From Candidatus Nitrosotenuis aquarius (GTDB lineage: Archaea; Thermoproteota; Nitrososphaeria; Nitrososphaerales; Nitrosopumilaceae): 64,000 nt of DNA. Location of the stretch: the NCBI RefSeq assembly GCF_002787055.1, contig NZ_CP024808.1:62001-126000 (forward strand), written 5' to 3'. Under the pieces are notes generated by a model that saw only the letters and a program-made list of their open reading frames with translations, searched no databases and was not told the DNA's origin. Below are positions 1-64,000 of this stretch, piece after piece (the first letter of the stretch is position 1; every line of letters starts with the position of its first letter). A program made the position numbers and the translations under genes.

Positions 1-2
1 CA

Positions 3-242
3 GGAATTGCAAAGGCAGGTGGCAGCTTTGAGAATATGGTATTTTTTGAGCAGCACAAAGGACCAGTAACACTTGCAATACGAAATATAGATCAAAGCGG
101 CGAATCTGTAGATCTTCCAATAGTAGTGACACCTGAATTTCCACTAGGCTTGATACTGGTAATGGTATCGACGTTCTCCGTTGTTATTGTACTTTCAAAA
201 CTAAATAAGAAAACCGGACACATTCTACGTTACCCTTTTTAG
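3..242 (+). CDS. C-terminal end of a secreted protein with PEF-CTERM-like tail (5' truncated)
   Basis: The reading frame is open from the left edge of the window, so only the last 79 residues are present. The tail has the order expected of a PEF-CTERM/PEFG-CTERM sorting signal: a short V-T-P-E-F-P motif, a hydrophobic segment (about 20 residues, LGLILVMVSTFSVVIV) and a basic end (KLNKK). In archaea such tails are processed by archaeosortase and leave the protein anchored on the cell surface. Here the motif is PEFP rather than PEFG. The function of the missing N-terminal part cannot be judged. No start codon is visible; an internal ATG at 36 is not a plausible start because homologous-looking sequence continues upstream of it. 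Confidence 0.7.
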   Translation, partial: GIAKAGGSFENMVFFEQHKGPVTLAIRNIDQSGESVDLPIVVTPEFPLGLILVMVSTFSVVIVLSKLNKKTGHILRYPF

Positions 243-265
243 TCCGATCTCAAGGTCATATCTAA

Positions 266-544
266 ATGCCAAAATCACTAATCGTATTTTCTGTTCTAAT
301 GTCCGTTTTGTTAATTACCAGCTATTCTAGCAATTTTGTTTTTGCGCAATCTAACACAAAGATCAAAAACATATCAAGTGATGACAAAAAGAACACTAGC
401 AAAGCAAAGGTGTTTGCAGACGAAATGCGAAAAAAGGTTCTAGAAAAATACCATAATGATTACAAATCAAAAAAGTTAGACTCTAAAAAACAGATTGCGC
501 TAGAGGCAAAGAAAAAGCTAGATTCTAAAAAGTACTCAAAATAG
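266..544 (+). CDS. Small exported lysine-rich hypothetical protein
   Basis: Encodes 92 residues. Residues 1-28 form a classic signal peptide (MPKS, hydrophobic core, then VFAQS as a likely cleavage site). The mature part is short, very rich in Lys, Asp and Ser and predicted to be mostly helical (KAKVFADEMRKKVLEKY and LDSKKQIALEAKKKLDSKK). I do not recognise a family. It starts 24 bases after the preceding surface-protein gene on the same strand and ends facing the helicase gene, so it may be co-transcribed with the first gene and act outside the membrane. Confidence 0.6.
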   Translation: MPKSLIVFSVLMSVLLITSYSSNFVFAQSNTKIKNISSDDKKNTSKAKVFADEMRKKVLEKYHNDYKSKKLDSKKQIALEAKKKLDSKKYSK

Positions 545-546
545 GC

Positions 547-3069
547 TCAAACCAGAGGCTTGTCGCCTTCCGTGGGTTCTATTATTTCTGTAATTTCACC
601 GTCGTTTATTTTCTGCAAAATTTCCTGTGACGCCTTTTTGTGCAAAAACTCGTTATTGTTTCCACACCTGTATGAAAAAGTACATCGAGGACATCCGGCC
701 TCGTTATTGCACGGACATTCTTTTACAATGGAGAGGCTTCGCTCAAATGCCTTTTCGAGTCTGTCGTAGAGTGCATTGCTTGCACCATTTCCGCCAATTG
801 CTCCATCATAGATGAAGATCAAGCCTGATGTGCCAAGTGAGATTCCACCTAGGTCCTGTGACACTCCTCCTGTGACCATGTTGCTTCCTTCTATTATGAT
901 GTGCTCTGTTGCATGATATCCGCTTGCCTCTACGTATTCTGGATTCTCAGATGACTCCATTTGTGAGCTGGGCCTTGGTGCATGAATTACAATCCCCTTT
1001 GTCACAAAATCATATTCTAACGGCTTGTCCAGCAGTACTTTTTGGCCTTGGGTTACCTCTTGACCCAATTCAATATTGACATAGCCGTAGACCTGTTTTT
1101 GTATGTGCAATTTACAAAAATACACCTCGATTCCAAATGCACGCCTTTTTTCGTAAACAGTTTCTATTGTTGGCCACTCCTCAGTTAGTGCTTTGGTGTA
1201 ATACGGATAGTCGCGTGGTATTGCAGCAAGCTTGGCGTATTGCTTTTGCGGATAATCAAATTCCTTTACCTTGTATCTGGTTCCGGCCAGAAAATAAATC
1301 GCAGATTCGTGCAGCTCCTCTAGCGCCATTGGCAAGACTCGCTCGCCTAGCTTTTTGTCGTTATAGAAAATGTCAATGGATTTGCCTATTCCCCTAATGG
1401 AATACTCTTCCAGCATTTCTTTGATGGAATCATAGTTTGGCACATAGCGGTTTTCCTGCAAAACCAGCCTGCCAGAGTCAATGTGCTTTTGGATTGTCTC
1501 GGAATGCTCTGATAATTCGTGTTTCACAATGGGCTTGTCGCACGCCATCGCAAGGACGTGAAACTCCTCAACAAAGGGGTTTTTGGGGTCAATGTAGGTT
1601 TTCTCCACATCCTCAAAGTAGTTGTCTGGGTGGTTCTTGTAGTATTGCGATATTGGGTCATTACCCAATGCCAAAAACGCAAATCCTCGCTGCCCCTTTC
1701 TTGCAGCACGACCAATTCTCTGCATCAGCCTGTTTACTGGAATGGTGGATGAAATGACGCCATCCACATTTCCAACATCAATTCCAAGCTCCAGTGTTGG
1801 GGTGCACGATATTGACATTATCTTGTCGTCCTTGAATGACTTTTCAACAAAGCTCCTATAGTTTGCCATCAGGCCTGCACGGTGAACTCGGATGTCGATT
1901 TTTTTCTTTTTTGCCTGCATTGCCACAAGCTCGGAATTCAGATGTGAGTTTGAAAATACCATTGTTTTGTGTTTTTTTGCCACCAGTTTTTCAAGCAAGT
2001 CAATTGTCAGTGCGCGTTGCGTTCGTAGTGATGGAAATACAATTACAAAGTCGGTCTCTCCTTTTTTGCCAGATCCTGTGACTAGATGCATTTTCTCGCC
2101 AAAGAGATGCTCGCAAAACTCTAACGCATTATCCAGGGTAGCAGAGGCTGCTACGAACTGGATCTTTTTGCAGACCCGCTTTAGTCTTTTTATGATGTAA
2201 TGCACATTAGAGCCAAAAATCCCAGAATACACGTGGGCTTCGTCCACTATGAGAAACTGTGTGCTCATCAACAAAGATGCAAACTTTGTTCTATACATCA
2301 AATGATAATGTATGACATCAAAGTTTGTCACAATGATGTTTGGCGGATTGTCCAAAATCTCCAGTCGCTCTTTTTGTTTTGTATCACCATCAAAGACTGC
2401 GGCAGACAGGCCTGCCCTCTTTGCAATTTCCTGTATTTTTGGCAGCTGGTCGCGCGATAATGCCTTTGTAGGATAGACAAAGACTGCAGAAATTGTGCCT
2501 GATTTTGCGTCTCTGGCTATTTTGTGTATGACTGGTATTGCAAAGGCCTCTGTTTTGCCAGACGCCGTAGGTGCAGTGATTACGACATTTGCGCCAGAGA
2601 TTATCTCTAGTATCGCATCTTCTTGGAATTTGTAGAATTTTGCAATGTTTTTCTCATGGAGGTATTGTGTTACTCCATCAGACAAGCCCATCTTGTCTAC
2701 TGGTAGGCCAAATTCCGGCTCTGGCTCCTTGATCGTTTTGTAATACGAGATATAGTCCTTGTTTGAAAATAAAACGTCCCTTGTTATGGAGTCTGGCGTG
2801 TTGTTGCCTATCATGGATTCTATTTCCTTTTTGTCGCGAATGATTCCTTCTTCTTTTAGCTGGGAGTGCATTTCTTTTTTGTCTGGTGTCTGTCCGCAAT
2901 CATAGCGGGCCAAAAACTCCAAGTATACTTCGTCAATGTTTTTTGCATAATCGACAATGTCTTGCAGTCCACATTTTGAACATGCAATCATGAATTTTTT
3001 GTTAAATGTTTTTTGAATGGAAATGCCGAACTCGCATTTGGGGCAGGAATACCTCAACTCACGCCCCAT
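547..3069 (-). CDS. DEAH-box helicase with C-terminal DUF1998/MZB domain (MrfA/YprA-like)
   Basis: A superfamily 2 DNA helicase of 840 residues. An N-terminal zinc ribbon has C9, C12, C30 and C33. Motif I is TAPTASGKT (165-173), motif II is DEAH (276-279), a SATL motif III follows, and the second RecA fold carries the QRIGRAARKGQ motif VI. The last ~180 residues match the MrfA-type zinc-binding (MZB/DUF1998) module, with a closing four-cysteine cluster (C-P-C, then C-P-R-C, and C in SYRC). Bacterial MrfA works in mitomycin crosslink repair; a repair role here is an inference from the family. Upstream is a divergent small gene, downstream a convergent small exported protein. The length is typical for the family. 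Confidence 0.85.
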   Translation of the reverse strand: MGRELRYSCPKCEFGISIQKTFNKKFMIACSKCGLQDIVDYAKNIDEVYLEFLARYDCGQTPDKKEMHSQLKEEGIIRDKKEIESMIGNNTPDSITRDVLFSNKDYISYYKTIKEPEPEFGLPVDKMGLSDGVTQYLHEKNIAKFYKFQEDAILEIISGANVVITAPTASGKTEAFAIPVIHKIARDAKSGTISAVFVYPTKALSRDQLPKIQEIAKRAGLSAAVFDGDTKQKERLEILDNPPNIIVTNFDVIHYHLMYRTKFASLLMSTQFLIVDEAHVYSGIFGSNVHYIIKRLKRVCKKIQFVAASATLDNALEFCEHLFGEKMHLVTGSGKKGETDFVIVFPSLRTQRALTIDLLEKLVAKKHKTMVFSNSHLNSELVAMQAKKKKIDIRVHRAGLMANYRSFVEKSFKDDKIMSISCTPTLELGIDVGNVDGVISSTIPVNRLMQRIGRAARKGQRGFAFLALGNDPISQYYKNHPDNYFEDVEKTYIDPKNPFVEEFHVLAMACDKPIVKHELSEHSETIQKHIDSGRLVLQENRYVPNYDSIKEMLEEYSIRGIGKSIDIFYNDKKLGERVLPMALEELHESAIYFLAGTRYKVKEFDYPQKQYAKLAAIPRDYPYYTKALTEEWPTIETVYEKRRAFGIEVYFCKLHIQKQVYGYVNIELGQEVTQGQKVLLDKPLEYDFVTKGIVIHAPRPSSQMESSENPEYVEASGYHATEHIIIEGSNMVTGGVSQDLGGISLGTSGLIFIYDGAIGGNGASNALYDRLEKAFERSLSIVKECPCNNEAGCPRCTFSYRCGNNNEFLHKKASQEILQKINDGEITEIIEPTEGDKPLV

Positions 3070-3228
3070 TAGGGGCAGTATGGATTTATGGTTTGGGTAT
3101 AGTATTGTAACCCTCCCTACCTGCTGATCGCATGCCTATCATACAAAAAATGGTCAATCTAAGCTCAGCAAAGATGGCAACAACATACACTTGGCCAAGT
3201 TATCTATTTGGTATCACACCACGATAGC

Positions 3229-3435
3229 ATGGGAAGTAGTTCTGGAAGCTACCTAAGAGGAGTAGCTGGAATTCACAGAAAGTACCAGGCAGCCCTCAAG
3301 CGCGCAAAAAGCAGACAACAAGTTCTTAATGCTTATTGGAAGCACAAAAAAGAATCTGAACGCCTGCTGGCAAAGCATCTCAGAGACGAGATGGGCGAAG
3401 TAAAGCGCATCAAGGGCAAAATGGAATACAGATAG
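3229..3435 (+). CDS. Small basic helical hypothetical protein
   Basis: Encodes 68 residues from the ATG at 3229; an in-frame TTG at 3208 would add seven residues but gives no better context. After a Gly/Ser-rich start the chain is a long charged helix (HRKYQAALKRAKSRQQVLNAY, then KESERLLAKHLRDEMGEVKRIKGK), strongly basic overall. No known domain. Such a composition would suit a nucleic-acid or ribosome-associated protein, but that is only inference. The gene lies alone between the divergent helicase gene and the convergent DNA methyltransferase. Confidence 0.6.
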   Translation: MGSSSGSYLRGVAGIHRKYQAALKRAKSRQQVLNAYWKHKKESERLLAKHLRDEMGEVKRIKGKMEYR

Positions 3436-3474
3436 GCAAATTGGAATTGGGCTAAAACCCAAATTCCGCACTTT

Positions 3475-4245
3475 TTATGCCTTGAGCCGATACAGATTCT
3501 TTTCTAGTCTCTTTTTTGCAAAGGCGTGATATTTTTTGACAATCTCAAATCCAAGATAATTTCGCCTTAACTGCTTTGCAATCATTGCCACTTGACCTGA
3601 TCCCAAGAAAGGATCAAAGACAACATCTCCTTCCTTACTGGAATATTCTAGGATTTTTTTTACCAGTTCTGCAGGAAGCTTTGTCGGCGTTTTCTGATCC
3701 CCTGTCCAATATTCGCGCTTGATGTCCCAAACATCTTCTTTGTCCATATAGTGCATCGAGCGGCCTTGCTCGGTCTTTTCATTTTTGCCAAATCTCACAA
3801 ATGGATAGAATCTGCGCTTTTTGTCGTTTTTGCACACATAAACACAATGATAATGCGATGTGACAAACTTTGTCTTGGTCACTACGCCAAACTGGTATTT
3901 CCAAATTATGTGATTAATTGTGATAAATCCAACATCGTCTAGTGCATTTAGAATGTCTTTGAGGTTATTCCAACCAGAAAAAACGTACATGCTTCCCGAG
4001 TCTCTGAGGATTCTATGCGCTTGCTTCATCCATTTTACGGTAAAATCATAATAGTCCTTTTGCTTGATCTCATTATACCCTTGCATCACTCGAGACGCGG
4101 TTCGATTGTAGTTCTGCTTTGTTGCTCTAAAGTCAATTGCAAATGGCGGATCTGTAACGATTAGATCAATTTTGTTTTGGGGCAAAAGCTGCATCCCTTC
4201 AATACAATTCATGTTGTAGATCTGATTCAGTGCTAGCTTGGCCAA
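3475..4245 (-). CDS. Solitary DNA N6-adenine/N4-cytosine methyltransferase
   Basis: Type II-like DNA methyltransferase of 256 residues. The catalytic motif DPPF is at 32-35 and the SAM-binding motif FDPFLGSGQ near 210-218. This permuted order (catalytic motif first, SAM motif last, target-recognition region between) is that of the beta class. DPPF leaves N6-adenine and N4-cytosine both possible. It is followed 2 bases upstream by tatA on the same strand. No restriction endonuclease, specificity subunit or defence gene is nearby, so it is likely an orphan methylase marking the host chromosome. The target sequence cannot be read from the gene. Confidence 0.85.
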   Translation of the reverse strand: MAKLALNQIYNMNCIEGMQLLPQNKIDLIVTDPPFAIDFRATKQNYNRTASRVMQGYNEIKQKDYYDFTVKWMKQAHRILRDSGSMYVFSGWNNLKDILNALDDVGFITINHIIWKYQFGVVTKTKFVTSHYHCVYVCKNDKKRRFYPFVRFGKNEKTEQGRSMHYMDKEDVWDIKREYWTGDQKTPTKLPAELVKKILEYSSKEGDVVFDPFLGSGQVAMIAKQLRRNYLGFEIVKKYHAFAKKRLEKNLYRLKA

Positions 4246-4247
4246 GT

Positions 4248-4583
4248 CTAGTTATCCTTTGTGTTTGGTCCAGACATCTTAGATGAGATCATCTTTTGCA
4301 ATTCTTCGTCTGTTCTTCCAGCAAAATCAATTCCAAGCGTTTTTGCAATAAACTCCATTTTCTGTCGCTCGTTTTGGACTGGCGCTGTAATGTTTGGCGT
4401 CGTATTTGTAATGCCTGCAAGCTGGTTTTGAATGTCATTTTTGGTCTTGTTGTATTCACCCATTGCGCGTCCCAGCTTTTTTGTAATCTCTGGAAGCTTG
4501 TTTGTACCAAGTAGGGCAAACAGTCCTACAAAAATGATAATTATCCATTCGCTTCCGGCGATGTTTAGCGAATATTCCAGCAT
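4248..4583 (-). CDS. tatA: Twin-arginine translocase subunit TatA/Hcf106 family
   Basis: Encodes 111 residues. One membrane segment (about 13-31, WIIIIFVGLFALLG) is followed by the amphipathic helix typical of TatA (NKLPEITKKLGRAMGEYNK) and a hydrophilic tail. TatA forms the pore-like assembly that lets folded proteins cross the membrane with TatC. The family signature around LPE and LGRA is clear. No tatC is in the window. Its gene ends 2 bases before the methyltransferase starts, so the two are probably co-transcribed although their functions appear unrelated. Confidence 0.85.
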   Translation of the reverse strand: MLEYSLNIAGSEWIIIIFVGLFALLGTNKLPEITKKLGRAMGEYNKTKNDIQNQLAGITNTTPNITAPVQNERQKMEFIAKTLGIDFAGRTDEELQKMISSKMSGPNTKDN

Positions 4584-4699
4584 GGCATGGTTAGGCTATC
4601 TGCAAAAATAAGCCTAGCGAAAGTCTAGATCTGTCTAGCAGTCACTATACAATTCTACACAATCTAATTAAAGATCCAAACACCCCTTGAGAAACTGAA

Positions 4700-6136
4700 T
4701 TGAAGGCAATTCTGGCAATTTTAGCCGTACTGATAGGCACAATGATAGTAATTCCAGCCTATGCCACTATAGTCGAGTTCAAAACAGACAAGACCTCCTA
4801 CATCAAAGGCGACAAAATCCAGTTTACCGGCAAGACAGATGCCGCACATGCAAACAAGATGGTCTCTATCAAAATTTATGGTCCACAAGGCGAGTTTGTC
4901 TCGCTTACCGGTGGTCGATCAGACTTTGATTCTATTATTGTCGTAAATCCATTAGACACAACAAAAGGAAAATTTGCAGAAAAATCCGCACAACAGGGAA
5001 AGGGAATCTACAATGCCACCATAATTTATGATGATGAGCCGAACTACAAGGGTAAATGGACGATTTTTGATTATTCCTTGGATGGCTCTCCAGTTTCACC
5101 ATCTGCTGCTCAAATTATGGCACAACAATCGCAACCAAAACCTAGCACACCTACACCCAGTACACCACCTGCTAGCACACCAACCCAACCAACCACTCCT
5201 GCCCAGCCAACCCAACCTGCCCAGCCAACTACGCCTCCCACAACACAGCCGGTAATACCAAAATGTGGAACAGGAACCGTATATGACCAGGCAAGCGGCA
5301 CATGCATTGTTGCGCCAGCTGCAGAACCTGAACCTGAATTAGAGCCAGAAGTAGAACCGGCACCACAAGAAGAAACTAGCGGTCCAAAGAAAACACACAT
5401 TCCGGGATTCCCAGATCCGACCAAAGACCCACAATACTATATTGACCGATACAACAACGAACCCACATACAAGGAATGGTTTGACAGAAATTTTCCAGAT
5501 GACTCCATTTATGAAATTCTAGGAGTCAAGGGTCCAAAGAAAACACACATTCCGGGATTCCCAGATCCGACCAAAGACCCACAATCATACATTGACCGAT
5601 ACAACAACGAACCCACATACAAGGAATGGTTTGACAAGAATTTCCCAGATGACACAATCTATGAGATTGTAGGAGTAGACGAGCCGGCACCGCCGGGAGT
5701 TTGCGGCCCTGGAACACATGATGAAAACGGAGTCTGTGTCTTGGACAAAAAGCAGGGCCTAGGCCAGTGTGCTATAGCAACTGCCGCATTTGGCACAGAG
5801 CTTGCCCACCAAGTCCAGATGTTGCGTGAAATCCGGGACAGCTCATTGCTTGGAACAAATTCCGGTACTATTTTCATGGCAGGATTCAACGACTTTTACT
5901 ATACATTTAGCCCGACAATAGCAGACTGGGAAAGACAAAGCCCTGCATTCCGCGAACTAGTAAAAATCACAATCACTCCAATGTTATCAACATTGTCAAT
6001 TTTGCAGTTTGCTGACATTGATTCAGAGCAGGAAATGCTTGGATATGGAATTGGACTCATTCTACTAAATGCAGGAATCTACTTTGTAGCACCAGCTATC
6101 ATACTGGTAAAAACAAGAAAATATCTGAAATTCTAG
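4700..6136 (+). CDS. Exported protein with tandem 50-residue repeat and CFI-box-like C-terminus
   Basis: Encodes 478 residues from a TTG start that directly precedes a good signal peptide (MKAILAILAVLIGTMIVIPAYA). Order of parts: beta-rich domain (about 25-130), long Pro/Thr/Gln linker (145-190), Cys-loop module (CGTGTVYDQASGTC), acidic stretch, two nearly identical 50-residue repeats (GPKKTHIPGFPDP...), a second Cys-loop module (CGPGTHDENGVC), then a CFI-box-type domain (CAIATAAFGTE, LREIRD) ending in a membrane segment. The CFI-box domain is known mainly from archaeal surface proteins and its role is unknown. The stop overlaps the convergent MFS gene in a CTAG. Confidence 0.8.
   Translation: MKAILAILAVLIGTMIVIPAYATIVEFKTDKTSYIKGDKIQFTGKTDAAHANKMVSIKIYGPQGEFVSLTGGRSDFDSIIVVNPLDTTKGKFAEKSAQQGKGIYNATIIYDDEPNYKGKWTIFDYSLDGSPVSPSAAQIMAQQSQPKPSTPTPSTPPASTPTQPTTPAQPTQPAQPTTPPTTQPVIPKCGTGTVYDQASGTCIVAPAAEPEPELEPEVEPAPQEETSGPKKTHIPGFPDPTKDPQYYIDRYNNEPTYKEWFDRNFPDDSIYEILGVKGPKKTHIPGFPDPTKDPQSYIDRYNNEPTYKEWFDKNFPDDTIYEIVGVDEPAPPGVCGPGTHDENGVCVLDKKQGLGQCAIATAAFGTELAHQVQMLREIRDSSLLGTNSGTIFMAGFNDFYYTFSPTIADWERQSPAFRELVKITITPMLSTLSILQFADIDSEQEMLGYGIGLILLNAGIYFVAPAIILVKTRKYLKF
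5381..5680 (+). repeat. Two-copy 150-bp in-frame tandem duplication
   Basis: Unit 1 starts at 5381 and unit 2 at 5531, both with ggtccaaagaaaacacacat. The first ~55 bases of each unit are almost identical and the rest differs by few substitutions, so the duplication is recent or kept uniform. It preserves frame and adds a 50-residue unit with the core PGFPDPTKDPQ and YNNEPTYKEWFD. Copy number could vary between strains. Confidence 0.9.
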
Positions 6137-7281
6137 GCAGCCCGTGGCTCTAGGTATTTCTTTTTTGCAGCAGAGACTGCTGTTATGCCAAGACCCAATG
6201 CAAAAAACACCAGGTACGGCATGGCGTTTCCGGAAAACTCTGAGATCAAGCCTGCAGCAATTGGGCCAATCGACCAGCCTATTCCAAATGTAGTCTCGTA
6301 CGCACCAATTGTGATTCCTTGCGTTTCCTTTGATGTCTTTCTTAGAATTATCTCCAGTGTAAGTGGAAAGATAATGGAAAACCCAAAGCCCATCAGTAGC
6401 ATTGCAACAGAAAATTCTAGCATGGAATGAGACACAAACGATATTGCAAGGCCTGCAGCTATGGTGCCAGTTGACGCAACCAAGGTGGCACTAGTGTGGC
6501 GCGCAAGTCTGTCTGTTAGTGCCAGTGTTACAACACGAGATGCGCCAAAGACAAAATACAATATTTCTATTTCCGTTGCCGACATGGTCCTATCATTTAG
6601 AAACGCAGGATAAATTGTCAAAATCATTCCAAACGAAGAAGCACAATAAATTAAAATCATGATAATGACTGGGAATTTTACCACCTGCTTTATTGCAGAA
6701 AGCGAAAACGTGCTGTTTTCTTTTTGGATGTGCTTTTTTGTCAGCTGTATGGAAAAGATAATTGCGGATGCCATCACAAACGTTGCAATCTCAAATAGTG
6801 CTCTGTATGATACGTCGAGGCCTTCCAAAAGGAACGTGCCAATTAGCGGCCCAATCATGAATCCTGCGACAAAAAACCCTGTAAACCTTGCAATGTTCTT
6901 GACCCTGGCGTTGCCCTCACTTGCACCAGAAATGATTGCCTCTGCAGGTGGCCAAAAAAAAGCATGCGCAACTCCTGTTATTGCACGCAAGATCATCACC
7001 TCTGGTACTGTCTTTGCCAAAGAAAGCAAGAACACGGATGCGGTGTTTATTGTAACTCCTATGCACAGCAACACTCCACTGTTGAATCTATGAAGCAACA
7101 TTCCAACAAAAACCGGAATCAGCATGTATGGGACAAAGTTTGCAAGGCCGATAAGGCCCAGCTCTGCATATGATGCGCCGATTTCGTTTTTGGCAAAAAT
7201 TGGCACGATTGGATTATGAATACCATAGGATACTCCAATCAAAAGACCCGTGATGTTTAGCAGTAGAATAATTCTATTCAT
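6133..7281 (-). CDS. Major facilitator superfamily transporter
   Basis: Encodes 382 mostly hydrophobic residues with about 12 membrane segments, typical MFS length. The N-terminal half contains the loop region after TM2 (MLLHRFNSGV) and a GPLIG motif in the fifth helix. The profile resembles drug/sugar exporters but no substrate can be assigned. It overlaps the upstream SAM methyltransferase gene by four bases (ATGA-type junction at 7278-7281), so the two are translated from one transcript. Confidence 0.8.
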   Translation of the reverse strand: MNRIILLLNITGLLIGVSYGIHNPIVPIFAKNEIGASYAELGLIGLANFVPYMLIPVFVGMLLHRFNSGVLLCIGVTINTASVFLLSLAKTVPEVMILRAITGVAHAFFWPPAEAIISGASEGNARVKNIARFTGFFVAGFMIGPLIGTFLLEGLDVSYRALFEIATFVMASAIIFSIQLTKKHIQKENSTFSLSAIKQVVKFPVIIMILIYCASSFGMILTIYPAFLNDRTMSATEIEILYFVFGASRVVTLALTDRLARHTSATLVASTGTIAAGLAISFVSHSMLEFSVAMLLMGFGFSIIFPLTLEIILRKTSKETQGITIGAYETTFGIGWSIGPIAAGLISEFSGNAMPYLVFFALGLGITAVSAAKKKYLEPRAA

Positions 7282-7967
7282 TTGTATGCTGCAACCATTA
7301 TTGCGCCGCCCATCAGATCAGTGTCAAATTCCACATGCGAGAATTTCTCTAAGAGTAATCCTTTCAGCTTTTTGTTTTGCGGCCAGCGCTTGTATGTGCC
7401 GTATAGCGTGCCAAACTTGAGCCCAAGCCTTCCGCCTACAATAAACGCAATTATGGGCAATATTGCCCTCAGATAAAATGAGACACCAGCCCGCGCCACT
7501 GCACCATCTGGCTTTCCCAAATCCACTATGACAAACCGTCCGCCTTTTTTTAAAACTCGGTGGATTTCTGAAATTGCAATTCTCAGGTTTATTGCATCGC
7601 GCAATGAATATCCGCACAACACTGCATCGAATTGTTCTTCCTTGAATGGAATGTGCTCAAAGACACCACATGACATGTCTGGCGTTTTTGCAAAATACGT
7701 GCTGGTGTTCTTTAGCATCGGTACCAACGGATCATAAAGAGTAATGGTGATGTCTCCATTGCAGATCTTCTCTGCGGTCTTGGACATGTTGCCAAACCCC
7801 GAGCCCGCATCCAAGATATTATTTCCTGGAATGACTCTGTTTGTGATTCCGCGGATTCGATGTTCTTTGTCTTTTCCCAGTGAAATGTACGAGTTTACCT
7901 TGTCATAAATTGGAATTATCTGGCGCAGTACCTCGATTACCTCGCCCCAATAGCTACCTAGGCCCAT
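7278..7967 (-). CDS. Class I SAM-dependent methyltransferase, UbiE/MenG-like
   Basis: Rossmann-fold methyltransferase with the SAM motif LDAGSGFGN, an acidic D in the next strand (LYDPL) and the post-motif LKKGGRFVIVDLGKPDG that is typical of UbiE/MenG quinone C-methyltransferases. I prefer the ATG at 7967 (230 residues). An ATG at 8060 adds 31 residues but runs 53 bases into psmA, and those residues lack family features. Quinone methylation would fit an organism using menaquinone-like carriers, but other small-molecule targets are possible. Coupled to the downstream MFS gene by a four-base overlap. Confidence 0.72.
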   Translation of the reverse strand: MGLGSYWGEVIEVLRQIIPIYDKVNSYISLGKDKEHRIRGITNRVIPGNNILDAGSGFGNMSKTAEKICNGDITITLYDPLVPMLKNTSTYFAKTPDMSCGVFEHIPFKEEQFDAVLCGYSLRDAINLRIAISEIHRVLKKGGRFVIVDLGKPDGAVARAGVSFYLRAILPIIAFIVGGRLGLKFGTLYGTYKRWPQNKKLKGLLLEKFSHVEFDTDLMGGAIMVAAYK

Positions 7968-8007
7968 TGGCTTGGATAAAACTCTGACATAATTTGTAGT
8001 AACTAGA

Positions 8008-8736
8008 CTAGTTTGGCTTGGGGTATTTGGTCTTGGCTGCAGCAGAGTATTTTTCAACATCTGCGTCGCTTACCTTTTCTAAAATTCTGTTCTGTTTTGT
8101 GATTCGGGACATTTTGATGCTTTTTTCCTCCTTTGCCTCTGCTCGCAGTTCTATTGCGGCAATTGCTAGAGCAGATGCGTCCTCTAGCGACATCTCGTCG
8201 GCATAGTTTTTCTCCAAGAATGTGTTTACGTCGTCGGCTCCTGCGCCAATTGCGACTGCTGCATACGAGACAAACGTTCCTGAAGGGTCGGTAACGTAGA
8301 TTCTGTTTCCACTCTGGTCCACGCCAGAAATGATTAGTGCTACGCCAAATGGCCTCACACCTGAATACTGAGTATATTGATGGCATCTGTCTGCTAGGTG
8401 CTTTGCCACTGTTTCCACTTCGACTTCCTCGTCATAGATCAGCTTGTGGCTTTGGGAAAATGTTCTTGCATCATCGACTTGGACTCGGGCATCTGGGATG
8501 TAGCCGGCTGCTGCAATTCCAATATGATCATCTACTTGGAATATTTTTTGTGTAATGCCGGAAACTTGGAGTTTTCTTGGGATCTCTTCTACTGCCATTA
8601 CTACTCCGTCCTTGCTTTTGACACCTACTGCGAGTGTTCCGCGCTTTACTGTTTCAATTGCGTACTCTACTTGGTATATTCTTCCATCTGGTGAATACAT
8701 CGTAGGCGTCATGTCGTATCCGCGTGCTGGCATCAT
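8008..8736 (-). CDS. psmA: Proteasome subunit alpha
   Basis: Encodes 242 residues of the 20S proteasome alpha ring. The N-terminal alpha signature is visible (YDMTPTMYSPDGRIYQVEYA), followed by the NTN-hydrolase core with VRPFGVALIISG and an acidic-basic helical C-terminus. Alpha subunits gate substrate entry and dock the regulatory ATPase. The beta subunit and the ATPase are not in this window. The first two codons are both ATG, so the start is either 8736 or 8733. A divergent promoter region of about 40 bases separates it from the winged-helix gene. Confidence 0.97.
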   Translation of the reverse strand: MMPARGYDMTPTMYSPDGRIYQVEYAIETVKRGTLAVGVKSKDGVVMAVEEIPRKLQVSGITQKIFQVDDHIGIAAAGYIPDARVQVDDARTFSQSHKLIYDEEVEVETVAKHLADRCHQYTQYSGVRPFGVALIISGVDQSGNRIYVTDPSGTFVSYAAVAIGAGADDVNTFLEKNYADEMSLEDASALAIAAIELRAEAKEEKSIKMSRITKQNRILEKVSDADVEKYSAAAKTKYPKPN

Positions 8737-8778
8737 AATACAAAAACTAAATTTTTTGTCAATTTAAGCGTTAGTTGG

Positions 8779-9240
8779 GTGATTCAGCCTCCGGCCAGTG
8801 CAAATTGGAAGAGATTTGGAAATAGTGTTTTAAGCAAAACCCGTCTTGATCGTATCGTGAGCCTAGAGCAGCTGGATCAGATCAAAGAAATGGTTGCCCG
8901 CAAATCTGGATCTGCAAGGATACCGGATCGCGACGCAAAGCGGCTTCTCCTCTATGTCTTTACAGGCACTAGGGGCGGATTTACCAGACTTCAGATAATT
9001 AGGATATTATCCGATACTCCAATGAACCCAAACCAGCTTGCACAGGAAATGGGCCTGGACTACAAGGCAATTGCGCATCATCTCAATGCTTTATCCAAAA
9101 ACAACCTGGTCACAAAGCTTGGAGAAAAATACGGAGCTACGTATCATTTGTCTAATTATTTGGAGGCAAACATCTTGGCGCTAGATGACGTAGTTGCAAA
9201 ACTTGCACGACAAATGTCCCGCAAAATAGTCTATATCTGA
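8779..9240 (+). CDS. Winged-helix transcriptional regulator (ArsR-like)
   Basis: Encodes 153 residues from a GTG start. After a basic N-terminal region a winged-helix fold is visible: RLQIIRILSDTPMNPNQLAQEMGLDYKAIAHHLNALSKNNLVTKLGEKYGATYHLS. Helix 3 (YKAIAHHLNAL) should contact DNA. No metal-binding cysteines or ligand domain are evident, so the signal is unknown. It is divergent from psmA and overlaps the convergent PPOX-class gene by ten bases. Target genes cannot be predicted. Confidence 0.75.
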   Translation: MIQPPASANWKRFGNSVLSKTRLDRIVSLEQLDQIKEMVARKSGSARIPDRDAKRLLLYVFTGTRGGFTRLQIIRILSDTPMNPNQLAQEMGLDYKAIAHHLNALSKNNLVTKLGEKYGATYHLSNYLEANILALDDVVAKLARQMSRKIVYI

Positions 9241-9599
9241 ATCGCAATTACAACTGGGTCTTCTTTTTTGATGAACATGCCTACAAGCTTTGCTCGCAGG
9301 CCGTACTTTTTGTGACGCAGTTTTATTGCGTTTTGTGTCTCGGATTCGGTTGCAAATCTTGCTGTTCCGTCAATCCACTCTCCTTTTGACTCGCCGCGCA
9401 TTCCGCAAGGCATTATCTTTACTGACTGGTTGTTTTTGAGTCGCTTTACCTTGCCGGTATTTTTTGTGGTCAGAACAAACACTAGCCCGTCTGAAACCAT
9501 AAACCAGACTGGTGTCTTGACTCCCTGGCCATTCTTTTTGTAGGTCTCCAAATTGATGTACTTGTGTTTGTCTAGGATTGCCAAGTTATCAGAGCTCAT
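9231..9599 (-). CDS. PPOX-class (pyridoxamine 5'-phosphate oxidase-like) F420/flavin-dependent oxidoreductase
   Basis: Small split-barrel flavoprotein of 122 residues from the ATG at 9599. The sequence follows the PPOX class F420-dependent family: KYINLETYKKNGQGVKTPVW, then LVFVLTTKNTGKVKRLKNN and VKIMPCG. These proteins bind FMN, heme or F420 and reduce small molecules; the real substrate is unknown. F420-binding members are common in ammonia-oxidising archaea. It ends convergently with the winged-helix gene. Confidence 0.75.
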   Translation of the reverse strand: MSSDNLAILDKHKYINLETYKKNGQGVKTPVWFMVSDGLVFVLTTKNTGKVKRLKNNQSVKIMPCGMRGESKGEWIDGTARFATESETQNAIKLRHKKYGLRAKLVGMFIKKEDPVVIAIQI

Positions 9600-9650
9600 C
9601 ACTATGTGATGATGCGATCAAATATTTTAGGGTAAACAATTCTCAACAGA

Positions 9651-9658
9651 CTTAAATA
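9651..9658 (+). promoter_or_regulatory. TATA box of glutamate dehydrogenase
   Basis: The octamer cttaaata lies about 30 bases before the TTG at 9687. With archaeal TATA-to-start spacing of roughly 25-28 bases, transcription would begin near 9680-9687, giving a leaderless or nearly leaderless mRNA. This supports 9687 rather than the upstream TTG at 9663 as the start. Confidence 0.5.
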
Positions 9659-9686
9659 GAATTTGGATTCAGGGATCTCGATCAAA

Positions 9687-10958
9687 TTGGTTCAGGCAGA
9701 TCCATTCAAGAATGCATTAAAACAACTCGATGATGCTTGCTCAATTCTGAAAATTGACAAAGGCACTAGAGACTATCTTGCAGAGCCAAACAAAGTCTTG
9801 CGTGTAAAGCTTCCAGTGAAAATGGACAACGGAAAAATCCGAACATTCATTGGATTTAGAAGCCAGCACAACAACGACCGCGGCCCATACAAGGGAGGAA
9901 TCAGATACTTTGATCCAGAAGGCGGAGTCGAATACATGGAAAAGGAAGTTAAGGCGCTGTCGTCTTGGATGACTTGGAAGTGCGCAGTAGTCGACGTACC
10001 TCTGGGCGGGGGAAAGGGCGGAATCTTTGTCAATCCCAAAAAAGAAAAGCTATCAGAAGGCGAACTTGAAAGACTGACAAGAAGATTCGCGTATGCAATC
10101 TCTGAGATAATCGGCCCACAAAAAGACATTCCAGCACCCGACGTGTATACGACAGGCAAGGAAATGTCACAGATAATGGATGTTTACGGCAAACTAGCTG
10201 GCAATGAATATCAGCCAGGAGTAATCACCGGCAAACCACTATCGCTTGGCGGCTCTCTTGCAAGAAACGTTGCAACAGGATTGGGATGCGCATACTGTAT
10301 CCGAGACGCTGCAAAGACAATTGGGCTGAAGCTCAAGGGAGCAAAGGTTGTCATTCAGGGATATGGCAACGCAGGAACATTTGCTGCAGAATACCTAGAG
10401 AAGATGGGTGCAAAAATAATCGCAGTAAGTGACACAAAAGGCTCTATCATAAATCCAAAAGGCTTGGATTCCAAAAAGGTCCTGGAATTCAAAAACAAGA
10501 CAGGCTCCGTAGTGGGATATCCAGGAAGCAAGAAAATCACAACAGAACAACTGCTCACAACAAAGTGCGACGTCTTGGTTCCAGCAGCATTGGAAAACCA
10601 GATCAACGCATCGATTGCAAAAAAACTGCAATGCAGAATCATTGCCGAAGCTGCAAATGGTCCGACAATGCCGGAAGCAGACCCAATCATTTACCAGAAA
10701 AAGATCCTAGTCATTCCCGACATCTTGGCAAACTCTGGTGGTGTTTGTATCTCTTATTTGGAATGGGTACAAAACAACATGGGATATTATTGGTCGTTTG
10801 ACGAAGTGGCAAAAAAGATGGAAGACCACATTACACGCGGACTGCGCGACACACTAGCACTGTCCAAAAAGCACAAAATCGACATGAGACGTGCAGCAAT
10901 GGTACTTGCAGTGGGACGAGTTGTAGAAGCATTCAAAGCTAAAGGCCTCTGGCCATAA
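9687..10958 (+). CDS. gdhA: Glu/Leu/Phe/Val family dehydrogenase, glutamate dehydrogenase
   Basis: Hexameric-type glutamate dehydrogenase of 423 residues, interconverting glutamate with 2-oxoglutarate and ammonia. Visible features are the substrate-binding lysine region (YKGGIRY and MTWKCAVVDVPLGGGKGGI), the catalytic aspartate in APDVYTTG and the nucleotide fold GYGNAGTFAAE. In an ammonia oxidiser it is a main entry of ammonium into amino acids and feeds the lysine/arginine genes further along. The TTG at 9687 gives a start MVQADPF and fits the TATA box. A T-rich tract after the stop (10961-10973) may end transcription. Confidence 0.95.
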   Translation: MVQADPFKNALKQLDDACSILKIDKGTRDYLAEPNKVLRVKLPVKMDNGKIRTFIGFRSQHNNDRGPYKGGIRYFDPEGGVEYMEKEVKALSSWMTWKCAVVDVPLGGGKGGIFVNPKKEKLSEGELERLTRRFAYAISEIIGPQKDIPAPDVYTTGKEMSQIMDVYGKLAGNEYQPGVITGKPLSLGGSLARNVATGLGCAYCIRDAAKTIGLKLKGAKVVIQGYGNAGTFAAEYLEKMGAKIIAVSDTKGSIINPKGLDSKKVLEFKNKTGSVVGYPGSKKITTEQLLTTKCDVLVPAALENQINASIAKKLQCRIIAEAANGPTMPEADPIIYQKKILVIPDILANSGGVCISYLEWVQNNMGYYWSFDEVAKKMEDHITRGLRDTLALSKKHKIDMRRAAMVLAVGRVVEAFKAKGLWP

Positions 10959-11011
10959 ACTTTTCTATTTTTATCATAACCTAAAATTATGCCTAGTCTG
11001 ACGCTAAATCC

Positions 11012-11530
11012 ATGGCAAACAGGCACACCATAATAGTAATTGCGTCAATTATCGTAATTGCAGGCTCACTTGGATATTCGTCAGTTAATGCCATTTCCGC
11101 CCACGGCTTGGAGTTTTCGTGGCCTGGCAAGTCGTTTGACTTTCTCTCTGTTATGACTGACAAGACTGTAAATGTGTGCAATCCATCTGGCTTGCCTGCA
11201 TCGTTTTCCAAATACTCTTTTACGATATTCTATGACGGAAATGATCTTGGCACATTTAGCACCGGCAGGGGAGGCCTGGGGCCAAACAGCGACGGAGTTG
11301 TGTTTGGCAAATTCGAGTCAGGCGACGACAGAATGGCAAGCCTGTTCTTTTCATTTTTGGACACTGAAACAGGCGGAACGGATGTGACTAGAATAAACAC
11401 TGACAAAATCAAAGTTACCACACAGCTGGAGTCCACCATACTTTGGGTAGTGCCGCATATTATCACACAGGAATATTCTGGCGTGGAATTCATTAATATG
11501 ATAAACAAGCCGACAAGCTGCGAAAAATAA
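11012..11530 (+). CDS. Exported hypothetical protein, possible LEA-type-2/WHy-like beta domain
   Basis: Encodes 172 residues. An N-terminal hydrophobic segment (about 6-27, HTIIVIASIIVIAGSLGYSSVNA) is a signal peptide or anchor. The mature part is beta-rich, with NPSGLPASFSKYSFTIFYDGNDLGTF resembling the WHy/LEA-2 fold, in which a conserved N-P is followed by strand segments; this match is by eye and weak. The stop codon overlaps the ATG of the amidotransferase gene by one base, so the genes are likely co-transcribed. Function unknown. Confidence 0.6.
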   Translation: MANRHTIIVIASIIVIAGSLGYSSVNAISAHGLEFSWPGKSFDFLSVMTDKTVNVCNPSGLPASFSKYSFTIFYDGNDLGTFSTGRGGLGPNSDGVVFGKFESGDDRMASLFFSFLDTETGGTDVTRINTDKIKVTTQLESTILWVVPHIITQEYSGVEFINMINKPTSCEK

Positions 11531-12213
11531 TGTCTGACGTGCTGGTGATAAAAAATGCGGGCCTAGAAGGCCCAGGTACAATAGGGGAGCTGTTAGAGTC
11601 TGACGGATATAATCTACAGATAGTTTCTGCAAAAAGGCAAAAGATTCCAGAACTGGATCATGCAATGGTCTTGGTCCTGGGCGCACCAGAGAGTGCAAAC
11701 GATGATCTGCAGTATCTCAGAGACGAGATGTCGCTAATACAAGCAGCAGTGCAAAAAAACATTCCGACACTTGGGGTCTGCCTTGGCTCGCAGCTCATCG
11801 CAAAAGCATTTGGCGCTAAAGTATATCCTGGGCCAAAAAAAGAGATTGGATTCTACCATGATGTAACACCAGACAAGGCGGCAAAATCGAGCCTGTTTTC
11901 TGGCATGTCTGATCCGTTTTCTGTATTTCACTGGCATGGCGACACATTTGACATTCCTTCAGGCGGGCAGCGCCTTGCATATTCTGAATTATACAACCAG
12001 GCATTCCAGTATGGCTCGGCAGTAGCGGTGCAATTTCATCTGGAAGTGGATTCGGAGATCATACGATCCTGGCTTGATAACACGCAAGAAAATCTGAATG
12101 TGTCATATCTGGATCCAAAAAAAATCCGATCAGACATTGATGATAATATCAACACAATACAACAAAACATGAAATTATTTTACAAAAACTTCAAGTCAGA
12201 ATTCAAGCTCTGA
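11530..12213 (+). CDS. Class I glutamine amidotransferase-like protein
   Basis: Encodes 227 residues with a class I GATase triad: C84 in the nucleophile elbow LGVCLGSQ, and H170 plus E172 in QFHLEV. It resembles stand-alone GMP-synthase-like amidotransferase domains. No synthetase partner is adjacent, so the acceptor of the ammonia is unknown; gamma-glutamyl hydrolase-like activity on a small molecule is the alternative. The last ~50 residues are a helical extension beyond the catalytic fold. Confidence 0.8.
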
Positions 12214-12219
12214 CACAAA

Positions 12220-12229
12220 ATTTAATATA
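12220..12229 (+). promoter_or_regulatory. TATA box of acyl-CoA synthetase gene
   Basis: The AT stretch atttaatata ends about 28 bases before the ATG at 12257. It overlaps the alternative upstream TTG start at 12230, which argues that the shorter product is made from a leaderless message. Confidence 0.5.
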
Positions 12230-12256
12230 TTGAGCGAGGGTGTGTCCGATCACCTT

Positions 12257-14368
12257 ATGAACACGCAAAAAATTTTTGATGAAACAATGAAGACAGACCA
12301 CAAGGTCATAACAGAAGAAGTCTCTAAATCAATTCTAAAATCATACGGAGTCAAAGTCCCTCCATATGCACTTGCAAAGACTGCAAAAGAAGCAGTCAAG
12401 GCATCGAAGAAAATAGGTTTCCCACTAGTAATGAAAATTGTCTCGCCGCAAATCCTGCACAAAACAGATGCAGGGGGAGTCAAAGTCGGCGTTGCAAATG
12501 AAAAAGAGGTAAGAAAAACTTTTGATCAAATTCTAAAGAGCGTCAAAAAATACAACAAGAAGGCCGAAATCAAAGGAGTCCTCCTAGAAAAGATGGTCCC
12601 AAAAGGAGTCGAAATGATTGTAGGACTGCAGGTAGATCCGCAGTTTGGTCCAGTTATAATGGCAGGCCTGGGCGGTGTCATGACAGAGGTATTCAAGGAC
12701 GTGGCATGGAGAATGCTGCCAATCACGGAAGCAGACGCAAAATCCATGATAGAGGAACTAAAGTCATCCAAATTATTCAAGGGCTTCAGAGGAAGCGCGC
12801 CAATCAACATGGACATGGTGGCAAAGGCCCTAGTCCAAATAGGCAAAATAGGCACGTACAATGCTTCCTACATCAACAGCATTGACTTTAACCCTATAGT
12901 GGTGTATCCAAAGTCCTACTATGTCGTTGACGCAAAGATAATCCTGGCAAAAGAGCCAAACAAAAACGCAATATCTACTGCACAGCCAAACGCCGAATTC
13001 ATGGAGAAGTTTTTCACTCCTTCCTCAGTGGCGCTGGTTGGCGCATCTGCAACACCAGGCAAAGTGGGCAACTCTGTACTAGATAGCCTTGCAAAGCACG
13101 ACTACAAGGGTACAGTATATCCGATTAATCCAAAGTCGGAGGAAATACTTGGGGTAAAGTGCTATCCTACAATTGAGGCAATCCCGGGAAACGTAGACCT
13201 AGTAGTGGTCTGTGTTGATCTTTCTGTAACACCGCCAGTACTGGAATCCTGCGCAAAGAAGGGAATCCACAATGTCGTCATAGTATCTGGTGGAGGAAAG
13301 GAGCTTGGTGGCGAGCGAGCTGCATATGAAGCCCAAGTAAAGGAACTATCAGAAAAGCACAAAATCAGAATTATCGGTCCAAACTGCATTGGAATGTTCA
13401 ATGCCGCAAACAGGCTGGACTGCGCATTTCAGGGCCAGGAAAGAATGGTCCGAGCAAAACTTGGAAACGTCGCGTTACTATCGCAATCTGGAACCATGGG
13501 GATCAGTTTCCTAGAATCTGCTGACTCGTTTGGCCTATCCAAAATGGTCAGCTATGGAAACCGCTCTGATGTAGATGAAGCAGACATGATCTGGTATCTG
13601 GCATCAGACCCGCAAACCAAAGTAATTGCTCTATACGTAGAAGGCTTTGGAGATGGACGAAAATTCATCGAGACTGCCAAGCGAGTAATGGCTGAAAAGA
13701 AAAAACCAGTTGTAATCTGGAAGAGCGGAAGAACAGAGGCCGGCGCAAAGCAGGCAGCCTCTCACACCGGATCCCTTGGAGGCTCCAATGCTATAATCAT
13801 GGGCGCATTCAAGCAGGCAGGAATCATCTCAGTTGATAGCTACCAAGAGCTAGTGGCAGTAACAAAAGCACTTGCATGGCAGCCAGCTGCCAAAGGAAAC
13901 CGAGTCGCAATGTGTAGCAACGGCGCAGGCCCAATGATTGGAGGAATAGACCAGTTTGAGAGACTAGGACTACAACTTGCAACAATCTCTCCAAAAATCC
14001 TAGAAGAGATGAAAGCACATTTCCCACCTACATATGTCATCGGCAAGGGCAATCCGGCAGATGTCACAGGAGGCGCAAACGCTGAAGATTACAGATACAC
14101 CATAGAGAAATTCTATGAGGAGCCAAACGTGGATATTGTGATGCCTTGGTTTGTATTCCAAGACGACCCACTAGAGGAAACCATCATACAACACTTGGCC
14201 AACTTCTCAAAGCAACAGAAAAAGCCACTGCTTGTAGGCGGAAACGGAGGCCCGTACACAAAGAAAATCTCTGCGCTAATCGAAAAAGAAGGTGTGCCGG
14301 TATATGACGACCTTCGAGACTGGATGGCAGCTGCCTCTGCACTTGCTCAATGGGGCAAGCACCTCTAA
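12257..14368 (+). CDS. ADP-forming acyl-CoA synthetase, probable 3-hydroxypropionate-CoA ligase
   Basis: Fused ADP-forming CoA ligase of 703 residues: ATP-grasp domain first (about 15-225, with [20 protein letters not shown]), then CoA-binding Rossmann domain (about 250-345, [14 protein letters not shown]), then ligase domains. The presumed phosphohistidine is in SHTGS (H503). This beta-alpha order differs from classical archaeal acetyl-CoA synthetases. In ammonia-oxidising archaea such enzymes activate 3-hydroxypropionate or 4-hydroxybutyrate in the carbon-fixation cycle at the cost of one ATP to ADP. The neighbouring enoyl-CoA hydratase gene matches the pairing I recall for the 3-hydroxypropionyl-CoA synthetase of Nitrosopumilus. 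The 4-hydroxybutyrate ligase is the main alternative. Confidence 0.85.
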
Positions 14369-14402
14369 AGGTTTATTTCAAGTGTGAATTTTTCCTAGGA
14401 TC

Positions 14403-15164
14403 ATGGCTTTAGTTACGACTTCAAAATCAAACGGAATTGCTACAGTCAAGATCAACAGGCCAGACAAGCTAAATGCAATGAACACTGATGTTGCACGCGA
14501 ACTCGTCTCTGTGTTTACACAACTAGACACTGACAATGACGTCAAGGTCATAATCCTCACAGGAGAGGGCGAAAAGGCATTCTCGGCAGGAGCAGACATT
14601 GAATACATGTCAAAGATTTCTGCAGACGAATCAGTAGAATATGCAAAACTTGGACAGCTAGTCACCAATACAATAGAGCTGGTGTCCAAGCCGACAATTG
14701 CAGCAATCAATGGATTTGCATTGGGCGGAGGATGCGAAGTTGCAATGTCTTGCGATATTAGAATTGCAGCAGACACTGCTCGGATGGGCCAGCCAGAGGT
14801 AACAATCGGCATTCCACCAGGATGGGGGGGAACCCAGAGACTGATGAGAATTGTAGGAATTGCAAAGGCAAAGGAGCTTGTCTATACTGGAAAGATGATT
14901 AAAGCTGATGAGGCACTGCAAATTGGCCTAGTCAATCAGGTGGTACCGCTGGCATCACTGATGGAAGAGACACTAAATATGGCAAACCAAATTGCGGCAA
15001 ATTCCGTTTCCGGCGTAAAAATGTCCAAAATAGCAATCAACAAGGGACGAAATGCAGATCTCGACACGGGCCTAGGAATAGAACTGTTGGCGTGGAGAAA
15101 CTGCTTTACCGATCCAGACAGAGAACAGCGCATGACTGCGTTTGTAAACAAGTCCAAAAAGTAA
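14403..15164 (+). CDS. Enoyl-CoA hydratase, probable 3-hydroxypropionyl-CoA dehydratase / crotonyl-CoA hydratase
   Basis: Crotonase-fold enzyme of 253 residues. The oxyanion region and both catalytic acids are intact: E112 in [11 protein letters not shown] and E132 in [18 protein letters not shown]. The ACYL-CoA pocket motif AFSAGADI is present. In the thaumarchaeal 3-hydroxypropionate/4-hydroxybutyrate cycle a single hydratase of this kind serves both 3-hydroxypropionyl-CoA dehydration and crotonyl-CoA hydration. Its position 34 bases after the ADP-forming ligase supports that role; fatty-acid oxidation is less likely because no thiolase or acyl-CoA dehydrogenase is nearby. Confidence 0.88.
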
Positions 15165-15213
15165 GCTATACCTAACTTTTCTTTATTATTACTACTATAC
15201 AATGGGTGAAAAG

Positions 15214-15223
15214 CTTATTATAA
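15214..15223 (+). promoter_or_regulatory. TATA box of A-type Fe-S carrier gene
   Basis: cttattataa lies 22-31 bases before the ATG at 15245, so the gene likely has its own leaderless promoter even though it follows the carbon-fixation genes. Confidence 0.5.
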
Positions 15224-15244
15224 TTTGGAACGACTTTGCACTTT

Positions 15245-15595
15245 ATGGCAACTGAACAAACACAAAAACTCGTAACAATCACTCCAAAAGCAGCGGAGAA
15301 AATCGTCGAGTTTATGAAAGAAGAAGCAGACAAGCCAGAATACCTGCGAGTATATGTTCAAGGCGGTGGATGCTCGGGCCTTTCCTATGGAATGGGCTTT
15401 GAGGCAAAGCCGGAAGAAGATGACACTGTCATCGAAGAGCAAGGAGTCAAACTACTAGTTGACAGCTACTCACAAGAACACCTCAAGGGCGCAAACATCG
15501 ACTACATCGAGTCTCTGATGGGATCCGGATTTAAGATCAACAATCCAAATGTTACAAAATCCTGCTCTTGCGGACACTCTTTTAGCACCGAATAA
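15245..15595 (+). CDS. A-type iron-sulfur carrier protein (IscA/ErpA/HesB family)
   Basis: Encodes 116 residues from the ATG at 15245, which has a TATA box at the right distance; a TTG nine bases upstream is unlikely. The three metal-binding cysteines are in the canonical arrangement: C in GGGCSGLSYG and C-S-C in KSCSCGHSF. Such proteins deliver iron-sulfur clusters to apo-enzymes, and the carbon-fixation dehydratases and quinolinate synthase are possible clients. No SUF genes are adjacent. T-rich sequence follows the stop (15598-15626). Confidence 0.93.
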   Translation: MATEQTQKLVTITPKAAEKIVEFMKEEADKPEYLRVYVQGGGCSGLSYGMGFEAKPEEDDTVIEEQGVKLLVDSYSQEHLKGANIDYIESLMGSGFKINNPNVTKSCSCGHSFSTE

Positions 15596-15686
15596 CTCTT
15601 TCATTTTCTCATTTTTGTAATTTTTTACGCGTGGATCATCGTAAGCACTTATATCTGCGAACCGAAGACCAAAGCTATTGATCTTT

Positions 15687-15694
15687 AGGAGGAG
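15687..15694 (+). promoter_or_regulatory. Strong Shine-Dalgarno before dnaG
   Basis: aggaggag sits nine bases before the ATG at 15704. It is the strongest ribosome-binding site I saw in the window and implies a leadered mRNA for the primase gene, in contrast to the many leaderless-looking genes around it. Confidence 0.8.
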
Positions 15695-15703
15695 TATTTT
15701 CAT

Positions 15704-16852
15704 ATGCCACCAACAGGAATTGTCAAATATCACGTTAAGCTATCCTTTGAAGTTGATGGACTCGTTGAAAGAGCAGACATCATAGGCGCAATCTTTGGCC
15801 AGACCGAAGGTCTGCTAGGCCCAGAGATGAACCTAAATGAGCTCCAACGGCTATCCAAAGTCGGAAGAATAGAAGTAACTGCGACAAGTACTACGAACAC
15901 CACTAAAGGCGATGCACTAATACCAATGTCGACTGACGTTGATACCGCATCGCTAATAGCTGCGGCAATTGAAAGTATAGACAAGGTAGGCCCGTTTGAC
16001 TGCAAGTTCAAGCTTACTGCAATTGAGGATGTACGTGCCACAAAAAAGGACGACATTATCAAGCGCGCAAAAGAGATCAAGCAGCAGTGGGCTACAAAGA
16101 CCATTTCAGAAGGCGAAACAATGCTCAAGGACATCCACGAGGGAACCTCGACGTCTGGAAAGCTCACTACATACGGTAGGGGCAAACTTCCATGCGGACA
16201 GGGAGTCTTTGAGTCTCCTTGGATTATCCTAGTTGAGGGAAGAGCAGACGTCATCAATCTTCTCCGGGCAGGAATTGACAACTCGCTGGCAATAGACGGC
16301 GCACGAATCGACGAATCAATTCGGGAATTGTGCGACCAAAAGGACAAAATCGTTGCATTCCTAGACGGAGACAGAGCAGGCGGATTCATACTCAAGGAGC
16401 TCAAAAGTGTAGTCGATATTGACGTCGTACACAGAGCACCAGAGGGAGTCGAAGTAGAAGAGCTCACACCGCAGCAAATAGCTGACATACTAAAGCCAAC
16501 AATTGAGGAAATGAACAACCCCAAGGCAAAGCCAACGCTGACTGACCCCAACGACAAGCCAATGGCAGAGATTGCGGGAAAGACATTTTCGCAAATCAAC
16601 GAAACGCTAGAAGCAATCGGCCTTGACGCAAGCAAAAATGAGGTCTTTAGGGTTCCAATATCGGAGCTTGTCTCTAAACTTTCAGTTCAAACCGGCATCA
16701 AATACCTGATACTTGACGGAATTGTGACACAGAGATTGGTAGATGGAGCAAAGCAGGCAGGCATCGAGTGTGTAATAGGACACAGAGTTGCCAACCTGAC
16801 TAATAAGGACGGAATCTCGCTCAAAACATTTACCGAACTTGGTGTCGCATAA
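15704..16852 (+). CDS. dnaG: DnaG-type primase / exosome-associated TOPRIM protein
   Basis: Archaeal DnaG homologue of 382 residues. The TOPRIM core shows the catalytic glutamate E178 in LVEGRADV and the DxD pair D221/D223 in FLDGDRAG. The N-terminal ~120 residues form the archaea-specific domain; bacterial zinc-binding and helicase-binding domains are absent. Archaeal DnaG can make RNA primers and is also a stable exosome subunit, so RNA degradation is as likely as replication. A strong Shine-Dalgarno sets the start and a T-rich tract follows the stop. Confidence 0.95.
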   Translation: MPPTGIVKYHVKLSFEVDGLVERADIIGAIFGQTEGLLGPEMNLNELQRLSKVGRIEVTATSTTNTTKGDALIPMSTDVDTASLIAAAIESIDKVGPFDCKFKLTAIEDVRATKKDDIIKRAKEIKQQWATKTISEGETMLKDIHEGTSTSGKLTTYGRGKLPCGQGVFESPWIILVEGRADVINLLRAGIDNSLAIDGARIDESIRELCDQKDKIVAFLDGDRAGGFILKELKSVVDIDVVHRAPEGVEVEELTPQQIADILKPTIEEMNNPKAKPTLTDPNDKPMAEIAGKTFSQINETLEAIGLDASKNEVFRVPISELVSKLSVQTGIKYLILDGIVTQRLVDGAKQAGIECVIGHRVANLTNKDGISLKTFTELGVA

Positions 16853-16862
16853 ACTCTTTAAC

Positions 16863-16880
16863 TCTTTTTTCTTTTTTGTT
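16863..16880 (+). terminator. T-rich termination tract after dnaG
   Basis: A pyrimidine run (ctttttcttttttgtt-like, mostly T) immediately follows the dnaG stop without a stem-loop, the usual form of archaeal transcription termination. It ends just before the ATG of ribK at 16886, leaving little room for a separate ribK promoter. Confidence 0.45.
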
Positions 16881-16885
16881 ATACC

Positions 16886-17563
16886 ATGACAGAGCTAAAA
16901 ATCCAGCACCTGATCACGCTTACTGAATTATTATCAAAGGGTGCAAAAAACAACTATGTCACTATTACTACTACAACACTGGGAAAACAAATCGGAAAAT
17001 CCCAGCAGGCAGCATCAAAACATCTATTGGAGCTAGAGCAGGGCGGATTCATATCTAGAATTACTGCCGGCAGAAAGGTCTCTGTGAAACTCACGCAAAG
17101 GGGGCACGAGCAAATCTCTGAAATCTATGGCATTCTAAAAAACAGCCTAGAGGCAACGCCGTCCACAATTGATGTTGACGGTGTACTGGTTGCGGGAATG
17201 GGAGAGGGAAAATACTACATGTCGCTCAAGGGATACACAAAACAATTTTTGCACAAAATCGGCTATATTCCTTTTCCTGGCACGCTAAATGTAAAGCTGG
17301 ACAAAAAAGAGCAGATTGAATCGCTGCGCCAGCTTGCAAACCTGGAAGGAGTCAAAATAGATGGATTCTCTGATGGAAAAAGGACATACGGGTGGGTCAG
17401 GTGTTTTACGTGCAAAATAAACGGCAAAGTCGACGCGCAGCTCATACTATTAGAGAGGACTCACCATGATCTGTCCACAATAGAAATAATATCGAAGGCA
17501 GAGATTCGCAAAAAACTGGGGCTCAAAGACGGCGCAAGCCTCTCAATTAGAATCACAGTCTAG
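16886..17563 (+). CDS. ribK: CTP-dependent riboflavin kinase with N-terminal winged helix
   Basis: Encodes 225 residues. Residues 1-85 are a MarR-like winged helix (LGKQIGKSQQAASKHLLELEQGGFISR); residues ~95-225 are the archaeal DUF120 riboflavin kinase, with GMGEGKYYMSLKGY and PFPGTLNVKL, and the closing SLSIRI strand. It makes FMN from riboflavin using CTP. The HTH may make it a feedback regulator of flavin genes, as proposed for RbkR proteins. It faces ribL, the next enzyme of the same pathway; the two genes share a CTAG for their stops. Confidence 0.93.
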   Translation: MTELKIQHLITLTELLSKGAKNNYVTITTTTLGKQIGKSQQAASKHLLELEQGGFISRITAGRKVSVKLTQRGHEQISEIYGILKNSLEATPSTIDVDGVLVAGMGEGKYYMSLKGYTKQFLHKIGYIPFPGTLNVKLDKKEQIESLRQLANLEGVKIDGFSDGKRTYGWVRCFTCKINGKVDAQLILLERTHHDLSTIEIISKAEIRKKLGLKDGASLSIRITV

Positions 17564-18174
17564 ATTCCGTGCAGCGCCTCGCCGTACTCTTTTTCTATCT
17601 TGGAGCTGGAATATTCCGGAATTGGGGACTGGAGCCTTGCCACCCGAACATTTAGGCCGAGGCTCTTGCAGCCATCAGTGATGAATTTTTCCTGGTGTAC
17701 CTGGTCGTATCCCAGTGCGATAATGTCGGGCTTTACCCGCGATACTGTCTTGAAAATGTCACCTTCGCTACCAATCAAGCACAGATCCACCATTGAGAGC
17801 GAACCAATGAGTTCCTGTCTCTGTTCTTCTGCGTGGAGAGGCCTTCTTTTTTTCATTTTTACTGCGGTGTTGCCTGTGGCAATTACTACTACTAGCACAT
17901 CGCCAAGCGCTTTGGCAGCATTTAGTGTGTAAATGTGGCCTGGATGTATGATATCAAAGACTCCGCCAGCCAAGACAACGTGCAGTGCGCTTCTGCCAAA
18001 CTCTGTTAGGGCGTTGTTTTCTGATATCATTAGATTTTTTTTCAATACTGTAATTCTTTCTTGGATGTAGGATTCTGAAAGATTTGTGCGCCTAATTGTG
18101 TGCTCTATTGGGTTTTGTCCTGTCAGCGAGCAGACATAGAGCGATGATAAGATTCCCTTGTCTATTACGTCCAA
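17560..18174 (-). CDS. ribL: Archaeal FAD synthase (cytidylyltransferase family) with N-terminal helical domain
   Basis: Encodes 204 residues from a TTG start. The nucleotidyltransferase HxGH motif is in AGGVFDIIHPGHIYTLNAAK and the ISSTxxR-like end is replaced by YSSSKIEKEYG. An N-terminal ~70-residue segment resembles a winged helix (LSESYIQERITVLKKNLMIS). RibL-type enzymes make FAD from FMN and ATP or CTP. The position tail-to-tail with riboflavin kinase supports this over a glycerol-phosphate or phosphopantetheine substrate. It lies 37 bases downstream of dphB. Confidence 0.85.
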   Translation of the reverse strand: MDVIDKGILSSLYVCSLTGQNPIEHTIRRTNLSESYIQERITVLKKNLMISENNALTEFGRSALHVVLAGGVFDIIHPGHIYTLNAAKALGDVLVVVIATGNTAVKMKKRRPLHAEEQRQELIGSLSMVDLCLIGSEGDIFKTVSRVKPDIIALGYDQVHQEKFITDGCKSLGLNVRVARLQSPIPEYSSSKIEKEYGEALHGI

Positions 18175-18211
18175 AGCATTAGCTCTACTTTGTTGTGGTT
18201 TTTAATTTGTT

Positions 18212-19246
18212 CTATAGTTCTGGCTCTATTCCCTTGGCCATTCGCAGTGCATCTACCAGTCCGTCTGCATACCCTATAGACAATATTGCAAGCTCGTCCT
18301 GGCCTTGCGAGTAGAACCGCTCTGCGTCCTTGATGTACAAGTCTGCATTTTCTAGAACACCTGCAAATTCCTTTGAATCCTTGTAGTGTGGGGTGATCTG
18401 GTCCAGTGCTCGCCGGACCATCGGGATGTATTTTTTCATCATCTGCGCAGAAATCTTTTCTATTTTTGGAGTGTTGTCATCTGGAATAGTAATACAATGC
18501 CCTAACACCTTTAGTGCGTCGGATTCTGTAAAGTGCATTATTCCTGGAATGATTATTGTGTGAGGCGGTGCACCAAAGTCCTGCTCTACCAAATCCGAGA
18601 ATTTTGCAGCAATGATTTTTTGGTCGTCTTGGCCTATTCTTGATGCGACAATTCCGTATGTGTCGCCAGAGAAAACTTTGCGGTTTTGCTCTTTTTCCTG
18701 GTCCAATAGACTTGATATGGCGTCTTTGGGATCCAAAAAGAAATTCTTGTTTTGGTTCCATTCTAATAGTACAATGGTGTGGTTTCCCAACTTCAAATTC
18801 TCAAATATTGTGTAATATGCAGTAGATGAGGGAATCCCGCTCATTATGGTGACTGTTTTGCCTACTTTGTAAAAGTGGAGGCCGCACTCGCCAACCAGTG
18901 ATGTTATGGCTGATGATGCGTGGATTGTGTCAGTTTTTATTCCATCTTGGATTGCGCGCACACGCAACTCGATATGCGTTGTGGCAATGTATGGGTCACC
19001 ATACGACAATAACGCGACATTGCAGTTCTTTGCTGCCTCTAGGATTTCTTTTCCGTCCTCGACTAGCCACCTTGGCGCCAGCTTGAACTGTCCATTTGTT
19101 ATTTCTTGGAGAAACTTTGTCTGGTTTTCTGGCATGGGGCTTGTAAACTGCTCAAAATACACAACGTCTGACTCTGAGATTGTTTTTCTTGCCTTTTCAG
19201 ATAGTGCTTGCGAGCCGCCAATTCCTAGGCCAACAAAGACTAGCAT
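18212..19246 (-). CDS. dphB: Diphthine synthase fused to a DUF357-like domain
   Basis: Residues 1 to about 255 are the SAM-dependent tetrapyrrole-methylase fold of Dph5, which methylates the modified histidine of elongation factor 2: LVFVGLGIGG, LLSYGDPYIATTH, HASSAITSLVGECGLHFYKVG. The normal protein is about 260 residues; this one is 344. The extra C-terminal part (KKYIPMVRRALDQI, then ADLYIKDAERFYSQG and LAILSIGYADGLVDALRMAKG) looks like the small helical DUF357 family, normally a separate protein. The gene overlaps lysK by one base, so it appears attached to the lysine operon. Confidence 0.85.
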   Translation of the reverse strand: MLVFVGLGIGGSQALSEKARKTISESDVVYFEQFTSPMPENQTKFLQEITNGQFKLAPRWLVEDGKEILEAAKNCNVALLSYGDPYIATTHIELRVRAIQDGIKTDTIHASSAITSLVGECGLHFYKVGKTVTIMSGIPSSTAYYTIFENLKLGNHTIVLLEWNQNKNFFLDPKDAISSLLDQEKEQNRKVFSGDTYGIVASRIGQDDQKIIAAKFSDLVEQDFGAPPHTIIIPGIMHFTESDALKVLGHCITIPDDNTPKIEKISAQMMKKYIPMVRRALDQITPHYKDSKEFAGVLENADLYIKDAERFYSQGQDELAILSIGYADGLVDALRMAKGIEPEL

Positions 19247-20376
19247 TACTTTTCGGTCTTTGCGTCGTGCAGTCGTTTTAGGTGATGCAGAGTGTTTCGG
19301 ATTACTTCGATGCCACGGAGGTATTCATTCATGGATACTCGCTCATCTATTGTGTGAGATGCGTGCGGATCTCCTGGGCCATATGTTACAACAGGAATGT
19401 TCCACAGTGTGCCAATAATGTTCATGTCGCCTGTCCCTGTTTTTCTAATCAGTGCTGGACGCTTGCGCTCTACGTCCATTACTCCAAGTGTGAATGCTCG
19501 AACCAGGGGTGAGTTCATTGGCGCCTCAAACGGCTCGGTTTCGTCTATTACAGAGTATAGTGCTTCTACTTGCTGCTTTGATGACAGCTCTGCTACCTTG
19601 GTTGCAATTTTTTCTCCCACTGCCTTGCAGTTGAGCGTTACTGGGATCCTAATGTCCATTATGGTGTTGCATTCCTTTGGGGTGACGTTGTGGCTGTCAC
19701 CTCCCTTGATTTCAGTAATGGTTGCAGTCAGCATCATTCCTTTTGATTGGCCTTCCTGGTTTTCCTCCAGTGCTTTTTTGAGCTCTGTGGTGAACTTCAT
19801 GGATTCTTCGATTGCGTTTCTTGCAAGCCATGGGGCGGATGCGTGTGCCGAATCACCCACGTTGATTCTGAGATTGATTGCAATTCTTCCCTTGTAAGCT
19901 ATTGTGACATTTGTAATTCCTGATGGCTCGCCAAAGACGGCATAGTCGATGTCGAGCTTTTGCTTTGCCAGGTTTTTGATTCCTGTTGCATTTCCTTCCT
20001 CGTCTACTGCTCCAACAAAAATTATGGTGCCATTATTTTTGTGGACAGTGGATGCTGCAAGTAACATTGCCATCAGTGGCGCCTTGGCATCGGATGCTCC
20101 CCTGCCGTATAGAAAGTCGCCTTCCTTTCGGACCTTTACTTTGCCCGGCACTGTGTCCATGTGGCCGCAAAGCAAGACTCGAGGAGAACCAGAGCCTATA
20201 GTTGCAATTAGGTTTCCCACTTCGTCGATTTTGATGTTGTCAAATCCCAGATCGTCGCACTTGTCTGCCAGAAATTCTGCCATTGGCTTTTCAGCTAGTG
20301 ACGGCGTGTACAGACGCAGCGCTTTCTCTAGCATTTTAATAGAGAACCTTGGGGTTATTGTAAATGACGAGTCCAT
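19246..20376 (-). CDS. lysK: [LysW]-lysine/ornithine hydrolase (M20 peptidase family)
   Basis: Metallohydrolase of 376 residues releasing lysine (and probably ornithine) from the LysW carrier. M20 metal ligands and catalytic residues are visible: H and D in LLCGHMDTVPG, D in GRGASDAKAPL, the E-E pair in GAVDEEGNATG, and H near the C-terminus (GDPHASHT). It is the last lysine enzyme of the operon, with lysX four bases upstream. Because no second copy is seen, it may act on both LysW carriers. An internal ATG at 20334 is an alternative start. Confidence 0.9.
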   Translation of the reverse strand: MDSSFTITPRFSIKMLEKALRLYTPSLAEKPMAEFLADKCDDLGFDNIKIDEVGNLIATIGSGSPRVLLCGHMDTVPGKVKVRKEGDFLYGRGASDAKAPLMAMLLAASTVHKNNGTIIFVGAVDEEGNATGIKNLAKQKLDIDYAVFGEPSGITNVTIAYKGRIAINLRINVGDSAHASAPWLARNAIEESMKFTTELKKALEENQEGQSKGMMLTATITEIKGGDSHNVTPKECNTIMDIRIPVTLNCKAVGEKIATKVAELSSKQQVEALYSVIDETEPFEAPMNSPLVRAFTLGVMDVERKRPALIRKTGTGDMNIIGTLWNIPVVTYGPGDPHASHTIDERVSMNEYLRGIEVIRNTLHHLKRLHDAKTEK

Positions 20377-20380
20377 TTTT

Positions 20381-21226
20381 TTAATTTCCTGATTTTACTG
20401 CGTATTCTAAAATCTTTGCGGCAATGTTGACGCCGGTGACCCGGGCAACGTTTCTGTATTCGGTAGTGTTGTTTATTTCGTGAATTACTAGGCCGCGCTC
20501 TTTGCTCTCCATGAGGTCAATTCCAACTATCTGACCCTTGACGCAGTCCTTTGCCTTGATGCAGACTTCTTCTAGTTCTGGGGTTATCTCGCATACTTCG
20601 GCAGTGCCTCCTAGGTGGGTGTTTGTCTTCCAGTTTTCTGTGGTGGAATTGCGATATATGGCGCCTACCACCTCGTCTCCAATTACTATGGCTCTAATGT
20701 CGCGTGGTGGCCTTTGCACAAATTCTTCTAAATAATGAATCTGGTAAATTGGGTACATTTTTTCCCGCTCTTCTATGATTCCTTCGGCTGCCTCTCGGTT
20801 GTTGAGCCTCTGGACCATTCTGCCCCAACTGCCTACGGTTGGCTTGATCACCTTTGGATAGCCAATCCTATCCAGTGCATCTAGTGCAGAATCCTTGGAA
20901 AATGCCACACTCACATATGGCGTTTCAATTCCTGCGTTTCTTAGCAAGGTATGTGTGAATAATTTGTTGCCGGCATAGACTCCGCAGTACAAATTGTTAA
21001 TTACATTTGCGCCCATCCCCTCCAGTGCCGCAGTTGCGTGCAGATTCCTGTAATAGCTGACGCATCTTTGAAGTACTGTATTGTATTGGGATTTTTTGTC
21101 AATGTCTAGCACGAGATTCTTACAGTCTACCATTTCGATTTTGATGCCAAGTTTTTCGGCCGCCTCGGTGAGGGCTTTTTCTTCTGGTCGAACAGTATCG
21201 TAGAGAATCGTTATCGGGTGGCTCAC
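20381..21226 (-). CDS. lysX: LysW-aminoadipate ligase LysX (ATP-grasp)
   Basis: RimK-like ATP-grasp ligase of 281 residues joining 2-aminoadipate to the C-terminus of LysW. GSWGRMVQRL, RPPRDIRAIVIGDEVV and HEINNTTEYRN mark the ATP-grasp core and metal ligands. Residues 259-260 are N-V. From memory, the equivalent position is N-G/A in LysX and G-F in ArgX of Sulfolobus, so Asn points to the lysine branch. The GTG start overlaps the stop of lysW1 (21223-21226), coupling ligase and carrier translation. Pairs with the carrier ending in Gln. Confidence 0.88.
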   Translation of the reverse strand: MSHPITILYDTVRPEEKALTEAAEKLGIKIEMVDCKNLVLDIDKKSQYNTVLQRCVSYYRNLHATAALEGMGANVINNLYCGVYAGNKLFTHTLLRNAGIETPYVSVAFSKDSALDALDRIGYPKVIKPTVGSWGRMVQRLNNREAAEGIIEEREKMYPIYQIHYLEEFVQRPPRDIRAIVIGDEVVGAIYRNSTTENWKTNTHLGGTAEVCEITPELEEVCIKAKDCVKGQIVGIDLMESKERGLVIHEINNTTEYRNVARVTGVNIAAKILEYAVKSGN

Positions 21227-21390
21227 TGGCCCCAGTCCTCTCCGACGCTTTGAGCTGGCTTTAGCCCAAATCCGCCTGAGGCCTTGGTTATCTCAAAACT
21301 TGCACCACAATCTGGGCAAGTTACCAGTTCGCCTTCTACGGCATCACTTGGAATTGAAATATCCGAATCACATTCAGCACATTTTGCCAT
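21223..21390 (-). CDS. lysW: Amino-group carrier protein LysW, copy 1, unusual Gln C-terminus
   Basis: A 55-residue carrier protein. Four zinc-binding cysteines (C4, C7, C25, C28) and the acidic body are typical of LysW. The family ends EDWGE, where the side-chain carboxyl of the final Glu is joined to aminoadipate or glutamate. This copy ends EDWGQ: codons GAG GAC TGG GGC CAG TGA. It overlaps lysX and starts two bases after the homocitrate synthase stop on the coding strand, so it is firmly in the lysine operon. A one-base sequencing error would restore Glu, and a deamidation step before loading is an alternative. Confidence 0.9.
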   Translation of the reverse strand: MAKCAECDSDISIPSDAVEGELVTCPDCGASFEITKASGGFGLKPAQSVGEDWGQ

Positions 21391-21392
21391 GG

Positions 21393-22574
21393 TTAATCCT
21401 TGCTGTCCTTTGCGTCATTAATTATCTTTCTTTCAAGTTTGTTGTCAAGTGGGATTTCCAGCAGGTCGCCCATTCTGAGGTTTTTAAGACCTGCAGCTAC
21501 TGCCTTTGCCTGGTTGTCGTCCTTTGGCAGTCCAAGTAACGACATTAGGTATGCCGAGCCGCTTTTGCCGGCTAGCTCCCCAAAGACGATTCTTCGCCTG
21601 TTGCCTACTACTCTTGGCGGAATTGGCTCGTAAGCTGCCGGGTTTCTTAGAATGGCTGCCAGGTGGGTTCCTGCCTTGTGCTTGTATGCTGTTGGGCCCA
21701 CAATTGGCTTGGAGTCATATGGTGGAATGCCGGTGTATTCTTCGATTAGTCTTGATAGGTCAGTTAGCATGTCTAGTCTGAAATCATTTGGAGACCTGTA
21801 CAGATACGTCATTGCAACTGCTACTTCTGCCAAAGACGGTATGCCCGTTCTCTCGCCAATTCCGTCTATTGTGGTGTGGATTTGGTCTGCCCCTGCATCA
21901 ATTCCTGCAAATGCGTTTGCAACGGCTAGGCCGATATCATTATGGCAGTGCACATCAAGTGGGACCTTGATTTTTTCTTTGACCATTTTTACAAAGTTAA
22001 ACATGCCCTTTGGCCTCATTATTCCTACAGTGTCTGGCAGACTAATTCTGTCAACGCCTGCTTCCTCGATTGCCTTGCATACTTTGAGCAGAAATTCCGG
22101 ATCTGCACGGGAACCATCCTCTACAGTGAATCTCATTTTTAGGCCATGTGATTTTGCATATTCTACTGTCTCTACTGCCCTGCGCAATGCTTCCTCTCGG
22201 GTGATTCTCAGCTTGTCCTTCATGTGAATATCAGATATTCCAAGATAGGTTGCAGTCCACTTTGGATCACACTTTAGTGCAACGTCTACGTCTTCCTTTA
22301 GTGCGCGAACATGCGCTACAATGTCTGCCTTGAGGCCTTGCTTGATGATTGTCTTTGTCGCTTCGAAATGATCCTCAGATACTACTGGTGAAATCTCAAT
22401 TTGGTCTACGCCAAAATAATCAAGCATCCATGCAATTTGGATTCTCTGCTTGTTGGTAAATGTCACACCTGGGTGCTGTTCGCCCTCTCGAAGCGTACTG
22501 TCCAGTACGTGGATTTTTCTCGGCTTTTTGTCGTATTCGTTGTGCAGGTGCGCGTAATAGTTTGGGTCGCTCAT
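21393..22574 (-). CDS. Homocitrate synthase (isopropylmalate synthase family)
   Basis: DRE-TIM metallolyase of 393 residues from the ATG at 22574. Motifs: DSTLREGEQHPGVTF (metal and CoA site), SLPDTVGI, and the metal ligands in VHCHNDIGLAVAN. The product homocitrate is the first intermediate of the aminoadipate route; position directly before lysW1-lysX makes this more likely than 2-isopropylmalate or citramalate. A TTG at 22589 is in frame, but a TATA box at 22602-22610 places transcription start next to 22574, supporting a leaderless ATG. Confidence 0.88.
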   Translation of the reverse strand: MSDPNYYAHLHNEYDKKPRKIHVLDSTLREGEQHPGVTFTNKQRIQIAWMLDYFGVDQIEISPVVSEDHFEATKTIIKQGLKADIVAHVRALKEDVDVALKCDPKWTATYLGISDIHMKDKLRITREEALRRAVETVEYAKSHGLKMRFTVEDGSRADPEFLLKVCKAIEEAGVDRISLPDTVGIMRPKGMFNFVKMVKEKIKVPLDVHCHNDIGLAVANAFAGIDAGADQIHTTIDGIGERTGIPSLAEVAVAMTYLYRSPNDFRLDMLTDLSRLIEEYTGIPPYDSKPIVGPTAYKHKAGTHLAAILRNPAAYEPIPPRVVGNRRRIVFGELAGKSGSAYLMSLLGLPKDDNQAKAVAAGLKNLRMGDLLEIPLDNKLERKIINDAKDSKD

Positions 22575-22601
22575 TTGCAGAGATAGCAAGCCGTAATACT
22601 A

Positions 22602-22610
22602 GTTATAAAC
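22602..22610 (-). promoter_or_regulatory. TATA box of the homocitrate synthase-lysW1-lysX-lysK operon
   Basis: On the minus strand gtttataac lies 28-36 bases upstream of the ATG at 22574. It marks a separate promoter for the lysine-specific half of the cluster, distinct from the shared lysYZJ genes upstream. Confidence 0.55.
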
Positions 22611-22665
22611 AATTCGTACTAGAAACGGCATAAATCAGAGTAAAGCATGGTGAATTTCGGCTAGA

Positions 22666-22692
22666 AGCGAAAAAACTGGTTCGAATTTCGCT
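22666..22692 (-). repeat. Inverted repeat directly after the Lrp gene
   Basis: AGCGAAA (22666-22672) and TTTCGCT (22686-22692) form a perfect 7-bp inverted repeat that begins right behind the Lrp stop. The loop holds a TTCGAA palindrome and, read on the minus strand, a run of six T. It could end the upstream transcript or be a binding site for the Lrp regulator ahead of the lysine promoter. Confidence 0.45.
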
Positions 22693-23112
22693 TTACGTTA
22701 CTTCGCGCAGTATTATTACGGTGTTTGTGTCTGATACGCCTGGCACTTTGCGTAGTGAGTCAATTGCCAAATTAATCTCTGTGATATTTGGAGATGAAAT
22801 TATCACTGCAATGTCGTACTGTCCAGTGATTTCGTACACTGTCTTTACTCCGTCTAATTTGGTGAGTCTTGCAGACACCTTTGATGTGTCCATTGATGAT
22901 TCCACTGATATGAGTACGATTGCCTTGGTAGAATTTTGCTCGCCGATTTCTATTGTGAATTTTTTGATTATCTGGTTGTCGGTGAGATTTTTGACTCGAC
23001 GTCTAACTGCGGACTCTGAGAGCTTGAGTTTCTTGCCGATATCAACAAATGATTCCCTGGAGTCGTCCTTTAGGATTTTTAGAATTTCGTCGTCTACTTT
23101 ATCCTTGTACAT
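22693..23112 (-). CDS. Lrp/AsnC-family regulator in the lysine/arginine cluster
   Basis: Encodes 139 residues: N-terminal HTH (DDEILKILKDDSRESFVDIGKKLKLSESAVRRRVKNL) and C-terminal RAM ligand-binding domain ending VSDTNTVIILREVT. Sulfolobus has a comparable Lrp protein (LysM) in its lysine cluster that senses lysine; by position this protein is a good candidate for the same job. It overlaps lysJ by 14 bases and sits just upstream of the homocitrate synthase promoter. Confidence 0.85.
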   Translation of the reverse strand: MYKDKVDDEILKILKDDSRESFVDIGKKLKLSESAVRRRVKNLTDNQIIKKFTIEIGEQNSTKAIVLISVESSMDTSKVSARLTKLDGVKTVYEITGQYDIAVIISSPNITEINLAIDSLRKVPGVSDTNTVIILREVT

Positions 23113-24283
23113 TCTTTCTTCTCTCCGATTCCTTGGTAAATAACCTATCTAGTACTTCTAATACTTTTGTTATTTCTGCCTCACTCATTACTAGAGGTGG
23201 TAGGAATCGGAGTATGTTTCTGCCTGAATACAACAGCAAGACTCCCTCTTGTATGCCGTCTAATAGTATGTCCTTTACTTCGAATTTCATCTCCACTCCA
23301 ATCATCATGCCTTTACCTCGGACATCTCGGATGATTGGGTGTTTTTGTTTTAGCTTTTCTAGGCCTTCCATGAATATTTTGCCCATCTTGGCTGCATTGT
23401 CGACTAGTCCGTCTTGGGTTAATGCCTGGATTGTTGCAATTCCAGCTGCGCATGATAATGGGTTTCCGCCAAATGTGGAGGAATGCTCGCCCTTGCTCAT
23501 TGCTGCCAATATATCTGGCCTAGTCAGCGTTGCACTCATTGGAACGCCGCCTGCAATTCCTTTTGCCAAGCACATGATATCTGGGATCGTATTCCAGTGG
23601 TCCGACGCCCACATCTTGCCAGTTCTGCCAAGTCCAGCTTGGATTTCGTCAAAGATTAGCAGGATTCCGCGCTCATCGCACAGCTTTCGAACATCTTGGA
23701 GGAATCCGTCTGGGGCTACATTGATTCCGCTTTCTCCCTGGATTGGCTCCATTATCACAAATGCGGTATCGAAATCAATTTTGGTTCGCAGTGTTTCAAT
23801 GTCGCCAAATGGTGAGAACGCCACTTTTTCTACCAGCGGCATGAATGATTTTCTGTATTTTGGATTAAATGTTACAGACAGTGATCCAAGTGACTTTCCG
23901 TGATATGATCCGTTCATTGCAACCATTCCTGATTTGCCGGTGAACTTTCTTGCAAATTTTATTGCGGCCTCTACTGCCTCTGTGCCACTATTACCCATGT
24001 GCACCTGTGTTAGTCCCTTTGGCGCAATTCTCATTAAATTGTCAAGGAATTCTTCTCTGGTCTTGTTGTATAATGATGTGTGGACCGTGATTATTTTGTC
24101 TAATTGTGCCTTGAGTGCGGCCACTACCCGTGGGTTTCTGTGGCCTACCAGTGCAACGCCATATCCGCCCATGCAGTCGATGTATTCTTTGCCGTTGATG
24201 TCGTAGAGTTTTGCACCTTCGCCGCGCTCTATAGTAACTGGGAAGCGCTGGTACATATTTCCAAGATAATTGTCTTCAGTCAT
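23099..24283 (-). CDS. lysJ: [LysW]-aminoadipate semialdehyde / acetylornithine-type aminotransferase
   Basis: Class III PLP aminotransferase of 394 residues from the ATG at 24283, which overlaps the lysZ stop in an ATGA junction; an ATG at 24301 gives six more residues. PLP-site features are FDEIQAGLGRTGKMWA and the lysine in CLAKGIAGGVPMS. It transfers an amino group from glutamate to the carrier-bound semialdehyde. As the only ArgD/LysJ homologue seen here, it probably works in both lysine and arginine synthesis. Confidence 0.88.
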   Translation of the reverse strand: MTEDNYLGNMYQRFPVTIERGEGAKLYDINGKEYIDCMGGYGVALVGHRNPRVVAALKAQLDKIITVHTSLYNKTREEFLDNLMRIAPKGLTQVHMGNSGTEAVEAAIKFARKFTGKSGMVAMNGSYHGKSLGSLSVTFNPKYRKSFMPLVEKVAFSPFGDIETLRTKIDFDTAFVIMEPIQGESGINVAPDGFLQDVRKLCDERGILLIFDEIQAGLGRTGKMWASDHWNTIPDIMCLAKGIAGGVPMSATLTRPDILAAMSKGEHSSTFGGNPLSCAAGIATIQALTQDGLVDNAAKMGKIFMEGLEKLKQKHPIIRDVRGKGMMIGVEMKFEVKDILLDGIQEGVLLLYSGRNILRFLPPLVMSEAEITKVLEVLDRLFTKESERRKNVQG

Positions 24284-25080
24284 TTTGTGATCACCGTGCA
24301 TTTTGTGTGGGATATGGCAGATGAGATTGGGTTTTCTCGCTGGCCGTTGCCGATTAGTGCCTCTTTTACTCCCATGTCTAGTGCCTCTGTTGCAGCCAGG
24401 ATTTTTTTCTCCATGCCAAAGCCCACCTTTGGCCTAATCTCTTTGGCTTCTGCATTTGTCATCTTTTCCACTAGCTTGTCGTTCATTAGCAGGCCGTCGA
24501 CATTTGTGATAAAGAGAATCTTGTCGCTCTGGATTGCGCCTGCAACGTTTGCAGCTGCGCGGTCTCCGTCGATATTTAGCATGTCGAATTCCTTGGATAC
24601 GGCAATTGGGGAGATTACCGGCGTGTAGCCTTTTTCTAATAATAATTTGAGCAGGTCTGCGTTTACCTTGGTTACTTTACCAGTATAGCCGCCGTCGATG
24701 ATCTGCTTTCTGCCCTTGTCGTTTATGATTACTAGCTTTTCCTTTCGCTCTGCAACAAAGATCTGGCCGTCAATTCCTGACAGTCCTATAGCATTGATTC
24801 CGTGCTTTTGCAGCATTTGTACAATGGATTTGTTGATTTTGCCAGACATTACCATGGTGAATATTTCTGCAGTTTCCTTGTCGGTGTATCTTGATTTGAT
24901 TCCGCCGGGGGACACTACGAACTTGGGCTCTTTTCCAAGCAATTCGCATGTCCTGGTTACCTCTTTTCCTCCACCGTGTACCAAAATGACTCCTTCTTGC
25001 TCTGCAACCTTTTTGATGTCAGATATGGTACTTGGATGAAGATTTTCTACGACGCTTCCGCCGATTTTGATTGTAATCAT
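24280..25080 (-). CDS. lysZ: [LysW]-aminoadipate/glutamate kinase
   Basis: Amino-acid kinase of 266 residues (ArgB family). Phosphate-binding glycines are in MITIKIGGSVVENL and VLVHGGGKEVTR; NDKGRKQIIDGGY and NIDGDRAAANVAGAIQSDKI are the later kinase motifs. It phosphorylates the side-chain carboxyl of the carrier-bound amino acid. Four bases separate it from lysY upstream, and the ATGA overlap links it to lysJ downstream. Confidence 0.88.
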   Translation of the reverse strand: MITIKIGGSVVENLHPSTISDIKKVAEQEGVILVHGGGKEVTRTCELLGKEPKFVVSPGGIKSRYTDKETAEIFTMVMSGKINKSIVQMLQKHGINAIGLSGIDGQIFVAERKEKLVIINDKGRKQIIDGGYTGKVTKVNADLLKLLLEKGYTPVISPIAVSKEFDMLNIDGDRAAANVAGAIQSDKILFITNVDGLLMNDKLVEKMTNAEAKEIRPKVGFGMEKKILAATEALDMGVKEALIGNGQRENPISSAISHTKCTVITK

Positions 25081-25083
25081 TTC

Positions 25084-26139
25084 TTAAACTGGGGTTAGTG
25101 GCGAATATCTTAGTCCGTCCATTTCATCAAAGCCTGCCATAATGTTCATGTTTTGTATGGCAGAGCCTGCTGCGCCCTTCATTAGGTTGTCTGATGCAGA
25201 TAATGCGACTAGTCGGTGGTTGTCCTCATCGATATCAAATCCAATGTCGCAGAAATTAGAGCCTACCACAAACTTTGGATCTGGGAACTTGTAGAGGCCT
25301 TTCTTGTCTCGGATTAGTCTGATGAATCGCTCGTTTTTGTACATTTCACGGTACATTTTCCAGAGATCAATTTCACTGACCTCCTTTGTGAGAAATGTGT
25401 GGTTTGTACATAATATTCCTCGAACAATATCCACTGCGTGTGGGCTCATTGATACTTTGATTGGCTTTCCTGCGATCTCTGATAATTCTTGCTCTATTTC
25501 GCCTGTGTGTCTGTGCTTTGCTGGCTTGTATGGTCGAATTACACCTGAACGCATTGCGTGGTGTGTTCCTGCAACACTGCCTGCTCCCGCACCTGAAGAG
25601 CCGATTTTAGAATCTACTACAATATGCTCAGTGTCGATAATGTTGTTTTTGACAAGTGGTGCTATAGCTAACATTGATGTTACTGCCATGCAGCCTGGGC
25701 ATGACACTAGTTGTGCATTTCTGATCTTTTCTCGGTGCAGTTCTGGCACGCCAAAGACTGATTTTGCTAGATACTCTGGGTGTGGGTGCTCCCATCCATA
25801 CCATTTTACGTATGCTTCTTTATTGTGTAAACGATAATCTGCTGACAAATCCACGACCTTGAGACCTCTGTCGTACAAGGCCTTGACAATTTCTGTTGCT
25901 GTTCCGTGTGGGACTGCAGTAAACACTAGGTCGCACTTGTCTGACATTCTGTCATAGTCTAGCTCTGAAAATGTCAGCTCGGTAAATCCTTTGAGTGCCG
26001 GCTGGACTCGATGTAGGTATTCTCCAACATATTGACGTGATGTAACTTGGGTGATCTCTACTTTGGGATGTGTGACTAGTAATCGTAGCATTTCTCCTCC
26101 GACATAACCTGATGCTCCGACTACACCTACTCGCAACAT
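25084..26139 (-). CDS. lysY: [LysW]-aminoadipyl/glutamyl phosphate reductase (ArgC family)
   Basis: NADPH-dependent semialdehyde dehydrogenase of 351 residues. NADP motif GASGYVGGEMLR, catalytic cysteine in VSCPGCMAVTSM and histidine region HRHTGEIEQEL are all present. An upstream ATG at 26205 would add 22 residues, but AT-rich TATA-like sequence on the minus strand (about 26164-26176) places transcription start close to 26139, and 351 residues is the usual ArgC length. First gene of the shared lysYZJ block. Confidence 0.88.
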   Translation of the reverse strand: MLRVGVVGASGYVGGEMLRLLVTHPKVEITQVTSRQYVGEYLHRVQPALKGFTELTFSELDYDRMSDKCDLVFTAVPHGTATEIVKALYDRGLKVVDLSADYRLHNKEAYVKWYGWEHPHPEYLAKSVFGVPELHREKIRNAQLVSCPGCMAVTSMLAIAPLVKNNIIDTEHIVVDSKIGSSGAGAGSVAGTHHAMRSGVIRPYKPAKHRHTGEIEQELSEIAGKPIKVSMSPHAVDIVRGILCTNHTFLTKEVSEIDLWKMYREMYKNERFIRLIRDKKGLYKFPDPKFVVGSNFCDIGFDIDEDNHRLVALSASDNLMKGAAGSAIQNMNIMAGFDEMDGLRYSPLTPV

Positions 26140-26217
26140 GTTCCTACACTGAATATGGTATAATTTATTGTATTCTGCATCAGAAAAAAATTTATTCAAT
26201 TTCATATAGTTCAGTTT

Positions 26218-26472
26218 TTGTTGGCAAAATCTGATCGCGATTTAATCAAAAAACGAAAAGCTGACTATAACCGAAGCCGGTACAAAAAAGACCCCGAGTT
26301 TAAGGCCAGGCTAAAAGAGTCGTATAGGAAATGGTATGCCAAAAACAAAAAATCCGTAATAGAGAGAATTTCTAGGAATCACCAAAAAAACCATGATGAT
26401 TATTTGCAATACCAAAAAGAACACTATCGATATCTCAAGTACAGACGAAAATATGCTTCAAAATCTGGTTAG
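26218..26472 (+). CDS. Small, very basic hypothetical protein inside the lysine/arginine cluster
   Basis: Encodes 84 residues (start TTG at 26218 or 26221) with an extreme content of Lys, Arg and Tyr (RYKKDPEFKARLKESYRKWY, HYRYLKYRRKYASK). It is on the opposite strand from all its neighbours, divergent from lysY and convergent with argX; its stop touches the argX stop. It resembles the basic, Tyr/Lys-rich tails seen in small homing-endonuclease-associated or zinc-free DNA-binding proteins, but I cannot assign a family. Confidence 0.55.
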   Translation: MLAKSDRDLIKKRKADYNRSRYKKDPEFKARLKESYRKWYAKNKKSVIERISRNHQKNHDDYLQYQKEHYRYLKYRRKYASKSG

Positions 26473-27330
26473 TTATTTTCTGATTTGACTTACTGCGAAT
26501 TTTACCATTTCCTGCGGGATGTTTTTCTTTGCCACTCTGGCTAGTCCCTTGAATTCCACGGTGTTGTTCACTTCATGACATACAAGGCCCCGAGTTTTAT
26601 CCTCCATCAAGTCAATTCCTAGAATTCCGCCGCCGACTGCTTTGGAAGCCTTGAGGCAAATGTCTTCTACTTCTGGTGTGATCTCACATAATTCTGGGTC
26701 TCCACCTAGTGCAATGTTTGTCTTAAAATCGCCTTGCGATTTGCGATACATTGCTGCTACTACCTGGTCGCCAACTGTGATAGCTCGAATGTCGCGTGGG
26801 GGCCTGTCTATCATTTCTTGCAAATAGTATATTCTGTCATGCGAGCCGTCTTCGATGTCGCGCATTTCTATTATGGCTTCAGTAGTGTCTTTGTCGCGCA
26901 ATGGCATGACGCCCCTGCCCCAGCTTCCAATTACTGGCTTTATCACAATTGGATAGCCGACTTTGTTTATCAGATTCATTGCCTCTTCTGATGAAAATGC
27001 AAAGTATGTCTTTGGTGTTGGAACGCCTGCTTTTTTTAGCAATAATGATGTGACCATTTTGTTTCCGCAGTTATCAGCTACCTTGTGGGAATTGATAACC
27101 GGGACATCCAAAAATTCTAAACAAGAGGTAAAGTGCAAGCCTCGAAAATAGCTTACACATCTTTCTAGGACTACGTCGCCAAAGTCAACATCAGCTCGCT
27201 TGCTTTCTGTGCTTAGCTGCGTAATTTTTGCATCCAGCATTATTGTATCGTGCCCAAGGGCGCTTGATGCATCTTGGAGCATCTTCTCTTCCAGCCTTAT
27301 TCTGTCAAAGACGATACAGACTCTGGACAA
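26473..27330 (-). CDS. argX: LysW-glutamate ligase ArgX (ATP-grasp)
   Basis: Second RimK-like ATP-grasp ligase, 285 residues, about half identical by eye to LysX at 20381. GSWGRGVMPLRD, RPPRDIRAITVGDQVV and HEVNNTVEFKG are conserved. At the specificity position it has G262-L263, close to the G-F of Sulfolobus ArgX as I remember it, against N-V in LysX. It should attach glutamate to LysW for ornithine synthesis. The TTG start follows the lysW2 stop without a gap, and argG lies upstream, fitting the arginine branch. Confidence 0.85.
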   Translation of the reverse strand: MSRVCIVFDRIRLEEKMLQDASSALGHDTIMLDAKITQLSTESKRADVDFGDVVLERCVSYFRGLHFTSCLEFLDVPVINSHKVADNCGNKMVTSLLLKKAGVPTPKTYFAFSSEEAMNLINKVGYPIVIKPVIGSWGRGVMPLRDKDTTEAIIEMRDIEDGSHDRIYYLQEMIDRPPRDIRAITVGDQVVAAMYRKSQGDFKTNIALGGDPELCEITPEVEDICLKASKAVGGGILGIDLMEDKTRGLVCHEVNNTVEFKGLARVAKKNIPQEMVKFAVSQIRK

Positions 27331-27498
27331 CTATTCTCCCCAGTCTTCGCCTACGCTTTCTGCTGGTTTTAGCGACACGTTTGATCCACTTTTAGTTGCG
27401 ATTTCAAAGTCCGCGCCACATTCTGGGCAAGAGACTATTTCGCCTACTGCTGCGTCATCTGGGATATTGATTCCTGCGTCACATTCTAAACAATTCAT
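27331..27498 (-). CDS. lysW: Amino-group carrier protein LysW, copy 2, canonical EDWGE end
   Basis: A 55-residue carrier protein with zinc cysteines C3, C6, C24 and C27 and the canonical C-terminus EDWGE. It is clearly related to copy 1 but differs at about half the positions. I chose the ATG at 27498 because GAGGTGAG precedes it at a ribosome-binding distance and it gives the same length as copy 1; a GTG at 27513 overlaps the argG stop. Sits between argG and argX, so it is probably the carrier for glutamate. Confidence 0.93.
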   Translation of the reverse strand: MNCLECDAGINIPDDAAVGEIVSCPECGADFEIATKSGSNVSLKPAESVGEDWGE

Positions 27499-27509
27499 TA
27501 CGATCCTTC

Positions 27510-28697
27510 TCACCTCTTGTTTGATAATTTATTAGCTTCTGTTGTTTGCAGTCCCCACAGCTCTACAAATCCTGTTGCCTTTCTTTGATCAAAGGCGGAT
27601 CCCTTACCGTAGGTTGCAATGTCATGGCTATACAAAGAGTACTTGGATTTTCTTCCAACCACTCGGAAGCTTCCCTTGTATAGCTTGAGTTTAACTGTGC
27701 CAGTCACTACCTTTTGGGACTGGTCGATGAACTTGTCCAAGTCTCGCTTCAGTGGGTCTTGCCACAGTCCGGAATAGGCAAGCCATGTCCACTCTTGGTC
27801 TACTAGAGCCTTGAACTTGTTTTGGTGCTTTGTGTGCACCATTTTCTCCAGGTCAGAATGTGCCTCAATTAGGCACAGCGCAGCTGGGGTCTCGTAGACT
27901 TCGCGTGATTTGATTCCGACTACGCGGTCTTCAATGTGGTCTACTATGCCTACTCCGCACGAGCCTGCTACTTGGTTTACATATTCGATTAGTTTGATTG
28001 GCGATAATCTCTTTTTGTCAACTGCAACTGGGATTCCCTGATCAAATTCAATCTCTAGGTATTTTGCCTTGTCTGGCAGGTTCTTTGTCTTTACCCAGAT
28101 GAATGCGTCCTCTGGCGGTTCTGCGTATGGGTCTTCTAGGTTCCCACCTTCTATGGCACGTCCCCAGAGATTCTGATCAATAGAGAACTTCTTTGATACC
28201 GAGTCAATTGGAATTCCGTGTTTGTTTGCAAATTCTAGCTCTGTGGTTCGATCCAGATTTAGGTCTCTGATTGGAGCAATGATTGGCAGATTAGAGCCAG
28301 AGCCAAACGTTACATCAAATCGCACCTGGTCATTTCCTTTACCTGTACAGCCATGTGCCAGCGCATCTACTTTTTCCTTTTTTGCTATCTCTAGTACTTT
28401 TTGCGCAATTAATGGTCTTGCCAGCGAAGTTGCAAGACAATATTTTTTCTGGTATAGGGCGTTTGCCTTAATCGACGGATGAATAAAGTCGTCAACAAAC
28501 TCTTGCTTTGCATCAATATTGTAATGTCGTAATACTCCTAGGTTTTTTGCCTTGGCAGCGATTTTTTTCTGGTCGCTTCCCTCTCCAACATCTACCGTAA
28601 CAGTGATGACATCCATTCGGTGTTTTTCTTGTAGGTATTTGATAACAACCGAAGTGTCCAGTCCTCCAGAAAAAGCAAGCACTGCCTTTTGTTTCAT
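27510..28697 (-). CDS. argG: Argininosuccinate synthase
   Basis: Encodes 395 residues, normal family length. The PP-loop AFSGGLDTSVVIKYL, then VTVDVGEGSDQ, HGCTGKGNDQVRF and the WGRAIEGGNLEDP region are conserved. It joins citrulline and aspartate. It is the first gene of argG-lysW2-argX on the minus strand; argF and argH are not in the window. Confidence 0.97.
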   Translation of the reverse strand: MKQKAVLAFSGGLDTSVVIKYLQEKHRMDVITVTVDVGEGSDQKKIAAKAKNLGVLRHYNIDAKQEFVDDFIHPSIKANALYQKKYCLATSLARPLIAQKVLEIAKKEKVDALAHGCTGKGNDQVRFDVTFGSGSNLPIIAPIRDLNLDRTTELEFANKHGIPIDSVSKKFSIDQNLWGRAIEGGNLEDPYAEPPEDAFIWVKTKNLPDKAKYLEIEFDQGIPVAVDKKRLSPIKLIEYVNQVAGSCGVGIVDHIEDRVVGIKSREVYETPAALCLIEAHSDLEKMVHTKHQNKFKALVDQEWTWLAYSGLWQDPLKRDLDKFIDQSQKVVTGTVKLKLYKGSFRVVGRKSKYSLYSHDIATYGKGSAFDQRKATGFVELWGLQTTEANKLSNKR

Positions 28698-28803
28698 TAG
28701 AGCTTTTTCGTTAAATGATTTGCATTTATCCTTTTTGTTGATCTGGTTTGATTTGAAACATTTCTGATTCTAAAAATTTGGAAAAAATAATCGAGCCGAA
28801 AAA

Positions 28804-28823
28804 TTAGCTATAGCTGCAGCTAA
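28804..28823 (+). promoter_or_regulatory. Inverted/direct repeat upstream of the ABC transporter
   Basis: TTAGCT (28804-28809) and AGCTAA (28818-28823) form an inverted repeat, and AGCT occurs three times at 6-bp spacing. It lies just before the TATA-like ctatttaa (about 28833-28840), which is ~27 bases from the ATG at 28865. This is the expected place of an operator or activator site. Confidence 0.4.
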
Positions 28824-28864
28824 AATCCGATCACTATTTAACCAAAGTTTCATAACGCTGTTTT

Positions 28865-29878
28865 ATGAAAATTCTGCCTTTGGCTGGTGCAGCAGTTGCG
28901 GCAATAGTTGCGATTTTTGTGATTTTGAGCGTGGTTTCTGCCAATGATCCGAACAAAAACGAGGTCCGAGTCGCCTTTTTTGCAAACATCTCACATGCAG
29001 TTCCTATAGTTGGGATGGAAAATGGGTACTATAGCGATCAGCTTGGCGAGACCAAAATCAAGACCAAAATTGTTGATTCCGGCCCAGAGGCAATAGAGGC
29101 ATTATTTGCAAATTCAATAGACATAGCATATGTCGGACCAGCACCATTTGTCAATGGATATGTAAAATCTGGAGGAGAGGGAATCAAGATTATCTCTGGT
29201 GCCGCAAACAATGGAGCTAGCTTTGTGGTGCAAAAGGATTCTACTATATCTGGTCCGTCTGACCTTGCTGGCAAAAAAATTGCAGCTCCATTTGTTGGAA
29301 ACACGCAAGATGTTTCCCTGAGAAATTACTTGGCAGAAAATGGACTAAAGCCAGCTGAAAAAGGAGGAAACGTCATTATCTATAACATAGCAAATGCAGA
29401 AATCAACACCATATTTGCCAAAGGAGAAATTGATGCGGCGTGGGTTCCAGAGCCGACAGCTACGATGCTAGTTGAAAACCTTGGAGGAAAGCGACTCTTC
29501 CAAGAAGAGGAACTGTGGCCTGCAAAAAGATTCCCCTCTGTCGTGTTGATTGGCAGGGCTGACTATATCGAAAAGCATCCTGAAGTGATACAGAAATGGC
29601 TTGTGGCGCACCAGCAGGCAATAGACTGGATAAACCAAAACCCGCAGCAAACAGAATCTACATACATTAAATTCTACAAATCTCACACTGGAAAAACACT
29701 CAAAGAAAACATTGTTCACAATTCCTTTTCCAATATAGTGTACACTTCGGAAGTCGATGTTGATGCAATCAAGATTTTTGCAGAGCGTGCCTATTCACTT
29801 GGATATCTGGGAAGAGACGGATACAACCTAGATGACATTTATGCTGACACAATAGAGGAGATACCATGGCAAAGCTAG
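28865..29878 (+). CDS. ABC transporter substrate-binding protein (SsuA/TauA/NMT1 family)
   Basis: Encodes 337 residues with an N-terminal membrane anchor/signal (LAGAAVAAIVAIFVILSVVS). The periplasmic-binding fold matches the nitrate/sulfonate/taurine class: FFANISHAVPIVGMENGYY, then ANSIDIAYVGPAPFVNGY and DLAGKKIAAPFVGNTQD. The ligand may be a sulfonate, taurine, thiamine precursor or another small anion; sequence reading cannot decide. It overlaps the ATPase gene by 13 bases, so the three genes form one operon. Confidence 0.88.
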   Translation: MKILPLAGAAVAAIVAIFVILSVVSANDPNKNEVRVAFFANISHAVPIVGMENGYYSDQLGETKIKTKIVDSGPEAIEALFANSIDIAYVGPAPFVNGYVKSGGEGIKIISGAANNGASFVVQKDSTISGPSDLAGKKIAAPFVGNTQDVSLRNYLAENGLKPAEKGGNVIIYNIANAEINTIFAKGEIDAAWVPEPTATMLVENLGGKRLFQEEELWPAKRFPSVVLIGRADYIEKHPEVIQKWLVAHQQAIDWINQNPQQTESTYIKFYKSHTGKTLKENIVHNSFSNIVYTSEVDVDAIKIFAERAYSLGYLGRDGYNLDDIYADTIEEIPWQS

Positions 29879-30636
29879 AGGCAAAAAACATTGTCAAGTA
29901 TTTTGAGCATGATGGCAAGCCGCTCAAGGCACTGGGCGGAATCAACCTCACCGTAGAGGATGGCGACTTTGTGTGCTTGGTAGGGCCGTCTGGATGTGGC
30001 AAGTCTACATTTTTGAGAATTGCGGCCGGCCTGCAAAAGCCAGACGAAGGCCAAATTCTGCTTGATAATAGGCCAATTACAAAGACAGGCCCTGATAGAA
30101 TCATGGTGTTCCAAGAAGGTGCACTATTCCCATGGCTCAAGGTTCGCGACAATGTTGAATTTGGCTTGAAAATAGCTGGAATTCCGGAATCAGAACGACA
30201 CCAAATATCTGACCGATATCTGGACATGATGCAGCTATCAAAATTTGCCAATTCGTACACGTATCAGCTATCAACCGGAATGAGACAAAGAGTAGCGATA
30301 GCTAGGGCATTGGTGATGGATCCGGAAATTTTACTGATGGATGAGCCATTTGCAGCACTAGACGCACAGACCAGAGATCTATTGTTAGTTGAAATGCAAA
30401 TGATCTGGCAGAAAACAAAAAAGACCATAATATTTGTCACGCACAGCATTTCAGAATCGACTGTTCTTGGAAACAAAGTTGTGGTGTTTACTCATCGTCC
30501 TTCTACTATCAAGAAAACAATTCCAATTGATCACAAAAGACCAAGACTGGTAGAAGACGAAACCCTGATTCCATATCAGAGGGAGATTTCTGCATTGCTG
30601 CGACCGGAGGTAAAAGCTACGGAGGACTCGCAATGA
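29866..30636 (+). CDS. ABC transporter ATP-binding protein (SsuB/TauB family)
   Basis: Encodes 256 residues with all nucleotide-binding motifs: Walker A GPSGCGKSTF, Q-loop VFQEGALFPW, signature LSTGMRQRVAIARAL (T instead of the first G after S), Walker B ILLMDEPFAALD and the switch histidine in FVTHSISES. It powers uptake through the membrane partner that follows with an ATGA overlap. Confidence 0.92.
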   Translation: MAKLEAKNIVKYFEHDGKPLKALGGINLTVEDGDFVCLVGPSGCGKSTFLRIAAGLQKPDEGQILLDNRPITKTGPDRIMVFQEGALFPWLKVRDNVEFGLKIAGIPESERHQISDRYLDMMQLSKFANSYTYQLSTGMRQRVAIARALVMDPEILLMDEPFAALDAQTRDLLLVEMQMIWQKTKKTIIFVTHSISESTVLGNKVVVFTHRPSTIKKTIPIDHKRPRLVEDETLIPYQREISALLRPEVKATEDSQ

Positions 30637-31391
30637 GGGCAAAGTCGCTAGGCAAGAAAATTGGATTCTATGTGGGTATAGTTCTGGTGTGGCAGGCATT
30701 GGATATGGCAAATGTCTGGCCAGACAGTGTGTTTCCGTCTCCATATGAGGTAGCCGAAGACTTGGGGTATGGTGCAGCTGATGGCACACTATGGATTGGA
30801 ATAGGAACCAGCCTTTGGAGGCTGGCAGCTGGCTTTGCAATTGCGGTGGCAGGCGGAATAATGCTTGGAATATTCATGGCGCGAGTCAATACCGTCAATG
30901 AGACAATTGGCTCTATTGTACTTGGATTGCAGTCAATTCCCTCTGTTGCGTGGGCACCACTTGCAATAATCTGGTTTGGCCTAACTGATGCCGGAATTAT
31001 TTTTGTTACAGTTGCTGGTGCATTGTTTGCAGTTACTATCAATACGTATACTGGTGTTAAGAGCATCAATCCTGACTTTATTGCGGCTGCTCAAAACATG
31101 GGTGCAAAAGGCGAGCAGCTAATCACCAAGGTCTTGATTCCAGCAGCATTTCCATATCTGATCACTGGATTCAAACAGGGATGGGCATTTGGTTGGCGTG
31201 GTGTGGTTGGTGCAGAATTACTGTTCTCATTTTTGGGTCTTGGGTTTTTGCTAAATGTTGGACGTCAATTATCCGATGTGTCCCAAGTAATTGCGATGAT
31301 GATTGTAATAATGATTATTGGTATTGTAATTGATGGACTGATCTTCAAGCGGCTGGAAGACAAAGTCATGGCAAGATGGGGCTTGAGATAG
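30633..31391 (+). CDS. ABC transporter permease (SsuC/TauC family)
   Basis: Encodes 252 residues with about six membrane helices. The EAA loop that docks on the ATPase is visible as DFIAAAQNMGAKGEQLITKVLIPAAFP. Last gene of the three-gene importer, coupled to the ATPase by an ATGA overlap at 30633-30636. Confidence 0.9.
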   Translation: MRAKSLGKKIGFYVGIVLVWQALDMANVWPDSVFPSPYEVAEDLGYGAADGTLWIGIGTSLWRLAAGFAIAVAGGIMLGIFMARVNTVNETIGSIVLGLQSIPSVAWAPLAIIWFGLTDAGIIFVTVAGALFAVTINTYTGVKSINPDFIAAAQNMGAKGEQLITKVLIPAAFPYLITGFKQGWAFGWRGVVGAELLFSFLGLGFLLNVGRQLSDVSQVIAMMIVIMIIGIVIDGLIFKRLEDKVMARWGLR

Positions 31392-31491
31392 TTCTAATCT
31401 ATCTGTGCCGAAACGGTTATTGAGTAAAAAGTGCAAAACACATACCGCCACTTGATGTGACTGAATCCTGTTGAAGTTGAATCCGAATTAA

Positions 31492-31590
31492 TTATTTTTT
31501 AAAAAGCATCCAAATTCTAGAGCCGATAAAAATTGCAACAGCTGCAACAATTGCAGCAATCATAATTATTTGTCCTAAATTTTCCAACAT
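31492..31590 (-). CDS. 32-residue single-membrane-span peptide
   Basis: Too short for routine gene calling. The ATG at 31590 is preceded by AGAGGTGTGA, a good Shine-Dalgarno four to nine bases away. The product has a short N-terminus (MLENLGQ), one hydrophobic span (IIMIAAIVAAVAIFIG) and a basic end (SRIWMLFKK), the usual form of a small membrane peptide with its C-terminus inside. It stands alone between the ABC operon and the 2OG-oxygenase gene. Function unknown; a toxin-like or membrane-complex subunit role would be speculation. Confidence 0.5.
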   Translation of the reverse strand: MLENLGQIIMIAAIVAAVAIFIGSRIWMLFKK

Positions 31591-31679
31591 TCACACCTCT
31601 GTTTTTGTATGTTCATAATTTCTGATTATTGTTTCAAGCCTAGTGATTCCAATTGTCACTAAACTCGATGATTTTTCTA

Positions 31680-32462
31680 TCAAGACCAAGTTACAACTTT
31701 ATCTCCATGTCTAGAAAAAGCTAAAAACAATCCTAATGTTATGCGCCTATTTGCCCTCACAGGAAGTATCTCGTGATAATAAATTGGATTAATTATCACC
31801 AAATCTCCTTGGTTTGGCTTTATTTTGACAGATTGGTTGCAATCTGAAATCACATTCTTTGAATAGCCAAAATTGATGTTACGATACTTTTCATCTGATT
31901 TTTTCCATGATTTTTTGTGTAATACTAATTCTCCCCCTTTTTGAGATTGTTGAATGTATAATACTGTAGATAATTGAATTGGAAATTTAGAAACATCAAA
32001 ACTTCTTGCTTCAAACCTTGCACTGTCTCTGTGTATTGGAGCAAAATCTCCTAATTCATGCAGTCTGATTACTCCACATGCATATTTTTTGCCGTTCTCA
32101 ACTGCAATGGTGACCTGCTTTTCAGGAAAGAGCACTTGTAATGCATTGTGAATTTTTTTTCTTGGATCCTCCAAATCCGAAAACAGTTCACATATTGTTT
32201 TTCTTAATGCATCTGCTTGAATAAAATATTCTGATTTTCTAGAAATAAATGATACAAGCGAAACACCTATTTTCTTAATTTTTTGATTATTTTCAAAGGT
32301 TTTTGCCTCAATTCTTTGGGCTATTGTTTTACATGAATCATCATTGTAAAAATTTTTAATTATTAATGCAGGAGACTCCCCCGTGATGATTTTCTCTAGG
32401 GTTTTTTTATTTTGACCTATCTCTTTGTACTCCATTTCTATTGGGTTCCATTGCAAATTCAT
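31680..32462 (-). CDS. 2-oxoglutarate/Fe(II)-dependent oxygenase
   Basis: Encodes 260 residues. The iron facial triad is clear: H144 and D146 in APIHRDSARFE and H230 in NPIYYHEILPV, followed by the 2-oxoglutarate arginine (RRITLGLF, 239 or 240). Between them is a Gly-Glu-Leu-rich jellyroll strand (KGGELVLHKKSW). This is the prolyl-4-hydroxylase/PiuC-like group; substrate unknown. The ATG follows the stop of the 94-residue gene without a gap, so the two are tightly coupled. The AT-rich codons differ from those of nearby housekeeping genes, suggesting acquisition. Confidence 0.78.
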   Translation of the reverse strand: MNLQWNPIEMEYKEIGQNKKTLEKIITGESPALIIKNFYNDDSCKTIAQRIEAKTFENNQKIKKIGVSLVSFISRKSEYFIQADALRKTICELFSDLEDPRKKIHNALQVLFPEKQVTIAVENGKKYACGVIRLHELGDFAPIHRDSARFEARSFDVSKFPIQLSTVLYIQQSQKGGELVLHKKSWKKSDEKYRNINFGYSKNVISDCNQSVKIKPNQGDLVIINPIYYHEILPVRANRRITLGLFLAFSRHGDKVVTWS

Positions 32463-32747
32463 CTAATACCCGCCTTGTCCCGAATGTGAAACAACTGATT
32501 TAAGAGTCCCATCATTTTCTCTGTTTTTGATTTCACATTTTACAAATGATCCGCCCAAATTTTGTTCTAATTGCTCTATTGTACATTCATTGAGATCTAC
32601 AGGAAGGCTCATTATGTCAGTTTGAAAAACTTTTATTTTCTCAATTTCTGAATAATCGTTTTTATTCCCATTTTTTTTGTGTGTTACATTTAATTCAAAA
32701 ATCTGGCCTGACAAAACTTTTCCTACATTTCCCCAAATTATATCCAT
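32463..32747 (-). CDS. 94-residue partner protein ending in SGQGGY
   Basis: Small soluble protein with a beta-strand pattern at its start (NVGKVLSGQIFELNVT, then YSEIEKIKVF) that faintly recalls the SNase-like OB fold, without the catalytic residues. The C-terminal tail is flexible and unusual: VVSHSGQGGY. Directly followed by the 2OG-Fe(II) oxygenase gene (TAG then ATG). The tail could be the hydroxylation target, but this is inferred from the tight coupling only. AT-rich like its partner. Confidence 0.55.
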   Translation of the reverse strand: MDIIWGNVGKVLSGQIFELNVTHKKNGNKNDYSEIEKIKVFQTDIMSLPVDLNECTIEQLEQNLGGSFVKCEIKNRENDGTLKSVVSHSGQGGY

Positions 32748-32837
32748 AAGTCCATTTGTATTTTCTAATATTTAGGAAATGACTTCTTTTTACATCTAGT
32801 GGTAACTAATTACAATTAGCGGCATGATCATTTCAAA

Positions 32838-33932
32838 TCATTTCTTAATCTTTAACGAAACCAAAAACGCAACAACACAAATCCCGACTGCAAAATACAT
32901 CACAGCAACCTGGTTATACCAAAATGCTATGGAACCAGCAACAACAGGTCCTATCACATTTGCAATTGATATGGTGGAATTGAACACTCCAGTAGACGTC
33001 GACTTTGGATTATTCTCCATTAGGTGAATGCTTCCACCAATATACAAAAACGCCCATGTTACCCCAACTAGTGCCATACATGGAATTGCCATCCACCATG
33101 AATTCATCACGGCCATTCCAGCAAAGACAAACACAGTAAGACCAATCCCAATCTTGAATTTAGTCACATTTTTTGTGCGGATTTTAGTTCCCATCAGATT
33201 CATCAAAATAAACGAAGTAGCAGTGTTTGCAACATACACCATGGACACTTCATACAATTTGGCGCCAAATGTCTGCGTCAGAACCAGTGGAAGTATGGTC
33301 CAAACCGATGTTGCACCAATGTGGCGCAACAAAAGCGACAAGAACAGATACTTGTTTTTTGCAATGACTTTTTTTGTAGCGCCAGATTCTACCTCCTTTG
33401 GCATCGTATAGTTTGGCATCTTGGCAGAAAATGCAAGGCCTGCCAAAAACAAGCCGGCACTGATCAAAAATATTGTCTTTTCATTGTTTGCAACACCAGC
33501 AGCTACAATTCCAGCAAGCCATCCTAATGCATGAAATGAAATAACTGATGCTACTTTGGACTTGTCCTTGCCAGATTCATAGGTGTATGCAAGCATTGCA
33601 GGCACCATCATACCACTTGCAACACCAGCTCCTAAACGCACCAAAAGCAGGTAAAACGAATTATCTGCAATATAGTGAAGGCCAAACATTACCGCACAGC
33701 TAACAAAGCCAATTCGAATGAATGTCAGCCTTACTCCTTTAGCATCAGAGATTCTGCCAAAATACAGGCTGGATAGAATTTGTGCTAGAAAAAATGATGC
33801 TATGGTAAGGCCTACTTCGAATATGTTGCTTGTGAGAGATTGCGCCAAAATTGGCATGAAAACGTAAATGATGGATACGCCAGCATGTTGGAAAAATGTG
33901 GCGCCTCGCAGTAGATTGTTTAGTTGTTGCAT
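32838..33932 (-). CDS. Major facilitator superfamily transporter
   Basis: Encodes 364 residues with about 11-12 membrane segments. The loop after helix 2 has the MFS-type sequence YFGRISDAKGVRLTFIR (G-R-x-S-D) and the second half repeats the fold. Substrate unknown. It is monocistronic, between the oxygenase pair and metH. Confidence 0.8.
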   Translation of the reverse strand: MQQLNNLLRGATFFQHAGVSIIYVFMPILAQSLTSNIFEVGLTIASFFLAQILSSLYFGRISDAKGVRLTFIRIGFVSCAVMFGLHYIADNSFYLLLVRLGAGVASGMMVPAMLAYTYESGKDKSKVASVISFHALGWLAGIVAAGVANNEKTIFLISAGLFLAGLAFSAKMPNYTMPKEVESGATKKVIAKNKYLFLSLLLRHIGATSVWTILPLVLTQTFGAKLYEVSMVYVANTATSFILMNLMGTKIRTKNVTKFKIGIGLTVFVFAGMAVMNSWWMAIPCMALVGVTWAFLYIGGSIHLMENNPKSTSTGVFNSTISIANVIGPVVAGSIAFWYNQVAVMYFAVGICVVAFLVSLKIKK

Positions 33933-33988
33933 GAATTTTTTACTTGTATACGATCATAACTCTGATTAATTTAATTCAAAGTGATGAT

Positions 33989-36478
33989 CTATAGCACAAA
34001 ATATTCTGCATCTGGATGGTGTACAACTATTGCCGCAGTGGATTGCTCTGGTATTATTTGACCTGCCTCAGTTAGCGTCATGCCAGATTTTGCAGGATCA
34101 ATTAGATTCCACACCAAATGGTGCTGTGAGACATCTGGGCAGCTTGGATAGCCCCATGAATATCGCAGGCCTCGTTTTCCACTGATTTTCAACTCTTCTC
34201 GGATTCTCTGGTTTATCAGCTCAGCCATTGCCTCAGCCGTCTCTACTGCCAAACCATGCAAATAGTATGCGTCGGTATAGCGGTCCTCCTTGTTCCATCT
34301 GTCGATTATTTCTTGGACTTTATTTCCAACAGTCACTGCCTGAAATGCAACAAGATCGTTCTCACCAAAGTAATCAGTCAGACACAGGTGCTTGCTTTGC
34401 GCAGATCTTGGAAAGTCAAACTCCACAGTTCCATTTGGGCCATCCACTAGGAGCTTGTCTCTTCCATGACACACAAAATATCCGTACACTGCACGAGGCT
34501 CAAAGAGATTTTCATCCATCACCTTTTTCTTCCATTCTGCAAGCATCTTTTCACCTTCAACATCTGCATTTTCCATTCCTCGACCTCGCAGACCCCACGA
34601 CAGCACAAAGAGCGACTTTTTTGACAGCTTTTCCCAGATTTTGTTCAGATCAAAGTCCTTTGGTTCTAATCTGATTGGTTGGCCCAACACTGGCGCTACC
34701 GGCGGAGTCACCGGTTTTACATCGGATCGTGGCAGCTCGCCCTGTGATTTTTCTATTTTAGTTTCCTTCCAGTTTTGGATCTTTTCTTGCCATTCTGAAA
34801 TGAATTGTGATCTTTGCGGCGAAACCAGTCTGTCCATTGTCTTTAGGCCATCAAACATTGTCTTGCAGTAAAACACACCATGCGGGTAGATTGCGCCTTC
34901 CTTTGCAATTCTGTTGATATAGTTGGAGTTGATTGCAGCACCTCCACACAATACTGGAATCGCAAGCTTGTTTTCTCGCGCAAATTCTACAAAATGTTGC
35001 ATTTGCTTTGATGTAGATACCAATAATGCAGAAAGGCCTATTGCGTCTGGCTTGACTTCGTTGATTTTTTCCACAAATTTCTGTAATGGTACCTGCTTTC
35101 CCAAATCGTACACAGTATAGCCATTGTTTTCAAAGATTGTTTTCACTAGGTTCTTGCCAATATCATGCACATCGCCATATACAGTACCAAGTACAAGCTT
35201 GCCCTTGCTTGTTCCTTCTTCCTTTAGCAGATATTTTTCCAATTCTACTACTGCCGCCTTCATACATTCGGCAGACTTTAGCACAAACGGTAGGATCAAT
35301 TCACCTGCACCAAATTTGTCGCCTACTTCCTTCATTGCAGGCAACAGATCATCGTTTAGCGTGGTTATGGCCGCATCATGCGTTGTTTCTTTTGGTGCAT
35401 CAATGATTTTTCTGCCATCCTTCTCTGATATGGCGATTTTTTGAGTAATTTTTTCAGCTATTGCAGATACAACATCGTTTTCAATTCCATCCTTGAGGCG
35501 ATTCACAATTCTGAAATTGGCTCGTTTTCCTGCAGGCCAGCTTGGGTCGACTTCAACCTTTTTGGCACTGGCAACCTGTGTGCCGGCCTTTTCAAAGTGA
35601 GCAATCACCTCTGCCAGGGCATTGGGGTGCGTATTGAATATTAAGTCCTCCACCAGCTTGCGCTCTTTGGCATCAATTTCCGGATATGGGACTATCTCCT
35701 TGGCATTGACTATTGCGGAATCAAGGCCTGCCTTTACAGCATGATACAAAAACACGGAATTGAGTATCTTGCGTGCAGCAGGAGCCAGGCCAAACGAAAT
35801 GTTGCTCAAGCCCAAAGTGGTAAATGCATTTGGGAATCTTTTTTTGACTAGCTTGATTCCTTCCAGTGTGTTTTTTCCGGCATCCAAAAATTCCGCCTCG
35901 CCAGTGGCAAGTGTAAATGTCAGCACATCAAAGACAAACTGGTCCTCTCGCAGGCCGTATTTTTTTCCAGTCTCGTACAACAGTTCCGCAGTTTCCAGCT
36001 TTTCCTGCGGAGTCTTTGCCATCCCCCTTGGGCCAATGCACAGCGCAATTGCCGGCAGGCCGTATTTTGCCATGATTGGCGCAAGCTTGTGAAATCTGGA
36101 ACCGTCGCCTTCCAGGTTAATCGAGTTTATCATGGGCTTGCCAGGAATCTGGCGAATCGATGACTCTATCACGTTGGGATCAGTTGAATCAATTACAAGT
36201 GGCGCATCGATTTCCAGCGACAGTCTTTTTACAAGTTTTTTCATAAATTCAAGCTCATCAGATCTCTCTGTTGTCGCAACGCAAACATCAAGACAGTGCG
36301 CACCATCCTCCACTTGGGTTCGAGCCAAGTCGATTAGTCCGTCAAAGTCATCAGACAGTACCAGCTGCTTTGCCTTCTTGGAGCCCTGCGTGTTTAACCT
36401 CTCGCCTATTATCATTGGCGCAGGCTCTTGTCGTAGTTCTACTGCCTTTAGTGATGAGCTTACTCGTGGAATCTTCAT
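33989..36478 (-). CDS. metH: Cobalamin-dependent methionine synthase lacking the homocysteine domain
   Basis: Encodes 829 residues covering three of four MetH modules: pterin-binding TIM barrel (about 15-280, IIGERLNTQGSKKAK), cobalamin cap and Rossmann domain with the base-off motif GDVHDIGKN (D-x-H-x-x-G, near 440), and the C-terminal SAM-binding activation domain (RYSWGYPSCPDVSQH). The first module is encoded separately at 37262. An insertion/linker (LPRSDVKPVTPPVAP) sits before the activation domain. It transfers the methyl of methyl-tetrahydropterin via cobalamin to homocysteine bound by its partner. A retained activation domain implies reductive reactivation. Confidence 0.93.
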   Translation of the reverse strand: MKIPRVSSSLKAVELRQEPAPMIIGERLNTQGSKKAKQLVLSDDFDGLIDLARTQVEDGAHCLDVCVATTERSDELEFMKKLVKRLSLEIDAPLVIDSTDPNVIESSIRQIPGKPMINSINLEGDGSRFHKLAPIMAKYGLPAIALCIGPRGMAKTPQEKLETAELLYETGKKYGLREDQFVFDVLTFTLATGEAEFLDAGKNTLEGIKLVKKRFPNAFTTLGLSNISFGLAPAARKILNSVFLYHAVKAGLDSAIVNAKEIVPYPEIDAKERKLVEDLIFNTHPNALAEVIAHFEKAGTQVASAKKVEVDPSWPAGKRANFRIVNRLKDGIENDVVSAIAEKITQKIAISEKDGRKIIDAPKETTHDAAITTLNDDLLPAMKEVGDKFGAGELILPFVLKSAECMKAAVVELEKYLLKEEGTSKGKLVLGTVYGDVHDIGKNLVKTIFENNGYTVYDLGKQVPLQKFVEKINEVKPDAIGLSALLVSTSKQMQHFVEFARENKLAIPVLCGGAAINSNYINRIAKEGAIYPHGVFYCKTMFDGLKTMDRLVSPQRSQFISEWQEKIQNWKETKIEKSQGELPRSDVKPVTPPVAPVLGQPIRLEPKDFDLNKIWEKLSKKSLFVLSWGLRGRGMENADVEGEKMLAEWKKKVMDENLFEPRAVYGYFVCHGRDKLLVDGPNGTVEFDFPRSAQSKHLCLTDYFGENDLVAFQAVTVGNKVQEIIDRWNKEDRYTDAYYLHGLAVETAEAMAELINQRIREELKISGKRGLRYSWGYPSCPDVSQHHLVWNLIDPAKSGMTLTEAGQIIPEQSTAAIVVHHPDAEYFVL

Positions 36479-36654
36479 CTTGTTTCAAAAATTCTTGCTT
36501 TTTGTAAATATATGACGGTTTTTCTATTATTTACCGTGTAGTTAGGGTATATTGCGCAATAATATGAGCCTCGTATGATAATATCGAAATTTTTTACAAT
36601 TTGATATGCTTTTTCCATATTTGTTATAAACAATACTTTTATCAGAGTATGAGA

Positions 36655-36673
36655 TTCGCACTTTTAGTGCGAA
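36655..36673 (+). repeat. Hairpin at the presumed transcription start of a 52-residue gene
   Basis: TTCGCAC (36655-36661) and GTGCGAA (36667-36673) are a perfect 7-bp inverted repeat with a five-base loop. A TATA box (ttgttataaac, 36621-36631) would start transcription close to 36652-36656, so the mRNA would begin with this stem, seven bases before the ATG. It could shield the 5' end or act as an operator. Confidence 0.5.
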
Positions 36674-36679
36674 AATCCC

Positions 36680-36838
36680 ATGTCATCATATGATAAACCC
36701 CACAAAAGCGATGACATCGTGACAGTATGCTACAAGTTCCTAGGCCAACCAGAGGACAAAATCCAGTGCACCTATTTCCAGTACAAAAACCTCAAAGAGC
36801 TACCGGACATGGAGTATTGTAAAATAATAAAAGAATAA
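36680..36838 (+). CDS. 52-residue cysteine-containing hypothetical protein
   Basis: Missed by length cut-offs. The ATG at 36680 follows a clear TATA box and a 5' hairpin. The product has three cysteines (C17, C30, C47), a hydrophilic start (SSYDKPHKSDD) and aromatic strands (VTVCYKFLG, CTYFQYKN). No family recognised; a small metal-binding or oxygen-sensitive protein is possible but unproven. The stop lies eight bases from the end of the convergent 103-residue gene. Confidence 0.5.
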   Translation: MSSYDKPHKSDDIVTVCYKFLGQPEDKIQCTYFQYKNLKELPDMEYCKIIKE

Positions 36839-36846
36839 GAATAGGT

Positions 36847-37158
36847 TTACTCGGACATTTTCTTGACAAAATCCGAAATCAGTTCATCGCCAAATGTAAC
36901 TGTCTTGTCCTCAACTAGTGTCTTGATTTTCTGCCAGTCTGCGCGACTCATCTTTTTTGTCTGCATCAGGCCAGCCGTTACCAGTATGTTTAGTACCACT
37001 GAAAGACTCCATGTCTGGTCTGTCTTTTCAATTAGTCGGGCTTGGATTCTGCGTACCTTTGTCTCTATTTCTTTTTCTAGTGTGATGCTTTTCTTGCTTT
37101 TTGGAACTGATTTTGTTGTCATTGGGTTTCCTCTGGGATCTTGATATAAAAATCCCAT
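36847..37158 (-). CDS. Small basic hypothetical protein, possible DNA-binding regulator
   Basis: Encodes 103 residues, or 91 from the internal ATG at 37122 (start MTTKSVPKSKKS), which may be the better start. A basic N-terminal strand-like segment (SKKSITLEKEIETKVRRIQARLIEKT) followed by helices (WSLSVVLNILVTAGLM, then RADWQKIKTLVED) resembles ribbon-helix-helix proteins, but without a firm match. Lies between the 52-residue gene and the homocysteine methyltransferase gene, on the strand of the methionine genes. Confidence 0.55.
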   Translation of the reverse strand: MGFLYQDPRGNPMTTKSVPKSKKSITLEKEIETKVRRIQARLIEKTDQTWSLSVVLNILVTAGLMQTKKMSRADWQKIKTLVEDKTVTFGDELISDFVKKMSE

Positions 37159-37261
37159 CTGCCAAATGTGGAAAAGTCACGCTTTACTCCATTGTGATGG
37201 TATTTATGAACAGCACCAACCCTATATTGTGCAGTTCCCTTTTTTGGTAATTCACACGGTA

Positions 37262-38206
37262 TTATTTTCGCGCATCAATTACTTTGCGCAGTGCGGAAAT
37301 GTGGGCAGGATTTGTCCCACAGCAACCGCCGATTATTCGCACCTTTTTGTATTTTGACAAAAAGTCGCCTAGCGCATCAGACATCTTCTCCGGCGTCATC
37401 TTGTACACTGCATGGCCTCCCTCGTTTTCCGGCATGCCGGCGTTTGGCACCACAAGCAAATTCAGGTCGTTTTGCTCATCCAGCCACTGGACGCTGGACG
37501 TCATCTCTATTGGCCCAGTAGAACAGTTGAGGCCAAACACGTCAATCCCCATGTCAGATACCGTAGTGTATGCAGCCTGGACGTTTGTGCCCAAGAGCAT
37601 CTTTCCGTACTGGTCTAGCGTTACATTTGCAATGAGTGGAATTTTTTTGGTTTTTGCCATTGCCTCATGTGCGCCTTCGATTGCAAGCTTTACTTCTAAA
37701 ATGTCCTGGCTGGTCTCTATTAGTAGCGCATCCACTCCTCCCAAGATCAGCCCTTCTGCCTGTAATGCATATGCCTCTCTGATTTTTTCTAACGAAATTT
37801 GGCCCAAGTCTGGATCGTTGGAGCTTGGCAAAAATCCGGTGGGACCCATGCTACCAATGACGTATCGCGGCTTGTCGGTGAACTCAGATGCAACACTGCA
37901 TGCAAGCTCGGCAATTTTTTTGTTCATCTCTATTGTCTTGTCGCCAAACCCGTATTCGTCGAGTTTTAGCTTGTTAGAGCCAAACGAGTTTGTCTCGATG
38001 CAGTCGGCACCTGCCTCCAGATAGCTGCGATGAATTTTTTTAATCCATTCCGGTCTTGTCAGTACTAGTCCGTCATTGAATCCGTCCTTGCCGTCTGGAA
38101 AGTCCTCTGGTTTTGGGTCGAATTTCTGAATTTCAGTCCCCATTGCACCATCAAACAGCAAAATGTCATTTTTTATCGCATCCAAGAATGGACGTTTTTG
38201 CGCCAT
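37262..38206 (-). CDS. Homocysteine S-methyltransferase module (MetH domain 1 as a separate protein)
   Basis: Zinc-dependent homocysteine methyltransferase of 314 residues. Start motif LLFDGAMGTEIQ, then ADCIETNSFGSN, and zinc cysteines in FGLNCSTGP and GGCCGTNP. It is equivalent to the N-terminal module of MetH, which the 829-residue metH lacks. It lies 13 bases after metF, so methyl production and use are linked. Alternatively it could use S-methylmethionine, but the metF/metH context favours methionine synthase. Confidence 0.9.
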   Translation of the reverse strand: MAQKRPFLDAIKNDILLFDGAMGTEIQKFDPKPEDFPDGKDGFNDGLVLTRPEWIKKIHRSYLEAGADCIETNSFGSNKLKLDEYGFGDKTIEMNKKIAELACSVASEFTDKPRYVIGSMGPTGFLPSSNDPDLGQISLEKIREAYALQAEGLILGGVDALLIETSQDILEVKLAIEGAHEAMAKTKKIPLIANVTLDQYGKMLLGTNVQAAYTTVSDMGIDVFGLNCSTGPIEMTSSVQWLDEQNDLNLLVVPNAGMPENEGGHAVYKMTPEKMSDALGDFLSKYKKVRIIGGCCGTNPAHISALRKVIDARK

Positions 38207-38219
38207 GGAGTGGTTCTGG

Positions 38220-38996
38220 TTATTTTCCTTTTAATTCTTTGAGCTGCGACAAGACCTTCAGTGCGGCCTTTGAGTCATTAGGCGATGTAATGAGGATGTC
38301 GCGCGCAGACTTGTGAATTTCCCTGATGAAATCGAGCACAATTTCCTCATATTGCGCAAAGTCGATTCCAACCATCTTTGCAGAGTTGGCGTTTTTCACA
38401 GACGGGATCATCACACATGGTATAATCTTGAATCCATGGGGCTTTAGCTCATCCACAATTCGGTGAACCTGCGCAGGATCCTGTATTACCTGCGTGACAA
38501 ACCCTGTGGGCTCAGCATCGATTTTTTTCTGAATTTTATCAAAATTGGGATACGCAGATATGGACAAAAAAAAGTCCAAGTTCTTGCCAAACCCCTGCTT
38601 TGTAAAATGCTTTACAACCTGGCTTGGTATCAGCTTAGAGTCCTTGGGTCCGGCAGGCGGCTCGTCGCCCTTTAATATCAACAAGCCGTCCAACCCTAGC
38701 AGGACGGCATCATACACCGACTGGGTCAGGGCAGTAATGTTTCGATCCCGCACACGCAGACTGGCAGTAATGTCAAGCCTTACACCATTATTTCGAATTA
38801 TGGCACCCGTGGTAATCGGCGAAATTCTTGGAACGCCCAGTACTGAGTCAGTCAGGTGTATCCCATTGCAATATTTAGAAGCAGAAATGATTCTTTTCTC
38901 GACTTTACCCAACAATCCCTTGACCTGCTTGTGGGACAGTACACCGTCCTGGATAACTCTAGGTGGATTTATCTCGTATCGAATGGTCAATTTCAA
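38220..38996 (-). CDS. metF: Methylenetetrahydrofolate/pterin reductase (MetF family)
   Basis: TIM-barrel flavoprotein of 258 residues, near the lower end for the family. YEINPPRV at the start, NGIHLTDSVLG, LLILKGDEPP and the C-terminal GFKIIPCVMIP are recognisable MTHFR segments. It makes the methyl-pterin used by the methionine synthase encoded downstream. Whether the electron donor is NAD(P)H, F420 or ferredoxin cannot be seen. Confidence 0.85.
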   Translation of the reverse strand: MKLTIRYEINPPRVIQDGVLSHKQVKGLLGKVEKRIISASKYCNGIHLTDSVLGVPRISPITTGAIIRNNGVRLDITASLRVRDRNITALTQSVYDAVLLGLDGLLILKGDEPPAGPKDSKLIPSQVVKHFTKQGFGKNLDFFLSISAYPNFDKIQKKIDAEPTGFVTQVIQDPAQVHRIVDELKPHGFKIIPCVMIPSVKNANSAKMVGIDFAQYEEIVLDFIREIHKSARDILITSPNDSKAALKVLSQLKELKGK

Positions 38997-39063
38997 AAAT
39001 TATCTAATTTTCTTGATTAATAACCTTTGAAGGAATAAATCGTCGAACCGTCACTAGTACATC

Positions 39064-39621
39064 ATGAACGGCCAAACCTTACGCCAAATTCTCAGCTCTG
39101 ATATTATCCCACATCTGGATGATCACACCACAAAGCACGCAGCCGTTCTTATTGTGATTTATGGAGAGGACCACAAAATAATCATGACTCAAAAACCACT
39201 CAGCATGCAACAGCATGCAGGCGAGATTTCATTTCCCGGCGGAAAAATTGACGCAAGCGACGAAAACCTCCTGGAGACAGCAATTCGCGAAACACTAGAA
39301 GAAATCGGCCTAGCTGTACCGAGGCAAAATGTCATTGGGCAGCTCAAGCCAGTGCAGACAAGAAATTCAGGATTCACAATTATACCATTTGTCGCAATGC
39401 TGGACCAAATAACGCAGCTACATCCAAACTCCGAAGTCGACGAGATACTGCACTTTCCAATCATACCGTTACTGCAAACACTACGGGACGATGACGATCC
39501 AGGCCACAGGTCCCTCTTTGAGGCGTACAAGCTCACATACGATAACAAGATGATTTGGGGCGCATCTGCTAGAATGCTAAAACAAATCGCAGACATTTTC
39601 CACTCTAACCAGATTTTGTAA
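39064..39621 (+). CDS. NUDIX hydrolase, CoA-pyrophosphatase-like
   Basis: Encodes 185 residues. The Nudix box is GGKIDASDENLLETAIRE with TLEEIGL, in the extended form common to the CoA pyrophosphatase (NudL/YeaB) group, and is preceded by QQHAGEISFPG, also typical of that group. It would cleave CoA or acyl-CoA to phosphopantetheine and 3',5'-ADP; other nucleotide diphosphates are possible. Monocistronic, between metF and the ribosomal genes. Confidence 0.85.
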   Translation: MNGQTLRQILSSDIIPHLDDHTTKHAAVLIVIYGEDHKIIMTQKPLSMQQHAGEISFPGGKIDASDENLLETAIRETLEEIGLAVPRQNVIGQLKPVQTRNSGFTIIPFVAMLDQITQLHPNSEVDEILHFPIIPLLQTLRDDDDPGHRSLFEAYKLTYDNKMIWGASARMLKQIADIFHSNQIL

Positions 39622-39677
39622 AATTACACGCAAAAACTCAGATTCATTTAAAAATAGGGTAAAATGCCTCAATTTTC

Positions 39678-39836
39678 ATGGCGACAAGAAAGCACTCTGG
39701 ACGCAAGATCAGGCTTCAAAAGAAAATGAAGCAAAATTCTGCAGTGCCGGCGTGGATTATTCTCAAGACCAAAAGACAGGTCCGCTCCAATCCAAAGCGC
39801 AGAGCTTGGAGAGCAACAGACGTGGAGGTAGGATAA
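39678..39836 (+). CDS. rpl39e: Ribosomal protein L39e
   Basis: 52 residues, extremely basic, reading MATRKHSGRKIRLQKKMKQN then VPAWIILKTKRQVRSNPKRR and AWRATDVEVG. This is the complete L39e of the exit-tunnel wall, present in archaea and eukaryotes only. One base separates its stop from the TTG of rpl31e, the usual archaeal arrangement. Confidence 0.97.
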   Translation: MATRKHSGRKIRLQKKMKQNSAVPAWIILKTKRQVRSNPKRRAWRATDVEVG

Positions 39837-39837
39837 C

Positions 39838-40320
39838 TTGTCCCAAGAAGCAGAGCGAGTCTATACGATTAATCTGGGCAAAGTCTGGCTTTCGCCAAAC
39901 AACCAGAGAGCCAAGCGCGCAATCAACATGATTCGCGAGTTTACCGAACACCACATGAAGACAGGCCAGATCAAAATCGACCAGGATTTGTCCCATGCAA
40001 TCTGGGAGAGAGGAATTCGCAGCCCGCCAAGAAAGATCCGAGTAAGGATGGCAAAGACCGACGACGGCTATGTGATGGTCTCGCCATACGAGGAAGAGGA
40101 AAAACCAAAGGCAAAGAAAGAGGAGCCAAAGGTAGAAGCCAAAGAAGAAAAGACTGAGGAAAAGCCAACAAAAGAGGAAAAGAAGGCAGTAGAAAAGCCG
40201 GCAAAAAAAGAAGAGAAAAAGGCAGAAAAGAAAGCCGAAGAAAAACCAAAAGAGAAAAAGGCAGAACCCAAAAAGCCATCCAAAAAGAAAGCAAAAAAGT
40301 CAGCAAAGAAATCTAAATAA
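39838..40320 (+). CDS. rpl31e: Ribosomal protein L31e with long charged C-terminal tail
   Basis: The L31e core is residues 1 to ~84 (RVYTINLGKVWLSPNNQRAKRA, then HAIWERGIRSPPRKIRVRM). The normal archaeal protein stops around there; this one continues for ~75 residues of Lys, Glu, Ala and Pro repeats (KKEEPKVEAKEEKTEEKP..., KKAKKSAKKSK). Similar tails occur in some other thaumarchaeal ribosomal proteins. The start is TTG. The tail is probably disordered and exposed on the ribosome near the tunnel exit. Confidence 0.95.
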   Translation: MSQEAERVYTINLGKVWLSPNNQRAKRAINMIREFTEHHMKTGQIKIDQDLSHAIWERGIRSPPRKIRVRMAKTDDGYVMVSPYEEEEKPKAKKEEPKVEAKEEKTEEKPTKEEKKAVEKPAKKEEKKAEKKAEEKPKEKKAEPKKPSKKKAKKSAKKSK

Positions 40321-40601
40321 TTTTTAGAATAATTTTATTCATCAGTGTCTCAACAACATTGGCCAAATTTGAAATGCCATAAAACTTAGATTATCTAGCA
40401 GGCTTGATGTTTGGCGCTGAGCAAAAAATCAAACAATTTGCATTTCATGGATTAAATCCTTGAACTGCATTTACCTGACCAATTATGGTATGATTTTGTG
40501 CGTAATGCCAAAAAACCTGACCAGTTTACAATTTTGAAGATTTTTGCCTTTTATGTGATTTGTATTTGTAAAATAAGCTCTAAAATATTATCGCAGAAAT
40601 T
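40321..40601. other. Intergenic region without a gene
   Basis: About 280 AT-rich bases between rpl31e and the FtsZ-like gene, which converge here. I see a T-rich start that can end rpl31e transcription and one copy of GTGCGTAAT at 40498-40506 (also found in other intergenic regions), but no tRNA, clear small RNA or coding frame with a start signal. Confidence 0.6.
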
Positions 40602-41546
40602 TTATTCTAATTGGTATAGTTCAATTCCAGTTTTTATTGACGATTCCGGAACATCCCAGTCTAGAGTGTTCTCCTTTGGAATCATTCCGAGTGGATCATA
40701 GGAATCAAACTTCATTGTGCCTTCAACGGAGCTTACCATTACGACTTGGGAGTTTTCGCCTTGTGTTGTTGCCAGTGATACGCCAGTATTGTTCTCATTG
40801 AATATGCCAGATATTGTGTTTACTGCGGCATTTATTTTACCAACAGAAACATTGTCAGAGCCAAACACGTACAGCATTGTCTTTTTGACAGAGCTTGGCG
40901 GGGCGTCCTCGTACAGCATTTGCACTGATTCACGCAGTGATGCCTCTATGTCTTTTTCATTTTTGCTAGTAGACAAAATGTTTAGATCGTCCGAGATGCT
41001 AGATGACGCCAATGCATTTACGACATACATTACTGCGTGGTTTGTTATGTCATAGCATTTTGATACTGTCAAGTCCGGATTTGCCTCTAGCAGCGCATCG
41101 TTATCAATTACAACAGTGGAGTCCGAGCTAGCACGCAGTCTTTTTAGCGAAACGCCAGACAAAAACAATTTCTCTTTTTCAAATCTAAATGGCATTATTC
41201 CAAATGACAAGACTCGCTTTTTCTCCTCTTTGGCTATTGTTGCAACCAATGGAGACACGGCACAGCCTGACTTGCCTGCTAGGTTTGCAAAAATTACTAT
41301 AGTGTTATAGTTTGCAAACTTGTCGCGAATCCTGTACATTGACTTTTGAGCCTCTGCCCTAATCAGGTATGCGGATGGGTTGACATAGGATTCTGCGTGA
41401 ATTTTGATGTCATGATGGGAGCTCAGATCATTGCTGTCATGGCTGATTGCAAAGACGTCTGCTCCAATCAAGGAGGCCGCATTGTTTGCCATCTTTGAGC
41501 CTGCGCCACCTATTCCGACCAAAAGGACGGGCTGTACAAAGTCCAT
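40602..41546 (-). CDS. Divergent FtsZ/tubulin-family protein with degenerate GTPase signature
   Basis: 314 residues from the ATG at 41546, which has GAGG about nine bases upstream. The tubulin/FtsZ fold is evident: VGIGGAGSKMANN (11-22), SFGIMPFRFEKEK (like the VT.PF..E of FtsZ), and RLRASSDSTVVIDNDALL. The GTP-binding signature loop, normally GGGTGTG, is NLAGKSGCA (88-96), and no clear NxDxxD catalytic T7 loop is visible, so GTP hydrolysis is doubtful. Thaumarchaea divide mainly with Cdv/ESCRT proteins and carry a divergent FtsZ of unknown role; this is probably that protein. Confidence 0.82.
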   Translation of the reverse strand: MDFVQPVLLVGIGGAGSKMANNAASLIGADVFAISHDSNDLSSHHDIKIHAESYVNPSAYLIRAEAQKSMYRIRDKFANYNTIVIFANLAGKSGCAVSPLVATIAKEEKKRVLSFGIMPFRFEKEKLFLSGVSLKRLRASSDSTVVIDNDALLEANPDLTVSKCYDITNHAVMYVVNALASSSISDDLNILSTSKNEKDIEASLRESVQMLYEDAPPSSVKKTMLYVFGSDNVSVGKINAAVNTISGIFNENNTGVSLATTQGENSQVVMVSSVEGTMKFDSYDPLGMIPKENTLDWDVPESSIKTGIELYQLE

Positions 41547-41616
41547 GTGAGCCTCTCGCAAAATTCGATAAAAAACCTTCTTACTTAATTTTGATCCAAA
41601 CTCCGATCTAAAACTT

Positions 41617-42885
41617 TTAGCTAGCGATCACACCGTACAGTCCATGATTGGTTGCACGGGTTATGGTGACTTGGACGGAATCACCTACTTTGACTGGCTC
41701 CTCCACAAAGACCGGCTTGTAGGCAAAGTTCCTGCCCCGTACCATGTCGTCTGTCTGCTCATCAAATAGTACAATGCCAGTCCAGCCAATCCATTCCTGG
41801 TTGTTTTGCAGAGCAATCTTGTTTATTACATCAAATAATTTCTTGGAGCGATTCTTGACTTGTGCCACTGGAATCTGGACTAGTTCTGCCGCTACAGTTC
41901 CAGGCCTCTGGCTATACCTGGACAGATTCACGACATCTGGTCTTGTCTCCTTGATTAGCGATACAGTATCAGAAAAGTCCTCCTCTGTTTCTCCAGGAAA
42001 TCCGACTATGACATCAGTAGATATTGTAAATCTTGGGAACTTTTCCCGGAATTTTTTAACTACATCTCGGAATGTTTCCGCAGTGTGGCCACGCTTCATC
42101 TCGTGCAGTATTTTGTTGCTTCCAGACTGCACAGGCACGTGCAAGAACTTGAAGACTTTGTCGCTTTCAAATGATTTTACCAAGTCTTGTTTTATTTTTG
42201 GCATGTACATTGGGTTCATCATGCCGACTCTGATCATAAAGTCATGCGGAATCTCTGATACTTTGTTTACAAGTTCTGGCAGACTGGTGCCAATGTCCAG
42301 TCCATAGCAACCATTGTCAGTCGATGTGAGCCAGACTTCTTTGCATCCGTCTTGGATTTCATACGTTACCTGGCGTACTATGTCACCGAGGCGATACGAT
42401 TGAAGATCACCCCGCGCAAGCTTGGTCTGGCAAAACGTGCATTCACTCATGCACCCGGATGCTATTTCCACTATTCCAACAACCGGATTGAGCCTGACTT
42501 TGGGTAGGCCTGTCTTGGTAACATCAGAATCTTCAAGCTCAATTTTCTTTTTACCTGATAGCGTGGTGTCTATTATCTGCAGAGTTTTTCCAATGGAATT
42601 AGGTCCCATCAGGCTGGCGTTTGGGGAAAACCTTTGCACCGATTTTGACTCTGTCTTTGCCAGACACCCCGCAACAACTAGGGGCTTGCTCTTTAATCGC
42701 TTTATTCTGTTTACCATCTTGTTTGCAGTGGCATCCTTGACAGAGCATGTCACTATCAAGTTCAAGTCCGCATCGCGAGAATTCTCTGCCAAAGTGTGGC
42801 CGCCATTGACAATTAGCCCTGAGATCATCTCAGCGTCTGCAAAGCTAGCAGAGCAACCATAGGACTCGACCCAGATTTTTGCCAT
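41617..42885 (-). CDS. tRNA-t6A37 methylthiotransferase (archaeal MtaB/CDKAL1-like)
   Basis: Radical SAM methylthiotransferase of 422 residues. Order: UPF0004 domain with ESYGCSASFAD and cysteines in VTCSVKDAT and VVAGCLAK; radical SAM cluster CMSECTFCQ; TRAM domain at the end (VGDSVQVTITRATNHGLYG). It adds methylthio to t6A at position 37 of tRNAs. The archaeal/eukaryal subgroup is inferred from overall similarity. One base separates it from the fumarase gene upstream on the same strand. Confidence 0.92.
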   Translation of the reverse strand: MAKIWVESYGCSASFADAEMISGLIVNGGHTLAENSRDADLNLIVTCSVKDATANKMVNRIKRLKSKPLVVAGCLAKTESKSVQRFSPNASLMGPNSIGKTLQIIDTTLSGKKKIELEDSDVTKTGLPKVRLNPVVGIVEIASGCMSECTFCQTKLARGDLQSYRLGDIVRQVTYEIQDGCKEVWLTSTDNGCYGLDIGTSLPELVNKVSEIPHDFMIRVGMMNPMYMPKIKQDLVKSFESDKVFKFLHVPVQSGSNKILHEMKRGHTAETFRDVVKKFREKFPRFTISTDVIVGFPGETEEDFSDTVSLIKETRPDVVNLSRYSQRPGTVAAELVQIPVAQVKNRSKKLFDVINKIALQNNQEWIGWTGIVLFDEQTDDMVRGRNFAYKPVFVEEPVKVGDSVQVTITRATNHGLYGVIAS

Positions 42886-42886
42886 A

Positions 42887-44266
42887 TTACTTGAATAGTG
42901 CGTTGATCTCTTTTTCGGATAATAGTTTCTGTTCCACTACCAATTCCCGAATGGTTTTTCCAGTCTTTAGCGATTCCTTGAACAGATCAGCCGACTTTTG
43001 GTAGCCAATCTTTGGCGCAAGAAGCGTAACAATCACCGGACTTTTTTCTATGTTTTGCCTGAGTCGCTCCTCGTTTGCAGTCAGGCCGTCTATTAGATTC
43101 TTTGAAAATATTGGCAGAAAATTCTTGAGCATGTCTGTTGAATCAAGGACCGCCTTTAGCATTCCTGGCAACATCACATTCAGCTCAAACTGTCCACCTT
43201 GTGCAGCGTTTGCAACTGCAGTGTCATTTCCTATTATGCTAAAACAAACCATGTTGAGGCATTCAGCAAGCGACGGGTTTACTTTTCCAGGCATTATAGA
43301 CGAGCCTGCATGAACCGCCGGTATTCCAAGCTCGGACAGTCCCGCAATTGGGCCTGACGCCATTAATCGAATGTCGTTTGCAATTTTGTTCAGCTCCAGT
43401 GCGAGATTTCTGATTGCTGCAGATACGTTTGCCACCGCAAACTTTGATTGCAATGAGTGCTGCATGTCTGGCTCTGGTCGTAGTTTTAGTCCAGAAATCT
43501 TTGCCAGCTCTGCAATTGCAATTTTGCGGTATCCCTTTGGGGTGTTGGCACCATTGCCCACCGCTGTTCCGCCAAGGCCTACCATCTCCAGTTCTTTTAT
43601 TGCTAGTGTGATTGCGCCCTTTGCCTTTGTAATCGATGTAGCATATGCCGCAAACTCGCTACCCAATGTTACTGGCAGCGCATCCATCAGGTGGGTGCGG
43701 CCGATTTTTTTGTAGCCGGAAAATTCTCTTGCCTTTTTGTTTAGCGATTTAATCAAAACATCAACTGCTGGTAATGTCTCTTTTAGATTCAGCAGAATTG
43801 CAACATGCATTGCAGTTGGAAATGTGTCATTGCTGGACTGCGACATGTTCACATGATCATTTGGATGCAAAAACTCGGTTTGTCCCTTTTTCTTGCCAAG
43901 AATTTCTAGTGCGACATTGCAAATCACCTCGTTGGAATTCATGTTAAACGCAGTTCCTGCGCCGGAGTTTATTTCCTCAATTACGAACCATTCCTGGAAT
44001 TTTCCTGCCAGAATTTTATCGCATGCAGATATTATGGCGTTGCCTAGTTTTTTGTCAATTGCTTTACATTGTATGTTGGCAACTGCGGCAGAGCGCTTTA
44101 TCATTACAAATGCCGAAATTAGATGCTTGTGGGATTTTCTGCCTGTGACGTGGTATTGTTGTATGGCGCGGCCGGTAAATGCACCATAGTACGCATCAGA
44201 TGGGATCTTGACCTCACCCAAGGAATCCCTATCAATTCTATATTCCAACAAAGAATCCAATTCCAA
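42887..44266 (-). CDS. fumC: Class II fumarate hydratase (fumarase/aspartase superfamily)
   Basis: 459 residues, normal length. Superfamily signature GSSIMPGKVNPSLAE, SSNDTFPTAMHVA and GRTHLMDALPVTLGSE are present. Fumarase interconverts fumarate and malate and feeds the carbon-fixation cycle products into central metabolism. Aspartase has a very similar signature; fumarase is the better guess because autotrophic archaea need it, but the sequence alone does not exclude aspartase. Confidence 0.82.
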   Translation of the reverse strand: MELDSLLEYRIDRDSLGEVKIPSDAYYGAFTGRAIQQYHVTGRKSHKHLISAFVMIKRSAAVANIQCKAIDKKLGNAIISACDKILAGKFQEWFVIEEINSGAGTAFNMNSNEVICNVALEILGKKKGQTEFLHPNDHVNMSQSSNDTFPTAMHVAILLNLKETLPAVDVLIKSLNKKAREFSGYKKIGRTHLMDALPVTLGSEFAAYATSITKAKGAITLAIKELEMVGLGGTAVGNGANTPKGYRKIAIAELAKISGLKLRPEPDMQHSLQSKFAVANVSAAIRNLALELNKIANDIRLMASGPIAGLSELGIPAVHAGSSIMPGKVNPSLAECLNMVCFSIIGNDTAVANAAQGGQFELNVMLPGMLKAVLDSTDMLKNFLPIFSKNLIDGLTANEERLRQNIEKSPVIVTLLAPKIGYQKSADLFKESLKTGKTIRELVVEQKLLSEKEINALFK

Positions 44267-44329
44267 CTAAAATAAATTCTCAGCGAAAAACATCAAAAAA
44301 TTCCAAGTCCGCATGGAAATAGGGGGAAT

Positions 44330-44339
44330 TATTATAAAG
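44330..44339 (+). promoter_or_regulatory. TATA box of nirK
   Basis: tattataaag lies 23-32 bases before the ATG at 44362 and is the best TATA match seen in the window, as expected for a highly expressed gene. It argues for a leaderless message starting at or near 44362 rather than a GTG start at 44341. Confidence 0.65.
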
Positions 44340-44361
44340 GGTGGTAGAAGTCCCAAACATA

Positions 44362-45714
44362 ATGAATAAGCGTTACAGTATGCTATTTTCCGTTACAGCA
44401 GTAGCGGTATTGGCAGCAACCTTATTCGGAAGCACATACACAAATTCCCAAGTTGTCGGTACAACTCTGGCAGCTTCCTCAAACGATAGCATGTCTCAAA
44501 AAATCCATGACATGGGTGGATTGAAACTTGTTATGCCTCAAGCATTTGCCGCAGTAGACTGCGACAACATCGAAGAGGGAAGAAATGTGGTTAGCTTTGA
44601 TCTTTACGCAAGAAGTGCTGACCTCCCAATTCTGGGCGGAAAGACTTACCAAGCCATGACTTTTAGCGGCCAAGTCCCAGGACCAACCCTTAGAGTCACA
44701 CAAGGCGACGTCGTAATGATGACACTGACCATCCCAGAGGATGAGCCAACTCCACACGGAAACGACATGCATGCATCACAAATGCACTCTGGCCCATTTG
44801 GCAAAGTAATGCCCGGTGAATCCAGAACATACTGCTATGTTGCCGAAGTACCTGGTACCTTCAAGTATCACTGCTCTGGCGTTGACATTGCAGCAATGGA
44901 TCAACATGTATTGTCCGGCATGTACGGAATGACAATTGTTGACCCAATCAAGGGTTACAAGCCACTAGTTGTCGACAAGACAGCAGTCAATGAAGATGGC
45001 AACATCGTAATTGACAGACAAAGACATTCCGCAGATGCACTTGAATTCCAACTTCAATACGCTCAGCTATACCTGAACGATGAAGGTGGATATGACCAAG
45101 GAAAAATGTTCAGACACGAGACAACCTACACAGTTGTTAACGGTATGTCATTTGGATATGTTCCAAACGCAGCTCACAACGAGCTTATCTTAGGAGATGC
45201 AAAGAAAAACATCTTTGTAGTCCAACCATGGAACTCTCCAGATCTGGCACAATACCAATCACAACTATTGTTCGTTGAAGCAGGCCAACACGTAAGAATC
45301 TTCATTGAGAATCAAGCCAATGAACCAGTGTTCTGGCACATCGTGGGTGAAATCATTGACCGTGTCACACAAGGCAACGTTGTACAAGCAAAGGGCACAG
45401 AGACATACGAGATTGGCGGCTCACAAGGCGCAATCATGGATGTTGTCTTTGATGAACCAGGTGTATATGCAGCAGTCAACCATGACTATGCAGCAATCTT
45501 TACAGGTGCGGCATCAATTTTTGTTGCAGGCGATCCATTTGGTCTAAATGAGCAATTGGGCACAAATGCACAATCATATGCTGAACTTTTGGGCAACCCA
45601 AGCGATGCAATTCCACCAAGTGGAAAGAACACAATTGAGCATCCAAAGGTGAACTTGCACGGATTGTACACCGATGAACGTGCTGACGAATTAAAGTCAG
45701 AATTAGGACTCTAA
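44362..45714 (+). CDS. nirK: Copper-containing nitrite reductase, thaumarchaeal NirK type
   Basis: Two-domain cupredoxin enzyme of 450 residues with an N-terminal signal peptide (MNKRYSMLFSVTAVAVLAAT; mature end near QAFAAVDC). All copper sites appear intact: type 1 ligands H132, C171, H182 and M187; type 2 ligands H137, H170 and a histidine in VNHDYAAIF; catalytic D135 in PHGNDMH and a second histidine in FWHIVGE. It would reduce nitrite to NO outside the membrane. In ammonia-oxidising archaea NirK is very strongly expressed and proposed to supply NO for ammonia oxidation. A T-rich tract follows the stop. Confidence 0.95.
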   Translation: MNKRYSMLFSVTAVAVLAATLFGSTYTNSQVVGTTLAASSNDSMSQKIHDMGGLKLVMPQAFAAVDCDNIEEGRNVVSFDLYARSADLPILGGKTYQAMTFSGQVPGPTLRVTQGDVVMMTLTIPEDEPTPHGNDMHASQMHSGPFGKVMPGESRTYCYVAEVPGTFKYHCSGVDIAAMDQHVLSGMYGMTIVDPIKGYKPLVVDKTAVNEDGNIVIDRQRHSADALEFQLQYAQLYLNDEGGYDQGKMFRHETTYTVVNGMSFGYVPNAAHNELILGDAKKNIFVVQPWNSPDLAQYQSQLLFVEAGQHVRIFIENQANEPVFWHIVGEIIDRVTQGNVVQAKGTETYEIGGSQGAIMDVVFDEPGVYAAVNHDYAAIFTGAASIFVAGDPFGLNEQLGTNAQSYAELLGNPSDAIPPSGKNTIEHPKVNLHGLYTDERADELKSELGL

Positions 45715-45720
45715 AACCCC

Positions 45721-45743
45721 TATTTTCTTATTTTTGTATTTTT
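45721..45743 (+). terminator. T-rich termination tract after nirK
   Basis: tattttcttatttttgtattttt directly follows the nirK stop; three T-runs with no stem-loop, typical of archaeal termination. The next gene has its own start 40 bases on. Confidence 0.5.
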
Positions 45744-45783
45744 AGTAAATGATTATATTTCGTACTCCAAGAGGCAACACTAC

Positions 45784-46716
45784 ATGAGTTTTTCAGACAA
45801 GGTCTTGATCTGCGATCAGGTTGATGCAGTTCTCAATAACACCTTGCAAAAAAACGGACTAGCTGTAACATACGAGCCGCAAATCACACCGGAAGAGCTG
45901 GCAAAAAAAATAGACGACTATGAGATAGTTATTGTTCGTAGCAGAACCACCATAACAAAAGATCTCATAGAAAAAGCAACAAAATGCAAGATTTTGGCGC
46001 GAGTCGGAGTCGGTCTGGATAACATAGACACAGAGGCAGCCAAGGCAAAAAACATCCGAGTCATAAATGCTGTAGAAGGCGCAATGAACGCCGTAGCGGA
46101 ATTGGTAATTGGCCTGATGCTTGCAATGGCTCGCGACATCCCAAGGGCAGACAGAGAACTGCGCAATGGCAACTGGATAAAAAAAGAACTGATGGGAACA
46201 GAACTTGCAGGAAAATATCTCGGTATAGTCGGGTTGGGCAACATTGGAAAAAGGCTGGCAAGGCTGGCACGAGCACTCAACATGAACATAATTGGATTTG
46301 ATGTAGTGCCAATTGATCCAGAATTTGCAAAAGAGGTAGGCCTGATGAAGGCGGACTTGGACACACTACTCCAAAGCGCAGACTATGTTTCATTGCATGT
46401 ACCATTACTGGATAGCACGAAAAATCTAATCAATGCACAAAGGCTGGCATCGATGAAAAAGACTGCAAGGATAATCAACACTTCTCGCGGAGGAACCGTG
46501 GATGAAAACGCGCTATACGAAGCACTAAAGTCTGGAAACCTTGGCGGGGCAGCACTTGATGTGTTTGAAAAAGAGCCAGCAATAGGCAACAAGCTAATCA
46601 GTCTGCCTAACTTTATTGCAACTCCGCACATTGGCGCGCAGACAAAAGAAGCACAATCCCTTGCAGCAACCGTGATTGCAGAAAAAGTAATCCAGATTTT
46701 GCGCGGCGTAATCTAG
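45784..46716 (+). CDS. serA: D-3-phosphoglycerate dehydrogenase-like 2-hydroxyacid dehydrogenase
   Basis: 310 residues of the D-2-hydroxyacid dehydrogenase fold. NAD motif LGIVGLGNIGKRLARLAR, RVGVGLDNIDTEAA, the catalytic R in INTSRGGTVDE, E in FEKEPA and H in ATPHIGAQTKEA. The usual C-terminal ACT/regulatory domains of long PGDHs are absent, so serine feedback is not expected here. Serine synthesis is the likely role; glyoxylate or other 2-oxoacid reduction is possible. Confidence 0.85.
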   Translation: MSFSDKVLICDQVDAVLNNTLQKNGLAVTYEPQITPEELAKKIDDYEIVIVRSRTTITKDLIEKATKCKILARVGVGLDNIDTEAAKAKNIRVINAVEGAMNAVAELVIGLMLAMARDIPRADRELRNGNWIKKELMGTELAGKYLGIVGLGNIGKRLARLARALNMNIIGFDVVPIDPEFAKEVGLMKADLDTLLQSADYVSLHVPLLDSTKNLINAQRLASMKKTARIINTSRGGTVDENALYEALKSGNLGGAALDVFEKEPAIGNKLISLPNFIATPHIGAQTKEAQSLAATVIAEKVIQILRGVI

Positions 46717-46808
46717 TCGTCACCACTACATCCAAAATAACAACTTGCCTAGTTTTTGCTAGCTTCATCAGAAAAGCAAACGTACTGGGGTGCTCTATTC
46801 TCTAAATT

Positions 46809-47201
46809 TTATGTGCTTGGCTTTTTGTTGACTGTTAATCTGAATTCTTTTTTGATTTGCGGTTTGTTATTATCATCAGTAAAAACTTCTACTGTGATCC
46901 TAAATAACATCTTGTTGAGCGGGATGTTGTAGGGAGTTATGAGAACTGAATGATCCCCCGTGTTCCGATTTTCAAAGTCTAATGATGGCAACTCGATTTG
47001 CGGTTTGTCGATTCTTAGGTATTGGTTTTGCACATCGTCTGTTTTTGTTATGGCGGTAATTTTTGCAAACACATCCTTGAAATTTCTTATATTGAATGTA
47101 ATAGTGCAAAATTCATTAGAGTTTATTTTTGTACTAGTTATCTTTATTTTTTCAAATTTTAGCTTTTTTCTGCTTAATAGACCCAAAATCACCCATCCCA
47201 C
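46809..47201 (-). CDS. Hypothetical beta-rich protein with N-terminal membrane anchor
   Basis: Encodes 130 residues. A short hydrophobic N-terminus (MGWVILGLLS) may be an anchor; the rest is predicted to be an immunoglobulin-like beta domain (FCTITFNIRNF, DHSVLITPYNIPLNKMLFRITVEVF, KKEFRLTVNKK), as in surface-associated adaptor domains. No family recognised. AT-rich codons. Monocistronic between serA and the ion transporter. Confidence 0.5.
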   Translation of the reverse strand: MGWVILGLLSRKKLKFEKIKITSTKINSNEFCTITFNIRNFKDVFAKITAITKTDDVQNQYLRIDKPQIELPSLDFENRNTGDHSVLITPYNIPLNKMLFRITVEVFTDDNNKPQIKKEFRLTVNKKPST

Positions 47202-47380
47202 TAATCATACATAATTTATTCCTGAGTTTTCAAACTTTTTTTATTGTAACCCATCCTGAAACCACATGATAATGGATGTGCCAAAAAAGACAATCTGATG
47301 ACTCGTTACATGTTGGAAATCCTGTCTAATTCATATTGATTGATTCATAGAGCAAGGAGCAAATGGATTGAGGCACTCAG

Positions 47381-48652
47381 TTATCTGACTAGGACCAAGA
47401 AAAATATCAAAATTGCAACATTTGTCGCAGTAACAATGCTTCCTATTTTGAAAAATTCTATAAATGAAAAGCTAGTGCCGTTCTTTTTTTGTGCAGCCTC
47501 TAGTATTATTACGGTTGACGCCGCCCCAAGTATGGTTAGGTTTCCAGCTATTGTACTACCTGCGGCAAGTGCAATCCAGGATATGGTATCTGTAAACCCA
47601 GCATCCTGCAGTGTTGGCAGATAAATCGCAACAAAAGGAACATTGCTGACTAGCTGACTGAGTGCCACGCTTGTGCCAATTATGTTGATTGTGGACAGTG
47701 GCGAATCAGGCGAGGAATCAAATGGCAATAATCTCTGGAATACTTCTATTACGCCACCATCGGCCAGTCCCTGCACAAACACAAACATGGCTGCAAAAAA
47801 CACCAATATCTGCCAGTTTATCCCAGAAACGACCCGTCTTCTGTTGTTTCCAATTATCAATAATACAATGCCGCCAAGTATTGCAACATGCGCAAAGTTC
47901 AGCCCTGTCTGTATGCCAAACATCTTGGTTATCCCTATTGCAAAAAATCCAACCACGGTAATTATTATCAATACAGATGATTTTTTTGCCAGGGATTTGT
48001 CCAAGACAACACTTTGTGTAATGGATGGCATTGTTGCCTGCGCAAGTTCCTTTTTGTAGTATTTTTTTACAATATAGTACGTGCAAAAAAGTGATGCAAC
48101 TGTCGGCAGGATCAAGTATCTAAGAAATGTCAATATTGGAAACTCCATGCCACTGTGCAATGACACCAGCAGGTTTTGCGGGTTTCCAATCGGAGTCATC
48201 ATGCTTCCAAGTGTGACGCCAAATGCCAGCGAAATCAAAAGCGGTGCAGGCCTTACATTCATCTGCTTTGCCAAGCCAATTACAATTGGCGTTGCAACAA
48301 GTGCAATGGTGTCATTTATCAAAAATGCCGACAACACACCCATTACACAAATCACAAAAAATAGAACCTGGTTTGGGGTTTTGGCGTATGACAAAATTCT
48401 ATTTGTAATGTGTCCTAGCATCCCAGATGACTCTAGGCCTGACACAAGTACAAACATCCCCAAAAGAAACAAAATGACATCGACGTTTATTGCAGATATG
48501 GAATCATCCAGTCTAGTGCTGCCTGTTGCCAATACTGCGATTGCGCCAAAACACATGCTTGCCCAAATTGGAACGCTTACTCCGCGAATGTTTCTAAAAA
48601 TTATCAGCCCATACACTATGCCAAATACTGCCAGCGTCGGGATATAGTCCAC
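47381..48652 (-). CDS. ArsB/NhaD/SLC13-superfamily ion transporter
   Basis: 423 residues, about 11-12 membrane helices with two inverted halves. The motifs FLINDTIALVATPIV and MMTPIGNPQNLLVSL in the first half, and QLVSNVPFVAIYLPTLQ and SAGSTIAGNLTILGAAS in the second half (as read, ALAAGSTIAGN), are typical of the arsenite/Na+-H+/dicarboxylate antiporter superfamily. The substrate may be arsenite, sodium/proton or an organic anion. No ars genes are adjacent. Confidence 0.8.
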   Translation of the reverse strand: MDYIPTLAVFGIVYGLIIFRNIRGVSVPIWASMCFGAIAVLATGSTRLDDSISAINVDVILFLLGMFVLVSGLESSGMLGHITNRILSYAKTPNQVLFFVICVMGVLSAFLINDTIALVATPIVIGLAKQMNVRPAPLLISLAFGVTLGSMMTPIGNPQNLLVSLHSGMEFPILTFLRYLILPTVASLFCTYYIVKKYYKKELAQATMPSITQSVVLDKSLAKKSSVLIIITVVGFFAIGITKMFGIQTGLNFAHVAILGGIVLLIIGNNRRRVVSGINWQILVFFAAMFVFVQGLADGGVIEVFQRLLPFDSSPDSPLSTINIIGTSVALSQLVSNVPFVAIYLPTLQDAGFTDTISWIALAAGSTIAGNLTILGAASTVIILEAAQKKNGTSFSFIEFFKIGSIVTATNVAILIFFLVLVR

Positions 48653-48832
48653 TTGGGAATTGCCATAAAATCATGATTTGAGGCTAGCTAAAGTGCTATT
48701 TTTGACCAAACAATCACAATAAAATCATCCCGCAATTTATCAAAAATTCTGCAAATTCCATATTGATTTGAGCCTGAATATAGCTAAACTAGGAAATAAA
48801 CAATTAATACAGAATTTGGGGGAAAAAACCCA

Positions 48833-49690
48833 ATGAAATCGCTTCTTGCCTTCGCACTGTTATCTATAATTCTAGTATTGCCCGGCGCATATGCGTCGAC
48901 TGCCTCAATTGAGGTAAACGGCAATACACATGAAATAACATACGAGGCAACAGGACTGACTGTCGAAGGCCTAGAAGCTGACACTAGCACTGCAACACTG
49001 TCTGTTTTGGTCACGACAACCGAAGTCGAAGGCACACTTGTAATTACATTGGATAGGGCATTTTTTGATTCCAGAACAGACGGCGCAGACGATGATTTTC
49101 TGATACTGGCAGACACCGAAGAAGCAGTCTTTGTTGAGGAAAAATCCGACTCTTCCCGCACACTGGCAATTACAGTTCCTGTTGGAACAAATTCTGTTGA
49201 TATTATATCTCTTGGAACAACCAACTTTGGAACAGGACAACCTGTAGCTGAGGAAACCCCTGAAGAGATTCCAGAAACCACAGAAGAAACCCCAACCGAA
49301 CCAGAGCCGACAGAAGAGCCAACAACTCTGTGTGGCCCAGGAACAGTACTTGATCCACAGACAAACGCATGTGTCCTAGAAGCAACACCAGAGCCAACCG
49401 AAGAGCCTGCACCAGTAGAAGAGACACCAGAAACACCAGAGGCCTCAGAATCCCAACAATGTGGTCCGGGAACCGTGCTCAAGGACGGCCAATGCATACT
49501 GGATGAGACGTGCGGGCCTGGAACAATCCTCAAAGACGGACAATGTGTCTTGGATACATCCGCACCAACATCATCTTCCACAAGCATGGGCAAAGAATTC
49601 ATAGTTGGAATATTTGCGGCATTTATCATTGCGTTTGTAGTAATGATAATTCTCTGGGCAATAGGCAGAGCGGGCAGACGCAAAAACTAG
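48833..49690 (+). CDS. Membrane-anchored surface protein with repeated CGPGT cysteine modules
   Basis: 285 residues: signal peptide (MKSLLAFALLSIILVLPGAYA), a beta-rich N-domain (to about 135), an acidic Glu/Pro/Thr linker, three Cys-loop modules (CGPGTVLDPQTNAC, CGPGTVLKDGQC, CGPGTILKDGQC) and a C-terminal membrane helix with an RAGRRKN end. The modules match those in the 478-residue protein at 4700. Extracellular, type I orientation expected. Function unknown; the disulfide-like mini-loops could be adhesive or structural. The stop shares a CTAG with the convergent gene. Confidence 0.75.
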   Translation: MKSLLAFALLSIILVLPGAYASTASIEVNGNTHEITYEATGLTVEGLEADTSTATLSVLVTTTEVEGTLVITLDRAFFDSRTDGADDDFLILADTEEAVFVEEKSDSSRTLAITVPVGTNSVDIISLGTTNFGTGQPVAEETPEEIPETTEETPTEPEPTEEPTTLCGPGTVLDPQTNACVLEATPEPTEEPAPVEETPETPEASESQQCGPGTVLKDGQCILDETCGPGTILKDGQCVLDTSAPTSSSTSMGKEFIVGIFAAFIIAFVVMIILWAIGRAGRRKN

Positions 49691-50283
49691 ATTATTTTCT
49701 GATTTACCAGGTACTGCAGTCCTCTGACAAACTCAGAATCTGATATCTTTCTCTCAGACCACCACTTGCCGTTTATCTTGTACCAGTCGGGAATCTCTGT
49801 TTTTTCCTCTAGTTTTTGGCCCGCAGGCAGCTTGACTGTCTCTTTTTCCACCAAAAACTTGAAGAACATTGAATCGCTAATTGCCCCATCTAGCCACTGG
49901 GGAACTATGACGTTGCTGCCAAAAGGCATGACGATATTTCCTATGTCGACTAGCAGAAACGGCGCAGATGTCATTATTCCGTTATATTCTACCTGAATCT
50001 GGTATTTTCCCTCTCGGAACAGTTCTGAATTGAATGGAACCGGAGTTGTAATTGTGGTGTTTTGTTTTGTTATTTGTACTGGGATGCCACTACTTTTGAT
50101 TCCTTCAGAGTCTATAATATGCAAAATGGCGTTCTTGCCGGTAACACTTGACACTGATATTGTAACAGAGAGGTAATCGCCGTAATTGTATGTGGCCTTG
50201 CTTGTCTGAACAAAAACCGACTGCGCAGATGCAAGTGGAAACGACGCTACAATCAGTAACAACACTGCAAGCTCGGCCTTCAC
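49687..50283 (-). CDS. Exported protein with IPDWYKINGKWW motif
   Basis: 198 residues with signal peptide (LAVLLLIVASFPLASAQS), a beta-sandwich domain (about 22-115: QTSKATYNYGDYLSVTISVS..., like macroglobulin/cell-surface adaptor folds) and a C-terminal motif IPDWYKINGKWWSERKISDSEFVRGLQYLV. This tail matches a motif I recognise as widespread in exported thaumarchaeal proteins (I-P-x-W-x-K-x-N-x-x-W-W). Its role is unknown. Convergent with the CGPGT-module protein. Confidence 0.7.
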   Translation of the reverse strand: MKAELAVLLLIVASFPLASAQSVFVQTSKATYNYGDYLSVTISVSSVTGKNAILHIIDSEGIKSSGIPVQITKQNTTITTPVPFNSELFREGKYQIQVEYNGIMTSAPFLLVDIGNIVMPFGSNVIVPQWLDGAISDSMFFKFLVEKETVKLPAGQKLEEKTEIPDWYKINGKWWSERKISDSEFVRGLQYLVNQKII

Positions 50284-50314
50284 GCACCTGTTCCGGTCAG
50301 ACCAGACAAAAATG

Positions 50315-51028
50315 TTACTGAGGTTTTTTCTTGATTTGCTCTTCTAGCGAGTTTACTGCGCCAAGAATCTTTGCAGCGTCGTCCGTGATTCCAAGCCTTG
50401 CAAGTTCTGCACGAATTGTCTCTATTGGGTCTGGTGCCTGCATTTGCTTTTTCTTGTCGAGGATCTCTATTTCCTTTTTCACATCAGAGATTTGCGCGTC
50501 TTTTTCCTTTAGCTCTTGCTTTGCTCGCTCTATCTGGGTCTGGTGGTATGCTATTTTTTCCAGTGCGGATTCGCGCTCTGACTGCAAATGTGATAGTAAC
50601 GAGTTTGTGTCGTTTTCTGTTATTTTTTTATAGTGAATTTTATCAAGCTCCACTCTTGGCTTTACCTGAAAGTTTTGCAGTGATTCCAGCTCTTCTTTGA
50701 ATCGCTGCTCGTCTGCCTTTAGCTTGTCGATTTTTGATTTTTTTGCAGCAAGGTGCGCATTTACAAATTTTAGGTACTGGTTTGTGTTGGAAATATCGTC
50801 TTTGAATCTTTCAGACTTGTCCTGGACTGCCTCTTCCTTTGTGGCATAGCTGCGCTCTTTGCCAAAGCTGATCTGCCTTGATGTTACCGCAAGGGGGTCC
50901 ACTATTTCCAGCTTGGGCCCAGTCTCTGTGATGTGAGCCCACTCGTCCTCGGCAGTAACATTTTGGTTAAAGTGGTTTTTTGCATCTTCTTCTTCCTTGG
51001 TTAGTCTGTTGATGTGTTTTTCTGGCAT
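50315..51028 (-). CDS. Coiled-coil hypothetical protein
   Basis: 237 residues, no signal or membrane segment. From about 80 to 215 there are two long coiled coils (LKFVNAHLAAKKSKIDKLKADEQ..., ESALEKIAYHQTQIERAKQE...). The last ~25 residues form a small helical hairpin (TIRAELARLGITDDAAKILGAVNSLEEQI). No ATPase or DNA-binding motif. Placed between an exported protein and ribosomal protein L15e; function unknown. Confidence 0.65.
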   Translation of the reverse strand: MPEKHINRLTKEEEDAKNHFNQNVTAEDEWAHITETGPKLEIVDPLAVTSRQISFGKERSYATKEEAVQDKSERFKDDISNTNQYLKFVNAHLAAKKSKIDKLKADEQRFKEELESLQNFQVKPRVELDKIHYKKITENDTNSLLSHLQSERESALEKIAYHQTQIERAKQELKEKDAQISDVKKEIEILDKKKQMQAPDPIETIRAELARLGITDDAAKILGAVNSLEEQIKKKPQ

Positions 51029-51234
51029 GTAGTACGGTAGGAACTATGCCATATGTCTTGCTAGTCGTTTGAAAAGCGCAAACTGCTCCGACATACTTAT
51101 GACGGTGTGATGTGTAATGACGCTGAACTAAGTTCCTGCGGGTGAAACTAGCCTAGGCAAATTCTGACACTCGCAGACATTTTGTGCTTATTTTCCAGCT
51201 TACGCATATTAAGGGGGAAAAAATAATCGCGTTA

Positions 51235-51687
51235 ATGCTTACCGCACAAGATCGAGTCTGGCTAAAACACTGGCAAGAAAACTCACCAGAGATAAGAAAG
51301 ACCGCAATAGAGTGGAGAAAACAACCCGCATTCCACAGAATTGACAAGCCAAGCAGGATTGCAAAGGCAAGACGACTGGGCTACAAGGCAAAGCAAGGAA
51401 TAGTAGTTATTCGCACTCGCGTCGGAACAGGCGGTATGAGGCGACAAAGACCAGTAGCAGGAAGAAGACAAAAACATCTTGGTGTCACCAGAATCAAGGC
51501 AGACATTAACATGCAGGGTGTGGCAGAGCAGAGAACAGCAGAAAAATACAAGAACCTAAAGTTGCTTGGCTCGTACTTTTTGTACAAGGATGGATTCCAT
51601 TATTGGTTTGAAATTATCCTAGCAGACAAGGCACACCCAAGAATTGTCAAGGACAAAGAACTGCGAAAAAGAGTAATCCCTGCATAA
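51235..51687 (+). CDS. rpl15e: Ribosomal protein L15e
   Basis: 150 residues from the ATG at 51235, the normal archaeal size; an upstream TTG at 51184 would add 17 residues outside the family. Core motifs: WRKQPAFHRIDKPSRIAKARRLGYKAKQG, RPVAGRRQKHLGV and LLGSYFLYKDGFHYWFEIIL. It binds 23S rRNA. The region before it (51029-51234) contains TTACGCAT at 51200-51207. Confidence 0.95.
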   Translation: MLTAQDRVWLKHWQENSPEIRKTAIEWRKQPAFHRIDKPSRIAKARRLGYKAKQGIVVIRTRVGTGGMRRQRPVAGRRQKHLGVTRIKADINMQGVAEQRTAEKYKNLKLLGSYFLYKDGFHYWFEIILADKAHPRIVKDKELRKRVIPA

Positions 51688-51688
51688 A

Positions 51689-52213
51689 TTGAAAATTCTC
51701 TTTGCATTATTGTTACTAGTTGTGGTATTGCCAGCATTTGCCGAGCCAATCTCTGACAAGACAGGCCTCAAGACAACGTTTTCTGTTATGGTAAATTCCA
51801 AGCCATATGCCATAGAGACCACAGCAAACTTTGATGTAAGAAATGTCTCATTTGAGGATGACACTCTGATATTTGCAATCAACAGCAGCCTTGAGAACAA
51901 TTTTGCCGAACTGCAAATCCCAAACGAGATAACAAAGGGTGAGCTGAAATTCATCCTCGATGATACCCAAATAACACCAAAGGTCTTGCAAAATGAAAGG
52001 ATTTCATTTGTAACACTAGAGTTTGCAGGAAACGGCACCCACACACTAGAGGTGCAAAGCGACTTTGTCGAACAACAAGAAGTTATAGAAACACCTGAAA
52101 TCTTGGAGGAAAAACCTGACAATATTGTAGTGATTCTAGCAGCAGTAGGAATTGTGGTTGCAGGCGGTGCAGCGACAACTGCGGCAGTTTATTTCAAGAG
52201 AAAAAAGGCCTAG
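51689..52213 (+). CDS. Membrane-anchored exported hypothetical protein
   Basis: 174 residues from a TTG start one base after the rpl15e stop, so co-transcribed with it. Signal peptide MKILFALLLLVVVLPAFAEP, a single beta-rich extracellular domain (about 25-130), and a C-terminal membrane helix (IVVILAAVGIVVAGGAATTAAVY) followed by KRKKA. Type I membrane topology. No family recognised; general architecture as in several other surface proteins of this window. Stop shared with the next convergent gene in CTAG. Confidence 0.65.
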   Translation: MKILFALLLLVVVLPAFAEPISDKTGLKTTFSVMVNSKPYAIETTANFDVRNVSFEDDTLIFAINSSLENNFAELQIPNEITKGELKFILDDTQITPKVLQNERISFVTLEFAGNGTHTLEVQSDFVEQQEVIETPEILEEKPDNIVVILAAVGIVVAGGAATTAAVYFKRKKA

Positions 52214-52872
52214 CCTTCATGCAATAATTGCTCAATCATGGACTCGATGTGTCCTGACTGGCCAAACGAAACATCACGCAGTATTCCCTTTCTGTCAACT
52301 AGAATTGTAGATGGCGTGCCACGCAGCTGGAACTTGTCAAATGTTCCTGCGGAATATTCCTTTGACATCATGTATTGTTCTACTCGCGCAATTATCTGCT
52401 TTCTGTATTCTTCTGGCTGCACATCAAAGTCCGGCAGCTGTGACTTGATAAACTCCATTACTATTTGCGGTGACGGCTTGCCTGTTGTCTTGACTAGGTT
52501 GTCCATTGCAAGCGGAAACGGAATCTTGTAGGGGATTTTACCATCAGAGCTTTTGCCGTACATTGCAAGCGCCTTTTTTGTCTCGCCTACTGTCTCTCCA
52601 GTCTTTGCCAATAACTCCAAGTTTTCTACGGTGTTTTTATCAAAATCCTCAAACGCAGTCGCAATTCCCAAGACACGCACGCCTTGGTCCTTGTACTTGT
52701 TGTAAATATTGATTGCCTCTGGAATTCCATACAAAAAGCATCCAGGACAGTTTACCTGAAATACCTCTACTAGGACAATGTGGTCTTTTTCCTGATCAAA
52801 GTTGGTCGGCATTCCCTGAACCCACTTTGAGACCTCAAAGTTTGGCGCCTTTTGGCCTATCTGGACTGACAT
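52210..52872 (-). CDS. Thioredoxin-fold protein (TlpA/AhpC-like redoxin)
   Basis: 220 residues from the ATG at 52872. A CxxC-type active site CPGC follows the beta-strand VLVEVFQVNC, and the cis-proline appears as RGTPSTILVDRKG. An insertion of about 60 residues between helix 2 and the cis-Pro loop is unusual. Longer starts at 52917 and 52986 are in frame but run into the divergent HEAT gene; a TATA-like tttataat (52895-52903) favours 52872. No signal peptide, so the site of action is probably cytoplasmic. Substrate unknown. Confidence 0.8.
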   Translation of the reverse strand: MSVQIGQKAPNFEVSKWVQGMPTNFDQEKDHIVLVEVFQVNCPGCFLYGIPEAINIYNKYKDQGVRVLGIATAFEDFDKNTVENLELLAKTGETVGETKKALAMYGKSSDGKIPYKIPFPLAMDNLVKTTGKPSPQIVMEFIKSQLPDFDVQPEEYRKQIIARVEQYMMSKEYSAGTFDKFQLRGTPSTILVDRKGILRDVSFGQSGHIESMIEQLLHEG

Positions 52873-52955
52873 CTGTTTTTTGATCCTTGGTTTTATTATA
52901 AAATCTAACCGTATCATACAACAATAATATAACAGCCAGCAAATCCGCAGATCAC

Positions 52956-53444
52956 ATGGATATAATCCCAGAAAAACGACTGGCACTTTTTGCAGAAATG
53001 GAAGACAGATATGAAAAAAAGGACGTCGACTATTTTGTAAAACTGCTGGACAATGACGATTATGTGGTCAGGACTAGGGCTACGTGCATCCTAGTAGACT
53101 TTGGCGGCGAGGACAAGATCCCATACATTGCCAAGGTTCTAAAAAACGATGAAAACGAGCTGGTCCGACACGAGGCCGCATTTTCTCTTGGGCAAATGGG
53201 GTATAGAAGCGCAATTCCTCACCTAGAGGATGCCACATCAAATGACCCAAGCATGTTTGTCAGACACGAGGCGGCAATTGCACTGGGAGTTGTGGGCGCC
53301 AAAGACGCAATTCCAACGTTAACCCGGGCACTATCGGATCCAAGCCCACCTGTCGTGGAGTCTGCAATAGTCGCGCTATCTAACCTACAATTCATGGAAA
53401 AGCTGTCCAAGAACGAAAAGTTTGCAAAACTGACCGGTGGCTAG
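52956..53444 (+). CDS. HEAT-repeat protein (PBS-lyase HEAT-like)
   Basis: 162 residues made of about four HEAT repeats, e.g. VVRTRATCILVDFG, LVRHEAAFSLGQMG, FVRHEAAIALGVVG and VVESAIVALSNL. These form an alpha-solenoid for protein-protein contact; no catalytic residues are visible. Small solenoid proteins of this type occur in archaea near repair or modification genes. Shares its stop CTAG with rad50. Confidence 0.8.
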   Translation: MDIIPEKRLALFAEMEDRYEKKDVDYFVKLLDNDDYVVRTRATCILVDFGGEDKIPYIAKVLKNDENELVRHEAAFSLGQMGYRSAIPHLEDATSNDPSMFVRHEAAIALGVVGAKDAIPTLTRALSDPSPPVVESAIVALSNLQFMEKLSKNEKFAKLTGG

Positions 53445-55519
53445 AGCAAGGCTACCTGCGTGCCGTTTTCACTGGACTCGAATCGATAAATTTTCTCAAC
53501 TGAAGAATCCTCAAAGATTTCGGCATCGTGCGTTATTATGATGAACTGGATTGGGTTTGCGTTTGCAACGTCGGTCAGCTGAGACAAAACCCGCACCAAG
53601 GATCTTCGTCGCTCGCTATCCAGATGTGTTGTCGGCTCGTCCAATATGACAAAGTTCAGATTAGATGATCCTAGCAAGTGCGCCATTCCAAGTCGAAGCG
53701 ATAATGCAACACTTACCTGTTCTCCACCGGAAAGCGAATCAATGTCAATTATAGTATTTTTGGAATAACACGTAATGGAAATGTCTCTGGTTTTTTCCGC
53801 AAGTGTTATCCTGTGGATTTTTGTGTTTAGCATCTCTAGGTATTCTGATGCCTTTGCGGATATTGTTGATAGCGCCCATGATCGAAGGCTTGTGGCAACT
53901 GGGCCGTCCCGATTGTAGATGTTATCCTGGATTTCGTCTAGTTGTGCGATATAATTTTTGACATGTGCCAGCTCGGACAGAACTGACTTGATTTGGTCTA
54001 TTCGTGATGTGGCCTGTGTTATTTTTTGTGTTACTGCGCCGTATTCCTGGTCTAGCCTGCTGAGTTCTTTTTTGGCCGACTCTGAGCCTGATTTTAGCTT
54101 GGCAAATTCGGCCTGATCAAATCCTTCTATTTCTTGTTGCATCTTTGCGATTTTTTCGTACAATATTTTTGCATGAGAGTCAATCTCTGATGCTTCCAGC
54201 AAGCCAGACGTGGTCATGACAAGTGGAATTTTCTGGATTTGCGCCTTTTGTGACTCTACTTCTTGGACCAGGATACTGATCTGCTCTGGCCTCTGTATGG
54301 AATGGGCGTCAAGTGTTGCTTTTGCCGCTGTCGCCTTTTTGCTGTACTCTAGTGTTTCTTTTTCTTCCTGAATTAGGCTTGATTTTTTTGATTCTAGTGC
54401 CTGGATTTGTAATTTGATGCTTTCTTGTTCTTCTTTGATGTGTTCTACTTGAAAGACTGGCTTGAGTCTGTCCACATGAGAGTCGCAGACAGGGCATTTG
54501 CCGTCTTGGAGCTGGAGTTTTTTTGCAAGTTCTGCGTGCTCTAGCAGGACTGCCTTTTTAGTTTCTAGCTCTGTGATTTTTCTTCTCGAGTCCTCGATTT
54601 GAGACTTGATTGACTGGAGTTTTGCTTCCAGTTCTTCTTTTTTGCCAGATATCTCAAAGCAGCCTTGGCAGTCGCGAATCTTTCTCTCCTTTTCCGTAAT
54701 GGTTTTTTGGATTGATATTATGGCATCTTTGACGTATTTTGCAAATTCCGATTTTCGCTCCTCTATTTGCTTTAGTATCAATTCTTTGGCAGAATCAAGA
54801 CTGATTTTGCTTTGCAGCACTTCCAGTTCTTTGGCCTTGGACTCTTTTTTTTGCTGCAATTCAAGCATCTGGGGTTCGCAATTTTTTATCTCTAGATTTT
54901 TTTCTTCAATTTCTTTTTCTAATAGTGGAATGTGGGTATCATCGTAGCCGAATTTTTTGTAAATTGTCTGGCGAAATGATTTTTGTGCTATTTTGAGATT
55001 CTCTGACGCCAAGTCAAGCTTGTCGATTCCGATTATTGCGTTGAGCAGTTCCTTGAACTCTTTTGGCTTTGCCTTGATAATAGAGCTCAGCTCGCCCTGC
55101 TGGACAATTGATGCGACCTTTAGCTTTTGAAAATCTAGTCCTAGTGTGGTTTCTATTTCATGTGTCGTGGATTCACCAAACTGCTTGCGCTCACCAGCAG
55201 AGCGCAGTATTTCTTGGCCTCCCTGGATTTCGACAAACTGGGCGGCAAGTGCGCCCTTGGAGTCTATTTTGCGCGTGGCCTCAAATGTCCTGTTCTTTGA
55301 GGTAAACCTGACTTTGGCATATGCCTGCGTATTTCCGCGCCTAATGAGGCTCTTGTTTGACTTGCGGGTGTGCTCGCCAAACAATGCAAATGTTATGGCG
55401 TCAATTATGCTTGATTTTCCAGCACCGTTGTGTCCTACAAAAACAGTCACGCCGTCATCAAAGTCCAGCTTTGTCTCCGAATGCGAGATAAAGTTGCCAA
55501 GCTCTATTGTCTTTATCAT
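53441..55519 (-). CDS. rad50: DNA double-strand-break repair ATPase Rad50
   Basis: 692 residues, shorter than most Rad50 (850-900) because the coiled coils are short. Walker A GHNGAGKSSIIDAI near residue 30, Q-loop IVQQGEL, zinc hook CPVC in GKCPVCDSHV, ABC signature LSGGEQVSVALSLRL and Walker B FVILDEPTTHLD. Works with Mre11 to tether and process DNA ends. Its start overlaps the mre11 stop by four bases (55516-55519) and the operon is herA-mre11-rad50. Confidence 0.95.
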   Translation of the reverse strand: MIKTIELGNFISHSETKLDFDDGVTVFVGHNGAGKSSIIDAITFALFGEHTRKSNKSLIRRGNTQAYAKVRFTSKNRTFEATRKIDSKGALAAQFVEIQGGQEILRSAGERKQFGESTTHEIETTLGLDFQKLKVASIVQQGELSSIIKAKPKEFKELLNAIIGIDKLDLASENLKIAQKSFRQTIYKKFGYDDTHIPLLEKEIEEKNLEIKNCEPQMLELQQKKESKAKELEVLQSKISLDSAKELILKQIEERKSEFAKYVKDAIISIQKTITEKERKIRDCQGCFEISGKKEELEAKLQSIKSQIEDSRRKITELETKKAVLLEHAELAKKLQLQDGKCPVCDSHVDRLKPVFQVEHIKEEQESIKLQIQALESKKSSLIQEEKETLEYSKKATAAKATLDAHSIQRPEQISILVQEVESQKAQIQKIPLVMTTSGLLEASEIDSHAKILYEKIAKMQQEIEGFDQAEFAKLKSGSESAKKELSRLDQEYGAVTQKITQATSRIDQIKSVLSELAHVKNYIAQLDEIQDNIYNRDGPVATSLRSWALSTISAKASEYLEMLNTKIHRITLAEKTRDISITCYSKNTIIDIDSLSGGEQVSVALSLRLGMAHLLGSSNLNFVILDEPTTHLDSERRRSLVRVLSQLTDVANANPIQFIIITHDAEIFEDSSVEKIYRFESSENGTQVALL

Positions 55520-56655
55520 TTCTTGAACCTCTCAAATTCCTCTAGGATTGCCTGCTCTGCTTCCTTTACCTTGTTTGCTGATAACAATGGCAGCAGTTCA
55601 TGTATTGCAAATGTCGCCTTTTCATTTGATCCCAAATAGTTTGATGCCAGCCTGAATAATTCGTCGTCAATGCTTGATGGTCTCTCTAATAGTATGGTAC
55701 CATTGGAGCCCTCTTCTTGCAGTATTTTCCAGGTATAGTGTAAGGCGTGTGGTGCCAGTCTTGCAATCTGAGTCTGGATTATCTCTGACTCGATCTCTTT
55801 TCCGTGGATTTTTAGTTCCACTATGGGTTTTTTTGCAAGAGTTGAAATTTTCTCTAAAATCTTGCTTACTGATTCTGATAGTTTTTCAAATTCGACTTTT
55901 TCTGATAGTTGCGGACGCGTATTGAGTTTTATCCAGTTTGGCTTTGCCTCGCTTGTGGAAATGTCAACAATGTAGAATCCTTTCTGTGTTTCCTTGATTC
56001 CCTCGCTTGTTGTCATTTCTATTGACCCTGGGTATGCGATTGGTCCTAACAGATGTGAGAATTGCTTTAGGAACTTATCGTGGAGATGGCCCATGGCATA
56101 GTATGTGAAATTTTTTGGCAGATCCGTTGATGCAAGCTCGCCTGCAAACTGGTTTACCTCCACAATTCCCTGGTGCATTATCAGAATTTTGTGGCCTGGA
56201 TGATGTAATGCGACTTTGTCAAGCTCGGAAAATCTGTCCAAAAACTGGGGCATTTCTCCCCGCCTGATCTTATCAAAGCCCGCAATCAGAACGTCCTTGT
56301 ATACAAAGGGTGTGCCCTGGCCTACATATCTTGAGAATTCCAAATTATGGTACACGTACGGAATTGGCGCAGAGCGAATCCGAGAAATGTCGTGCTCGCC
56401 TAGCACAAAAAACGAGTCAATGTTGTTTTGCTTGAGGCGCTTGAGCGCATTTGCCATCTGCAGTATTGCAGTGCCGGTCGGGTTTGGCACATGGAAAATG
56501 TCCCCTGCAAATATCACAAAGTCGACATGGTCCTTGATGGAGACATCAACTGATTCGTTAAACGCAGAATAGACATCGTCCTCTCGCTCTTGCAGTCCGT
56601 ATTGTGTTAGGCCCAAATGCGTATCTGAAATGTGGGAAAAGCTCATACTAGTCAA
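55516..56655 (-). CDS. mre11: DNA repair nuclease Mre11
   Basis: 379 residues. Calcineurin-like phosphoesterase motifs: D11 and H13 in ISDTHLG, D52 in FAGDIFH, HQG and GHLHDKF. The third motif, normally G-N-H-D, reads GEHD (E87-H88), so a metal-ligand Asn is replaced by Glu. The C-terminal ~100 residues are the Rad50-binding region. Overlaps herA by eight bases and rad50 by four, so all three are translated together. Confidence 0.93.
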   Translation of the reverse strand: MTSMSFSHISDTHLGLTQYGLQEREDDVYSAFNESVDVSIKDHVDFVIFAGDIFHVPNPTGTAILQMANALKRLKQNNIDSFFVLGEHDISRIRSAPIPYVYHNLEFSRYVGQGTPFVYKDVLIAGFDKIRRGEMPQFLDRFSELDKVALHHPGHKILIMHQGIVEVNQFAGELASTDLPKNFTYYAMGHLHDKFLKQFSHLLGPIAYPGSIEMTTSEGIKETQKGFYIVDISTSEAKPNWIKLNTRPQLSEKVEFEKLSESVSKILEKISTLAKKPIVELKIHGKEIESEIIQTQIARLAPHALHYTWKILQEEGSNGTILLERPSSIDDELFRLASNYLGSNEKATFAIHELLPLLSANKVKEAEQAILEEFERFKK

Positions 56656-58174
56656 GCAGCAGATCTTTTTGTATTAATTTTTGCGTGGACTCGGTTGCGA
56701 TCTTCTCGAATTTTTTTGTAGACTTCCATTCCGATATGGCGTTTTTATCAGAACCTACTGGCTTGTCCTTTACCTCCTCTATGTGAACTATGGCGGGCAG
56801 GTTCACCCACTGGCCCACAAACACAGCATCGCCTACATTCAGCGATGTTAGCTGGTTAATCAAATCATGAGAAATGGATTCGGCTGCCGCCGTTATCTGG
56901 CGCTGGTCGTCTTCTTGGACTATTTTCATTACTGCAAGTGAGCCCATCTGTGATAGCACATTTGGATCAATGTTTCTGGGTCGTTGTGACACTATGCACA
57001 GTCCTAGGCCGAACTTGCGTCCCTCTCGGGCAATCTTGGCAGCCCAGTATTTCGTATGGGTCTCCTCCCCCTTTGGAATAAACACATGTGCTTCCTCAAT
57101 TATCACAAAGACTGGCGACTCGAATCTGTACCTGTGCGATGACTTGGCCTTTGCGCTTTTTGCCAACAATGCAGATTTTCTGTCCGTGAGCAATTCCTGG
57201 AAATAGTACGCTAGTGCGACGTTTGCCTGTTTTTCTGATAGCTCCGAGATGTTTAGCACGTTTATCTTGCCTTCTTTTATGAGGCCCAGTGGATCCATGA
57301 TGTCTGGGTCCAAAACATCGGCAAATCTGTGCCTGGCATCGTCTATTTTGTCTCGTACCCTGTCTGCAGAATGCCTGTCGTCCTTTCGCTCTGGATTTGC
57401 ACCAATCATTTCCACATTATGGTCTAGTGCATCCCAAAAATTCTGAGATTCCTTGACATCTGGAGTAAATGCTAACCTCAAAATTCTCTGCTGAATGTCT
57501 GCATTTTCTCTAATTTCTAAAACGTCAGAAAGCGTGTTTGCATCCAATAGTCTTGGATTTATTTTTGCCTCAATTACATTGATTTCTGGGATGTGCAGGT
57601 CTGCATAGTCATTGTGATAGTCAAAAATTATCAAAGTCCCGTTTACTGTGGAAATTTGCTTTGCTAGCAATGACACGAGATTACTTTTTCCCATTCCAGT
57701 CATTGCCAAAATTCCTAAATGGCGAGACACAATTTTGTTCAAGTTTATTTTAGCTTCAATTTGTGAATTTCTAAGCAGCGTGCCGACTCTGACCCACTCA
57801 TCTTTCTGTGGGGCAAAAATATTTCCAAGATCATCCTTGGTTGCAGACAAGATTCCAGTTCCGGGAATTGGAGGAATTGCAGGCAACACTACGACGCTTT
57901 TTTGCAACTGTGCCAAGTATCCCAAGATTCCAATCTTTGCAGTAAAACTCTTGTCACGTGAATTGATATCTGCGATTTCCTTGCTTTCTATTGCCTCATC
58001 AAAATTATGAATATCCGTTAGTGCCGCGCTAGTTACAAATGATCTTTCAACTAGGCCAAGCAGCTTGCCATCTTGTGAATCAATTATTACATATTCCCCA
58101 ACTGACAATGGACGCGATGTCTGCGCAGTGACTGCAGTTGGCTTTGACTCACCAATTACTACTCCTAGCGTCAT
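56648..58174 (-). CDS. herA: HerA-type bipolar DNA translocase/helicase
   Basis: 508 residues: N-terminal HAS-barrel (about 1-95), RecA/FtsK-like ATPase with Walker A MTGMGKSN, Walker B PVFVIIEEAHVFIP and the arginine finger region AREGRKFGLGLCIVSQRP. HerA hexamers drive DNA for the NurA nuclease and act with Mre11-Rad50 in end resection. First gene of the operon. The region upstream, 58175-58411, holds a set of half-sites (see regulatory entry). nurA is not next to it but at 61017. Confidence 0.93.
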   Translation of the reverse strand: MTLGVVIGESKPTAVTAQTSRPLSVGEYVIIDSQDGKLLGLVERSFVTSAALTDIHNFDEAIESKEIADINSRDKSFTAKIGILGYLAQLQKSVVVLPAIPPIPGTGILSATKDDLGNIFAPQKDEWVRVGTLLRNSQIEAKINLNKIVSRHLGILAMTGMGKSNLVSLLAKQISTVNGTLIIFDYHNDYADLHIPEINVIEAKINPRLLDANTLSDVLEIRENADIQQRILRLAFTPDVKESQNFWDALDHNVEMIGANPERKDDRHSADRVRDKIDDARHRFADVLDPDIMDPLGLIKEGKINVLNISELSEKQANVALAYYFQELLTDRKSALLAKSAKAKSSHRYRFESPVFVIIEEAHVFIPKGEETHTKYWAAKIAREGRKFGLGLCIVSQRPRNIDPNVLSQMGSLAVMKIVQEDDQRQITAAAESISHDLINQLTSLNVGDAVFVGQWVNLPAIVHIEEVKDKPVGSDKNAISEWKSTKKFEKIATESTQKLIQKDLLLD

Positions 58175-58280
58175 GGCGCAACCCCATCAAAAAATCTCAT
58201 GCAAAAAAACTAGCCCGGCCTGATAAATAAATTCCAAGATTGATTCTGAGCTGACCTTTGTTTGACATATTGTGTGCGCA

Positions 58281-58320
58281 ATTACGCATGATGTAAAAAT
58301 TACACATTTATGTGTAATTT
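58281..58320. promoter_or_regulatory. Three-half-site array with a 24-bp perfect palindrome between herA and the 58412 gene
   Basis: AAATTACACA and TGTGTAATTT form a perfect 10-bp inverted repeat around TTTA (58297-58320). ATTACGCAT at 58281-58289 is a third, near-identical half-site 18 bp before ATTACACAT at 58299. It lies midway between the divergent herA and 58412 genes and could be a regulator site for either. Confidence 0.5.
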
Positions 58321-58411
58321 GGTCTGAATTTCGATAATCGATCATACAATTCTTACAATTCTTTTCTTTTTGAACAGATAATCTTAAAAATATTGAATAC
58401 GTACCCTACTA

Positions 58412-59209
58412 GTGCTACACTATCCAGACACTATAGTTGCAACAACTGTCGAAGAAAAGGTAGCAAAAAAACTGCACAAGCACCTAGACTCACTCGGTCT
58501 AGATTGCAAGCTTATCCCAGATGGAACGATGGATTTTGAGTATGATTATCCACGATCATCCCTTGACGGCCCAAATCCTGGAGTAGCAAGCAGAGGAGTA
58601 CTCAAGGTAACCGGAGATTTCGATTACATTGACATACTCAAGAGAAAAACTGTGTCAAAAAGTGAGTTTGCCCCAGGAGGATTCTATGGAATGGGAATTG
58701 CAGAAGGAACCATGTGGAAGCTACAATTTTTCATATCCTTTCCATCCGAGTATGATCTTGGACCGCTGAACTTTGGAACTCTGACCAAAGTACTCAAAGG
58801 AAGATTCCACTCCAAGGTAGAGGACTTTATTTGGAGTGGATATGGCAAGCTCACAACACTTCCTCCCGGATTGATAGCAGACGACGTAATTGCCGTGTTA
58901 AATGCAGACAAAAAACTGCGTGAGCTGATGATGCATGCATTACTCAAAGAACACACCATAACGGTGTCTGTGTACAAACCAAAGGCCAAGGTCAACTATG
59001 AAATCTCGCAAATAGTAAAGGACGACTCGTACTGGTACAAGTACAAGCCAAAAAAGGAATCACACGCAAAGATTATGATTACTTCCGAGTGGAAGGTGCA
59101 AAAAGACCTATTCCTAGACCAACAGACACTAGAGGCATATCAAAGATTGAGTGCAAACATCAAGTCCACCGTAGAAAAGCTCAAGTATCACATAGCAAGA
59201 CGAAGCTAG
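58412..59209 (+). CDS. Conserved-looking hypothetical protein of unknown function
   Basis: 265 residues from a GTG start; a TATA-like cttaaaaata (58382-58391) at ~26 bp suggests a leaderless message. No signal or membrane segment. Features: helical N-terminus (EEKVAKKLHKHLDSLGL), Gly/Pro-rich mid part (FAPGGFYGMGIAEGTMWKLQFF), then a C-terminal half with Lys-rich strands. I recognise no domain. Located between herA and the ATPase subunit gene, and controlled by a region with a perfect palindrome. A DNA-repair link is possible only by neighbourhood. Confidence 0.7.
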   Translation: MLHYPDTIVATTVEEKVAKKLHKHLDSLGLDCKLIPDGTMDFEYDYPRSSLDGPNPGVASRGVLKVTGDFDYIDILKRKTVSKSEFAPGGFYGMGIAEGTMWKLQFFISFPSEYDLGPLNFGTLTKVLKGRFHSKVEDFIWSGYGKLTTLPPGLIADDVIAVLNADKKLRELMMHALLKEHTITVSVYKPKAKVNYEISQIVKDDSYWYKYKPKKESHAKIMITSEWKVQKDLFLDQQTLEAYQRLSANIKSTVEKLKYHIARRS

Positions 59210-60243
59210 GCATCCTTTACAATTAATCTGTCCATTACTGTCTGACTTGGAATGTTTTGCTCTACACCAAATGCGATTGATGAAAGGTTTCTTATCTCGT
59301 AGTCTAAGAGTCGCACTATTGCAACTACTGTGGAAAAGCCGAAAATACGCACAAACTGGGCATTCATGGTGTCGTAGATTTTGCGCTCAAATGAGCGCTC
59401 AAACTTTGCAATCACATCGTCCTCGTCTTGCGGAACTAGATCCTTGTAGTGAGTCCCAAGAAGCTCATTTAGCGCATTTTTGATGGAATCTGCAGAAATC
59501 ATCCGCGTGAGTATTTCCTTTGCCTCACTTGATGCGTTTGAGACAATTATGTGCTGTAGTTGGTTTTCATCCAGATTCCAGAACTTGCCCCGCAAAATGC
59601 TCATCATGTTGTAAAAGTCAATCTCCATTCCACAAACCGAATGCAGTGTAAACTCACCTGAGCTCTTGACGGTCCTACTGAGATTTTCATAAAACGACTT
59701 GTCAAAATACAAGTCCAGCACCTGTATCTGCTTTTTCTCATTATACAACAAATATGCCTTTTCTACCTCCTCACCAATCCCGATTGCCTTTAGAACACTA
59801 ACTGCTTCTTCGATGTCTTTTGCAACCAGCGCCTTGAGTACAATGTCGCGCTCTTTTATCAGTTCTTCTGGATGCAGACTCAGAGATGTCTCTATTTCGC
59901 TTTGCGGCCTGCCAAGAATTTTTCCTTTTAAAATAATTTTCAGATTTCGCAAAATAAATTTCAGGTAATATGCAAACATTACATTAGATCCACCAGATGC
60001 CTGCATCATCATGTGGTGCAGCTCCGCCTGCCTGTCTCGCAGTGCAAGCTCTATTTTTTGCGCAGAAAATGGCTTTGTTACCTTTGATATGGAGTCATTG
60101 TATGTGGTGTTTTTTAGCCGGGTTACCAGCTCGTCTAGGTCCCTAGACTCTGATAGTGTTTGTAGATCTTTTTTTGTTAAAAGCTTGCCCTTTAGGCTGT
60201 ATGATTTTACGCCAGCATAGACTTGGAGTGACTGTGTAACCAT
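59206..60243 (-). CDS. atpC: V/A-type ATP synthase subunit C
   Basis: 345 residues of the V-type ATPase C/d (AC39) family: three-lobed helical funnel. The N-terminal YAGVKSYSLKGKLL, the C-terminal FGFSTVVAIVRLLDYEIRNLSSIAFGVEQNIP (split here over several helices) and MMSILRGKFW are characteristic. It couples the central stalk to the membrane ring. Other ATPase subunits are not adjacent, so in this genome subunit C is displaced from the main operon. Shares CTAG with the convergent 58412 gene. Confidence 0.88.
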   Translation of the reverse strand: MVTQSLQVYAGVKSYSLKGKLLTKKDLQTLSESRDLDELVTRLKNTTYNDSISKVTKPFSAQKIELALRDRQAELHHMMMQASGGSNVMFAYYLKFILRNLKIILKGKILGRPQSEIETSLSLHPEELIKERDIVLKALVAKDIEEAVSVLKAIGIGEEVEKAYLLYNEKKQIQVLDLYFDKSFYENLSRTVKSSGEFTLHSVCGMEIDFYNMMSILRGKFWNLDENQLQHIIVSNASSEAKEILTRMISADSIKNALNELLGTHYKDLVPQDEDDVIAKFERSFERKIYDTMNAQFVRIFGFSTVVAIVRLLDYEIRNLSSIAFGVEQNIPSQTVMDRLIVKDA

Positions 60244-60265
60244 TGCCCGAACAGCGATTTGCTCA

Positions 60266-60301
60266 TTAATGTTTTTTATTAAAATATGAAAAAAACATTA
60301 A
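60266..60301 (-). promoter_or_regulatory. 12-bp inverted repeat over the atpC promoter
   Basis: TTAATGTTTTTT (60266-60277) and AAAAAACATTAA (60290-60301) are perfect inverted repeats with a 12-base spacer. The TATA-like attttaata on the minus strand (about 60277-60287) lies inside it, 34-44 bases before the ATG at 60243. Overlap with the core promoter suggests repressor binding. Confidence 0.45.
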
Positions 60302-60500
60302 AGATTATAATTATTTGATCTATTTTGCTCTAAATTTGATCAATTATGGGATTTTATTGTAAATTTTACCTTATGCGTAAATCATCATGTGCTAAATAAC
60401 AAATTTGTAATTGTATTTTGTTGAGTTTTGCAATTGACGTAAAAAACTGAAAAGGTAACTTACAAAATACTTTTTGTCTAGTTTTGCGTAATAGTGTGGG
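60302..60500. other. AT-rich intergenic region between atpC and the RAM-domain gene
   Basis: About 200 bases, strongly AT-rich. It contains the direct repeat tttgatc (near 60317 and 60339), ATGCGTAAA at 60373-60381 and TTGCGTAAT at 60484-60492, the last at the presumed transcription start of the 60501 gene. No gene seen. Confidence 0.6.
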
Positions 60501-61025
60501 TTGGCAAAAGCATACGTCCTAATAACGTGCGAGAGCGGCTCTGAAGACTATGTCCTGTCTTCCCTGAGATCAATTGACTCTGTCAAGATGGCAACAGGAG
60601 TGTTTGGCACATATGATATTCTAAGCAAGCTGGAGGCAAGCTCCGAAGATTTACTAAAAGACATTATAACAAAAAAGATTCGCAAGCTTCCAAGAATTAG
60701 GGCAACATACACTCTGATGGCGGACGGCAAAAACACTATTGCCAAAAAGATTGACGGCAAGGATGTTTTGGATACCTACATGTCTTATGCATACATTTTG
60801 CTTGACTGCGAAAAGGGAAAAGAAGTCGACACCATGCAAAACCTGAGCAAAATTGCCGAGGTGATCGACGGTGACGTCCTCTTCACATCGCAGATTATTT
60901 GCAATGTAGTGGCGCCGACATACAATGAAATCTCAGATATTGTGACAAAAAAGATTCGAAAGCTAGCTGGAATTAAAGGAACGACTACGCTAAATGTGAT
61001 TAATCACAAACCAAGATCATTCTAA
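60501..61025 (+). CDS. Two tandem RAM (Lrp/AsnC ligand-binding) domains without DNA-binding domain
   Basis: 174 residues from a TTG start. Two copies of the Lrp ligand-binding fold in tandem (about 1-75 and 88-168): AKAYVLITCESGSEDYVLSSL with FGTYDILSKLEA, and AYILLDCEKGKEVDTMQNL with ICNVVAPTYNEISDIVTKKIRKL. No helix-turn-helix. Stand-alone RAM proteins can bind amino acids or modulate Lrp regulators by mixed assembly. The family is seen in several archaea; this tandem form may be a self-contained pseudo-dimer. Overlaps nurA by nine bases at the ends. Confidence 0.75.
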   Translation: MAKAYVLITCESGSEDYVLSSLRSIDSVKMATGVFGTYDILSKLEASSEDLLKDIITKKIRKLPRIRATYTLMADGKNTIAKKIDGKDVLDTYMSYAYILLDCEKGKEVDTMQNLSKIAEVIDGDVLFTSQIICNVVAPTYNEISDIVTKKIRKLAGIKGTTTLNVINHKPRSF

Positions 61026-61856
61026 AACTTCGCGCGAGCCTATCTCGTTTGATATTCCATACAAGCTGACAAGCTTTGCCAAATCAGCACTGCTAATTTT
61101 GCAGTTGTTATGTGCGAGCTTTAGCGCGTAGGGGTATCCGCTGACACTTGTCTTGTAGAGTTTGTCTAGGATCGATTTTATCTCATCTTCAGAGTGGTTG
61201 CCGCCAAACAACTCGATTTTGATTAGCGGTGTAGAATCTGATAGTCTTGCATAAATTGAAGAGATTTGCTTGTCACGCCCGAATTCCGAGTCAACAAAAA
61301 TCTTGCTAAATCCAGGCGTTTTGGTTGCATGATTATAATAGAAAATGTCCCCTGCCAGTGATCCCAGATCCTTGAACTGGACGTTTGTGTTTGATGTTTT
61401 TGCAATAAAGATGACATTGTCTTTACGTGTCATGACTCGAACAATCTCTGGAGTCAGGCCTGCCTGTCTTGTCATGAACTGCGAGTATAGGGAGCCATCC
61501 ATCATCACTATATCTGATACTTCGACTGCCTTTTTGCAAATGTCTACTTCCATCTCGCTTGCCATTCTTGAAATGTCAAGGCCAACCCTGCCCAAGCCCT
61601 GCCTGTGCAGATCGTCTATTACTGTACCGTCCGATTGTATGGCAACTGCAGTCACAACCCACAGTTCCATTCCCTGAAATTTTGTACTGTTAAAGCTAGA
61701 ATCAATTCCACATAACGCGGCATCTTGCTTTTTTGGCGTGTATTCTATCCAGTTTTGACTTGCGCGCTCTACTATTTGATCAAATTTGGGCCCCTTTAGA
61801 ACGGAGAGAATCTTTTCGCGGTTTTTAATTGCCTCTTTGTAAACCGTGTTAAGCAT
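61017..61856 (-). CDS. nurA: NurA-type 5'-3' nuclease
   Basis: 279 residues with NurA (RNase H-like) motifs: D52 in CGIDSSFN, D120 in VMMDGSLYS and a C-terminal acidic/His region (ALKLAHNNCKISSADLAKL). It resects DNA ends when loaded by HerA. It is about 3 kb from the herA-mre11-rad50 operon on the same strand, separated by unrelated genes. Start ATG at 61856. Confidence 0.87.
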   Translation of the reverse strand: MLNTVYKEAIKNREKILSVLKGPKFDQIVERASQNWIEYTPKKQDAALCGIDSSFNSTKFQGMELWVVTAVAIQSDGTVIDDLHRQGLGRVGLDISRMASEMEVDICKKAVEVSDIVMMDGSLYSQFMTRQAGLTPEIVRVMTRKDNVIFIAKTSNTNVQFKDLGSLAGDIFYYNHATKTPGFSKIFVDSEFGRDKQISSIYARLSDSTPLIKIELFGGNHSEDEIKSILDKLYKTSVSGYPYALKLAHNNCKISSADLAKLVSLYGISNEIGSREVLE

Positions 61857-61930
61857 AGGTTACCTTCATTGCAGAAAATAAAACCCTTGGGATGAATGAA
61901 CCGTTAACACGCAACTAGCTCCAAGCTGAT

Positions 61931-62005
61931 TTACTTTTTACGCCATCGTCGGGCAGCCTTTTGATCTGCATATCTTTGGTGCTTGCCAGTTTTTCTTTTT
62001 ACCAT
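61931..62005 (-). CDS. 24-residue, very basic micro-protein
   Basis: A complete frame from ATG (62005) to TAA: MVKRKTGKHQRYADQKAARR then WRKK. Eleven of 24 residues are Lys or Arg. Composition resembles the tiny ribosomal protein L41e or other rRNA-binding peptides, but the sequence does not match L41e. It has no obvious Shine-Dalgarno, and the AT-rich stretch upstream could be a promoter. Stands alone between nurA and nadX. Confidence 0.4.
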   Translation of the reverse strand: MVKRKTGKHQRYADQKAARRWRKK

Positions 62006-62087
62006 GGCTGTGTTTCTATATCATGGCTAGTTAATTCTTCCTACTTTGAATTGTTTGGCAATATGCCATAATTCATTTACTAGATGC

Positions 62088-62921
62088 ATGATCGGCTTTG
62101 TGTTGAAGAAAATAGGGCTTTTGGGGTGTGGTGCTATTGGCACGCAAATAGCACTCGCAATAGACACTGGCAAAATCCCTGCAGAACTGACTCATATTTA
62201 TGATTTTGATAATGCCAAAGCAGAGGCACTTGCTGCCAAGCTTGCAAAAAGACCCATCATCGTGGCAAATCCGCATTTGTTGTCATCAAATAATGTGGAT
62301 ATTGTAGTGGAAGCAGCATCGCAAGATGCAGTAAAAAATCACGCACTCAGCATCTTGCAAAACAGGAAGGACTTGATGATGATGAGCGTAGGCGCACTGC
62401 TTGACGAGTCTGTACTTGATATTTTATTTGATGCGTGCAGGGAATTTAAGAAAAAAATCTATCTACCATCTGGTGCAATTGCCGGCCTTGACGCAATAAA
62501 GTCAGTCAAAGATGAGCTAGAATCCCTCACACTAGTTACAACAAAAAACCCAAAGGCACTGGCCGGAGCAAAATTCTTTGAGGCAAAAAAAATGGACATA
62601 CATTCTATAACGCAAAAGACTGCAATCTTTGAAGGCCCAGCAAAAGAGGCAGTAACATTGTTTCCAGCAAACATCAACGTTGCGGCTTTGCTTAGCCTGG
62701 CAGGCCTAGGAAGCACAAAGACCTCAGTCAAAATAATAGCAGATCCTGAGACTGACAAGAACATACACCAAATAGAGGCGCGTGGCAAATTTGGCAAAAT
62801 TACAATCCAGGTCGAAAATGTCCCAGATCCGACAAACCCCAAGACCAGCAGGCTTGCAATTTTGTCTGCCATTGAATGCCTGCGTACAGCATGCACTGAT
62901 GATATCAAAATAGGAACATAA
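62088..62921 (+). CDS. nadX: L-aspartate dehydrogenase (NadX-type)
   Basis: NAD(P)-binding Rossmann protein with GLLGCGAIGTQIALAI at the start and the catalytic His region typical of aspartate dehydrogenases (GNVNVAALLSLAGLG-like, here FPANINVAALLSLAGLG). It oxidises aspartate to iminoaspartate, the substrate of NadA encoded 94 bases downstream. Start: ATG at 62088 (MIGFVLKKIGLLG) or TTG at 62103 (MKKIGLLG); an ATG-less TTG further upstream at 62046 is unlikely. Confidence 0.87.
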   Translation: MIGFVLKKIGLLGCGAIGTQIALAIDTGKIPAELTHIYDFDNAKAEALAAKLAKRPIIVANPHLLSSNNVDIVVEAASQDAVKNHALSILQNRKDLMMMSVGALLDESVLDILFDACREFKKKIYLPSGAIAGLDAIKSVKDELESLTLVTTKNPKALAGAKFFEAKKMDIHSITQKTAIFEGPAKEAVTLFPANINVAALLSLAGLGSTKTSVKIIADPETDKNIHQIEARGKFGKITIQVENVPDPTNPKTSRLAILSAIECLRTACTDDIKIGT

Positions 62922-63015
62922 TTCTGGCAAAAATTACCGTAATCTGGGCCAAATCTGTAAAATCGCACTATTATCCCAGTCTTTAAATCAATAATTCCAA
63001 TATTGGTATGATCGG

Positions 63016-63951
63016 ATGCTACAAGACAAAATAGCGCAACTCAAAAAAGAAAAAGACGTAGTCATACTTGCTCACAATTATCAGCTACCCGAAGTCCAAG
63101 ATGTGGCAGACTTTGTAGGTGATTCACTGGGATTGTCAAGACAGGCGGCAAAGACTCCGCACAAGACAATTCTGTTCTGCGGAGTTCATTTTATGGCGGA
63201 AACTGCCGCAATCATCTGTCCTGACAAAAAGGTGCTCATTCCAGATTTGGCTGCGGGCTGCTCTCTGGCAGATTCTATAACCGTAGACCAGCTGAGGGAC
63301 TGGAAAAAGCAACACCCGGATGCAATTGCAGTGGGCTATGTCAATACGTCTGCCGAAGTAAAATCTGAGCTGGACTATTGTTGCACATCCTCAAACGCAG
63401 TAAATGTAGTCAAGGCAATTCCTGAAAACCGGGACGTCTTGTTTTTGCCAGACATGTTCTTGGGCTCATACGTTGCAAAGATGACTGGAAGAAAAAACAT
63501 GTACATCTGGGCAGGCGAATGCCACGTTCATGCAGGAATACGCTCAGACGACATACACAAGCTTCTAGACTCACACGCAAACTCTGAATTATTGGTTCAT
63601 CCAGAATGCAGTTGCACATCACAAATAATGTATGATGTTGCAGTAGGTGACTACAGGGGCCGCCAAGTCCAGATAATGTCGACTGAGGGCATGATGAACT
63701 ATGCAAAACAGTCTGCCGGACAGAACTTTGTAGTTGCAACAGAAACCGGAATCTTGTATAGAATGCAGCAACAAAACCCGGGCAAGAATTTCATTCCAGC
63801 ATCAAGGGGTGCCGTATGCCAGTACATGAAAATGATCACACTGGACAAGGTATATTCCGCACTGCTTGAGGAAAAATACGAAGTACGCGTGCCAAAACAA
63901 ACTGCAGACAAGGCACGGTTAGCTATTGAGCGGATGCTTGCTATCAGCTAG
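63016..63951 (+). CDS. nadA: Quinolinate synthase NadA
   Basis: 311 residues. Condenses iminoaspartate with dihydroxyacetone phosphate to quinolinate using a 4Fe-4S cluster. Typical segments: LAHNYQLPEVQDVADFVGDSL, CGVHFMAETAAIICPDK, HPECSCTSQ, and the cysteine near GAVCQYMK. Three conserved cysteines (FCGVHF, HPECSC, AVCQYM) fit the cluster ligands. A TATA-like tttaaat about 25 bases before the ATG suggests its own leaderless transcript. The stop shares CTAG with the convergent nadC. Confidence 0.95.
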   Translation: MLQDKIAQLKKEKDVVILAHNYQLPEVQDVADFVGDSLGLSRQAAKTPHKTILFCGVHFMAETAAIICPDKKVLIPDLAAGCSLADSITVDQLRDWKKQHPDAIAVGYVNTSAEVKSELDYCCTSSNAVNVVKAIPENRDVLFLPDMFLGSYVAKMTGRKNMYIWAGECHVHAGIRSDDIHKLLDSHANSELLVHPECSCTSQIMYDVAVGDYRGRQVQIMSTEGMMNYAKQSAGQNFVVATETGILYRMQQQNPGKNFIPASRGAVCQYMKMITLDKVYSALLEEKYEVRVPKQTADKARLAIERMLAIS

Positions 63952-64000
63952 ACTTCTAGACTAAAATCTACTGCTTTTACGGAATTTGTAATGCTGCCAA
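63948..64000 (-). CDS. nadC: C-terminal end of nicotinate-nucleotide pyrophosphorylase (nadC), 5' part outside the window
   Basis: On the minus strand the last 16 codons read GSITNSVKAVDFSLEV, then stop. NadC proteins typically end in a similar G-x-I/L-T-H/N-S-x-x-A-x-D-x-S-L-E motif. Together with nadX and nadA just before it, this completes the de novo NAD pathway, with nadC facing nadA and sharing its stop tetramer. Very little sequence is visible, so the call rests on the motif plus context. Confidence 0.65.
   Translation of the reverse strand, partial: GSITNSVKAVDFSLEV

Follow-up and report, generated by a model that had tools for sequence, protein, structure and literature searches.

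The lysine-side carrier LysW1 of Candidatus Nitrosotenuis aquarius is encoded with a terminal glutamine (Gln, Q) where characterised LysW proteins have the glutamate (Glu, E) that is loaded. This Gln end is conserved among relatives, is exchanged only with Glu, and in some complete genomes is the only LysW end encoded, with the LysX ligases and the LysK hydrolase unchanged between the two residues. The favoured reading, to which a probability of about 0.5 is given from comparative sequence evidence, is that LysW1 is a genuine carrier made as a Gln pro-form and deamidated once to Glu, with LysK as the most economical candidate deamidase. Loading of the terminal Glu gamma-carboxyl is the defining feature of the LysW pathway. 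A carrier that is widespread among ammonia-oxidising archaea, and the sole one in some of them, cannot, as translated, be loaded in this way; either lysine and arginine synthesis contains an unrecognised processing step, or the loading chemistry is different.

The window is the whole stretch of DNA analysed, 64,000 nucleotides in length, and all coordinates refer to it. The genes run on the minus strand in the order argG-lysW2-lysX2-lysY-lysZ-lysJ-lrp-HCS-lysW1-lysX1-lysK-dph5, which bears out the original placement of lysW1 between a homocitrate synthase-like gene (HCS) and lysX1. The features are:

18212-19246, minus strand: dph5 (diphthine synthase), last in the cluster order
19246-20376, minus strand: lysK, M20 metallohydrolase freeing the product from LysW, candidate LysW-Gln deamidase (PDB 5xoy, Peptidase_M20)
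20381-21226, minus strand: lysX1, ATP-grasp carrier ligase of the lysine side, GSWGR intact (TIGR02144, 316.5 bits, cut-off 275.6)
21223-21390, minus strand: lysW1, carrier protein with encoded C-terminus EDWGQ (translation, NF041070.1, PF21344)
21226-21228, minus strand: terminal Gln codon CAG of lysW1; all characterised LysW have GAG or GAA (Glu) here
21393-22574, minus strand: homocitrate synthase/2-isopropylmalate synthase-type gene, upstream of lysW1 (profile matches below cut-offs)
22693-23112, minus strand: Lrp/AsnC-like regulator within the cluster (open reading frame, conserved position)
23099-24301, minus strand: lysJ, aminotransferase, shared (gene order)
24280-25080, minus strand: lysZ, kinase, shared (gene order)
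25084-26205, minus strand: lysY, reductase, shared (gene order)
26473-27330, minus strand: lysX2 (argX), arginine-side ligase, adjoins argG (TIGR02144, 306.8 bits)
27331-27513, minus strand: lysW2, second carrier with the usual Glu end EDWGE, codon GAA at 27334-27336 (NF041070.1, 89.4 bits)
27510-28697, minus strand: argG, marker of the arginine cassette (gene order)

Translation of 21223-21390 on the minus strand gives MAKCAECDSDISIPSDAVEGELVTCPDCGASFEITKASGGFGLKPAQSVGEDWGQ followed by a stop, a product of 55 residues ending SVGEDWGQ with CAG as its last codon, as had been predicted, and TGA (21223-21225) as its stop. The pattern GARGAYTGGGGNCARTRR was matched once in the window and not at all in shuffles. 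Its Glu-ended counterpart was also matched once; this match, at 27331-27348, falls at the end of lysW2 and confirms the predicted second copy with a normal end. LysW1 passes the archaeal carrier profile NF041070.1 (carrier_LysW_Arch; 89.1 bits, cut-off 75) and Pfam PF21344 (Zn_ribbon_LysW; 45.3 bits, cut-off 27), as LysW2 passes NF041070 and the Pfam LysW zinc-ribbon domain. It fails the bacterial/general equivalog TIGR01206 (27.2 bits, cut-off 53.2), but the Glu-ended LysW2 likewise fails (32.6 bits), and the failure therefore reflects archaeal divergence rather than the Gln. The protein retains its four Cys and an acidic character (net charge about -8), selection on the gene is strongly purifying (median dN/dS 0.08 within the genus), and a LysX-type ligase with GSWGR adjoins it. 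As judged from homology and context LysW1 is thus a LysW, without the defining C-terminal loading Glu in its encoded form.

The best PDB matches of LysX1 were 3vpd (Thermus thermophilus LysX) and 5k2m (Thermococcus kodakarensis LysX). LysK aligned over its full length with its best match, 5xoy, '[LysW]-lysine hydrolase' (E 3.5e-53), scored 275 bits against NF003367 (under the cut-off of 363), and has near-invariant M20 motif residues H72, D74, D96, E126, E127, E150 and H341 (51 sequences). The gene at 21393-22574 scored lower with LysS_fung_arch (388.5 bits, cut-off 413.6) than with the 2-isopropylmalate synthase subfamily (431.8 bits, cut-off 517), and neither cut-off was passed. The lysW1 and lysX1 genes overlap by the four bases GTGA, the GTG start of lysX1 lying within the end of lysW1 (CA-GTG-A, 21223-21228).

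The Gln end was present in all 17 genomes examined of the genus (that of the window and 16 others). It was also found in nearly every relative in the family of the window (f1), including every first-copy locus fetched in the first family search. Across 400 genomes of the class the EDWGQ-stop pattern occurred in 263, concentrated in f1 and two further families, f2 and f8, and was absent from the remaining families of the order and class. Among 300 genomes across the phylum, the sole Gln-ended LysW outside these three families was in G214 (locus L115), which lies outside the ammonia-oxidiser families in another class of the same phylum and is probably an independent Glu-to-Gln change. A pattern match in G148 was rejected as a LysW, being a chance match. 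A scan with an approximate LysW-like query, rather than a real protein, returned 14 LysW loci, all Glu-ended. A LysW-like protein in a Patescibacteria MAG (L181) ends EDFGE, Phe replacing a Trp that is otherwise invariant; within 1.5 kb downstream of its gene no LysX was found.

The lysine-side copy (W1; W2 is the arginine-side copy) ends in Gln in 45 of 47 classified copies of f1. The Gln codon within the GTGA overlap is CAG in 44 of these 45 and CAA in one, although the neighbouring genes use CAA more often for Gln (49 vs 35), and the third base may therefore be held by the lysX1 start. This overlap was rejected as the cause of CAG itself, as GAG-TGA gives the same GTG start and Gln remains in f2 and in genus g29 where there is no overlap; a frameshift into lysX was rejected on the same two groups. 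In f2 and f8 the Gln occurs with other stop codons and with both Gln codons. The original prediction had allowed for a sequencing error since CAG and GAG differ by one base, but well over 100 independent genomes share the residue, specified by CAG or by CAA, and an error of sequencing or assembly is excluded as the explanation.

A census of 232 LysW copies recorded 135 ending in Gln and 97 in Glu, with no other last residue. The Gln codons were CAG in 90 copies and CAA in 45, and stop codons and gene overlaps varied. Gln was found in either copy, and all four combinations of lysine-side and arginine-side ends occur: Q/E in f1, f2 genus g23 and f8 genus g44; E/Q in f8 genera g164 and g165; Q/Q in f8 genera g163, g41, g169 and g170; and E/E in f3, f2 genus g50, G353, G548 and the non-oxidiser families. 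At least six lysine-side changes between Glu and Gln are required on the LysX1 tree and at least three arginine-side changes on the LysX2 tree, with three in each forced by starred branches; this gives at least nine swaps over the two trees, of which six lie on well-supported branches. The chance that all six would be between Glu and Gln is about 1 in 100,000, a rough estimate that treats each as a random single-base missense change with 7 possible outcomes. Whatever the last residue, the residue nine before it marks the copy (PAQ in W1, PAE in W2), so the copies have not simply been replaced by each other, and gene conversion between them was considered unlikely. Together with the strong purifying selection on lysW1 and the use of both Gln codons, the exchange of Glu with Gln alone supports the original suggestion of a deliberate change.

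Several complete, single-contig genomes of f8 contain no Glu-ended LysW. G440 and G458 each encode two LysW, both ending in Gln, and G079, G110 and G117 encode a single Gln-ended LysW beside both LysX, a pattern shared by twelve further incomplete genomes of the genus of the latter three. In these three genomes (loci L078, L079 and L080) lysW2 has been lost and lysX2 lies directly after argG. On this genomic evidence the Gln-ended LysW is the sole carrier available in such genomes, the pathway is kept whole in all five complete ones, and the Gln-ended protein must therefore be a working carrier. The possibility raised originally that LysX only loads LysW2 consequently fails as a general answer. 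One f1 genome, G038 (L118), has a single, Glu-ended LysW and no lysW between HCS and lysX1; with Glu-only and Gln-only genomes both represented, either end alone suffices.

Neither DapB nor ArgJ was found in the genome of the window or in the five complete f8 genomes, in searches which were both positive in control genomes. A LysA-like decarboxylase scoring below the family cut-off is present in G440 (G440:C1:2409291-2410565) and in the four other complete f8 genomes, but without DapB it makes no diaminopimelate route. For Nitrosopumilus maritimus the acetylglutamate step has been reported as missing and the arginine route modelled through LysW (PMC6038301). In f8 genus g167 four genomes (G499, G526, G557 and G620) have one LysX and one LysW, the latter Gln-ended; G614 of this genus is an exception and looks mixed. 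The G499 cluster (L130) also contains lysY, lysZ, lysJ, lysK and argG. The single LysX of g167 is possibly bifunctional, like the ligase of T. kodakarensis, or these organisms may be arginine auxotrophs.

The GSWGR motif, which recognises the EDWGE tail (PMC10433800), was invariant in LysX1 (126/126) and in LysX2 (84/84). No alignment column of LysX1 separated enzymes with Q partners from those with E partners (126 sequences, 93 with Q partners). Four columns of LysX2 co-vary with the residue, but were rejected as determinants as they follow the f8 lineage and are away from GSWGR. No column of LysK, LysZ or LysJ tracked the residue, and the single column found in LysY separates ammonia oxidisers from the rest rather than Q from E. 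As the ligases and later enzymes do not change with the terminal residue, the simplest explanation is that all of them see the same Glu-type carrier. LysK is single-copy in the genome of the window and five other complete genomes and, having no tracking column, one hydrolase serves both Q and E carriers.

Simple hydrolysis yields Glu from Gln and from no other residue. Since Gln offers no free acid to the known loading reaction, ammonia is probably removed first, as is known for the prokaryotic ubiquitin-like protein Pup. In the proposed scheme the side-chain amide of the terminal Gln would be hydrolysed to give Glu; LysX would then link aminoadipate or glutamate to the gamma-carboxyl, as established for Glu-ended LysW; LysZ, LysY and LysJ would act on the loaded carrier and LysK would free lysine or ornithine, leaving LysW-Glu to be recycled, as established elsewhere. 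Only the newly made carrier would need deamidation. The normal cut of LysK is at the amide that ties lysine or ornithine, by its alpha-amino group, to the gamma-carbonyl of the last LysW residue; LysW-Gln has this gamma-glutamyl amide too, except that the leaving group is ammonia. That LysK already breaks such a bond at this very position of LysW makes it the economical candidate for the first step, and with LysK in this role Glu and Gln could interchange without gain or loss of a companion gene. Of the three options offered by the original prediction, error, deamidation and attachment through another group, the second is best supported on these comparisons, given the Gln-only genomes and the unchanged ligase and downstream enzymes; the third is retained as a rival. 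The candidacy of LysK, the hydrolase of the pathway itself, as deamidase goes beyond that prediction.

Two considerations temper this scheme. LysK is a metallopeptidase unrelated to Dop, the Pup deamidase, and would have to act on a primary amide; Glu-only genomes keep the same LysK, and comparative genomics therefore cannot single it out from another housekeeping deamidase. Furthermore, full equivalence of Glu and Gln should have led to more drift than is seen with Gln in 45 of 47 f1 lysine-side copies, and Gln may carry an advantage that the pro-form reading leaves unexplained.

All of the evidence for a Gln pro-form would apply equally if a separate amidase, and not LysK, deamidated LysW-Gln, as only the enzyme differs. 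We consider this rather unlikely, as no extra gene is consistently tied to Q lineages, and none dedicated to them was found, in the conserved clusters compared. The gene directly after lysK in f1 and f8, dph5, is there with or without Gln on the lysine side, and is absent from that position in f2, where Gln is present, and in f3. An unlikely variant has LysX acting on the Gln form directly, either by a reversal with ADP and phosphate, giving gamma-glutamyl phosphate and ammonia, or by exchange of ammonia for the amino acid. It would need no further enzyme, lysX adjoins the carrier gene, and amide hydrolysis with ADP and Pi is known from Dop, an enzyme with a ligase fold; however, the Pup ligase PafA lacks deamidase activity (PMC7947786 for both enzymes), and with active-site and carrier-recognition residues the same for Q or E every LysX would need this ability.

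Loading through the free alpha-carboxyl of the terminal Gln, with aminoadipate or glutamate attached there in the manner of RimK-type alpha-ligases, would make deamidation unnecessary, and LysX is of the RimK family and matched by alpha-L-glutamate ligase profiles. This is nevertheless improbable: the Q and E links would differ, yet single LysZ, LysY, LysJ and LysK serve both within one genome, with no tracking residues in any of the four and none near GSWGR in LysX1 or LysX2, and the linkage would have to change at each swap, in both directions. That the Gln copy is never loaded, being a regulator or structural partner, and that the Glu-ended LysW2 serves both ligases would suit most f1 genomes, in which one copy ends in Gln and the other in Glu; Sulfolobus uses one LysW for both pathways (PMC10433800). 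We hold this to be distinctly improbable, as it fails in the complete Q-only genomes that keep both cassettes, the arrangement is reversed in f8 genera g164 and g165 (arginine-side Q, lysine-side E), and LysW1 keeps the EDWG tail, Cys and acidity of a carrier. There is, lastly, a very small chance that the Gln codon is read as Glu part of the time. Archaea make Gln-tRNA by amidation of Glu-tRNA(Gln), some of which could escape the amidotransferase, but as both CAA and CAG are used the effect would extend to every Gln codon, and no local signal is present.

Deamidation of LysW1 before loading would add a step to metabolic models of ammonia-oxidising archaea, and would suggest convergent evolution with Pup and Dop. 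In the open-access literature searched, no mention of EDWGQ or of LysW deamidation was found, and a report elsewhere is possible; only PMC10433800 and PMC3402447 gave EDWGE as a motif of LysW, and among papers naming LysW deamidation occurred only in an unrelated review of modification sites.

LysW1 resembles the LysW/ArgW carriers of T. thermophilus, Sulfolobus acidocaldarius, T. kodakarensis and N. gari in its acidic four-Cys zinc ribbon, EDWG tail, GSWGR-containing LysX partner and gene set, but the characterised members load the gamma-carboxyl of Glu (PMC10433800, PMC3402447) where LysW1 encodes Gln. The LysK of the window is likewise similar to 5xoy in its full-length alignment and M20 motifs, whereas the proposed action on LysW-Gln is not reported for 5xoy. 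In mycobacterial pupylation (Pup/Dop/PafA) a small modifier also ends in Gln or Glu by lineage and is loaded on the Glu gamma-carboxyl, and one hydrolase both unloads it and deamidates the Gln (PMC3511204, PMC8223512, PMC7947786). This deamidation of Pup-Gln by Dop has been described as 'chemically equivalent to depupylation', and Dop has been retained in relatives whose Pup ends in Glu (PMC8223512, PMC3511204). The two systems have no sequence relation: LysW1 is a zinc ribbon ending EDWGQ and not a disordered protein ending GGQ or GGE, its cargo is a metabolite rather than a protein, and its enzymes are an ATP-grasp ligase (LysX) and an M20 metallohydrolase (LysK), where Dop and PafA have the glutamine synthetase fold. 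We tentatively propose that the ammonia oxidisers have a second, independently evolved Gln-to-Glu activation of a carrier, in which LysK would both license the carrier and release the product. Deamidation is established for Pup and is proposed here for LysW, and by this analogy LysW1 probably works like a Gln-ended Pup without kinship to it.
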